Origin: a virus
Virus record (IMG/VR): IMGVR_UViG_3300004369_000685
Span: 1-36,823 of that record
Length of the DNA: 36,823 nucleotides
Reading direction: 5' to 3' (one strand)
Positions 1-36,823 of this stretch are shown in pieces (the first letter of the stretch is position 1; the number at the start of each line of letters is the position of its first letter). The position numbers and the translations under genes were made by a program. The notes beneath the pieces were generated by a model that saw only the letters and a program-made list of their open reading frames with translations, searched no databases and had not been told where the DNA came from.

Positions 1-377
1 TCCTTATTAGTGGTTGTGCAAGTACAAAGCAATTAGAAATCTTTACTAAAGAAGTAGAACGTATGCCGTTAGACTTAGAACTTCCTCCAGTTGTCATATT
101 AGAACAAATAAATTGGAAGATTATAAATGAGGGTAATCAAGAAGAAGTATTTGCTGAACTTAAAAAAGCAAATATAGATCCTGTATTATTTGGTCTTACT
201 GATGAGGACTATGAGTTACTACAAAAAAATAATGTACAAATGAGAAATCAAATCATCAGATACAGAGCAATAATAGAAGCATATAAAGAATATTATGAGC
301 CTGAAGAAGCAGAAGGCAAAAACAGTATTATCAAGCCTAAAAACTTTGAACCAAAAAAATTAAAAAACGACGGTTAA
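1..377 (+). CDS. o-spanin-like (Rz1-like) outer-membrane lipoprotein, 5' end missing
   Basis: The frame is open from the window edge, so the start lies upstream. The first visible residues, LISGCAS, form a lipobox with Cys as the lipidation site, so the mature protein would be anchored in the outer membrane. After it come a proline-containing stretch (LELPPVV), a tryptophan (INWKI) and a C-terminal helical part (LTDEDYELLQKNN) ending in a charged tail. This layout resembles the o-spanin lipoproteins of T4-like marine phages, which join an inner-membrane spanin to fuse the two membranes at the end of lysis. No i-spanin partner is visible here; it may lie upstream. A Met at position 63 is in frame but starting there would remove the lipobox, so I reject it as the start. 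The spanin call rests on lipobox and layout, not on a conserved catalytic motif. Confidence 0.6.
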   Translation, partial: LISGCASTKQLEIFTKEVERMPLDLELPPVVILEQINWKIINEGNQEEVFAELKKANIDPVLFGLTDEDYELLQKNNVQMRNQIIRYRAIIEAYKEYYEPEEAEGKNSIIKPKNFEPKKLKNDG

Positions 378-438
378 AACTGTTTATTATAATCACCACT
401 TATCCTTATACTAATTCAAATTACCGGTTAAATATAAC

Positions 439-473
439 GTAAAAATTATTTTTACATCGGCTCAGTATTGAGC
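439..473 (+). terminator. two tandem hairpins between the spanin-like gene and the TonB receptor gene
   Basis: Hairpin 1 is GTAAAAA-TTA-TTTTTAC (439-455). Hairpin 2 is GCTCA-GTAT-TGAGC (460-473), followed by TTT. Both lie in the 128-base gap upstream of the receptor gene. They could end transcription of the spanin-like gene, but the T-tract is short, so termination strength is uncertain. Confidence 0.35.
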
Positions 474-505
474 TTTAACACACAAGCGATAATATAGGAG
501 TGGTT

Positions 506-3500
506 ATGAATATTCGCAACCTATTCCTTGGCATAATGGCTTCGTTTTTTATAACGACACCGTTGTATGCACAGGAAACAACCTCCGCAATTCGAGGAGT
601 AGTCACAGACTCTTCAGGTGCGGTGGTATCAGGAGCAGAAATCTCCGTAGTACATGAGCCGTCAGGTTCAGTATCGACCCAAGTAACTAATGAGCAAGGT
701 GTTTTCCTAGCACGAAATCTTCGTGTAGGCGGACCATACTTGGTCACTGGTGAAAGTGGAGCAAAATATGGTGCAGTTGATAGCATCTTTCTTGAACTTT
801 CTGAAACGGAGAGAGTACGTTTAGTACTTGGTGCCGCTGAGTCAGTTGAAGAAATTGTTGTTGTTGGACAAGCCGTAAATGCAGGTGGTCTTATCACAGG
901 ACCAAGAAGTACATTGTCAGCATCACAAATTGGTGACATAGCAAGTGTCAATAGAGATCTTAAAGACGCAGTTGCTACACAGCCTTTTGTTAATGTTTAT
1001 AGTATTTCATTCAATAGTAGCGACACAGAAAGTATCAGTATAGCAGGTACTAATGCTAGATATAGTGCTTTTAGTGTTGATGGTATTGGGCAATCAGATG
1101 ACTTTGGTCTAGAGTTTGGTGGTTATCCTGGAGTTAAATCTCCTATATCACTAGACTCTGTAGAGCAAGTATCTGTTAGTGTTGTAGATTATGATGTCAG
1201 AGACTCAGGTTCTACAGCAGGTGTTATCAATGTTGTTACCAAATCTGGTACTAATGAACTATCAGGTTCTGCGTATGGATTCCAAACTGGAGACAGTTGG
1301 GTTGGTGACGAAATCGACGGCCAAGATGTGACTATTGGTGAGTTCGAAGAGGACACACAAGGCTTTACATTAGGAGGACCTATTGTAAAGGATAAATTAT
1401 TCTTCTTCGTGAATTGGGATAAATTTGAAAAAATGGAACCTGGTTTATATGGTGCCGCAGGTAGTGGTGCTTTAATCGAAGTAGATGGTGTTAGTCTAGA
1501 AGATGCAAACAGAATTGTTGATATTGCAAGTTCAGTATATAACTATGATGCAGGTTCGGCCTCAGGTATGAATAACTCATTGCTTGATGAAGACATGTTG
1601 GTTAAATTGGACTGGAACATCAATGACTCACACAGAGCAACTTACACACATCAAACATCAGAGAATAATAATGTAAGTGAATACGGTGGCGGTAATACTG
1701 TGTTAGCACTAACAAGTGGTAACTACATCAAAACTACTGACTTGACTGCTGACAGTTTCCAACTGTTCAGTGACTGGAGCGACAGCCTATCTACCACATT
1801 TAGATATGGTGATAGATTAGTTGAAACAGCACAGTCAAGTGTTGGTGGCGATGACTTTATGAGAGCAATCGTAGAGTTAGGAGAAGGCGATAGAGGACCA
1901 CAAGTCCTAGTAGGACCTGATCCATTTAGACATTACAACTTCTTGGAAACAGAAACCAGTGAGTTAGAATTTGAAGTATCTTATTTAATGGGTGCTCACG
2001 AATTTGTTGCTGGATGGGCCAAGAATTCAGTTGATGTAGCAAACGGGTTTGTTGCATACTCAGACGGTGTTCTTGAATACGCAAGTATTGAGGACTTTGA
2101 GAACAAGAATCCTTATAGCATTGACTATAGAAACTCCCCAAGTGGTAATCCAGCCGATGGAGCCGCTTTCTTTGAAATCGAAACAACCAGTTTCTTTGTT
2201 CAAGATACTTGGGACGTCAGTGATAGACTAACTGTACAATATGGTGCTCGTTGGGAAGAAATTTCCATGGACGATGCTCCCAGGTACAACGAAACACTTG
2301 AAGGCTATTATGGCTTCAGAAATGATGTCAGTTTAGACGGTAAAGATGTTTTCTTGCCAAGAGCAAGTTTCACATATGACGCAGATGATTTCGGTGCTTT
2401 CCGTGAAGTAAGATTCAGGGGTGGTGCTGGATACTTTACAGGTGGTAGACCAAATGTATGGATGGGTGGTACTTTCAGTAATGACGGTATTGGTATCCAG
2501 AATGCTAACGTACCATTATCAGCGGCCGCAGGGTTCGATGGTTTTGATACATCAGTATTTGATCAATACATTTACCAACCTGGTCAACCTGGTTTTAGAC
2601 CAGCATACGCAGATCTATTAGATCCTAACTTTGAGTTACCTAGAGAGTTAAAACTTTCTGTTGGTGCTGATTGGGTAATGGGTGATGATTATTTCTTTAG
2701 TGCTGATTTCCTAGTAACCAGAACTGACAAAGATCTACACTTTAAGCAACTTAGAATCGGTAATCCAGCATTTGGCGGTATTGCTAATTGTGATATACCT
2801 GTTACTAACCTACCAATTGGTGTGGGCCCAGATGGCAGAGATATCTATGCTGATTACAGTCTTTGTAGTAAAGCAATGGAAAGGTTTATTGACTACTTAG
2901 GTTATGATATGTTACTTACTAACACTGACAAAGGTGAAAGTGAATTGTTTGCCCTTAGTGTAAGCAAAGCATTTGAAAACGGATTTGATTTCTATGCTAA
3001 CTATACCTGGATGGATGTTGATACAGTTGGTAACTTAACTTCAAGCAGAAACATTTCTAACTTTAAATATACAACTAAGTATGCTGACTTTAATGAAGAT
3101 GTACTTCATAGATCCGTATATGAAAGAGAACATTCCTTTAGTTTTGTAGGTAACTATACTGCTAATTGGTTTAAAAATGCTCCTAGCAGATTCTCATTCA
3201 TTGCTAGTGCTGTAAGTGGTGAGCCTTTCTCATACACATTAGGACAGTATAAAGACGGTGCTTTATGGGGTCTCGACAGAGAATCAGCAAGAGACGAAAC
3301 TGCGGCATTTTATGTCCCAGATGGATCTGGAACAGACGTAATTATACCTAGTTGGTTTGCTGATGACTTTAATGCGTATCTTGACGCTTCTGGCTTAAGA
3401 GCATACGCAGGTGGTTTTGCACCAATAAATGGTTTTGAAACAGATTGGAATTATAGACTTGACTTTAAATTTACACAGGAACTTCCTGGTGTAGGATTTA

Positions 3501-3760
3501 CAGACAAAGACAAGTTTATTATTACACTTGACATTCAAAACTTCCTCAATTTCCTTGATAGCGATTGGGGTAAGCAAACCAAAGCAAACGGTACAGCAAG
3601 AAGTATTGCAGAGGCTACACCCATCAACAATGGTGATGGTACATGGTCATATGAATACAGACCTGCTTATGGTATGAACATTGATAGAGTTGATAACCAA
3701 GTTACCAACTACTATAGAAGTTTGTATCGTATCCAACTTGGATTTAAATACGTTTTCTAA
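506..3760 (+). CDS. TonB-dependent receptor, Oar-like, with N-terminal carboxypeptidase-regulatory-like domain
   Basis: This is a full-length outer-membrane TonB-dependent receptor of 1084 residues, the usual size of Oar-like members. I place the start at the ATG at 506, five bases after AGGAG; a GTG at 500 lies inside that ribosome-binding site. Residues 1-22 form a signal peptide ending LYA. About residues 27-95 form a beta-sandwich regulatory-like domain (IRGVVTDSSGAVVSGA). A TonB-box-like EEIVVVG lies at 115-121, then a plug domain (about 125-240, with DNVVTKSGTN-type plug-end sequence VINVVTKSGTNELSGS), then the beta-barrel ending YVF, with the C-terminal Phe typical of barrel proteins. 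Such receptors import siderophores, vitamins or glycans using TonB energy. In a phage it is an accessory gene. Five of the first six Arg codons are CGN, while later ones are mostly AGA as in the neighbours, suggesting a recruited bacterial gene that is partly ameliorated. Confidence 0.93.
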   Translation: MNIRNLFLGIMASFFITTPLYAQETTSAIRGVVTDSSGAVVSGAEISVVHEPSGSVSTQVTNEQGVFLARNLRVGGPYLVTGESGAKYGAVDSIFLELSETERVRLVLGAAESVEEIVVVGQAVNAGGLITGPRSTLSASQIGDIASVNRDLKDAVATQPFVNVYSISFNSSDTESISIAGTNARYSAFSVDGIGQSDDFGLEFGGYPGVKSPISLDSVEQVSVSVVDYDVRDSGSTAGVINVVTKSGTNELSGSAYGFQTGDSWVGDEIDGQDVTIGEFEEDTQGFTLGGPIVKDKLFFFVNWDKFEKMEPGLYGAAGSGALIEVDGVSLEDANRIVDIASSVYNYDAGSASGMNNSLLDEDMLVKLDWNINDSHRATYTHQTSENNNVSEYGGGNTVLALTSGNYIKTTDLTADSFQLFSDWSDSLSTTFRYGDRLVETAQSSVGGDDFMRAIVELGEGDRGPQVLVGPDPFRHYNFLETETSELEFEVSYLMGAHEFVAGWAKNSVDVANGFVAYSDGVLEYASIEDFENKNPYSIDYRNSPSGNPADGAAFFEIETTSFFVQDTWDVSDRLTVQYGARWEEISMDDAPRYNETLEGYYGFRNDVSLDGKDVFLPRASFTYDADDFGAFREVRFRGGAGYFTGGRPNVWMGGTFSNDGIGIQNANVPLSAAAGFDGFDTSVFDQYIYQPGQPGFRPAYADLLDPNFELPRELKLSVGADWVMGDDYFFSADFLVTRTDKDLHFKQLRIGNPAFGGIANCDIPVTNLPIGVGPDGRDIYADYSLCSKAMERFIDYLGYDMLLTNTDKGESELFALSVSKAFENGFDFYANYTWMDVDTVGNLTSSRNISNFKYTTKYADFNEDVLHRSVYEREHSFSFVGNYTANWFKNAPSRFSFIASAVSGEPFSYTLGQYKDGALWGLDRESARDETAAFYVPDGSGTDVIIPSWFADDFNAYLDASGLRAYAGGFAPINGFETDWNYRLDFKFTQELPGVGFTDKDKFIITLDIQNFLNFLDSDWGKQTKANGTARSIAEATPINNGDGTWSYEYRPAYGMNIDRVDNQVTNYYRSLYRIQLGFKYVF

Positions 3761-3778
3761 AACTATCCAATAAATTGA

Positions 3779-3807
3779 AAAAAAGGGTGTTTCGGCACTC
3801 TTTTTTC
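3779..3807 (+). terminator. Rho-independent terminator after the TonB receptor gene
   Basis: An 11-bp stem with one G-T pair (AAAAAAGGGTG at 3779-3789, CACTCTTTTTT at 3796-3806) encloses a TTTCGG loop and ends in a run of T. It separates the receptor from the dnaJ promoter that follows at once. Confidence 0.85.
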
Positions 3808-3835
3808 TTGACATAAATAATATTTTTGTTATACT
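3808..3835 (+). promoter_or_regulatory. sigma70-type promoter for the dnaJ-clpA-lysozyme operon
   Basis: TTGACA (3808-3813), 16-base spacer, TATACT (3830-3835). The expected +1 is about 3842, one base from the ATG at 3843, and no Shine-Dalgarno sequence is present, so the mRNA may be leaderless. CATAAATA, a possible late-promoter core, overlaps the -35 box at 3812-3819. Confidence 0.8.
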
Positions 3836-3842
3836 AATGACT

Positions 3843-4649
3843 ATGGATCACTACCAAACTTTGGGGGTCTCTCGCGACGCCTCACAACAGGATATTAAGA
3901 AAGCCTATCGCAAACTAGCGATGAAGCATCATCCTGACAAAGGTGGTGATGAACAACAGTTCAAACTGATTAATGAAGCATACGACACATTAAGTGATCC
4001 AAACAAACGTGCTCAGTATGATAACCCAAATCCGTTTGAACAGTTTGGGCAGGGTTTTGGTAACAGTCCGTTTGCTGATATATTTGGCGATATTTTTGGA
4101 CAACGTGTTAGAAGACCTGCAAAAAATCCAGACGGCATAATAGATGTTTCTATATCATTGTTGCAGGCATACACTGGAACAAACATTATAGTTGATACAG
4201 GACATGGTACTTTTGATGTAGCAATACAGCAAGGCATACAAGATGGTGCTAGGCTAAGACTTGCAGGGAAAGGTCCTATTAGAAACTCTGCATTGCCGCC
4301 TGGAGATTTAATTGTAAGGGTACAAATAAATTGTCCCTATAATTGGGGTAGAGATGGTTCGGATTTGTTCTTTAGGCAGAATATAAATGCCATAGATGCA
4401 ATGACAGGATGTACTATTCAAATAGCTCATATTGATAATAAGAAATATGAATTGAGGGTGCCTCCAGGTACCCAACCAGGTAGCAGGCTAAAAATGACTG
4501 GTCTTGGCATGTCAGACCCACGTGGTGTCGTAGGCAATTTATATATTTTAATAGAACTAGATGTACCCACTATAACTAGCGATGAGGACAAAGAACTTTT
4601 AAATAGGATTAAAGAAAGAAATTTTTATGGAAAGCAAATATATAGATAA
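3843..4649 (+). CDS. dnaJ: DnaJ/CbpA-like J-domain co-chaperone
   Basis: The N-terminus [14 protein letters not shown] and the HPD tripeptide in MKHHPDKGG show a complete J-domain (residues 1 to about 65), which stimulates Hsp70 ATPase. A Gly/Phe-rich linker follows ([19 protein letters not shown]). The C-terminal part has the two beta-barrel substrate-binding domains, but the CXXCXGXG zinc repeats of type I DnaJ are absent, so this is a type II, CbpA-like protein. At 268 residues it is slightly shorter than CbpA (about 306). I prefer the ATG at 3843 to that at 3837 because it gives the family's normal start and fits the predicted +1. The gene overlaps clpA by 23 bases. No DnaK is visible, so it presumably recruits host DnaK. 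Confidence 0.93.
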
Positions 4650-6816
4650 TATTATTCAGAACGCAGTTACTTTTGCTAAAGACAAAAATCATGAATATGT
4701 GACTCTGGAACATATTATGTTCTGTCTTTTAGAAAATGAAGACATTATTACATTATGTAAAGAGTGTAAAATAGAAATTAATAATATTATAGAAGATTTA
4801 AATCATTATCTCACTGACGAACAACTTAATGGTTTAATAAGTCAGCATGGACCAAAAGGTGACCCTAAAAAAACACAAAGTATAGAAAGAATTGTACAAA
4901 GGGCATTAGCACAAGTAATTTTTAGTGGCAGAGAAGAAGTTAAACCTCTAGATATGTTTATTAGTATTCTAAGTGAAAAAAATTCTCATGCCGCATATTT
5001 TTGCAAATTAAATGGATTAGATAAAAATCTTGTTATAGATCATTTGGAAAACAAATTTAATTCTGCAAAGGGAAAAGAGTTAATAGAAGAATACACAACT
5101 AACCTTAATGAAGAAGCTCAAAATAATCGAATAGATAAACTTATTGGCAGATATGAAGAAGTAGATGAGTTAGTACATATACTTGCAAGGCGTAAAAAGA
5201 ATAATGTTGTATTAGTAGGAGAACCAGGCACAGGTAAAACAGCAGTAGCAGAAGGTCTTGCTAAAAGAATAGTGGATGGTGACGTACCAGATGTAATTAA
5301 AAATAAAATCATATACAGTCTTGCTGTAGGAGATTTACTTGCTGGTACCAGATACAGAGGAGACTTTGAAGAAAGATTCAAAGTAGTTCTAGAAACATTA
5401 GAAGCAAGTCCTAATGCCATTTTGTTTATTGACGAAATACATATGATTATGGGTGCAGGTTCGGCAGGTAGCAGTAGTGTTGATATTGCAAACATGATTA
5501 AGCCTGTGTTAGGCAAAGGCAGACTGCTTACTATAGGTGCTACTACACCAGATGAGTTTGCAGATAGTTTTGAAAAAGACAGAGCTTTGATGAGAAGATT
5601 TGCAAAACTGGATATAGAAGAAACCAGTGTTGAGGACACAAAAGAAATTTTAAAAGGTCTGAATAACTATTACGAAGATTTTCATAAAGTAAAATATTCA
5701 GAAGATATTTTAAAAAAGTCTGTTGATTTATGTCATAGGTACATTAAAAATAAAGCCTTCCCAGACAAAGCATTAGATGTTGTTGATGCCGCAGGTGCTA
5801 GAGTTAAACTCAGAGGAGAAGATACTGTTACCCTAAAAGATGTTATACAAGTTATCAGTAAAATATCTCATGTAGGCGAAGATGTAATAGACATAGAAAA
5901 AGTGGATAGTTATAAAAATCTGGATACCAGAGTAAAACAAACAATTTATGGACAAGACGAGGCCATAGATAAAATTGTGGAAAATATCATTGTTAGTAAG
6001 TCTGGACTCAGAGAGAAAAACAAACCTATTGGTAGTTTTTTATTAGTTGGGCCTACAGGTACAGGTAAAACTGAAACTGCCAAAACACTTGCTAAAGAAT
6101 TAGAATGTAAATTAATAAAATTTGACATGTCAGAGTATATGGAAAGACATAGTGTTAGTAAATTAATAGGTGCCCCTCCAGGATATGTAGGACATGCTGA
6201 AGGTAAATTAGGACAAGGTTTAATGTTGGCAGAGGTTGAGGACAATCCAAATTGTGTGCTACTACTAGACGAAGTAGAAAAAGCCGCACCAGAAGTTTTA
6301 AATGTTTTATTACAGGTTATGGACGATGGCAAACTAACAGGTAGCACAGGTAAAGTTGTGGATTTTAGTAACGTAATTTTATTAATGACAAGTAACCTTG
6401 GTGCCACTGATGCTGATGCACTTAAAATTGGATTTGGTGATCAAACAAAAGTTAAAGCAATAGACAAAGCAGTTGAAAAATTCTTCTCTCCTGAGTTTAG
6501 AAACAGGTTAGATGATATTATCACATTTAATAAATTAGCAAAAGAACTGATGGTAAAAATAGTGGATAGACTAGTTAAAGAAACTAACGAGCTATTATCA
6601 GAAAATGAAAGCTCAGTAAAAATTAATATTACTGATGCATGTAGAAATAAATTAGCAGATGACGGTTATAAACCCAGCATGGGTGCAAGGCCACTGAAAA
6701 GAGTGTTTGAAGATAAAATTAAAAAACCTTTAAGTAAAAAAATCTTATTTGAAGACCTAACACAAATAACAATCACTGTAGATGTATCAGGAGAAGATTT
6801 TATCTTTTCAACATGA
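4627..6816 (+). CDS. clpA: ClpA-like AAA+ unfoldase (Hsp100)
   Basis: A two-ring AAA+ ATPase of 729 residues. Residues 1 to about 145 are a Clp N-domain ([13 protein letters not shown]). D1 has Walker A GEPGTGKT at 198-205 and Walker B FIDEIH with D269/E270. D2 has Walker A GPTGTGKT at 475-482 and Walker [10 protein letters not shown] with D548/E549. The coiled-coil middle domain of ClpB is missing and the length is near that of ClpA (758 in E. coli). The tripeptide IGF (601-603) lies just before [10 protein letters not shown], where ClpA carries the ClpP-docking IGL loop. This suggests that it can dock on host ClpP and feed it substrates. It is translationally coupled to dnaJ upstream and shares ATGA with the gene downstream. 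No ClpP or ClpS is visible here. Confidence 0.93.
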
Positions 6817-7442
6817 GAAGAAACAAATATAAACTTGAAGCATTAGGCACAGAACATTTGGGTAAAAAAGTATATCCTATAGACAAAGTTTATTATGATT
6901 CATATCAGTTTAAAATTTGTTTTGAAGGAAATTCTGTAAAGTATGACATTTTAATGTTTTCAGAGTTAGACAATTTGGTTAGTAATTTAACCTGGAATTA
7001 CAGAACACAATTAAGTTCTAAAAATATTAATTTATATTTAAATGAAAAACGTGTATTTGATACTGTTATAGGTTATTTCAAGCATACAGATTATATAGAA
7101 AAAATTTATGGTGCTATAGATCAAGATCATATAGATTCACTCAATGATTCTAGTACCGAGTATGTCTATAGGAATAAATACTGGTACGATAAGTATCCTA
7201 TTAAAATTACCTTTTCAAGAGCTTACGATTCATCTTTTAATACAAACGTAGGTAAAGAAATTAGAGATTTTATATTTGGTACATTTAACGAGTGTAGGTT
7301 ATACGATACATACACAAACAATTGGTATTCGAATTATTTGTGGCTTACAAAGGAAGAATTTACTCAAGGGTATCCTTTTTTAAAATTAAGTTACGGTAAT
7401 TTTATATATAAAATACAAAAAATAAAACTTATGGAGAAATAA
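6813..7442 (+). CDS. uncharacterised 209-residue protein in the chaperone operon
   Basis: I do not recognise a family. The protein is rich in Tyr, Asn and Lys, with no signal peptide, membrane segment or clear motif, so it is probably a soluble cytoplasmic protein. Its ATG overlaps the clpA stop (ATGA) and its stop overlaps the lysozyme start (TAATG), so it is co-translated with both. Position alone suggests a function linked to the ClpA-like protein, such as an adaptor or substrate, but nothing in the sequence shows this. Confidence 0.75.
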   Translation: MRRNKYKLEALGTEHLGKKVYPIDKVYYDSYQFKICFEGNSVKYDILMFSELDNLVSNLTWNYRTQLSSKNINLYLNEKRVFDTVIGYFKHTDYIEKIYGAIDQDHIDSLNDSSTEYVYRNKYWYDKYPIKITFSRAYDSSFNTNVGKEIRDFIFGTFNECRLYDTYTNNWYSNYLWLTKEEFTQGYPFLKLSYGNFIYKIQKIKLMEK

Positions 7443-7906
7443 TGTTTTTTGGAAAAGACACAAAATTAGATAGAGAAGCAGTTTTTGAACAGTTAAAAAT
7501 TGACGAAGGCGTGGTCTATGAAGTATATCATGATCACTTAGGATTGCCTACCTTTGGTGTAGGGCATTTGGTTTTAGAATCAGATCCCGAATTCGGTAAA
7601 GATATAGGATTTCCTGTAAGTGAAGACAGAGTCAAAGAATGCTTTGAAAAAGATTTAGATACGGCAATTAGCGAATGTGAAGTCTTATATGAAAACTTTG
7701 GCAACTGGCCAGATGAAGTTCAGCAAATATTAGTTAATATGATGTTTAACATGGGTAGAACCAGACTATCAGGATTTAAAAACTTCAAGAAGGCACTAGA
7801 GGCTAAAGATTGGAAAAAAGCCGCAGTTGAGGGCAGAGACTCAAAGTGGTATCGACAAGTTACTAACCGTGCTGAAAGATTAATGGAAAGATTAGAAAAC
7901 GTCTAG
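7442..7906 (+). CDS. e: T4-type lysozyme (endolysin, GH24 muramidase)
   Basis: At 154 residues it is close to T4 lysozyme (164). The pattern DEG...YHDHLGLPTFGVGH contains E22, D31 and T37, with spacings of 9 and 6 that match the T4 catalytic residues E11, D20 and T26. It hydrolyses the MurNAc-GlcNAc bond of peptidoglycan. The C-terminal lobe (WPDEVQQILVNMMFNMGR, then the ending with NRAERLMERL) also fits the family. There is no signal peptide, so a holin is needed for release. It is the last gene of the dnaJ-clpA operon, an unusual place for an endolysin. A late promoter follows immediately. Confidence 0.95.
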   Translation: MFFGKDTKLDREAVFEQLKIDEGVVYEVYHDHLGLPTFGVGHLVLESDPEFGKDIGFPVSEDRVKECFEKDLDTAISECEVLYENFGNWPDEVQQILVNMMFNMGRTRLSGFKNFKKALEAKDWKKAAVEGRDSKWYRQVTNRAERLMERLENV

Positions 7907-7908
7907 AT

Positions 7909-7916
7909 GATAAATA
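7909..7916 (+). promoter_or_regulatory. T4-type late promoter (GATAAATA)
   Basis: GATAAATA followed by GT lies 24 bases before the start of the small virion gene. It matches the NATAAATA late core used by T4-like phages, read by RNA polymerase carrying gp55 and the gp45 clamp. Confidence 0.75.
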
Positions 7917-7939
7917 GTATTATTATTTAGAGGAATACT

Positions 7940-8356
7940 ATGCCAGTTAATAGAAGAAGCATAAATGTACTAGGTTCTACTGGTACTAATATGAGCGAAA
8001 CAAGTATCGCTGTAAAAGGAGACTCCTTTTACGGCTACTCTGATGGCTGGCACACTTTCCAAGTAGTTTATAATCAATTTGTAGGTAGATTACATGTAGA
8101 AGCCAGCCTGGCAACTACACCTACAGACTCAGATTGGTTCCCAATAAAACCAGAAGTAACAGCAGGTACTGAATTTTCTGCAGGACTTAGTTACGTTCAG
8201 TTTAACAGCAATAATCCAGGTGATGGTTCAGAAGCATATACGTTTAGAGGAAACTTTACATACCTACGTATAAGAATGGACAGAGCTCATGTTGGAGATG
8301 GCACCACATACGATACCTCATACGGTTCAGTAAGCAAAGTAATTTTATCCGCCTAA
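7940..8356 (+). CDS. small putative virion protein
   Basis: A 138-residue protein without signal peptide or membrane segment, starting MPVNRRSINVLGSTGTNMS, preceded by GAGGA. It is rich in Gly, Ser, Thr and aromatic residues with alternating beta-type sequence, and has the look of a small structural or fibre-associated protein of marine T4-like phages. It has its own late promoter and is followed by the fibre gene cluster, which supports a virion role. The precise position in the particle is unknown. Confidence 0.65.
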   Translation: MPVNRRSINVLGSTGTNMSETSIAVKGDSFYGYSDGWHTFQVVYNQFVGRLHVEASLATTPTDSDWFPIKPEVTAGTEFSAGLSYVQFNSNNPGDGSEAYTFRGNFTYLRIRMDRAHVGDGTTYDTSYGSVSKVILSA

Positions 8357-8359
8357 TCT

Positions 8360-8367
8360 GATAAATA
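8360..8367 (+). promoter_or_regulatory. T4-type late promoter (GATAAATA)
   Basis: GATAAATAGTG is located 33 bases before the collagen-like fibre gene, immediately after the previous stop codon. The flanking TGATAAATAGT is the same as at 7908 and 19337. Confidence 0.75.
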
Positions 8368-8399
8368 GTGTAATAATACATTATTTAGGATAAAATTGA

Positions 8400-11300
8400 A
8401 TGTCATTTGCTAACACATTTATTACATTAAGCGACGTCGATATCACCAGCCTTCAGGCAGGTAAATTTTTACGAGTTAGGCCCAGTGGCAACCTAGAAAT
8501 CTCCCAATATGATATAACCACAGATACATTAACTGATGTGGTTACCTCAGGTGCATATACTCCTAGTGTTGGTCAAACATTGGTATATTCAGCAGATAAT
8601 AAATGGAGACCTGGCACATTAGATATATATAGTGCTGGAAATGGTCTAAACAAAGCAGGATTAACATTAAACGTAACAGCAGGTACTAATGGCGGATTAG
8701 TAAGTAATAGTTCAGGTGTGTATATTGCTGACGTTACAGATGCTGACAATGTTGCGGCAGTACATGGTAATGCAACTCATGTACCAGTTATAACAGTTGG
8801 CAGAGACGGTCGTATTACAGGTGTAACACCTACTGAGATCACTGTAACAGCGGCATCCAGTTTAACAGCAGATTATGTTGGCAATGTTGTAGGTACATCA
8901 GGACAGATTACAGTTACTGGCGGCACAGGAAATAATTCAAATGCCACATTAAATTTAGTATCAACAGGTGTTACAGCAGGTATATATGGTAATGCAACTG
9001 CTATACCTCGAATTACAGTTGATACTTACGGTAGAATTAGTTCAGTAGATGTTGTTAGTGTTGTAGTAAGTGGTAACGGAAGTTTAGATACAAACAACGT
9101 TACTACATTAGCATACGCAAATATACATGTTTCAGGTCAAACAAGTTTAGGTGCAGATAGAAAAGACGATGACTTAACTTTTGCAGGTGGCTTGGCTATA
9201 GATGCCACAACAGATGCAAATACAGATACAATTTATTTTGCACTTAATCCAACAGATGCGGCCGCAAATATGTCTATATCAGGATTTAGTGATGTAGATG
9301 CTTCAGGTATAACTAACGGTCAAGTTTTAATATGGAATAGTAGTACAAGTAAATTTGAAGCCGGAGACATGACCGGTGGCGGTGGTAGTGGCAACAGTAA
9401 TGTAAGTCTAACAGACTTTAGTGTAACCACAGCAACACCAAGTGGTAACGGCAGTTTAACATATGACAATGCAGGTGTATTTACATTTACACCAGCAAAC
9501 GTACAAGCAGGTGGAGGCTCAACACAAAGTTTAACTTGGGAATCAGGTACAAGTAACCTTTCTATTTCAAGTGGTAATAGTGTAGATTTATCAACACTAA
9601 GCCAAACATTAAGTATAGCAGGAAATGTTATCACAATAAGTGGTAGCAGTGATACAGTTGATTTAACATCAGCATTAGGTAATGTTGCAGGTAATTATGG
9701 AGACAGTAATGTTGCTAGTTACCTAAGTACAAACGGATACAGCAACGTTGATAGCGATGCACAAACATTAAGTTTAAGTGCAAATATTTTAACAATAAGT
9801 GGAAGTAACAGCACAGTAGACGTAGGTAAGACAAGATTTTATTATGCTAACCAAACAGACTTCCCAAGTGCTACAACATACCATGGTGCTATTGCTCACT
9901 CACATGCTGATGCGGCCATGTACTTTGCACACGGTGGCGCCTGGGTTAAAATACCAACAACAGGCGATATAACAACAGCAAATTCAAATATGCAGGCCTA
10001 TGTTGATGCAGAAATTACTACATTAATAGGCGGAGCCAATGTCAATTTAGATAGTTTGGCCGAAGTTGCCAATGCATTAGCAAATAGCAATACAGAATTA
10101 AGTACAGTAGCATTTACTGGTACATTTAGTGACTTACAATCTAGACCTGCAATATCACTAGCAGGTAGTGATTTAACATATGACGGCACCACACTTGATT
10201 TAAGTGGTGTTGGTGCTGTAGGACCACAAGGTAATGCTGGTACAGACGGTGTAAGTGTTACAAGTGCTACATTATCAAGTGACAATTTAATTTTAACATT
10301 AAGTAATGCAAGTACAATAGATGCAGGTAATGTTAGAGGACCAGTTGGACCTACAGGTGCCGCAGGACCACAAGGCGATGGTAATGCTGGTATTAGTTCA
10401 GCAAGTATAACTGGTAGTGGTAATTTAATTTTAACACTTAACGACAGTACAACTGTAGATGCTGGTAATGTTAAAGGTGATACAGGAGCCACAGGAGCAA
10501 CAGGTGTAGGTATTACAAGTACAACTTTGGTAGGCTCAAATCTTGTAATAAATTATTCAAATACTTCAACACAAGATGTTGGTAATATACAGGGCCCACA
10601 GGGTGATGCTGGTACTAACGGTGTAGATGTATCTAGTGCTACAGTAAATGGATCAGGTAACTTGATTATTACATTAAGTGATGCAAGTACAATTGATGCA
10701 GGTAATGTAAAAGGTGTTGATGGTGCTGTAGATCAAACTTTGAGTGTATCAGGAAATGTTATTACAATAAGTGGTAATAATGATACAGTTGACTTAACAA
10801 GCATGTTGGCTCCATATAGTAAAACAGATACAGATGCACAAGATTTAAGTATAACTGGTAATGTAATAAGTTTAACAGGACAATCAGGTAACGTAGATTT
10901 AACATCACTATTAGGTGCTTACATTAATACAGACTCTCAAACATTGAGTGTTGATAACTCATCAAATGTTGTTACTATTAGTGGTGGTAATACTATTGAT
11001 TTGAGTGATGTATTAGCAAATGCCAGTGGTGCAACAAGTTTATTAAACCTAACAGACGTAGGTTCAGATGGCACAAACGGACAAGTATTAACAACAGACG
11101 GTAACGGATCATTTACATTTACCACAGTAAGTGGCGGTGGCGGTAGTGGTGACATTACAAGTGTTGTAGCAGGTGTGGGTTTAACAGGTGGTGCAACATC
11201 AGGTGATGCCACAATAGACTTGGCAAACACAGCCGTAACACCAGGTTCATATGGAAGTGCTACTAAGTCACCAAGAATTACAGTTGATCAACAAGGTAGA

Positions 11301-11747
11301 ATTACAAGTGTTACTGAAGCAACCATCTCCGGTGGCGGAGGCGGTGGCGGAACCACAATAGAAAGATTTAAATTAAATTATGCAAGTAATGGAAATTTAG
11401 CAGGAACAAGTAATTTAACATCTGGTATAACAGCAGTTACAATCAATAGTAGCACTGGTGGTGAAGTAAGTATTGCATTTGATAGTGGTTCTTACAATTT
11501 ACCTCCTGGTGCTATCATGTTTTATGGATACGATTATACAAACAACAAATACTCTATAGTACCTTTTGAAACATCAATGGGTTATAGAGAAATAGCCGCA
11601 GGTGGGTCAAGTGGATCTCCCACATTGTTTGATGGTTCAAGCACACTAACTGTTAAATTAAGATTACGAGAAGCAGAAACTGGTGCAAGTAGAGGTGGTT
11701 TTGGTACAACCACACATGCCTGGGTACAATTTGTTATGTATGATTAG
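8400..11747 (+). CDS. tail-fibre protein with collagen-like repeats
   Basis: A 1115-residue, Gly/Ser/Thr/Asn-rich protein with very few Cys. The N-terminus (FANTFITLSDVDITSLQAGK) resembles the attachment part of other phage fibres. The motif (H/A)xPxITVxxxGRITxV occurs three times (GNATHVPVITVGRDGRI, GNATAIPRITVDTYGRI, GSATKSPRITVDQQGRI). Units like LSIAGNVITISG and SSxxxVDLTS alternate with short collagen-like Gly-X-Y stretches (GPQGNAGTDG, GPVGPTGAAGPQGDG, KGDTGATGATG, QGPQGDAGTNG). Gly-rich hinges (GGGGSG, GGGGGGG) precede a C-terminal globular domain, the likely receptor-binding tip. Trimeric fibres are built this way. It is preceded by AGGA and a late promoter and followed closely by a further virion gene. 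Confidence 0.85.
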   Translation: MSFANTFITLSDVDITSLQAGKFLRVRPSGNLEISQYDITTDTLTDVVTSGAYTPSVGQTLVYSADNKWRPGTLDIYSAGNGLNKAGLTLNVTAGTNGGLVSNSSGVYIADVTDADNVAAVHGNATHVPVITVGRDGRITGVTPTEITVTAASSLTADYVGNVVGTSGQITVTGGTGNNSNATLNLVSTGVTAGIYGNATAIPRITVDTYGRISSVDVVSVVVSGNGSLDTNNVTTLAYANIHVSGQTSLGADRKDDDLTFAGGLAIDATTDANTDTIYFALNPTDAAANMSISGFSDVDASGITNGQVLIWNSSTSKFEAGDMTGGGGSGNSNVSLTDFSVTTATPSGNGSLTYDNAGVFTFTPANVQAGGGSTQSLTWESGTSNLSISSGNSVDLSTLSQTLSIAGNVITISGSSDTVDLTSALGNVAGNYGDSNVASYLSTNGYSNVDSDAQTLSLSANILTISGSNSTVDVGKTRFYYANQTDFPSATTYHGAIAHSHADAAMYFAHGGAWVKIPTTGDITTANSNMQAYVDAEITTLIGGANVNLDSLAEVANALANSNTELSTVAFTGTFSDLQSRPAISLAGSDLTYDGTTLDLSGVGAVGPQGNAGTDGVSVTSATLSSDNLILTLSNASTIDAGNVRGPVGPTGAAGPQGDGNAGISSASITGSGNLILTLNDSTTVDAGNVKGDTGATGATGVGITSTTLVGSNLVINYSNTSTQDVGNIQGPQGDAGTNGVDVSSATVNGSGNLIITLSDASTIDAGNVKGVDGAVDQTLSVSGNVITISGNNDTVDLTSMLAPYSKTDTDAQDLSITGNVISLTGQSGNVDLTSLLGAYINTDSQTLSVDNSSNVVTISGGNTIDLSDVLANASGATSLLNLTDVGSDGTNGQVLTTDGNGSFTFTTVSGGGGSGDITSVVAGVGLTGGATSGDATIDLANTAVTPGSYGSATKSPRITVDQQGRITSVTEATISGGGGGGGTTIERFKLNYASNGNLAGTSNLTSGITAVTINSSTGGEVSIAFDSGSYNLPPGAIMFYGYDYTNNKYSIVPFETSMGYREIAAGGSSGSPTLFDGSSTLTVKLRLREAETGASRGGFGTTTHAWVQFVMYD

Positions 11748-11755
11748 GAATAATA

Positions 11756-13768
11756 ATGGCATCTTATAAATCAAGACAAATAAAATTAAACTATCCTAAT
11801 AAAGTTTTAAGTGTGACTGCTACAAGCATAGCAGGTACTGATTATTGGCCGCATCAAAATGGCTCCGGTGATTTATGGTATAGTGGTTCTGCAAGTCCAA
11901 AATATTACAGATGGCAAATAACATTTACTGTTACAGAACAACAACATGGCTCACACCTTACCAGAGACGACTTCAGATATAATGGTTTAGATGTTATTGT
12001 GGGCGACTGGATAGGTGGTGCCACAACAGGACAATGTCTTAAAATTATTTCTATTACATCAAAAACAAAAACAAGTGTAACCTGTGTAGTTGAAGATTGG
12101 TTAAGATACAATACATTTAAATCAACAACAGGTAACGGTATATTTGGTACTGGTGCCGCAGTTATTTTTACCCTTAACGAAAATGGTATTCCAATGTTGG
12201 ACCCACTTCCAACATCAGTATCAAGTTCTTTCTTTACAGAAGTATTAAGTAGATTTAATTATTTGAATCCTCAACTAAACTATGTGTTAGAAAAAACTGC
12301 ACATGGTTTTTCAAAAGGCGATGTTATAAGTGTAACATCAAATGGATTTGAAAAGGCAAATGCCATCACAGCAGATAGGATGATAGGTATAGTTACTGAA
12401 ACAGGTCCAGGACCAAATCAGTTTATGATATTGCCTAACAACAGAGTTATTGATTTTGATCCTGGTATACCTGGTGTACAGGGAGATTACATATATGTTG
12501 ATTCTTCTGGTACTTTAAGTAATACAGATGCTGGAAGTGGAAAAGTTGCATTTTTAAATATTCAAAGTGCGGTACCTACTATATTAACAGGCGATCAAGG
12601 TAATCCTGTAATAGGAGATGGTAATGTTATTATATTTAATGGTGTAAGTATCACATTTAGTGGAACTGGCGGTTCATCAAATATATCTGAAATTTCAAAT
12701 CAGTTAAATGCAGAAACCAGTAATACCTTTATAGTTGCAAGTACATTGCCTAAAGAAAGTGTAGCAACAGCAGATAGTGGAAATACAATTTATGGACTAA
12801 TTGGTGGGTATGTTCCATTTAGTGCGTACATTGACTCAGGTAGTGGTAACACATTAGTTAATTTTACTGCCAACGGTAGTGTGTATGCAACAGTTAGTAC
12901 TCCACAAGATATGGCTACAGATATTAATGCGGCTAACATAGCCAACTTAACTGTTACAGCAACAACAACAGAATTGTCGTTATCAGATGTAAATGGCAAT
13001 GCCATTACTATTAGTAACGGTAATGCTGATACAGGTGGTTATTATTTTGTGGGAGCCAGTAATATATCTGGTCTACCTGCAACAACGGCGGCCACTAATG
13101 CAGATAAACTAAGACTTACCAGAGACGATGGCGGAGAAATTTTAATTTTTGAAGATTCTACCTTATTCCAAGATCAAACAGGAATCTTCTCGGCACACAC
13201 AGGTAGTGTTACTCTAGCAATGAACATTGAACAAGGTGTGCGTACTGGTGGCACAACTGTGGTAGGTAGTACAAGTGCCAGAGATGCCTTAGCACCAGCG
13301 GCCGGTGACCAGGCTTATGTTACTAATAAAGGTGACGGTGAATGGGGTCTATATTTATATACTGGTAGTGCCTGGGTACAAGTTTCAGATGCCGATAGTG
13401 CCAACGTTGATGCTAAAACACTTATAACTACATTCACAATGCCTGTTGGTGGATTCGGTTCAAGCACAACACAAAACTTAGGAAATATATCTCCTGGTAG
13501 AAAAATACAAAGTGTTAGTGTAGAAGTAGATACTGCATTTAGTGGATACTCAGGAAACATTTCACCAAACATAGAAGTAGGAACTATTTTAGATCCTGAT
13601 GTTTATTGTGATAGCCCTAGTAATGATTTAACTGAGTTGGGTTCATTTATTTGTAATCCAGAATATGTTTATCCAGATTCAAACACCCAAGATCAGACTA
13701 TCCGAGCACGTTGTAATCACTACAATGCCACTGCTGGAAACGTTATAGTTAAACTGACCTACATCTAA
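11756..13768 (+). CDS. putative virion/tail-fibre associated protein
   Basis: A 670-residue beta-rich protein starting 8 bases after the collagen-like fibre gene and preceded by AGGAA, so very likely co-transcribed with it. The N-terminal 130 residues look like a folded domain with many aromatic residues (YWPHQNGSGDLWYSG). The middle has low-complexity Ser/Thr/Asn/Gly sequence like its neighbours. A segment VGSTSARDALAPAAGDQAYVTNKGDGEWGLYLYTGSAW fits the 'parameter/label' modules found in phage fibre and baseplate-attached proteins. The C-terminal domain carries Cys residues (DVYCDSPSND, FICNPEY, RCNHYN), unlike the other fibres. Exact role unknown. Confidence 0.7.
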   Translation: MASYKSRQIKLNYPNKVLSVTATSIAGTDYWPHQNGSGDLWYSGSASPKYYRWQITFTVTEQQHGSHLTRDDFRYNGLDVIVGDWIGGATTGQCLKIISITSKTKTSVTCVVEDWLRYNTFKSTTGNGIFGTGAAVIFTLNENGIPMLDPLPTSVSSSFFTEVLSRFNYLNPQLNYVLEKTAHGFSKGDVISVTSNGFEKANAITADRMIGIVTETGPGPNQFMILPNNRVIDFDPGIPGVQGDYIYVDSSGTLSNTDAGSGKVAFLNIQSAVPTILTGDQGNPVIGDGNVIIFNGVSITFSGTGGSSNISEISNQLNAETSNTFIVASTLPKESVATADSGNTIYGLIGGYVPFSAYIDSGSGNTLVNFTANGSVYATVSTPQDMATDINAANIANLTVTATTTELSLSDVNGNAITISNGNADTGGYYFVGASNISGLPATTAATNADKLRLTRDDGGEILIFEDSTLFQDQTGIFSAHTGSVTLAMNIEQGVRTGGTTVVGSTSARDALAPAAGDQAYVTNKGDGEWGLYLYTGSAWVQVSDADSANVDAKTLITTFTMPVGGFGSSTTQNLGNISPGRKIQSVSVEVDTAFSGYSGNISPNIEVGTILDPDVYCDSPSNDLTELGSFICNPEYVYPDSNTQDQTIRARCNHYNATAGNVIVKLTYI

Positions 13769-13784
13769 AAAATCCTTAAAAACA

Positions 13785-13792
13785 GATAAATA
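13785..13792 (+). promoter_or_regulatory. T4-type late promoter (GATAAATA)
   Basis: GATAAATACT lies 70 bases before the second large fibre gene, leaving a 5' leader of about 64 bases, the longest in the window. Confidence 0.75.
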
Positions 13793-13797
13793 CTAGT

Positions 13798-13830
13798 AAC
13801 GTTCAGCGAAAGCAAACGTTATCGATAACG
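13798..13830 (+). promoter_or_regulatory. structured 5' leader of the repeat fibre mRNA
   Basis: Two hairpins that cannot form together are visible. One pairs AACGTT (13798-13803) with AACGTT (13815-13820) around a GC-GAAA-GC tetraloop. The other is the perfect 14-base palindrome CGTTATCGATAACG (13817-13830). The second AACGTT is shared. They lie between the late promoter and the AGGAG ribosome-binding site. They could stabilise the mRNA, bind a protein or tune translation. Confidence 0.4.
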
Positions 13831-13861
13831 AATTAGAACACATAAGTATTAGGAGATACAA

Positions 13862-16800
13862 ATGGCTGATATTAAAAACTTTGGTATCAAAGGTATAGCG
13901 GCTGATGTGCAAATGGGTAAATCTGGTGGACGTTTAAAATACGATTCCAATAACGGAAGATTTGACTTAACGGAAAGTGATGGATCTACTCTTGAAGATT
14001 TAAGACTAGGTACTGTTACAGCAGGTGCTTGGAATGGCACAGCAATCAGTTCAACATACGGTGGTACCGGGCAAGACTTCAGTGGAAGTTCAGGTGTTAT
14101 AAAAGTCTCAAGTGGAACATTCTCAGCGGCGGCTTTGGATCTTACTGCAGATGTTACAGGTGCTTTACCAGTAGCAAATGGTGGTACAGGTGCAACTTCG
14201 GCTGAAGATGCTAGAACAAACTTAGGACTTGGAAACCTTTCAGTACAAGCAAGTAACAGCGTCAATATTGACGGTGGTGCTATTGATGGTACTGTTATAG
14301 GAGCCAACTCAGCGGCGGCTGGTACATTTACAACAATAAATGCATCAGGTGCCATTACAGGTAACTTGACAGGTACAGCCGATGATGCAGACGCATTATC
14401 AAGTGCCGTTACTATTAACCTTAGTTCAGACGCTACAGGTTCAGCAACTTTTACAAATGCCGGCGATCAAGCCAACATTACTGTAACACTTGCTAACTCA
14501 GGCGTAAGTGCTGGTAATTATGGTAGTTCAAGTGCTATCCCTGTAATTACAGTAGATGCAAAAGGTAGAATCACAGCAGTAAGTACTGCGGCTACTTCAA
14601 GCACATTAACAATTGGAGCCGATAACGGTTCTGATGATACTGTTACAGTTGGAACAGACACTCTTAACTTTGCTGGTACAAACAACGAGATTGAAACAAC
14701 AGTTAGTGATAATACAATTACTATTGGATTACCTAACGACGTAACAATAGGTAATAACCTAACTGTTACTGGTAGTTTCTTATCAGATGACGTAACAGCA
14801 GATACTGTTACAATTAACGGTAACTTAACAGTTACAGGTACGCAAACAATAACAAACTCTACAACAGTTGAAATTGCAGATCCAATTTTTACAATTGGTG
14901 ATGATGCTTCAGATGATAATCTAGATAGAGGTATTAAATTTAAATATAACAGTAGTGGTGCTAAAGCCGGTTTCTTTGGTTTTGATGACTCAACTGGTGT
15001 ATTTACATTTATCCCAGACGCAACTGACTCAGGTTCAGTTCTGTCAGGTTCTGCAGGTGCGGTTAAGTTTGGTGCGGTAGAAGGTACATCATTTAGTGAT
15101 GGTACTATTTCTGGTGTTACATTTATTGATGAAGACAATATGGCTTCTGATAGTGCAACAGCAATTCCAACACAGCAATCTGTTAAAGCATACGTTGATG
15201 CTCAAGTTACTGCACAAGACTTGGATTTCCAAGGCGACAGTGGCGGAGCATTAAGCATTGACATTGATTCAGAAACTTTAACCTTAGCAGGTGGAACCGG
15301 AATCAGTTCTGTAGGTAGTGGTAACTCCATTACATTTAATCTTGACACTCAAATGGGTTCAGGAAATGCCGCAACTACACCAGGTAGTTTTGGTAGTTCT
15401 ACAGCAATTCCAGTTTTAACTGTTAATGCACAAGGACAAATTACACAAGTAGATACAGCGTCAATTAGTACATCATTCACATTAAGTGATGGTAGTAACA
15501 CTCAAACAGTTAATGGTGGCGACACTTTAGTTGTTGCAGGTGGTACAGGACTTACATCAACAGTTTCGGCTACTGATACTGTAACACTCGACCTAGATAA
15601 TACTGCCGTATCAGCAGGAGATTATGGTAGTGCTACTGCAATTCCAACATTTACAGTTGATGCACAAGGTCGTATTACAGCGGCCGGTGAAGCCTCTATA
15701 AGCTCAGACTTAACAGTTGGTGCTGATAGTGGTACAGATGACGTTGTAAGAGTTGGAACTGATACATTAAACTTTGCAGGTACATCAAACGAAACTACAA
15801 CAACAGTTAGTAACAATACTATTACTGTTGGATTAGCAAGTTCAGTATCTGGATTAACAAGTGTAAGTGCAACAACTTTAACAGACGGTACTTTAAGTGC
15901 ATCAAGTGGTGCAATTACAGGTGCTACAGATATTACTGCTTCAGGAACCGTACAATTTGGTTCATTAAGTGATGGTAGTATTAGTATTTCTGGATTTGTT
16001 GATGAAGACAACATGGCTAGTGATAGTGCTACTCTTGTTCCTACACAACAATCAGTTAAAGCATACGTGGATTCAGTTGCAACAGCGGCTGACTTGGACT
16101 TCCAAGGCGATTCAGGTGGTGCTCTATCAATTGATTTAGATAGTGAAACACTTACTGTTGCTGGTGGAACTAACATCAATACTGCAGGTAGTGGAAACAC
16201 ATTAACTGTAAACCTTGACACATCATTGTCAGGACTAACAGCCGTAACAGCCAGTGGAGCAATCCAAGGTGGTAGTTTAACAGACGGAACAGCAACACTT
16301 ACAGGTGGTGCTTTAAGTGGTGTTACAACTATTGCTACATCAGGTGATGTTACAGTTGGTGGTAACTTAACTGTTAGTGGTACAACTACTAGTGTAAATT
16401 CAACCAATACAACTATTTCAGATACATTGGTTGTTCTACAATCTGGTTTAACCGGTGCTAACCCTAACGACATTGGTCACATTTACGAAAGAGGTTCCGA
16501 TGGAGACAACGGATTCTTAGGATGGGATCAAAGTGTTGATAGGTTTATAGCGGCTACAACAACTGCTGATGGTTCAGGTACAGGTGACTTGACACTAACA
16601 GCGGCTGACTTTGAAGCGGCAGGATTTACTGGTACAAGTGCTACAATTAGTGGTGTTGTAAGTTTTGGTACATTAACAGATTCAGGTGAGAGCATTGCTG
16701 TTACTAAATTTGTTGATGAAGCAGACGGTATTGGTAGTAACGATAATGATACTACTATTCCAACTTCAGCGGCAGTTATTGACTATGTTGAAAACAATGG

Positions 16801-17167
16801 TGGTGACGGACTTTTATTAAGAAGTGCTATATCAAGCGGAAATTCAACTGTTTCTATTGGTACAGTACCTAATGTAAGTTCAAGAACTTACTATGCAGAA
16901 AAAATGGTATTAAAAGTAAGCACAGGATTTAGTGGTAATAATGTAAATTACGTTACTGTTAAAGAAAATGCAGGTGCTGGTAATACTATTGTTGCTAGAG
17001 TAGACGCAGATATTACTACAGTTGGAAACTACATCATAGAATTAGATGGCGATGTTGAGCTAACAAAAAATGCGGCGGTTACCGTAGCATTCTTTGACGC
17101 TAGTGACAACCCAGTTTCACCTTCAGCAGGTGCGGCTGTGGCCTCAGTATATTATAATTACGTTTAA
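13862..17167 (+). CDS. tail-fibre protein built of two long internal repeats
   Basis: A 1101-residue fibre-like protein with an AGGAG site upstream. The N-terminus (MADIKNFGIKGIAADVQMGKSGGRLKYD) looks like a conserved fibre base. The shaft is made of two super-repeats. Both contain, in order, a LTIGAD/LTVGAD module with VGTDTLNFAG, a DEDNMASDSAT-PTQQSVKAYVD module and a QGDSGGALSID module; a GNLTVTG/GNLTVSG module is present twice as well. The motif GSxxAIPxxTVxAxGxIT occurs three times (from about residues 220, 517 and 592). The C-terminal about 120 residues (AISSGNSTVSIGTVPNVSS onward) differ and are the likely host-binding tip. Such modules are common in marine phage fibres and are prone to recombination. 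Confidence 0.85.
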   Translation: MADIKNFGIKGIAADVQMGKSGGRLKYDSNNGRFDLTESDGSTLEDLRLGTVTAGAWNGTAISSTYGGTGQDFSGSSGVIKVSSGTFSAAALDLTADVTGALPVANGGTGATSAEDARTNLGLGNLSVQASNSVNIDGGAIDGTVIGANSAAAGTFTTINASGAITGNLTGTADDADALSSAVTINLSSDATGSATFTNAGDQANITVTLANSGVSAGNYGSSSAIPVITVDAKGRITAVSTAATSSTLTIGADNGSDDTVTVGTDTLNFAGTNNEIETTVSDNTITIGLPNDVTIGNNLTVTGSFLSDDVTADTVTINGNLTVTGTQTITNSTTVEIADPIFTIGDDASDDNLDRGIKFKYNSSGAKAGFFGFDDSTGVFTFIPDATDSGSVLSGSAGAVKFGAVEGTSFSDGTISGVTFIDEDNMASDSATAIPTQQSVKAYVDAQVTAQDLDFQGDSGGALSIDIDSETLTLAGGTGISSVGSGNSITFNLDTQMGSGNAATTPGSFGSSTAIPVLTVNAQGQITQVDTASISTSFTLSDGSNTQTVNGGDTLVVAGGTGLTSTVSATDTVTLDLDNTAVSAGDYGSATAIPTFTVDAQGRITAAGEASISSDLTVGADSGTDDVVRVGTDTLNFAGTSNETTTTVSNNTITVGLASSVSGLTSVSATTLTDGTLSASSGAITGATDITASGTVQFGSLSDGSISISGFVDEDNMASDSATLVPTQQSVKAYVDSVATAADLDFQGDSGGALSIDLDSETLTVAGGTNINTAGSGNTLTVNLDTSLSGLTAVTASGAIQGGSLTDGTATLTGGALSGVTTIATSGDVTVGGNLTVSGTTTSVNSTNTTISDTLVVLQSGLTGANPNDIGHIYERGSDGDNGFLGWDQSVDRFIAATTTADGSGTGDLTLTAADFEAAGFTGTSATISGVVSFGTLTDSGESIAVTKFVDEADGIGSNDNDTTIPTSAAVIDYVENNGGDGLLLRSAISSGNSTVSIGTVPNVSSRTYYAEKMVLKVSTGFSGNNVNYVTVKENAGAGNTIVARVDADITTVGNYIIELDGDVELTKNAAVTVAFFDASDNPVSPSAGAAVASVYYNYV

Positions 17168-17188
17168 TCCTAGGTAGGGAGTAACATT

Positions 17189-17216
17189 AAAGGGCGGTTT
17201 TTACCGCCCTTTTTTA
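17189..17216 (+). terminator. terminator between convergent genes
   Basis: A perfect 10-bp stem (AAAGGGCGGT at 17189-17198, ACCGCCCTTT at 17203-17212) with a TTTT loop and a T-tract to 17215. It clearly ends the fibre operon on the plus strand. It also sits just past the stop of the minus-strand gene, but its T-run in that direction is short, so it is only partly bidirectional. Confidence 0.9.
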
Positions 17217-17786
17217 TCTTCTAGCATCTGCTCTAAATGATGTTATTAGTGTAATACTATCTACCATACTCATGTTTGGACTTAAACTCCAGGGAATATG
17301 AGCAGGCCAAAATACAATTTTATATTTTTTAGGTTTTATAAAAATTGTATTTTCTTGAGTGTTTTGACCTGCATAAAGTTTTGTACCATAATTATGCAAT
17401 GCCAGATGTGACCCTTTATTTGTTGTTTGTAAAAACAAAGCACCATTATACCATCTTTGTGGTTCAATATTTACAGGATATGAATGTCTTGGTGCTACAC
17501 TTATAAGATACGGATTTAATAAATCTATATTTCTTTCAACCTTTAGTTTAAAATCTTTAACAACGTTTTTTACAAATACTTCTGCTATTAAGTTAGAAAC
17601 TTGTGGCAAAACACCTTCTAAAGGAAATTGTTTATTTGTATGCCATCCATAGTTCATTTCTATTGTTATGCCAGAATCTTTAGATGCTGATATGCCTTGT
17701 TGTATATTTTGATTTAATTCACTTGATATTTCTAAATCACTTTCATATATATAATCTGGAAAAATTGTTGATCTTTTAAATGCCAT
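17214..17786 (-). CDS. possible 2OG-Fe(II) oxygenase-like protein
   Basis: The only gene read from the minus strand: 190 residues, no signal peptide. The segment MNYGWHTNKQFPLEGVLPQV resembles the 'GWxSxxxL' region of the small phage 2-oxoglutarate/Fe(II) oxygenase family, and APRHSYPVNIEPQRWYNGALFL resembles its jelly-roll core with W-x-G and a candidate metal His. WPAHIPWSLSP could supply the distal His, and the C-terminal TLITSFRADA fits the usual final strand. The normal HxD/HxN metal motif is not clear, so activity is unproven. Such enzymes in phages are thought to modify DNA, RNA or proteins. A fibre-associated or assembly function is an alternative. It lies between the fibre genes and the divergent HAD gene. 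Confidence 0.45.
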   Translation of the reverse strand: MAFKRSTIFPDYIYESDLEISSELNQNIQQGISASKDSGITIEMNYGWHTNKQFPLEGVLPQVSNLIAEVFVKNVVKDFKLKVERNIDLLNPYLISVAPRHSYPVNIEPQRWYNGALFLQTTNKGSHLALHNYGTKLYAGQNTQENTIFIKPKKYKIVFWPAHIPWSLSPNMSMVDSITLITSFRADARR

Positions 17787-17808
17787 ACATATATTTACCT
17801 AAAAACAC

Positions 17809-17836
17809 TTGACAAACCTTTGTTTTTTAGTATAAT
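17809..17836 (+). promoter_or_regulatory. sigma70-type promoter for the HAD hydrolase operon
   Basis: TTGACA (17809-17814), 16-base spacer, TATAAT (17831-17836). The predicted +1 is about 17843, giving a leader of 18 bases with AGGA before the ATG at 17861. Confidence 0.85.
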
Positions 17837-17860
17837 AGTTATGTAATATAGGAAATAAAA

Positions 17861-18460
17861 ATGAGTAGAAAACAAAAGGTAATTTTAACAGATATAGATG
17901 GTGTAGTACTGGATTGGGAAGAAGGCTTTTCTGTATGGATGGAACACCACGGACATCAAAAAGTAGAAGGATATCAGTACAAATATAATATTGGTGACAG
18001 ATACGGAATGCCGTATGAAAAAGGCAGTAAGTTAGTTAAGCAATTTAACGAAAGTGCGGCAATAGGATTTCTTCCTCCATTAAGAGACGCACAATACTTT
18101 ATTAAAAAATTACATGAGCAACACGGTATAAAATTTGTTGCTATTACTAGTTTAAGTTTAGATCCCTATGCACAAACACTTAGAGAACGAAATCTTAAAA
18201 AATTGATGGGAGATGCATTTTTAGAGGTAGTTTGTTTAGATACAGGTGCAGACAAAGATGAAATACTTACAGAATATAGTAAAAAGTATCCAGGTGCATA
18301 TTGGATAGAAGACAAACCAGAAAATTTACTTGCTGGTGTAAGTGAAGGTTTAAAAGGTATTCTTATGGAACATGGCCATAATATGGACATCAAGATTGAT
18401 GGCTTTGTTGCTAAAAATTGGGAAGATATTTATAATTTTTTATCAAAGGAGTATTTGTAA
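17861..18460 (+). CDS. HAD-superfamily phosphatase, nucleotidase-like
   Basis: A 199-residue haloacid-dehalogenase-fold hydrolase. Motif I is TDIDGVVLDW, with the nucleophile D11 and the acid/base D13. A motif II-like AITSLS follows near residue 97, and motif IV is WIEDKPENLLAG near residue 150, where acidic residues hold Mg2+. The length and the motif pattern resemble the small 5'-nucleotidase-like HAD proteins found in T4-like marine phages, which may dephosphorylate nucleotides during host DNA recycling. Substrate cannot be told from sequence. It is first in an operon and its TAA overlaps the next ATG (TAATG). Confidence 0.85.
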   Translation: MSRKQKVILTDIDGVVLDWEEGFSVWMEHHGHQKVEGYQYKYNIGDRYGMPYEKGSKLVKQFNESAAIGFLPPLRDAQYFIKKLHEQHGIKFVAITSLSLDPYAQTLRERNLKKLMGDAFLEVVCLDTGADKDEILTEYSKKYPGAYWIEDKPENLLAGVSEGLKGILMEHGHNMDIKIDGFVAKNWEDIYNFLSKEYL

Positions 18461-19191
18461 TGGAATTTAAAATAGATGAAGTATTAGCAGTAAGTTGTGC
18501 CGCTCATAGAATTAATAACGGGTTTATTAAAAAAGATCAAGTACGTTTTGATAAAAAGTATGAAAAACATACTTGCAATAGTGATTTACTCTACGATTAT
18601 TTTTATACTTCTAAAACATTTGATGTATTAGATGAGGATAATCAAATGGGAATCGAAGTAAAAGAATATCTTTCAGGTCTTACTTTTAAAGCAATTGAAC
18701 GCGAACTCACAGAGTTCGAAAGTAACGTATTAAAATTAGTAAGCTCTGCAACTGTTAGTAAAGAAAAATTAGGTATTGCGGCCAGTCTGCCAAAAGTTTA
18801 TTATAACAAACTTGAGCAGGATAAATGGACTGACAAAGAAATACAATTATCTAGAACAAGTGAAAAAATAGGTAAATTACATACAAGAGAAACTTTTACT
18901 GGCAAGGTAGAATTCACCAGATATATTCCTAGGACTATGAGTTACATTGTTACTTGTAGTATAGATAACAAACATATCTTAAAATTCTTTTTTGATAAAA
19001 AATTACCTGTAGGAAAAAATGTTACAGTAACTGGGTTTGTTAAATCACAAAGCAAAGGCAAATATCATGCAGGATTCGAAACCATTTTAAACAGAATTAA
19101 AATTGAAGGTGAAAACACAGAGAAGTGTGTATGTGGCAAAAGATTAGAAGATTGTGACGAGTCTTATGATCATATGACAAACGGATTTTAA
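18460..19191 (+). CDS. protein with a predicted C-terminal OB-fold domain, possibly nucleic-acid binding
   Basis: A 243-residue protein without signal peptide. The N-terminal 110 residues are not recognised. Residues from about 145 to 225 (FTGKVEFTRYI, then PVGKNVTVTGFVKSQSKG and ETILNRIKIEG) match the general pattern of an OB-fold found in phage proteins of unknown role, where a strand pair follows 'G-x-x-V-T-V-x-G-x-V-K'. The C-terminus has three Cys and a His (CVCGKRLEDCDESYDH), a possible small zinc knuckle. Together these suggest nucleic-acid binding, but this is inference. Its start overlaps the HAD gene, so the two are translationally coupled. Confidence 0.7.
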   Translation: MEFKIDEVLAVSCAAHRINNGFIKKDQVRFDKKYEKHTCNSDLLYDYFYTSKTFDVLDEDNQMGIEVKEYLSGLTFKAIERELTEFESNVLKLVSSATVSKEKLGIAASLPKVYYNKLEQDKWTDKEIQLSRTSEKIGKLHTRETFTGKVEFTRYIPRTMSYIVTCSIDNKHILKFFFDKKLPVGKNVTVTGFVKSQSKGKYHAGFETILNRIKIEGENTEKCVCGKRLEDCDESYDHMTNGF

Positions 19192-19194
19192 TAG

Positions 19195-19333
19195 AGCGAT
19201 TTCCCGGGTGCCCGGAGGTTTAGAGACTCTTTAAACTAAAAGCCAATATTTGCGTGTCGAATGCTGACGACAATGTTAAAACAGCAAGACTTGAATGAAC
19301 CCTGCTTAAGATCTTGCAGGGTTTCCTTTCTTT
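19195..19333 (+). ncRNA. candidate structured RNA or multi-hairpin 3' UTR
   Basis: Between two genes lie four hairpins in 130 bases: CCGG-GTGC-CCGG (19204-19215), GTTTAGAG-ACT-CTTTAAAC (19218-19236), TGTCG-loop-CGACA (19255-19272) and AACCCTGC-loop-GCAGGGTT (19298-19323). The region is GC-richer than its surroundings and has no good start codon. No promoter of its own is evident, so it may be processed from the upstream operon's 3' end. Confidence 0.35.
19298..19333 (+). terminator. terminator of the HAD/OB-fold operon
   Basis: An 8-bp perfect stem AACCCTGC/GCAGGGTT with a 10-base loop, followed by the T-rich TCCTTTCTTT. It precedes the late promoter at 19338, so it separates early/middle from late transcription. 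Confidence 0.7.
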
Positions 19334-19337
19334 ACCT

Positions 19338-19345
19338 GATAAATA
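19338..19345 (+). promoter_or_regulatory. T4-type late promoter (GATAAATA)
   Basis: GATAAATAGTATTGTAGG is placed 32 bases before the ATG at 19377; the AAGGAG ribosome-binding site is close to the start codon. Confidence 0.75.
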
Positions 19346-19376
19346 GTATTGTAGGACACACAAAGGAGTAAATACT

Positions 19377-19760
19377 ATGGCAGAGGTAGAAGGAAAAGGC
19401 AACGTAACAGTTGATCTTGAAAAATATACTGAACTTGTTCTTAAAGTTGATGAAGCACAGGACAAGATCAATGAAATGGAGATTCTTAGAAAAGAGCTCA
19501 AAATAGCAACTGCGGCCGCAAAACCAGTTGAAAGGTTTTCGTTCGGAGCATTGTTTAGAGATGAAAATGATATAAATGAAAAATCTATCATTGGATTTAT
19601 ATCATTTGGTATTATGGTAGCATTTGGTATATGTGACCTAGTCACCGCATTTTGGGGCATGGACTTACAAATATCGGACACAATCTATACATCATTTGTA
19701 GTAGTTACACTTGGTGCATTTGGTATTAGTGAGGCAGGAAAAGCCTTTAGTAAGCAATAA
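19377..19760 (+). CDS. small membrane protein, holin candidate
   Basis: A 127-residue protein. The first 50 residues are charged and probably form a coiled coil (LVLKVDEAQDKINEMEILRKEL). Two hydrophobic segments follow: about residues 71-93 (IIGFISFGIMVAFGICDLV) and about 101-118 (IYTSFVVVTLGAFGI). It has a strong AAGGAG site and its own late promoter. A late-expressed, short, two-span membrane protein fits a holin, which would release the lysozyme encoded at 7442; no other good candidate appears in the window. The long N-terminal coiled coil is not typical, so a virion or envelope role is also possible. Confidence 0.5.
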   Translation: MAEVEGKGNVTVDLEKYTELVLKVDEAQDKINEMEILRKELKIATAAAKPVERFSFGALFRDENDINEKSIIGFISFGIMVAFGICDLVTAFWGMDLQISDTIYTSFVVVTLGAFGISEAGKAFSKQ

Positions 19761-19763
19761 TTT

Positions 19764-19907
19764 ATGATAAAAAAGTTTTTTAAGTGGCACGAAGATTTTA
19801 CTAACAGAATAGTAGCCAAGTTGCCCTCAGAATATGTGGCTTTATGGATAGCCTGGTTAGAGGGTATTTTGCTAGGTAGTATAATTGTTTGGGCAATAAT
19901 GAGATAA
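19764..19907 (+). CDS. 47-residue single-span membrane protein
   Basis: A small open frame starting ATG ATA AAA AAG, 3 bases after the previous gene. It has a basic N-terminus (MIKKFFKWHEDF) and one hydrophobic C-terminal segment (ALWIAWLEGILLGSIIVWAI), so it should insert in the inner membrane. It lies behind the holin candidate and could be an antiholin or a partner of it. This is a position-based guess. The 1-base gap to the next gene supports that it is translated. Confidence 0.6.
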   Translation: MIKKFFKWHEDFTNRIVAKLPSEYVALWIAWLEGILLGSIIVWAIMR

Positions 19908-19908
19908 T

Positions 19909-20217
19909 ATGTTTGTAAAACACTTTGTAAGAATGCTGACAAGAGAAGAGCTCAGTGACCAAGATGTCATTGTGTATTATGATATTGTGCAGAGTGTCGT
20001 GCCCACAAAACTTCTCAAGGCATATGACGAAGAAAAACAGCAAGTTGGTGTAGAGGTTATGGCCTATACCAGTGAAGATGATAAAGGTGATATGTGGATA
20101 TATGAAGCAATTTTAGAAGATGAAATAGATGCAGAAGAAGGAGACGAAATTTCTGACATGCTGTTTCAAGAATTCGACGACTTAAAATTTACATTTGAAG
20201 CATCTGTTGAAGTTTAA
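19909..20217 (+). CDS. small acidic protein of unknown function
   Basis: 102 residues, strongly acidic in the second half (ILEDEIDAEEGDEISDML). No motif, signal or membrane segment is recognised. It starts 1 base after the preceding small membrane gene and its stop overlaps the next start (TAATG), so it is part of a tight gene string leading to dsbA and DNA polymerase. Acidic small phage proteins are sometimes DNA mimics or host-protein inhibitors, but nothing here shows that. Confidence 0.7.
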   Translation: MFVKHFVRMLTREELSDQDVIVYYDIVQSVVPTKLLKAYDEEKQQVGVEVMAYTSEDDKGDMWIYEAILEDEIDAEEGDEISDMLFQEFDDLKFTFEASVEV

Positions 20218-20426
20218 TGTTTGTAGAAGTTCATTTTAACGGTGACGAGTTTGTTGCTTTTAATAAAAAAACTAACGAAAGAATTACAGATCGCTCTATC
20301 CTAGAGCAAATATCTTTCCAGCAATTTCCAGGTATAAAAGGTATTTTAGAAATTAATATTGACACAACCGAAAACTCTGCTATAATAGAACCATTACAAA
20401 TAAATATAGGCATACAGGACACATAA
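20217..20426 (+). CDS. small protein of unknown function with an internal promoter
   Basis: 69 residues without a recognised motif. It begins in a TAATG overlap with the gene before. Its coding sequence contains a full sigma70-type promoter (20359-20386) and a possible late core (20399-20406), both for the next gene, so the 3' end of this gene serves two purposes. Confidence 0.65.
   Translation: MFVEVHFNGDEFVAFNKKTNERITDRSILEQISFQQFPGIKGILEINIDTTENSAIIEPLQINIGIQDT
20359..20386 (+). promoter_or_regulatory. sigma70-type promoter inside a gene, for dsbA
   Basis: TTGACA (20359-20364), 16-base spacer, TATAAT (20381-20386), both perfect. Predicted +1 about 20393, 35 bases before the dsbA ATG. Confidence 0.75.
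20399..20406 (+). promoter_or_regulatory. possible late promoter core (AATAAATA) for dsbA
   Basis: AATAAATA followed by TAGG, 22 bases before the dsbA ATG. It differs from the five GATAAATA sites in its first base. A second, late start for dsbA would suit a protein linked to late transcription. Confidence 0.4.
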
Positions 20427-20427
20427 T

Positions 20428-20691
20428 ATGGCATTTAATAAAGTTTTCAATCAAGAAGAAATCGCAAGACTAAAAAAATTAGTCCAAGAAGGAGATCAAG
20501 TTCTATATGAAGTTGATGCTCTAAATACAGGATTAAGAGAAACTGTCAAAGCAATCGCAGAAGAAATGGATCTTAAGCCAGGCATTTTAATGAAAGCAAT
20601 TAAAGTGGCTCATAAGGCTAAATTTACTGATGAAAGAGATAACTTTGACGAGTTAGAAACAATCCTGGAATCAGTTGGCAAAACATTATAA
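20428..20691 (+). CDS. dsbA: DsbA-like double-stranded DNA-binding protein
   Basis: 87 residues, close to T4 DsbA (89). The all-helical pattern and the second half (LRETVKAIAEEMDLKPGILMKAIKVAHK, then DNFDELETILESV) follow T4 DsbA, whose equivalent reads KDIRIRAKDELGVDGKMF and FEAETEEVVELY. In T4 the protein binds double-stranded DNA near late promoters and enhances late transcription. Here it is immediately upstream of DNA polymerase, with its own strong promoter and a possible late one. The call rests on similarity of length and pattern remembered from the family, not on an active site. Confidence 0.8.
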   Translation: MAFNKVFNQEEIARLKKLVQEGDQVLYEVDALNTGLRETVKAIAEEMDLKPGILMKAIKVAHKAKFTDERDNFDELETILESVGKTL

Positions 20692-20695
20692 TCTA

Positions 20696-20730
20696 TTGAC
20701 ATTTTACAAATATACTGTATAATTACAGTA
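20696..20730 (+). promoter_or_regulatory. DNA polymerase promoter with overlapping palindrome
   Basis: TTGACA (20696-20701), 16-base spacer, TATAAT (20718-20723). The -10 box lies within an inverted repeat, TACTGTA-TAAT-TACAGTA (20713-20730), a possible operator. The predicted +1 is about 20730, the A of an ATG that opens a 6-codon frame (METLHL) ending in TGA at 20748-20750, which overlaps the polymerase ATG at 20747 (ATGA). Confidence 0.8.
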
Positions 20731-20746
20731 TGGAGACACTACATCT

Positions 20747-23422
20747 ATGAGTTACGTTGATGCATTTTATGAGCAAGGCAAAGACATTGTCACTGTTATA
20801 GAACGTGTTGATGGAAAAAGGGTTATCAAAGAAACACAGCCTATACATAATTTTTATTATGCAGATCCTAACGGAAAATACAAAAGCATATATGGTGATC
20901 CTGTAACTGAAGTTAAATGCTCTAGTTTAAAAGATTTCAAGAAGAACATAGGTATAAACAACAACAATCAGTTATTTGAAAGCGACTTACGGCCACTAAA
21001 CAAAGTTTTAGCAGAACAATATGTAAATGCAGAGCCTCCTAATCTAAATGTTTGTTTTTTAGATATTGAGGTAGATTTTGATCCACAACGTGGGTACAGT
21101 AGTCCTGATAATCCTTTTACTCCAATTACAGCAATAGGTGTTTATCTGCAATGGATGGACGCCATGGTGTGTTTAGCAGTACCCCCTAAAACTTTGACTT
21201 GGGAACAGGCACAAGAAGTTGTAAAGCCTTTGCCTGAAGTTATGCTGTTTAGAACAGAAAAAGAAATGTTAGATACATTTTTAGAAATAATAGATGACGC
21301 AGACGTACTTACAGGTTGGAACAGTGAAGGATATGATATACCTTATATAATAAACAGAATTACTAAAACAATGGGTAAGGCAGAAACAAGACGTATGTGT
21401 TTGTTAAAAAAATTACCTAAAGCAAGAAGTTATGAAAAATATGGTAACGAAGTCAATACTTATGACTTAATTGGCAGAATACATTTAGACTATTTAGAAC
21501 TGTATAGAAAATACAACTATGAAGAAAGACATAGTTATAGATTGGACTACATTGGAGAAATGGAAGTTGGAGAGAAAAAAGTTCCTTATGAAGGTAGTTT
21601 AGACAGACTTTACAACCATGACTTCCTAAAATTTTGTGAATACAACATACAAGACGTTATGTTGCTGGACAAAATGGATAAAAAATTACAGTTTATAGAT
21701 CTTGCAAATATTATTGCACATGAGAATACTGTATTGATTCCAACCACAATGGGTGCCGTTGCAACAACAGAACAAGCAATTATAAATGAAGCACACAGAC
21801 GTGATATGGTTGTGCCTGACAAACCTAAAGCATCTGAACGTGATACAGCCGCAGGTGCCTTTGTGGCAACTCCTAAAAAAGGTTTCCATGAATGGGTAGG
21901 CAGTATGGATTTAAACAGTCTATATCCTAGTGTATTTAGAGCCTTAAATATGGCTCCTGAAACAGTTGTAGGGCAGTTACGTTTAGATTACACAGAAGAA
22001 GAAATAGACAATGCTATGCGATTAGAAAAGAAAAGTTTTGCTGATGCCTGGCAGGGTAAGTTTGGTACTAATGAGTTTGAGTTTGTAAAAAGCAAAGATG
22101 TAGATCATGTTATGCATCTGGATATGGACGATGGTGGCACACATGAAGTTACAGGTGCTGATGTTTATAATTTAGTTTTTAATAGTGGGCAACCGTGGAA
22201 TATCAGTGCTAATGGTACTATCTTTAAAACAGACTTCCAAGGCATTGTGCCTGGACTATTAGAGAACTGGTATGCAGACAGACAACGTATGCAGAAGAAG
22301 AAAAAGGAATCAGAAGGTGCAGAACAAGTTTATTGGGATAAAAGGCAGTTAGTTAAAAAGATTCAGTTAAACAGTTTGTATGGTGCAATATTAAATCCGC
22401 ATTGTAGATTTTATGATAAACGTATTGGACAAAGTACAACATTAACAGGCAGAGCAATTACTAAACACATGGCGGCAGAAACAAATCGTATGCTAACAGG
22501 TGAATATGATTATGAGGGAGATTGTATTATATATGGAGATACAGACTCTGTGTATTTTAGTGCGGCACCTGTTATGGGAGATCAGCAACTAGATATGGAT
22601 AGTGCAATTAAATTGTATGATCACATATCTAATACAGTAAGTGATACGTTTCCACAGTTTTTAAAAGATACATTTAACGTGCCTTTAGAAACAGGACAGG
22701 TAATGAAGGCAGGTAGAGAAGTAGTTGGTAAAGCAGGACTATTTTTAACCAAGAAGCGATATGGTATATTATGTTTAGACATTGAGGGATATCAACCTGA
22801 AGGCGGCAAGCTCAAAGCAATGGGTTTAGAAATTAAACGTTCTGATACTCCTGAATTTATTCAAGACTTTTTAGAAGAACTTTTAATTGATTCCTTAAAT
22901 GGTCTTGGAGAAGATCATATTATACAAAAAATAAAAGACTTTAAGGCTTACTTTAAGAATTTAGATCCCTGGGGCAAAGGCATGCCTAAACGTGCAAATA
23001 ATGTTACATTATATACTGCAAAAATGTTAGATAAAGCCACAGCACCACAAACAAATTCATTACATAAATTGAATGCTCTTAAAAATGAAGGTCAAAATAA
23101 TATGATACCTGGACATGTTAGAGGAAGTATAAATTGGAACAATCTTAGAAAAGCAAACAGTGATGCATATAGCCTTAGTGTAACAGATGGAATGAAGGTA
23201 ATTGTTTGTAAGTTAAAGAATAATCCCATGGGTTATACTAGTATTGCTTATCCTACTGATGAATTGAATCTGCCACAATGGTTTAAAGAACTGCCTTTTG
23301 ATGAAGAGGCTATGGAAGAAACTGTATTAGATAAAAAGATAGAGAATGTGTTAGGCCCTATGGGATTTGATCTTAGTAAAACAAAACAAAGTGAAACTTT
23401 TAATCATTTTTTTGAATTTTGA
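20747..23422 (+). CDS. 43: family B DNA polymerase (gp43)
   Basis: 891 residues, against 898 in T4. The 3'-5' exonuclease part has Exo I CFLDIEVDFD with D106/E108, Exo II TGWNSEGYDIPYI, and Exo III YNIQDVMLLDKM. The polymerase part has motif A SMDLNSLYPSVF with D388, motif B KIQLNSLYGAIL, and motif C IYGDTDSVYF with D598/D600, followed by the KKRYG motif. All key residues are present, so it should be an active replicative polymerase with proofreading. The C-terminus (ETFNHFFEF) ends in a hydrophobic tail that can bind the gp45 clamp. It has its own promoter, with GGAG 11 bases upstream of the ATG, and gp45 lies just downstream. A weak A/T-rich hairpin follows the gene. Confidence 0.97.
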   Translation: MSYVDAFYEQGKDIVTVIERVDGKRVIKETQPIHNFYYADPNGKYKSIYGDPVTEVKCSSLKDFKKNIGINNNNQLFESDLRPLNKVLAEQYVNAEPPNLNVCFLDIEVDFDPQRGYSSPDNPFTPITAIGVYLQWMDAMVCLAVPPKTLTWEQAQEVVKPLPEVMLFRTEKEMLDTFLEIIDDADVLTGWNSEGYDIPYIINRITKTMGKAETRRMCLLKKLPKARSYEKYGNEVNTYDLIGRIHLDYLELYRKYNYEERHSYRLDYIGEMEVGEKKVPYEGSLDRLYNHDFLKFCEYNIQDVMLLDKMDKKLQFIDLANIIAHENTVLIPTTMGAVATTEQAIINEAHRRDMVVPDKPKASERDTAAGAFVATPKKGFHEWVGSMDLNSLYPSVFRALNMAPETVVGQLRLDYTEEEIDNAMRLEKKSFADAWQGKFGTNEFEFVKSKDVDHVMHLDMDDGGTHEVTGADVYNLVFNSGQPWNISANGTIFKTDFQGIVPGLLENWYADRQRMQKKKKESEGAEQVYWDKRQLVKKIQLNSLYGAILNPHCRFYDKRIGQSTTLTGRAITKHMAAETNRMLTGEYDYEGDCIIYGDTDSVYFSAAPVMGDQQLDMDSAIKLYDHISNTVSDTFPQFLKDTFNVPLETGQVMKAGREVVGKAGLFLTKKRYGILCLDIEGYQPEGGKLKAMGLEIKRSDTPEFIQDFLEELLIDSLNGLGEDHIIQKIKDFKAYFKNLDPWGKGMPKRANNVTLYTAKMLDKATAPQTNSLHKLNALKNEGQNNMIPGHVRGSINWNNLRKANSDAYSLSVTDGMKVIVCKLKNNPMGYTSIAYPTDELNLPQWFKELPFDEEAMEETVLDKKIENVLGPMGFDLSKTKQSETFNHFFEF

Positions 23423-23446
23423 TCTAAAAAAATGGTGGTATTTTCC

Positions 23447-23474
23447 TTGACAAATCTAAATAACAATGTATAAT
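23447..23474 (+). promoter_or_regulatory. sigma70-type promoter for the sliding clamp
   Basis: TTGACA (23447-23452), 16-base spacer, TATAAT (23469-23474). The predicted +1 is about 23481 and GGAG precedes the ATG at 23500. Confidence 0.85.
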
Positions 23475-23499
23475 GATAAAATAATCTTTGGAGAAATGA

Positions 23500-24246
23500 A
23501 TGGCAATTAAAGACATACTAAAAGATGTACTTAAACACACACATGGTTTAGGTATATTTGAAATGGTAAAGATTACAGGAGACGTTGAAAAAACTACTGT
23601 TGAAACAGTTGATGGTGACAAAACTGTGATCTTTAAAGGAGAAACACACAATCCATATCCTGAGTTTGTAGATGCAACTGTAGGTTTGAGCAGAATGCAA
23701 GTACTACAAGGTTATTTACAATATCCTGGTTTTGATGGAGAAGGTTCTGATGTTAAAATTAATACTCAAGATCGTAATGGAGAAACTGTTCCTGTTGAGG
23801 TAGAATTTACTAGTACTGACGGTAATGACGCACATTACAGATTCATGTTAGCAGATGTAATTAATCAGCAATTAAAAGCAATTAAATTTAAAGGTGCTGA
23901 GTTTGATTTAAATGTTGTCCCTAGTGATAAAAATTTAAAAGACTTATCATACTTTAATAGTGTGCTAGGTGGATTTGAGGCAAACTTTAGTCCTAAAACT
24001 GATGGCACTAGTTTATGGTTTCACATTGGAGATGGTATAAGCGACAGAACAAAAATTTTAATAAATGCTGATATTGATGGTAGCATTACAGGTGATTGGA
24101 AATGGCCATTAGACATTGTGTTAAAAATATTGAGACTTAGTGATACAGGAAATTGTGTATTGAGTATCAATGATCAAGGCTTACTACAAATAGTTGTAGA
24201 TAGTGGATTGGCAAAATATACATACCTGTTACCTGCGAGAAGTTAA
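23500..24246 (+). CDS. 45: sliding clamp (gp45-like processivity factor)
   Basis: 248 residues, near T4 gp45 (228). No catalytic motif exists in this family; the call rests on size, position directly after gp43, and the two-domain pattern: an N-terminal half with VKITGDVEKTTVETVDGD and a central FVDATVGLSRMQVLQGYL, and a C-terminal half with FEANFSPKTDGTSLWF. The LSRMQVLQGYL stretch matches the 'D-L-x-x-F-L-x-x-L' region of gp45. In T4-like phages, the trimeric ring tethers the polymerase and also acts as the mobile activator of late transcription, which fits the GATAAATA promoters here. The TGT/DpdA-like gene follows without a gap. Clamp loader genes 44/62 are not in the window. Confidence 0.75.
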   Translation: MAIKDILKDVLKHTHGLGIFEMVKITGDVEKTTVETVDGDKTVIFKGETHNPYPEFVDATVGLSRMQVLQGYLQYPGFDGEGSDVKINTQDRNGETVPVEVEFTSTDGNDAHYRFMLADVINQQLKAIKFKGAEFDLNVVPSDKNLKDLSYFNSVLGGFEANFSPKTDGTSLWFHIGDGISDRTKILINADIDGSITGDWKWPLDIVLKILRLSDTGNCVLSINDQGLLQIVVDSGLAKYTYLLPARS

Positions 24247-25779
24247 ATGATAGATTTAGGAAAGACACAAAAAGATTATGCATTCTATTTACCTGCTATT
24301 AGTAGTTTTTATGTAAAACAATTAGACAACCTACAAAAAGAAGTTGCTCCAAGAGTTCCTGAAGGCTTTGAGTTAGGTCATGGGGGTATGGATTTCCTAA
24401 AAGACAAAGACACATATTATCATTATCCCTGGGGATTATATTCAGCCGGTCATGCTCAACTGGATTTAGAAAAACTAGATACTGAGCCTATGATTACTGA
24501 CAGAGATAGAAGCAAGACAATGATACTAGGAGACTCAGGTGGTTTCCAGATTGCTACTGGTGTCATTAAAATGGATTGGGCGAACGCAATTAATCCAAAT
24601 GATCCTGAAAGAGAAAAACTTGTAGATAAAATTCTTAAATGGGAGGAAGAACAATGTGACTGGGCTATGACACTTGATGTTCCTCCTTTTGCGGCCTTCC
24701 CTCCTTTTAATAAGAAAACAGGATTAGAAACATTTGAGCAAACTATGACAATTAGTTTGTATAATTTAGATTACTACATGAAGAACAGAACACCTGGTAA
24801 GTGTAAGTTCTTAAATGTTATGAGTGGTGTTGATCAGCCTACATGTGATGAATGGTATGAAAAAGTAAAACACTTTAGTGATCCTAAGTTTTGTCAAGAA
24901 GCATATGGCAATAGCGAACTTGCATTAGAAGGTTATGCATTTGCTGACTTACAAAAACGTAATATGAGAATGGCACTAAGACGTATTTTAAAACTTAGAG
25001 AGGATGGATTACTAGAAGGAAAAGGTTGGATACACTTCCTGGGTACAGGCAAACTTGATTGGGCATGTTATTTGACAAGCATACAAAGAATGTTAAGAAA
25101 ACATGATAGTCCAAATATCTGCTTGAGTATGGATGCCGCAAGTCCATTTGTTAATAGTGCATATGGTAGTACATATACACATAATAGTTTCCATCCTAAA
25201 AAGTTCAGTTACTTGATGGACAGAGCAATAGATAATCAGGCACTTAAAGGCTCTGACTTGCCTATGCCTTTTGCACACTCTCCTATAATGAGCAGACTTA
25301 CTGTTGGAGATATTTGTGCAATGGCAGAAGGAGACTTAGACAAAAATGGTAAAGCAAAAGGTCCAGACAGTACAAGTTGGGACACACAGAGTTACTTATA
25401 TTATATGGGACATAGTGTTTATAATCACATAACCGCGGTACAAGAAGCAAACAGACTAGCAGATGTAGAAAAATACAGAGCAAACGTACATTACACTGAT
25501 TACATAAATGACAAGAGCTCAGGCAAAAGCAATGAGTTTAGTCCTTATGTTCCTGCAAAGGCATTATACTTTGATAGTTTTTGTCAGGAAGTATTAGATC
25601 CTGCTTGTCCAGATCCATATCAACTAATAGAAGATAATATTAAATTGTTAAATGAACTTAGTTTTGGTGCAAAAACAAATGCAGGATTTGGCGCCTTTTT
25701 TGAAGAAGAGGAGTTTGATGCAGACGATGATGTTAGTGCAAAAACACATGATATCATGTCTGGAGATTTTGAGGCATAA
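24247..25779 (+). CDS. dpdA: TGT-fold 7-deazaguanine transglycosylase, DpdA-like
   Basis: 510 residues, longer than bacterial TGT (about 375). The TGT signature DSGGFQ (D96 to Q101) is intact; its Asp contacts the base. CDWAMTLDVPPF matches the TGT strand with a following Asp, HFLGTGKLDW matches the 'MGVGxPED' loop, and LSMDAASP with D296 is at the expected place of the nucleophile. A CxCxxC zinc site typical of tRNA-TGT is not evident. This fits the DpdA family, which exchanges guanine in DNA for a 7-deazaguanine and so blocks restriction enzymes. folE and queE are about 6.5 kb downstream. It starts directly after gp45, so the modification gene is read with the replication genes. An RNA target remains possible. 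Confidence 0.8.
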   Translation: MIDLGKTQKDYAFYLPAISSFYVKQLDNLQKEVAPRVPEGFELGHGGMDFLKDKDTYYHYPWGLYSAGHAQLDLEKLDTEPMITDRDRSKTMILGDSGGFQIATGVIKMDWANAINPNDPEREKLVDKILKWEEEQCDWAMTLDVPPFAAFPPFNKKTGLETFEQTMTISLYNLDYYMKNRTPGKCKFLNVMSGVDQPTCDEWYEKVKHFSDPKFCQEAYGNSELALEGYAFADLQKRNMRMALRRILKLREDGLLEGKGWIHFLGTGKLDWACYLTSIQRMLRKHDSPNICLSMDAASPFVNSAYGSTYTHNSFHPKKFSYLMDRAIDNQALKGSDLPMPFAHSPIMSRLTVGDICAMAEGDLDKNGKAKGPDSTSWDTQSYLYYMGHSVYNHITAVQEANRLADVEKYRANVHYTDYINDKSSGKSNEFSPYVPAKALYFDSFCQEVLDPACPDPYQLIEDNIKLLNELSFGAKTNAGFGAFFEEEEFDADDDVSAKTHDIMSGDFEA

Positions 25780-26096
25780 TGTTTTATGTAGGTGATAATA
25801 CTTTGTATGTATTTGGATTACAAAATCCCAAAGATATACTTATAAGAGCATTAAACCACAAATGCAACATTGTAAGATTAGGATATAAAAAAAGTTTTAC
25901 ACCAGGAACATTAGAGCTTATAAATGATTGGAACTATATTTTTGAAAGTTTAACAGAAGCAAAGATTAATATAGAGTTAGAACTTACTGAGCAATATAGA
26001 GAGTATATAAAAAAATGGGATTGGGAAAATTATAAAAAATTTACTGCCTTATATAATACTCCTTTAGAGCCTGGTAATATAGAGAAAATAGAATGA
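25779..26096 (+). CDS. small protein of unknown function
   Basis: 105 residues (MFYVGDNTLYVFGLQNPKD), with no recognised domain, signal or membrane segment. It is coupled to the DpdA-like gene by a TAATG overlap and to the next small gene by an ATGA overlap, suggesting that the three proteins are made together. A role as a partner of the DpdA-like enzyme is possible from position only. Confidence 0.7.
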   Translation: MFYVGDNTLYVFGLQNPKDILIRALNHKCNIVRLGYKKSFTPGTLELINDWNYIFESLTEAKINIELELTEQYREYIKKWDWENYKKFTALYNTPLEPGNIEKIE

Positions 26097-26269
26097 AAAT
26101 AAATTTAACCGCTACAGACGAAGACGGTATTCAAATGAATGCCTCATATACAGGTAATTTTGAATATGAGGAAGATATACAAGAATTTTTAATTTTAGTA
26201 TTAAGATTTTTAATTAAAACAGGTGCAGATATTCCTGAAGAAGTGATTAAGGAATTAGAGAAGTATTAA
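26093..26269 (+). CDS. 58-residue protein of unknown function
   Basis: Begins with ATG in the ATGA overlap with the previous stop (MKINLTATDEDGIQMNASY). The second half is a predicted amphipathic helix (IQEFLILVLRFLIKTG) followed by a charged tail. Tight overlap and frame length support it as a real gene. Confidence 0.6.
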   Translation: MKINLTATDEDGIQMNASYTGNFEYEEDIQEFLILVLRFLIKTGADIPEEVIKELEKY

Positions 26270-26277
26270 ATAGAAGT

Positions 26278-26937
26278 ATGAAGAAGGCAGATTTAAACAA
26301 TTTTTTAGCAATAGTAATGCTGTTTTTTACAGCAGAAACCTTTGCATCTGGTAGTGCTAACATTGGAGGCACTTTTATAAACAGTGATGAATCTACATTT
26401 AATGCTAGTGTTGATGGTCAGTGGGAACGTGATAAATGGCAACGAATATTTGAATTTGATTATGTGTATAAAGAAAGCCAAGATATTAAAACTTTAGATG
26501 AACTATACACAGGTGTTAAAATAAATTATACTTTTGCTCCTAAGCATTACGTTTTTACTCAATTAATTTATGATAATGATAAATTTAGAGCAGATAAGCA
26601 AAGACTTAGTATGGCATATGGTTACGGTTATAAACTTTTAAGAACAGAAAAATTTAAAGCAAGTAATGAAATATCAATAGGTTATTTGAATAGTGACTTG
26701 TTAGATGAAGTAATTTACAGAAACAGTTTATGGTTTTTTTATAAGTTAGCAGATAGAGTAAATTTAACTAACAAATATTTGATAGAATGGGGAGATGGTG
26801 CTGACGATTATGTTAGAAACGAAACATCTCTTAATTATAACTTTGATAATGGTATAGTATTAGGACTTGCTAATACATATACAGAAGATCCGATTGACAA
26901 TAATATTTTAAGTGTTACAATAGGTGTTAGTTGGTAA
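26278..26937 (+). CDS. outer-membrane beta-barrel protein, DUF481-like
   Basis: 219 residues. Residues 1 to about 24 form a signal peptide (basic MKKADLNN, hydrophobic FLAIVMLFF, then TFASG). The mature part alternates polar and aromatic residues in many strands (WQRIFEFDYVYKESQDIK, KINYTFAPKHYVFTQL, NKYLIEW) and ends in Trp (VTIGVSW), a barrel-type C-terminus. The pattern is that of the DUF481/YdiY family of bacterial outer-membrane proteins. A DUF481 protein is no part of the T4 core. It could change the cell surface, for instance to hide the receptor from other phages, or help the host under stress. It is the second outer-membrane barrel in the window, and starts 8 bases after the previous stop. 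Confidence 0.75.
   Translation: MKKADLNNFLAIVMLFFTAETFASGSANIGGTFINSDESTFNASVDGQWERDKWQRIFEFDYVYKESQDIKTLDELYTGVKINYTFAPKHYVFTQLIYDNDKFRADKQRLSMAYGYGYKLLRTEKFKASNEISIGYLNSDLLDEVIYRNSLWFFYKLADRVNLTNKYLIEWGDGADDYVRNETSLNYNFDNGIVLGLANTYTEDPIDNNILSVTIGVSW
26894..26921 (+). promoter_or_regulatory. sigma70-type promoter inside the DUF481-like gene
   Basis: TTGACA (26894-26899), 16-base spacer, TACAAT (26916-26921). The predicted +1 is about 26928, 22 bases before the next ATG at 26950, and would drive the small genes, csp, the T-fold gene and the sugar genes. Confidence 0.6.
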
Positions 26938-26949
26938 TAGTTCTACACG

Positions 26950-27357
26950 ATGATTGAAAAAACATATATTTTAAAACCTAAAAACAAAAAGAGTTTAGTG
27001 GAAAGAGTTATCTACGAAAAAGACGGAACTGTATTTTCTTACACAGAAGGCTACACCGGTGGCGAATGGTTTTTTGTTGGTACTGAGGAACAAATGCATG
27101 ATGTACTTCCACCAATTGATGATGATGTAATCGATATGAATATGTATCCTGATTGGGAATTTGTAGAGTCTGGACAAGGACACACAAACGATTGGGAATT
27201 TGTAGGACCTGCTGATGCTGAACTTGTAGAAGAAGCAGAGAACATTATGGAAGAAGATGGTCATTGGGCATTAGAAGAAGCAGGTTGGTGTTATGAAGAT
27301 ACTGAATGGCTTGTTTATAATGGATTAGAATTGACCGTTGAGAATAAGGAAAAATAA
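26950..27357 (+). CDS. acidic protein of unknown function with a repeated DWEFV motif
   Basis: 135 residues, very acidic and rich in Trp. The motif DWEFV occurs twice (DWEFVESGQ and DWEFVGPAD), 14 residues apart, which hints at duplication. No signal peptide or family is recognised. It lies at the head of the predicted operon behind the promoter at 26894, and its stop overlaps the next start (TAATG). Confidence 0.7.
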   Translation: MIEKTYILKPKNKKSLVERVIYEKDGTVFSYTEGYTGGEWFFVGTEEQMHDVLPPIDDDVIDMNMYPDWEFVESGQGHTNDWEFVGPADAELVEEAENIMEEDGHWALEEAGWCYEDTEWLVYNGLELTVENKEK

Positions 27358-27449
27358 TGAAAGAACATTGTCCATATGGACATGTAGTTTTGAAGGAAGG
27401 ACCTTTAGAATTTAATAACGAAGGTAATACTTCAAAAAGAGGAAAATAG
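27357..27449 (+). CDS. 30-residue peptide
   Basis: A short frame ([15 protein letters not shown]...) starting in a TAATG overlap and ending one base before csp. It contains Cys and His in CPYGH, which could bind a metal as half of a zinc ribbon. Coupling supports translation; the function is unknown. Confidence 0.5.
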
Positions 27450-27450
27450 A

Positions 27451-27648
27451 ATGGCGACAGGAAAAGTAAAATGGTTTGATTCAAGTAAAGGATTTGGATT
27501 TATATCACCAGACGATGGCAGTAAAGATGTGTTTGCACATCATACAGCAATAGCAGGTGACGGATATAAGTCCTTACAAGAAGATCAAGCGGTTACATTT
27601 GATGTTGTTGAAGGTGCGAAAGGACCACAAGCAACAAACATAGTGTAA
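27451..27648 (+). CDS. csp: cold-shock domain protein
   Basis: 65 residues, the usual size. The RNA-binding motifs RNP1 (KGFGFI, residues 14-19) and RNP2 (VFAHH, about residues 27-31) are intact, and the start [16 protein letters not shown] is typical. Csp proteins bind single-stranded RNA or DNA and melt secondary structure. In a phage it could aid translation or protect transcripts, or assist replication. It lies within a string of small genes, and the following gene starts after GGAG. Confidence 0.95.
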
Positions 27649-27658
27649 GGAGAATTGT

Positions 27659-28039
27659 ATGAGAAGTATTTGGGTAACATTTAGTAAAGAAGGTATTCAC
27701 AAATATCCTGCGGCACTAGAAGATCCTAAACTAGCAACTGGCGACGAATATGATGTTAGTTTTTTAGGATATCCACATAGACACATCTTTCACTTTAAAG
27801 TGTGGATTGAAATCTATCATGCAGATAGAGAAATAGAATTTATACAGTTCAAAAGATGGTTGGAAAGCCTTTATGGTGATGGAATTATCCAACTAGACTT
27901 TAAATCGTGCGAAATGATTGCAGATGATCTAGCACAACAAATTCAGGATAGATATCCTGGTAGATACATAAAGATTTCGGTAGCCGAAGATAATGAAAAC
28001 GGTTGCGAAATGGAATACCCAGTAGAAGGAGAAAAATAA
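27659..28039 (+). CDS. QueD/PTPS-like T-fold protein with altered active site
   Basis: 126 residues, the size of QueD. The order of motifs follows QueD: VTFSKEGIHKYP near the first strand with H14, then YPHRHIFHFKVWIEI with H40 and H42 in place of HGH, EFIQFKRWLESL in place of the 'xDFxxLK' helix, the helix ADDLAQQIQDRY, and ISVAEDNENGCEMEY in place of the last 'V.ET' strand with E110. The three zinc ligands of QueD (H16, H31 and H33 in E. coli) would map to H14, H40 and H42. The catalytic Cys at four before the HxH is not present (Leu there) and the LDH motif reads LDF. It may be an inactive or re-purposed T-fold, or act in deazaguanine synthesis with FolE and QueE. This is my inference from pattern. 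Confidence 0.5.
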   Translation: MRSIWVTFSKEGIHKYPAALEDPKLATGDEYDVSFLGYPHRHIFHFKVWIEIYHADREIEFIQFKRWLESLYGDGIIQLDFKSCEMIADDLAQQIQDRYPGRYIKISVAEDNENGCEMEYPVEGEK

Positions 28040-28215
28040 TGGAAACACATTTACAAATTAAAGTTGCAATGGAAACATATCTTGCAGAGCATGAAAAGTT
28101 CGAACAGAATGGTGTTAAAGCCAGTTCTGCCAGAGCAAGAAAGGCTCTTATGGAAATGATTAAACTTGCAAAAACAAGACGTGGAGAAATCCAAGATAAA
28201 AGGAATTCAATGTAA
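28039..28215 (+). CDS. basic helical protein, histone-H1-like in the C-terminal half
   Basis: The ATG at 28039 shares TAATG with the previous gene; an earlier ATG at 28003 lies inside it, so I take 28039, giving 58 residues. The second half (ASSARARKALMEMIKLAKTRRGE) is rich in Arg and Lys and predicted helical, with the look of small, basic proteins conserved in T4-like marine phages. Nucleic-acid binding is likely but not proved. Confidence 0.65.
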   Translation: METHLQIKVAMETYLAEHEKFEQNGVKASSARARKALMEMIKLAKTRRGEIQDKRNSM

Positions 28216-28367
28216 TGACTTCAATGAGCAACAAAAGTAATACTGAATCTAAGCCTAATATAATTAGCAAAGAAGAGGCAGATAAAAAGAATGACTTTGC
28301 ACAAAGTCTAACTGATAAAATTACTGATGTTGTTGATTATGGAAATTTAGAGGAGAAAGATGAGTAA
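28215..28367 (+). CDS. 50-residue polar protein of unknown function
   Basis: Starts in a TAATG overlap (MTSMSNKSNTESKPNII) and its end overlaps the start of the glycosyltransferase by 8 bases. Charged and probably disordered; no motif. The two overlaps support translation. Confidence 0.55.
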   Translation: MTSMSNKSNTESKPNIISKEEADKKNDFAQSLTDKITDVVDYGNLEEKDE

Positions 28368-29337
28368 GATTATTTACGTACCTTTAGAACATATTGACGG
28401 TAGATATACTGTTCATATGGATAGAGATATTGAAAATTATTTGCGAAGTAATAATTTAGAGTATGTAAAAATTATGCCTACTTATGAAACTCCTCCACTT
28501 CCTGAAGGACAATTTTTGAATGCCGCCTTTACTAGCAAATTTAAATCATTACAAATGGCAGAAATATCTGCTATGTTTGAAAGAGGAGAAATTGCTGAAG
28601 GCGACAGATTCTTTTTTAGTGATATTTGGTTTCCTGGTATTGAGAATATTGCCTATATGAAATACTTCAATAAAATTGATGTAAAGATTACAGGCATTAT
28701 TCATGCAGGAAGTTTTACAGACACAGATTTTGTTCGCGATATGGAACGTTGGGCAAAGAATTTTGAAGACATTATATTTGATATAAGTGACACAATTTTT
28801 TGTGCAAGTGAATTTATCAGACAAGATATTATTAAAAAACGTATCGTGAGCCCTGACAAGTTGGTTGTTACAGGATTGCCTGTCGATTACACAGGGCTCG
28901 ATTCACACAAAGGACAGCAAAAAGATAACATTGTAGTCTTTAATGGTAGAATTTGTGATGAAAAACAACCTTGGTTGTTTGATGAATTGGCAAAACAAGT
29001 TTCTGAAAGAGTTAATGTTCCTGTTAGATTTGTGAAGACGCAGGAAGAAAACTTATCCAAGGAGGAGTACTATGCTCTACTTGGTAAAAGTAAGGCTATA
29101 GTAAGTTATGCCTTACAAGAAAACTTCGGTTTTGGTGTTGCTGAAGCCGTGTATTTAGGTTGTACGCCTGTACTGCCTAACAGATTAGTTTATCCTGAGC
29201 TATATCCTGACATAAAATTGTTTGACAGATTTGAAGAAAGTGTTGATATGGTTGTAGAGGCAATAACTAATTATAATTTAAAAGGAATCAAAATAACAAA
29301 TTCTAACGATGTGTTTGGTTCCTGGTTTGGAAGATAA
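28360..29337 (+). CDS. glycosyltransferase (GT-B fold, GT4-like)
   Basis: 325 residues. The C-terminal donor domain has ENFGFGVAEAVYLG, with the E-x7-E motif (E254 and E262) that binds the sugar nucleotide, and VVFNGRICDEKQP resembles the 'G R x x x x K' phosphate-contact region. The N-terminal half (ITGIIHAGSFTD, TIFCASEFIRQDI) fits the acceptor domain of GT-B enzymes. It lies directly before a sugar-nucleotide epimerase, so the two likely work on one sugar. The acceptor may be a modified base of phage DNA, as in T4, or virion protein or cell-surface glycan. Confidence 0.85.
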   Translation: MSKIIYVPLEHIDGRYTVHMDRDIENYLRSNNLEYVKIMPTYETPPLPEGQFLNAAFTSKFKSLQMAEISAMFERGEIAEGDRFFFSDIWFPGIENIAYMKYFNKIDVKITGIIHAGSFTDTDFVRDMERWAKNFEDIIFDISDTIFCASEFIRQDIIKKRIVSPDKLVVTGLPVDYTGLDSHKGQQKDNIVVFNGRICDEKQPWLFDELAKQVSERVNVPVRFVKTQEENLSKEEYYALLGKSKAIVSYALQENFGFGVAEAVYLGCTPVLPNRLVYPELYPDIKLFDRFEESVDMVVEAITNYNLKGIKITNSNDVFGSWFGR

Positions 29338-29338
29338 T

Positions 29339-30295
29339 ATGGAAGATAAAACAATTTTAGTAACCGGCGGAAGTGGATTTATAGGTTCAGTAACCTGTAA
29401 ATTATTAGTAGAGTCAGGTTTTAATGTAATAAACTTAGATAGAGTAAAAAGACCTATAGAAGGAGTTACCCAATATCCTTTTGATATTAATAATTCCCAA
29501 GTTAAAGGCATTATAGAAATGACAAAACCGGATGCAATTATACATCTAGCCGCACATCATAGTGTGCCTAAAAGCATAGCACAGGCAAAAGACTATTATG
29601 TAAATAATGTAGAGAACTCCATAAAATTATTGGAACATGCTATAGACGGTGGTGTAAAACATTTTGTTTTTAGCAGTTCAAGTTCTGTTTATGGTGATTC
29701 AGACAATCTATTAAATTCTGAAATAGATGTATGTAATCCTAAAACACCATACGGAAGAACAAAACTAATGGTGGAAACCATTCTTAAGGATTTGTCAGCA
29801 GTACATGACTTTAGATTTGCAAGTTTAAGATATTTTTGTGCCGCAGGTAGTTATGAAGGCTTTGGTTATCAATTAGAACCAAAAGAACATATTTTGCCTG
29901 TGTTAGTAAATGCGGCACTCAATGATGAAAAATTCAAGGTAAATGGTGACGACTATGATACTATAGACGGAACCTGTGTAAGAGATTACACTCATGTATT
30001 TGATATAGCCACAGCTCATGTGGCATCACTACACTACTTGTTTGATGGTAGTAAAAGTGATATCTTTAATATAGGTGCAGGATCACCTAAAAGCATTAAG
30101 CAAGTTATAGCAGAAGTAGAAAGACAAACTGAAAAATCAGTAGATGTAGAATATGGACCAAGAAGAGAAGGAGACGCCAAAAAAACAGATGCAAATATTT
30201 CTAAGGCGATAGATGAGCTTGGATGGGAACCTGTTATGACTTTAGAGGATATTGTTAAAACAGAAATAGAATATCAGAGTTCTAAAAAGAAATAA
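29339..30295 (+). CDS. NAD-dependent sugar-nucleotide epimerase (GalE-like)
   Basis: 318 residues, an extended short-chain dehydrogenase. The nucleotide-binding motif GGSGFIG is at 10-16, the catalytic Ser lies in SSSSSVYG (about 112-119), and Y138/K142 form the YxxxK pair in TPYGRTK. The start at 29339 follows the previous stop by one base; an in-frame ATG at 29309 is inside the glycosyltransferase gene and I reject it. It converts a UDP- or other nucleotide sugar, most like UDP-glucose/galactose 4-epimerase. It likely supplies the donor for the preceding enzyme. Confidence 0.9.
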   Translation: MEDKTILVTGGSGFIGSVTCKLLVESGFNVINLDRVKRPIEGVTQYPFDINNSQVKGIIEMTKPDAIIHLAAHHSVPKSIAQAKDYYVNNVENSIKLLEHAIDGGVKHFVFSSSSSVYGDSDNLLNSEIDVCNPKTPYGRTKLMVETILKDLSAVHDFRFASLRYFCAAGSYEGFGYQLEPKEHILPVLVNAALNDEKFKVNGDDYDTIDGTCVRDYTHVFDIATAHVASLHYLFDGSKSDIFNIGAGSPKSIKQVIAEVERQTEKSVDVEYGPRREGDAKKTDANISKAIDELGWEPVMTLEDIVKTEIEYQSSKKK

Positions 30296-30296
30296 C

Positions 30297-30324
30297 TTGA
30301 CAAAAACTGTTTTTCTGCTATAGT
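30297..30324 (+). promoter_or_regulatory. sigma70-type promoter for the phosphoribosyltransferase-folE-queE operon
   Basis: TTGACA (30297-30302), 16-base spacer, TATAGT (30319-30324). The predicted +1 is 30331, exactly the A of the start ATG, with no ribosome-binding site. This predicts a leaderless mRNA. Confidence 0.8.
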
Positions 30325-30330
30325 AATAAT

Positions 30331-30822
30331 ATGGAAAAACTTTACTATTCTAATACAGATCTTAAAAATGACCTTAGTGAAATAACAAGGCAAATAAATG
30401 TTAGTGGCTGGAAGCCTGATGTAGTGATTGGTCCTGGTAGAGGAGCCTTTGTTATGGGTGTAATGCTAAGTCACTATTTTGAAGTACCTTTTCATGGCTT
30501 TGAATGGCAAACAAGAGACCATGAAATGATCAAGGAATCCACTAGATTGGAAACCATTTTATCTAAATACAGTATGCAGAATATATTACTTGTTGATGAT
30601 ATAAACGATTCTGGAAGTACATTATTAGGTATGAGCGGTGTAGTAAGTGAATGGGACAGCACAGAAAATAATAATAACATTTACTTGCATGACAGCCTAA
30701 AGTATGCTACACTATTTGATAAAGAAAGCAGTAATTTTTCTGATGTAGAATTTACTGGAAATAAAGTAAAACCAGATGAGGAAAAATGGATTGTTTTCCC
30801 TTATGAGGATTGGTGGAAATGA
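30331..30822 (+). CDS. phosphoribosyltransferase, type I (PRT fold)
   Basis: 163 residues. The PRPP-binding loop LLVDDINDSGST has the typical hydrophobic-DD-x-x-x-T/S-G-S-T pattern with D89/D90, and DVVIGPGRGAFVMGV matches the upstream 'pyrophosphate' loop. The size is like hypoxanthine/xanthine-guanine phosphoribosyltransferases (Gpt, Hpt). It attaches a purine base to PRPP. It heads the operon with folE (which uses GTP), so salvage of guanine to feed GTP for deazaguanine synthesis is a sensible idea, not proven. It is predicted to be translated from a leaderless mRNA. Confidence 0.85.
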   Translation: MEKLYYSNTDLKNDLSEITRQINVSGWKPDVVIGPGRGAFVMGVMLSHYFEVPFHGFEWQTRDHEMIKESTRLETILSKYSMQNILLVDDINDSGSTLLGMSGVVSEWDSTENNNNIYLHDSLKYATLFDKESSNFSDVEFTGNKVKPDEEKWIVFPYEDWWK

Positions 30823-31022
30823 GTACTGTACAAAGTTTAACAAATCATTTAAAACATTTGGAAGACATACACCGAGAACTAGATAAAAAGATTACAAGAC
30901 ATTGGGAACATCATGATAGTGATGATAAAATTAGGCAAGAGAAGTTGGAAAAACTAACTCTTAAAAGAGAAATTGAAGAATTAAAGATACAAATCAAGGA
31001 AAAGCAAAATGAAGGTAAGTGA
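30819..31022 (+). CDS. DUF465 (YdcH-like) helical protein
   Basis: The ATG at 30819 shares ATGA with the previous stop; a further ATG at 30810 is within that gene and I reject it. The 67-residue protein (HLKHLEDIHRELDKKI, then KLEKLTLKREIEELK) follows the DUF465 pattern of two amphipathic helices, in which the second half reads 'L-K-x-x-K-L-x-L-K-x-x-I'. DUF465 proteins are common in proteobacteria and their role is unknown. Confidence 0.75.
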   Translation: MSTVQSLTNHLKHLEDIHRELDKKITRHWEHHDSDDKIRQEKLEKLTLKREIEELKIQIKEKQNEGK

Positions 31023-31698
31023 TAAAATTACACAAAGAATTAAAGAAGCCGGAGCAAAGTATTGGGCAAGTGATAATGTTGCACAATTTATGGATGAAGG
31101 CGATGACCAGGCTCTTATAGAAGAACTTATTCCTCATTTTGAAGGTGTTTTAGATACACTTATTATTGATAGACATAATGATCCTAACAGTCAAGGTACT
31201 GCAAAACGTCTTGCTAAAATGTATATCAATGAACTTATGTGGGGCAGATATAATGATATGCCTAATGCCACAGCATTTCCTAATGACATAGAAGAAGGTT
31301 ACAAAGGTATGTTGGTAGTAAGAAGTGAAATACAAAGTATGTGTTCTCACCATCATCAGCCTGTTAAAGGTGTTGCCTACATTGGTATTATTGCAGGAGA
31401 AACTCTTATAGGGCTTTCTAAATACACTAGAATAGCACAATGGTGTGCAAGACGAGGTACATTACAAGAAGAACTTGCTAATGATATTGCTAGAGAAATT
31501 ATGAAAGCAACAGGAAGTAAAAACTTAGGTGTTTATATACAAGCCACACACGGTTGTGTAGAGAATAGAGGTGTGTTAGCACATAGTAGTTTAACACAAA
31601 CAACTGTGTTAGAAGGTAGGTTTATGGAAGATCAAAGCACTAAAAAGGAATTTTTTGATAATATTAAACTACAGCAACAATATGCATGTGACAAATAA
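31009..31698 (+). CDS. folE: GTP cyclohydrolase I
   Basis: 229 residues. The zinc and substrate site SMCSHHHQPVKG has C112, H114 and H115, matching E. coli C110, H112 and H113, and HGCVENRGV has C183 matching C181. The substrate loop LIGLSKYTRIAQWCARR is conserved. It converts GTP to dihydroneopterin triphosphate, the first step of both folate and 7-deazaguanine synthesis. Beside queE in a phage operon it belongs to deazaguanine synthesis. It overlaps DUF465 by 14 bases, with AAGGA before the ATG; its stop shares TAATG with the next gene. Confidence 0.93.
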   Translation: MKVSDKITQRIKEAGAKYWASDNVAQFMDEGDDQALIEELIPHFEGVLDTLIIDRHNDPNSQGTAKRLAKMYINELMWGRYNDMPNATAFPNDIEEGYKGMLVVRSEIQSMCSHHHQPVKGVAYIGIIAGETLIGLSKYTRIAQWCARRGTLQEELANDIAREIMKATGSKNLGVYIQATHGCVENRGVLAHSSLTQTTVLEGRFMEDQSTKKEFFDNIKLQQQYACDK

Positions 31699-32207
31699 TG
31701 ATTAGTACTCGTAACGGACATTTAATTTATGGAAGGCATGCCGTTCCTGTTAGAGAAGTTGTAGATTCTATCTGCGATAGAGCTCATATGGATTGGATTT
31801 GTGCAAGATATCCATTAAAACCAGTAGAGGTTTTAGAATGTTTAGATGCTATTGCAGACATAGATAAGTTAGGTGGCGGCGAACATTTAATTTTAAGAAA
31901 TAGCTCAGACAATCCTTCAGATGTTACTATAGAAATTACAAGTATTTCTGATATATTTTTTCTTAAAGTAATGCAATATGGAAAAGTATTTTTAGAAAAC
32001 GAATATAATTTTAATTTATTGTATGATAAAGGTTTTAGAATGTGTGCAATAGAATCTTTTGAAGACATAGTAAATGGAAGTGTTGGTTATGAAAGTAGCG
32101 AAATACATACTATTGTTGTTTCAGCAATTTTAGATATTGCTGGCCCAGACTTTGATAAAGAATTATTTATAAAATTTTTAAAGGAAGAAGATGAAGCTCA
32201 GGTATAG
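31698..32207 (+). CDS. protein with DUF433-like N-terminus between folE and queE
   Basis: 169 residues. Residues 1-60 (GHLIYGRHAVPVREVVDSI, then CARYPLKPVEVLECLDAI) resemble DUF433, a winged helix-like domain found in antitoxins. The rest is not recognised. It overlaps queE by 17 bases and shares TAATG with folE, so it is made with both enzymes. It may be a regulator or a helper of the pathway. It does not have the CxxxHGH motif of QueD. Confidence 0.55.
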   Translation: MISTRNGHLIYGRHAVPVREVVDSICDRAHMDWICARYPLKPVEVLECLDAIADIDKLGGGEHLILRNSSDNPSDVTIEITSISDIFFLKVMQYGKVFLENEYNFNLLYDKGFRMCAIESFEDIVNGSVGYESSEIHTIVVSAILDIAGPDFDKELFIKFLKEEDEAQV

Positions 32208-33075
32208 CGAAGCATTTTACTCAGTACAAGGAGAAGGCAGATTTGTTGGTGTGCCTAGTATCTTCTTAAGAGTATTTGGTTGTAACTTTGAGTGTGCAGG
32301 GTTTGGACAACCTAGAGGTGATTTGATTGCAACAGATCAGATGCCTTATGCTATAGATCCTAAAGCGGACAAAAATCATCCAGAAGCATATAAAAGCATA
32401 GATGAGTTACCTGTCACACCTATTGGGTGTGATTCCAGTGCCAGTTGGGCAATGAAATATAAACATTTGCAGATGACTAAAACTGTAGATGAAGTGTTTG
32501 ATCACATCACATCATTGTTACCAAATGGCACTTTCACTGGCCAACACGGTGAAGACATACACCTGGTGATCACAGGTGGAGAACCGCTACTAGGGTGGCA
32601 ACGTGTTTGGCCAGCACTTTTAGATATGTGCAGAAGGGTTGGGTTGAAAAACGTAACCTTTGAAACCAATGGAACACAAAAAGTTAAAAGCGAATTAGTA
32701 AATTATTTTAATTTACAGAATCAGGATATACATGTTACCTGGAGTACAAGTCCTAAATTAAGTATAAGTGGAGAAAGTACTGATGATGCTCTTATACCTG
32801 ATGCTTTAAGATCAATGAACGAAGTTGAGAACAGTTATTTGTATAACAAATTTGTTGTAAGAGACAATTTGTGTATAGATGAAGTAGATATGTTTGTCGA
32901 TAGTTATAAAGAATCTGGCGTAAAATTAGATTCTGTCTATCTTATGCCTGAGGGTGCTACATTCGAGCAACAAACTCTTACAGAAAAAGGTGTAGCAGAA
33001 ATTTGTATGAATACAGGATACAAATTTAGTCCCAGATTACATATTAATTTATTTGGTAATGCCTGGGGTACTTAG
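32191..33075 (+). CDS. queE: 7-carboxy-7-deazaguanine synthase, radical SAM, with split cluster motif
   Basis: 294 residues. The start LRYSEAFYSVQGEGRFVG is the QueE signature. The cluster-binding Cys are C31 and C35 (FGCNFEC) and, after a 44-residue insertion, C80 followed by D81 (IGCDSSASW), instead of the compact CxxxCxxC. The insert (GFGQPRGDLIATDQ...) is family-typical of long phage QueE proteins. The SAM-binding GGEPLL (in VITGGEPLL) and the TNGT strand (FETNGTQKV) are present. It makes 7-carboxy-7-deazaguanine from 6-carboxytetrahydropterin. QueC, the next enzyme, is not seen, so the host may provide it. Confidence 0.93.
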   Translation: MKLRYSEAFYSVQGEGRFVGVPSIFLRVFGCNFECAGFGQPRGDLIATDQMPYAIDPKADKNHPEAYKSIDELPVTPIGCDSSASWAMKYKHLQMTKTVDEVFDHITSLLPNGTFTGQHGEDIHLVITGGEPLLGWQRVWPALLDMCRRVGLKNVTFETNGTQKVKSELVNYFNLQNQDIHVTWSTSPKLSISGESTDDALIPDALRSMNEVENSYLYNKFVVRDNLCIDEVDMFVDSYKESGVKLDSVYLMPEGATFEQQTLTEKGVAEICMNTGYKFSPRLHINLFGNAWGT

Positions 33076-33083
33076 GAGTTATT

Positions 33084-33524
33084 ATGAGTAGAGTTAAAAA
33101 ATTAACATTAGCAGTTGTAGGAATATTTTTTATACTTGCATTTTTATTTTCGCAAAAAATAAATGCTGATGATAATAAAATTATAGGTTATACTGAACAC
33201 GGTATTGCTGTTACTAAAAATGACATAGAGATTAAAAGTGTTAGAGTTGATTCTATCAGAAGTTGGAAATGGATAGAAGAAACAGATACATTAAGACTTA
33301 CACTTAACAGGAAAAAGCAAGTAGATGTAGAATTTTTTAATAGATGTTTTGATATGCCTTATGCTACAGGATTACAATTTAAACCGTGGGGTGGATTTAA
33401 CAGCATTGGAAAGGGAGATAGTATTACACCTATAAGTTGGTCAAATAGAACAGCACTATGGCCTTGTACCATAAAAAGAATAACAGAAGTTATTGAGGAG
33501 AAAGAAGATGGCAAAAAAGACTAA
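33084..33524 (+). CDS. periplasmic or membrane-anchored protein, DUF6491-like
   Basis: 146 residues. The basic N-terminus and the hydrophobic stretch LTLAVVGIFFILAFLFSQK form an N-terminal anchor or signal peptide. The rest has two Cys (FNRCFDM and LWPCTIKRI) and the layout of the DUF6491 family (a strand with 'I..W..', a first Cys, and a final 'C.I..I..V'). It is preceded by AGGAG and follows queE. It is the third envelope protein in the window. The end overlaps the next gene by 17 bases. Confidence 0.6.
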   Translation: MSRVKKLTLAVVGIFFILAFLFSQKINADDNKIIGYTEHGIAVTKNDIEIKSVRVDSIRSWKWIEETDTLRLTLNRKKQVDVEFFNRCFDMPYATGLQFKPWGGFNSIGKGDSITPISWSNRTALWPCTIKRITEVIEEKEDGKKD

Positions 33525-34032
33525 AGTACCTTTTAGTATGATGCCTGCTAGTTGGGGTCTTACCGGTAAGACTCGTGCAATAGCAGAAGCAGAATATTAT
33601 TACGAAGGGGAAGAATTAGAAGAAATACTAGCTCAAATAGAAGAAGAAACCGACGAAGATAAAGAGGTAGCCAAACTAAATGTTCAATTAAAAAATGGAA
33701 AAATAGGCAAGTATGAACATGAAAAAAAGATTGCGGAAATTAAAAAAGAGCCTTATGTAAATGTTCTTAAACTAGATGTGAATCCAGAAAATGCTAAAGC
33801 AGGATACATGGAATTAGATTGGAACGATCACTTTGTTAAGTTTCTACATGAGAATGGTTATACAGGTGAGAGCGACGAAGCAGTTGTAAATAAATGGTTT
33901 AACGATGTTTGTAGGACTGTCTTAATACAAGAGTTAGCAGATCAGGATTATGGATTACAAGAAGGAGAAAGGGTAGATGTCATCAGAACAACTGGAAACT
34001 CAGGCGAAGACAAAACTAGCAATCCTAGTTAA
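33508..34032 (+). CDS. conserved-type phage protein of unknown function
   Basis: 174 residues from the ATG at 33508, chosen for GAGGAG 7 bases upstream; an ATG at 33493 has no such site. The start (AKKTKVPFSMMPASWGLTGKTR) resembles conserved proteins of T4-like marine phages whose function is unknown. The middle is acidic and helical, with a likely amphipathic repeat. No enzyme motif. It overlaps neighbours on both sides. Confidence 0.7.
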   Translation: MAKKTKVPFSMMPASWGLTGKTRAIAEAEYYYEGEELEEILAQIEEETDEDKEVAKLNVQLKNGKIGKYEHEKKIAEIKKEPYVNVLKLDVNPENAKAGYMELDWNDHFVKFLHENGYTGESDEAVVNKWFNDVCRTVLIQELADQDYGLQEGERVDVIRTTGNSGEDKTSNPS

Positions 34033-34225
34033 GTCAATAGAGCCTGTAGTTGAAAAACAACTGCAAGAATTTACTCCTGCAGAAGTAGAGTATGTTTTAA
34101 GTAATTTTAGAAAATTTTTAACATATGATCTTACTAGAGATTTCGAGGCTACCAGAACTAAAAATTTGACAGAATCACCTTTTGATGCTATAATAAATGA
34201 CGATTTAGGGATTAACAATGAGTAA
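33977..34225 (+). CDS. small helical protein of unknown function
   Basis: 82 residues (MSSEQLETQAKTKLAILVK...), preceded by GGAG 9 bases upstream. It overlaps the previous gene by 56 bases in another frame and the next by 8, a pattern common here. A promoter for the next gene (34166-34194) sits within it. Function unknown. Confidence 0.6.
   Translation: MSSEQLETQAKTKLAILVKSIEPVVEKQLQEFTPAEVEYVLSNFRKFLTYDLTRDFEATRTKNLTESPFDAIINDDLGINNE
34166..34194 (+). promoter_or_regulatory. sigma70-type promoter for the RNase H gene
   Basis: TTGACA (34166-34171), 17-base spacer, TATAAT (34189-34194), inside the previous gene. The predicted +1 is about 34201, with AGGG before the ATG at 34218. Confidence 0.7.
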
Positions 34226-35210
34226 AAAGACATACATACTAGTAGATAGTTTAAACATGTTCTTCCGTGCTAAACATGTAGGCGGTGGAAAAGATATTGA
34301 CATGCGTGTTGGTATGGCAATGCACATTATGTTTAACAGCATTAAAAAAGTATGGAATGATTTTAAAGGCTCGCATGTAGTTATGTGTTTGGAAGGTCGT
34401 AGTTGGCGTAAAGACTTTTATGCACCTTACAAAGCAAACCGTAAAGTCACAATGGATAAAAGAAGTGTCAGAGAACAAGAAGATGATGAATTGTTTTTTG
34501 AGTCTTACAACGACATGGTAGAGTTTTTGGATAAACGTACTAATTGTAGTGTTATACAACAACACAATGCTGAAGCAGACGACTTAATTGCTACATGGAT
34601 ACAAGAACATCCAGAAGATAATCATGTGATTATAAGTACAGATAGCGACTTTTATCAACTACTTGCAGACAATGTAACACAATACAATGGCACAACAGAT
34701 CAGATAGTAAGTTTAGAAGGGTTTAAGAATGCTAAAACTGGTGAGTGGGTAATAGATAAAAAGACAGGTGAAAAGAAAATTCCGGTAGTGCCTGAATGGG
34801 TATTGTTTGAAAAATGTGTGAGAGGAGATAGCTCAGACAATATTTTTAGTGCATACCCTGGTGCAAGATTAAAAGGCACAAAAAATAAAACAGGTATTAC
34901 AGAAGCCTTCGAGGATAGGCACACAGGTGGTTATAATTATAATAACTTTATGTTACAACGATGGGTAGATCATGAAGAACAAGAACACAGAGTTAGAGAT
35001 GATTTTGAACGCAACAAAATACTTATTGATCTTACACAACAACCTGATGAAATAAAAGCAGAATGCAAGGAACGAATTGCTGAAGCAAAACAGCAACAAC
35101 CTAAATCTCAGGTGGGTATTTATTTTATGAAATTTTGTGCAAAGTACAATTTGCAGAGAATGAGCGAACACCCAAATGATTATGCAGAGTTTATGAATGG
35201 ACAATGTTGA
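34218..35210 (+). CDS. rnh: RNase H / 5'-3' exonuclease (T4 Rnh, FEN1 family)
   Basis: 330 residues, against 305 in T4. The PIN/FEN motifs are VDSLNMFFRA (first metal Asp), GRSWRKDFYAPYKANR (basic DNA-binding stretch), EADDLIA and STDSDFYQL (acidic metal ligands) and VRGDSSDNI (helix-hairpin region). In T4 it removes RNA primers from Okazaki fragments and acts with gp43 and the gp32 protein. It has its own promoter. The next small gene starts inside its last codons in another frame. Confidence 0.92.
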   Translation: MSKKTYILVDSLNMFFRAKHVGGGKDIDMRVGMAMHIMFNSIKKVWNDFKGSHVVMCLEGRSWRKDFYAPYKANRKVTMDKRSVREQEDDELFFESYNDMVEFLDKRTNCSVIQQHNAEADDLIATWIQEHPEDNHVIISTDSDFYQLLADNVTQYNGTTDQIVSLEGFKNAKTGEWVIDKKTGEKKIPVVPEWVLFEKCVRGDSSDNIFSAYPGARLKGTKNKTGITEAFEDRHTGGYNYNNFMLQRWVDHEEQEHRVRDDFERNKILIDLTQQPDEIKAECKERIAEAKQQQPKSQVGIYFMKFCAKYNLQRMSEHPNDYAEFMNGQC

Positions 35211-35439
35211 TCCTGTGGAAAAGGCAATCAGGCGAATATGTGATGAATGGCCTAGCGACCCTCATTGGATATATACTAGCCCAGATGGCAACAAAGTATA
35301 TAGGCAGATGAGGAACGATGTTTGCCCAGACATTTTTAAAAATGAAAAAGGCACACCAAACAAGCAGTTGCATTCAATAGGTGGAGTGGTTGTTGGAAAA
35401 GACGAAGACTATGGTAATAAGGAGAATAGAGCATGGTAA
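35197..35439 (+). CDS. 80-residue protein of unknown function
   Basis: Starts at an ATG within the end of rnh (overlap of 14 bases). Sequence MDNVDPVEKAIRRICDEWPSDPHWIYTSPDG has a normal amino-acid content, no signal and no motif. Its end overlaps the next start by 7 bases. Confidence 0.65.
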   Translation: MDNVDPVEKAIRRICDEWPSDPHWIYTSPDGNKVYRQMRNDVCPDIFKNEKGTPNKQLHSIGGVVVGKDEDYGNKENRAW

Positions 35440-35960
35440 AAACTAGAACTAAAACTAAACTACAACCAATTTCAGACGAAGCATGGCTAGTTACTCAAGG
35501 CCATAAACGAATTGGTATTTTAAATAAAGATGTGCAAAATCATTTTTTCTACATTAATGGTCAAGAAGCAGTATCTTTAAATGATGAAAAAGATGTAGAA
35601 GACTTTTTTGGTAATGCAGAAATTTTTACTAATCAAATTACAGAATCTGCAGTAACTCCAGACTCTTTTTATATAAAAGGACATCTTATTGATTATGAAA
35701 CACCTTATCCTTTAGATCCAGGTGAAGAAAATTATGATCCAGATGTTCCATTATATACTAAAACACCTGATAGCGATATTTACTATGCGGCAGGTTGGTA
35801 TTGTATAAACTTTGATAAGTGTTGGAAACATGGTCATAGTCCTAAATACAGCACATTAATTAAATATGGATTCAGAGGTCCATTTAAAACTGAGGACGAA
35901 TGCAAATTAGTTTTAAAGAAAATTAACAAAGAAAGGAAATTAAGTGAAAGATCTGGATAA
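35433..35960 (+). CDS. conserved-type phage protein of unknown function
   Basis: 175 residues, rich in Tyr, Trp and Asp, with GWYCINFDKCWKHGHSPKYS as the most distinctive part; this resembles conserved hypothetical proteins of T4-like marine phages. Cys and His residues here might bind a metal. No known enzyme motif. Its end overlaps the next gene by 17 bases. Confidence 0.7.
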   Translation: MVKTRTKTKLQPISDEAWLVTQGHKRIGILNKDVQNHFFYINGQEAVSLNDEKDVEDFFGNAEIFTNQITESAVTPDSFYIKGHLIDYETPYPLDPGEENYDPDVPLYTKTPDSDIYYAAGWYCINFDKCWKHGHSPKYSTLIKYGFRGPFKTEDECKLVLKKINKERKLSERSG

Positions 35961-36123
35961 GTTAAAACTTACCCTTAAAAATCTTTCAGATAAAGGACAA
36001 TCAGTAATTACATTAGATGTAAATTACTTATTAAATATTTTAGAAAACATTTCTAAGCAATCTCCAACTTCTAGACGTCCTAATATTGACTGGGTAGATG
36101 GAGGCAATTTTGCAGACGACTGA
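35944..36123 (+). CDS. 59-residue protein with a GTG start
   Basis: A GTG at 35944 follows AAGGAAA at a good distance and opens a frame (VKDLDKLKLTLKNLSDKG...) of 59 residues ending at 36123. The sequence is a charged helix, then a polar tail (NIDWVDGGNFADD). The tight overlaps with both neighbours support it; function unknown. Confidence 0.55.
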   Translation: MKDLDKLKLTLKNLSDKGQSVITLDVNYLLNILENISKQSPTSRRPNIDWVDGGNFADD

Positions 36124-36376
36124 ATTTAGATTACCTGAATGTTGCGGATATAATAAAGTATTTAAACATAATTGGGTTACTCCTGTATATGGCTTATCTG
36201 CAAATTTAATACCTGTTATACATAAAATTTGCAGGAAAAAATGGGGTTGGCATTTTATACCTAAAAAGGATATGAATTACTATGATGACAGGTGGTTTGA
36301 AAAACAAAATATGGTTTTGTCTTTTGAAAGCCAAATAGATCTCATTTTAGTTAAACTGTCAATTGATGTTCGATAA
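36110..36376 (+). CDS. small protein of unknown function, probable TTG start
   Basis: The frame opens with ATG at 36098, but no ribosome-binding site precedes that. A TTG at 36110 in the same frame lies 5 bases after GGAGG and gives an 88-residue protein (MQTTEFRLPECCGYNKVF...). I take the TTG as more likely, the ATG as second choice. The protein has a CC pair and several Trp/Lys residues (HKICRKKWGWHFIPKK), looking basic, but no family is recognised. The late promoter for glutaredoxin overlaps its stop codon. Confidence 0.6.
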   Translation: MQTTEFRLPECCGYNKVFKHNWVTPVYGLSANLIPVIHKICRKKWGWHFIPKKDMNYYDDRWFEKQNMVLSFESQIDLILVKLSIDVR

Positions 36377-36379
36377 ATA
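36372..36379 (+). promoter_or_regulatory. T4-type late promoter (GATAAATA)
   Basis: CGATAAATAAAAAA overlaps the previous stop codon and lies 24 bases before the glutaredoxin ATG at 36403, which has AGAGGA upstream. Confidence 0.65.
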
Positions 36380-36402
36380 AAAAAATAATAATAGAGGATA
36401 TT

Positions 36403-36633
36403 ATGAAAGTAGAAATTTACAGCAAACCAGCATGTCCTTTTTGCGTTCAGGCAAAAGCATTAGCAGAAAGAGAAGGTGCAGAATTAACATACAAAATGTT
36501 AGACGAAGATTTTAGCAGAGAGGAATTATTTGAAACTTTCCCAGGTGCAAGAACATTCCCACAAATCATTGTTGATGGCGAAAAAATAGGTGGTTTTACT
36601 GAGTTTAAATTACTAGTAGAGGCAAGTAAGTAA
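36403..36633 (+). CDS. grx: glutaredoxin
   Basis: 76 residues, thioredoxin fold. The active site CPFC is at residues 11-14, and TFPQIIVDGEKIGGFTE has the cis-Pro (P53 region) and the GG of the glutathione-binding loop. It reduces disulfides with glutathione; in T4-like phages such proteins serve the phage or host ribonucleotide reductase, and hence dNTP supply. No reductase gene is in the window. It has a late promoter, which is a little unusual for a nucleotide-metabolism gene. Its stop shares TAATG with the next start. Confidence 0.95.
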   Translation: MKVEIYSKPACPFCVQAKALAEREGAELTYKMLDEDFSREELFETFPGARTFPQIIVDGEKIGGFTEFKLLVEASK

Positions 36634-36823
36634 TGAAGGAATTAGGAATGGCTTTATTAGGCACCTTTGCAATAGCAATATTCTTTGGATTTAAAATATA
36701 CCCAGATTTAGAATACACGGGTTTTTCCAGTTCGGGTGCCTGTACAGGAGAATGCTACGAACAATATGTAGCACTTAACGGCACAGTTGTTGAAATAGAA
36801 CAACGTAAAAAAGAACTTGCTAA
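36633..36823 (+). CDS. membrane-anchored protein, 3' end missing
   Basis: Opens in TAATG with the previous stop and runs to the window edge (63 complete codons). The N-terminus MKELGMALLGTFAIAIFFGF is a membrane segment or uncleaved signal. Two Cys (GACTGECYEQYV) may form a disulfide outside the cytoplasm. The rest is a charged helix (TVVEIEQRKKEL). A spanin-type inner-membrane protein would look like this, but the call is not possible from a fragment. Confidence 0.65.
   Translation, partial: MKELGMALLGTFAIAIFFGFKIYPDLEYTGFSSSGACTGECYEQYVALNGTVVEIEQRKKELA

Follow-up and report, generated by a model that had tools for sequence, protein, structure and literature searches.

An Oar-type TonB-dependent receptor gene inserted in T4-related jumbo phages and T5-like phages

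Why should a phage carry a gene for a complete TonB-dependent receptor (TBDR) of the outer membrane? The question is raised by a 36.8-kb virus record (IMG/VR record IMGVR_UViG_3300004369_000685; the window hereafter means this whole stretch of 36,823 nucleotides), whose genes include a spanin, DnaJ, a ClpA-like ATPase, lysozyme, tail fibres and a family B polymerase, and in which a 1084-codon receptor gene stands between spanin and dnaJ (Table 1). A first-pass annotation of the window had proposed nutrient import, a change of the cell surface or a decoy as possible roles without ranking them; the evidence assembled here favours import, and it disfavours a copied host receptor, as no bacterial sequence found exceeds 38% identity.

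Table 1. Features of the receptor locus and its flanks in the window
Feature	Position	Strand	Basis or remark
Rz-like spanin, upstream anchor (5' end off the window)	3..377	+	phrog_812, E 1e-6
Late-promoter-like GTTAAATA, weak promoter candidate for the receptor	427..434	+	motif survey; tentative
Leader hairpin 1, GTAAAAA-TTA-TTTTTAC	439..455	+	sequence/fold
Leader hairpin 2, GGCTCA-GTAT-TGAGCT	459..474	+	sequence/fold
Shine-Dalgarno-like AGGAG	496..500	+	sequence
Oar-type TBDR, intact, 1084 aa	506..3760	+	Pfam, model, fold matches
Putative signal peptide, aa 1-22	506..571	+	by inspection; model segment 1-23 of low confidence
CarboxypepD_reg, Oar-type N-terminal extension, aa 29-108	590..829	+	PF13620
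TonB-box-like EEIVVVG, aa 115-121	848..868	+	sequence motif only
Plug domain, aa 131-225	896..1180	+	PF07715, model strands, profile match to Cir plug
Beta-barrel, long extracellular loops, terminal Phe	1256..3757	+	PF25183, PF00593, model
Intrinsic terminator hairpin and T-run, 3' of the receptor	3779..3806	+	fold z = -3.0
Sigma-70-type dnaJ promoter, TTGACA-16-TATACT	3808..3835	+	11/12 matches
DnaJ-like chaperone, downstream anchor	3843..4649	+	PF00226, PF01556
ClpA-like ATPase, downstream anchor	4627..6816	+	phrog_4871, E 6e-240

The reading frame is open throughout, with no stop codons, and the product has the parts of a TBDR in order. Its N-terminus, read by eye, shows a positively charged n-region, a hydrophobic core and an AxA-like LYA ahead of Q. 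Pfam recognizes CarboxypepD_reg (45.6 bits; cut-off 32.3), OMP_b-brl_4 (99.6 bits; cut-off 30) and TonB_dep_Rec_b-barrel (28.1 bits; cut-off 27); the Plug score is 22.5 bits in the window against a cut-off of 23.9, and 26.0, above it, in the related contig L006, and the sequence profile of the receptor family matches the plug of Cir. The TonB-box-like motif lies between the N-terminal extension and the plug, and in the alignment of phage copies it reads EE[ILV]VV in the main group and EEEVVVTA in L006. An AlphaFold2 model built from a 70-sequence alignment reached a pLDDT of 82.7 and a pTM of 0.82, superseding an earlier model from six phage sequences (pLDDT 36), and its top PDB fold matches are all TBDRs: FusA, YddB, PirA, FepA, Cir and PfeA, each with a probability of 1.00. 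DSSP divides the barrel region of the model into 24 strand segments, as against the canonical 22, and the last residue is Phe. The protein is thus predicted to be a TBDR with a plug-filled barrel, and the position of CarboxypepD_reg between signal peptide and plug places its sequence in the Oar-type subclass, which is defined by such an N-terminal extension (PMC1790865). The sequence, Pfam, the model and the PDB matches together bear out the earlier description of a full-length Oar-type TBDR with a regulatory-like domain (here CarboxypepD_reg), TonB-box-like motif, plug, barrel and terminal Phe. No PHROGs family was found for the receptor. The sole INPHARED match over most of the gene (25.6%) was rejected; the matching sequence is a fecal clone of 6 kb that is unverified and probably of bacterial origin.

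The genes around the receptor identify its carrier. The polymerase of the window is closest (~43-45%) to those of the jumbo phages Phosso, Vibrio phage 2.275.O and Atu_ph07, and its ClpA is closest to that of PA5oct (46.6%). In PA5oct (Arenbergviridae), phoH, structural genes, dnaJ and clpA are ordered as in the window's group; in Sinorhizobium phage Phosso, dnaJ is followed by clpA, with a peptide deformylase between; neither has a receptor before dnaJ. Because of these affinities, the PA5oct gene order and the element GATAAATA before the structural genes, the window phage can be called T4-like in a broad sense, as judged from its sequence: the earlier label holds to that extent, while the nearest cultured relatives are the jumbo phages PA5oct, Phosso and Atu_ph07. 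A relative of the window, L004, encodes a gp44-like clamp loader; T4 virion core genes are not among the genes of this fragment.

The receptor is a real phage gene. Three viral-contig scans found ten other IMG/VR contigs that encode it, at 70-89% identity, and these fall into two unrelated groups. Six belong with the window to group A, the T4-related jumbo phages (L005, L007, L008, L009, L010 and L011; L002, L003 and L004 are shorter stretches of the contigs L005, L009 and L011), and every group A copy lies directly before dnaJ, which is followed by clpA. The other four (L006, L198, L199 and L200) form group B, in which the receptor lies directly before the small terminase gene, followed by a curli cassette of CsgG, a curlin-like protein, FecR and a CHASE2-adenylate cyclase. 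Group B is T5-like: the large terminase of L006 is 48-50% identical to those of T5-like phages of Vibrio and Pectobacterium, its small terminase is ~40% identical to that of Vibrio phage phi 3 (Demerecviridae), and the contig carries its own head and tail genes. The presence of the receptor in T5-like phages and its movement between the two groups had gone unnoticed in the first-pass annotation.

Comparison with receptor-free relatives indicates that at both sites the gene was inserted and now separates two genes that are direct neighbours in related phages, as expected of a moron. In the group A relatives L012, L014 and L015, ~45 bp separate the spanin stop codon from dnaJ and contain the dnaJ promoter, to which the promoter at 3808-3835 corresponds; the window has ~3.4 kb more, from roughly 378 to 3806. 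In the group B relatives L213, L216 and L222, CTTGACA-17-TATAAT forms part of a promoter region ahead of the small terminase; L006, L198 and L200 have the entire region ahead of the receptor, and in them the promoter core (~50 bp) occurs a second time between the receptor terminator and the small terminase. The group B insertion is therefore bracketed by a duplicated promoter, and recombination at promoters is a plausible insertion route. The view of the locus as a self-contained inserted cassette, with its hairpins and terminator, agrees with the direct succession of spanin and dnaJ in related phages, and both joints (377-506 and 3760-3843) recur in independent contigs from other metagenomes.

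The gene carries a leader and a terminator of its own, and its candidate promoters differ in type between copies. Ahead of the receptor in L006, L198, L200 and L007 lies a sigma-70 promoter in which 11-12 of 12 positions match, which suggests use of host RNA polymerase; an own promoter is clear in these four, and the window has weak candidates only. The window's GTTAAATA differs by one mismatch from GATAAATA, which is close to the T4 late promoter and emerged from the motif survey as the phage's native late-promoter-like motif; the window shows no enrichment of TATAAATA, which was tried as the strict late motif. At the equivalent place, G001, G004 and G007 have the late-promoter-like CTATAAATATG, the only promoter-like element ahead of their receptors; such an element counts against import, as late expression would leave little time for a payoff. 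In most receptor copies a hairpin of the form GTA...TAC comes after the promoter-like elements: in both phage groups, most relatives have an equivalent of leader hairpin 1 on the 3' side of the promoter, its stem sequence changed (TGTAGGAA/TTCCTACG in L006, CTGTAGGAAA/TTTCTTACAG in L200 and TGTAAGA/TCTTACA in L005). A comparison of the leader with Rfam matched neither a riboswitch nor any other known RNA. The Shine-Dalgarno-like element is kept as AGGAGTGGTTATG in L005, L008 and L011. Hairpins also follow the receptor in L002, L004, L006 and L007, with z-scores of -3.2 to -4.7 in the relatives; in the window, a simple pattern scan did not pick up the terminator, and the fold z-score did.

The phage copies, placed in a tree together with bacterial homologues, all fall into a single clade (100/100), whose stem is long at 0.7-0.9 changes per site, so that the check proposed earlier, whether the gene would be placed inside one host strain, came out in favour of a viral lineage. 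Within the clade, groups A and B interleave, with L198 and L199 of group B nearer to the window than L007 of group A, and forcing either group together is rejected (AU p = 0.001 and 0.003); the gene has therefore moved between phage families. Exchange also appears to have been recent. DNA identity among L002, L003 and L004 is 95-100% over most of the stretch from about codon 130 to the terminator, with local dips to 87%, and falls to 50-80% in the flanking genes. For the same pairs of three jumbo phages, synonymous divergence is 5-12 times lower in the receptor (dS 0.14-0.21) than in dnaJ and clpA (1.0-1.6); between L005 and L011, it is 0.14 for the receptor versus 1.63 for clpA and 1.39 for dnaJ, and the pairs with L008 contrast similarly. 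Because constraint at the protein level alone cannot reduce synonymous divergence so far, recent exchange is the simplest reading of these values.

The exchanged gene is under purifying selection, with a dN/dS of ~0.07-0.16 in pairs with estimable dS. Its fastest-evolving part is the N-terminal extension (pN/pS ~0.45 versus 0.15-0.26 for plug and barrel), and against the nearest copies plug and barrel stand at ~0.16. Selection appears to reach the outer face of the protein as well: identity among six diverse phage copies is higher in the long loops than in the strands (0.80 versus 0.70, p = 8e-6), whereas 62 bacterial homologues show the opposite, with loops below strands (0.35 versus 0.40, p = 3e-5); strand limits were taken from the model, and the p-values treat sites as independent. 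The conserved loops comprise aa 646-712, 749-810, 841-875 and 904-981. Because of this reversal, the phage protein, as modelled, seems to be held to a specific outer surface, which is more readily explained by recognition of one particular ligand than by an arms race.

The bacterial homologues offer a lead on what that ligand might be. They are distant: the best reach 30-37% identity in a GTDB-based genome-wide scan, seeded by short peptide patterns that could miss relatives, a close one very probably matching; identity is at most 37-38% in 369 genomes of one class, and plasmid matches stand at 35%. Near these homologues lie genes for Exo_endo_phos enzymes, S1/P1 nucleases, alkaline phosphatases and deoxynucleoside salvage, and one locus has PhoB-PhoR and a phosphate-binding-type protein. 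A nuclease, alkaline phosphatase or Exo_endo_phos gene occurs within ~5 kb of 38 of the 79 homologues versus 1 of 40 other TBDRs drawn from ten of the homologues' own genomes (Fisher p = 7e-8), with neighbour-gene probes derived from 3 of the 79 loci and with loci that are phylogenetically clustered, mostly in Gammaproteobacteria, and hence not independent. A ten-genome comparison in which all ten had such neighbours is not counted as evidence, since the genomes were partly picked after the hits. Several of the closest homologues (Azospirillum, Emcibacter, Woeseiaceae and Aliidiomarina) stand without such neighbours, and the phage contigs, which are fragments, showed no such nuclease or phosphatase. 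As a lead from gene neighbourhoods, the receptor family may help to scavenge nucleic acids or phosphate; the link comes from homologues of 30-37% identity, separated from the phage clade by its long stem branch.

Our preferred explanation, which we hold tentatively and at somewhat under an even chance, is that the locus is an importer gene cassette: a working TBDR importer on a phage moron, exchanged among phages as a single transcription unit with its own leader and terminator, set between resident phage genes. The receptor would be made during infection, exported and inserted in the host outer membrane; its TonB box would couple it to the host TonB-ExbBD; and it would import a specific nutrient, probably helping the host cell to obtain what is scarce while the virus multiplies. 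Its most likely cargo would be products of DNA breakdown or some other compound with phosphate that phage DNA synthesis can use. We favour import because plug and TonB box are under purifying selection, the loops are the most conserved part, and the bacterial homologues lie beside nuclease and phosphatase genes. The fuller proposal, that two unrelated phage groups share and trade a dedicated importer of extracellular nucleic-acid fragments or phosphate compounds for phage DNA synthesis and would thereby reprogram active uptake across the outer membrane, is one that we put at about one chance in three.

The strongest competitor, somewhat unlikely in our estimate, is that the receptor remodels the cell surface and excludes superinfecting phages, by displacing or masking host receptors or by competing with them or for TonB. 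T5-like phages are known to enter through TBDRs, and one home of the receptor is, by its large and small terminases, a T5-like group; there the gene adjoins the curli secretion cassette, another change of the cell surface, and the host-type promoters of L006, L198, L200 and L007 would probably make its expression early. However, a mere blocker needs neither a plug nor a TonB box, and plug and barrel are kept at the low pN/pS given above; moreover, a surface engaged in an arms race should diversify, whereas the long loops are the most conserved part.

Import is also to be weighed against two readings that we consider improbable, each to the same degree. As a decoy, the protein would mimic the phage's own receptor, keeping progeny from binding to debris or preventing re-adsorption, which would suit a full outer-membrane protein with conserved loops; yet neither the GTDB-based scan nor the 369 genomes yielded a close bacterial model, and near-relatives of the gene occur in two phage groups whose virion genes are unrelated. 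Alternatively, the protein could have a different Oar-type role and, instead of importing a nutrient, export proteins or mediate adhesion. Little is known of the parent family, and the Oar-type N-terminal extension would suit this reading, but the genes around the bacterial homologues speak for scavenging. That the gene is an assembly chimera or functionless, accidental host cargo, as could be feared of a window that is a single metagenomic contig, is ruled out in practice because the insertion recurs in independent contigs (seven of jumbo phages and four of T5-like phages, from several metagenomes), and the gene is free of stop codons, has a dN/dS of ~0.1 and belongs to a viral clade.

In domain order and length, the phage receptor resembles Oar-type TBDRs of marine Gammaproteobacteria (Pseudidiomarina L093, Psychrosphaera L145 and Colwellia L119), but it differs from them in its identity of 30-37%, its separate clade and its reversed loop conservation. 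A phage TBDR as such is known, in the literature searched, from one earlier report: the marine megaphage Mar_Mega_1 encodes a TBDR, "SusC", also present in LR745206, for which an aid to uptake was suggested; exchange between phages is not reported there (PMC9723777). The sole strong full-length match to our receptor in a viral structure library is a SusC of "uncultured marine phage" (A0A8D9FQQ5), which has 805 residues as against 1084 and 10% identity in the fold alignment; LR745206 gave neither a PF25183 match nor a tblastn match to the receptor. By sequence, the SusC of the Mar_Mega_1 type is not of the same family. Pelagiphage curli (type VIII secretion) cassettes provide a precedent for cell-surface genes moved between phage families (PMC9599517, PMC7029224); their genes differ from the receptor, which in group B adjoins such a cassette. 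What appears to be new is the receptor family described here, the fact that two phage groups share it, and its exchange.

In conclusion, phages carry a 1084-residue outer-membrane gate, predicted to be energised, that is maintained by selection and has been passed between T4-related jumbo phages and T5-like phages. The nutrient genes known from phages work mostly further inside the cell: at the inner membrane, in the periplasm or in the cytoplasm. As a nutrient importer, the receptor would put the first step of Gram-negative uptake under phage control; as a barrier to rivals, it would be a new exclusion device.

The motif GATAAATA lies 30–80 nt upstream of gene starts in the window, for the most part those of structural genes, and is also present in the window's relatives; it is probably the late promoter of this jumbo-phage group. 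In both phage groups, the promoter-like element ahead of the receptor gene is followed by a GTA...TAC-type hairpin in the leader, whose stem varies in sequence.

Coordinates of the features described
Feature	Location	Equivalents
GATAAATA	window 7909, 8360, 13785, 19338, 36372	
Receptor leader hairpin	window 439-455	L005, L008, L011 (jumbo-phage contigs); L006, L198, L200 (T5-like)
510-aa protein, no family match	window 24247-25779	
DUF481 (PF04338) protein, outer-membrane-type	window 26278-26937	
GTP cyclohydrolase I (FolE) and QueE-like radical SAM protein	window 31009-33075	
Curli-type cassette	L006:11728-17454	
Bacterial Oar-type receptor loci, often with nuclease, phosphatase or salvage neighbours	L093, L100, L112, L119, L145 and others	

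The DUF481 protein is a second outer-membrane-type protein of the window phage besides the receptor, and has a 39% homologue in the T5-like contig L229. The FolE and QueE-like proteins suggest synthesis of 7-deazaguanine, perhaps for use in DNA modification. The 510-aa protein is kept in relatives at 57–91% and gave zero matches in Pfam, NCBIfam and PHROGs.

In the T5-like phages L006, L198, L199 and L200, a curli-type cassette lies directly 3' of the small terminase gene, a position shared by about 16 more T5-like loci (L211–L229); it encodes CsgG, a curlin-like protein and FecR, as well as, in most, a CHASE2-adenylate cyclase. The published curli-type cassettes that we found belong to pelagiphage podoviruses and myoviruses (PMC9599517, PMC7029224).

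A 6-kb fecal clone labelled "Bacteriophage sp." and unverified (L197, MT837825.1) encodes a relative of the TonB-dependent receptor (25.6%), and is possibly bacterial DNA under a wrong label. In marine Gammaproteobacteria, genes for secreted nucleases or phosphatases and for deoxynucleoside salvage often adjoin Oar-type receptors; this arrangement resembles a locus, so far uncharacterised, for scavenging nucleic acids or phosphorus.
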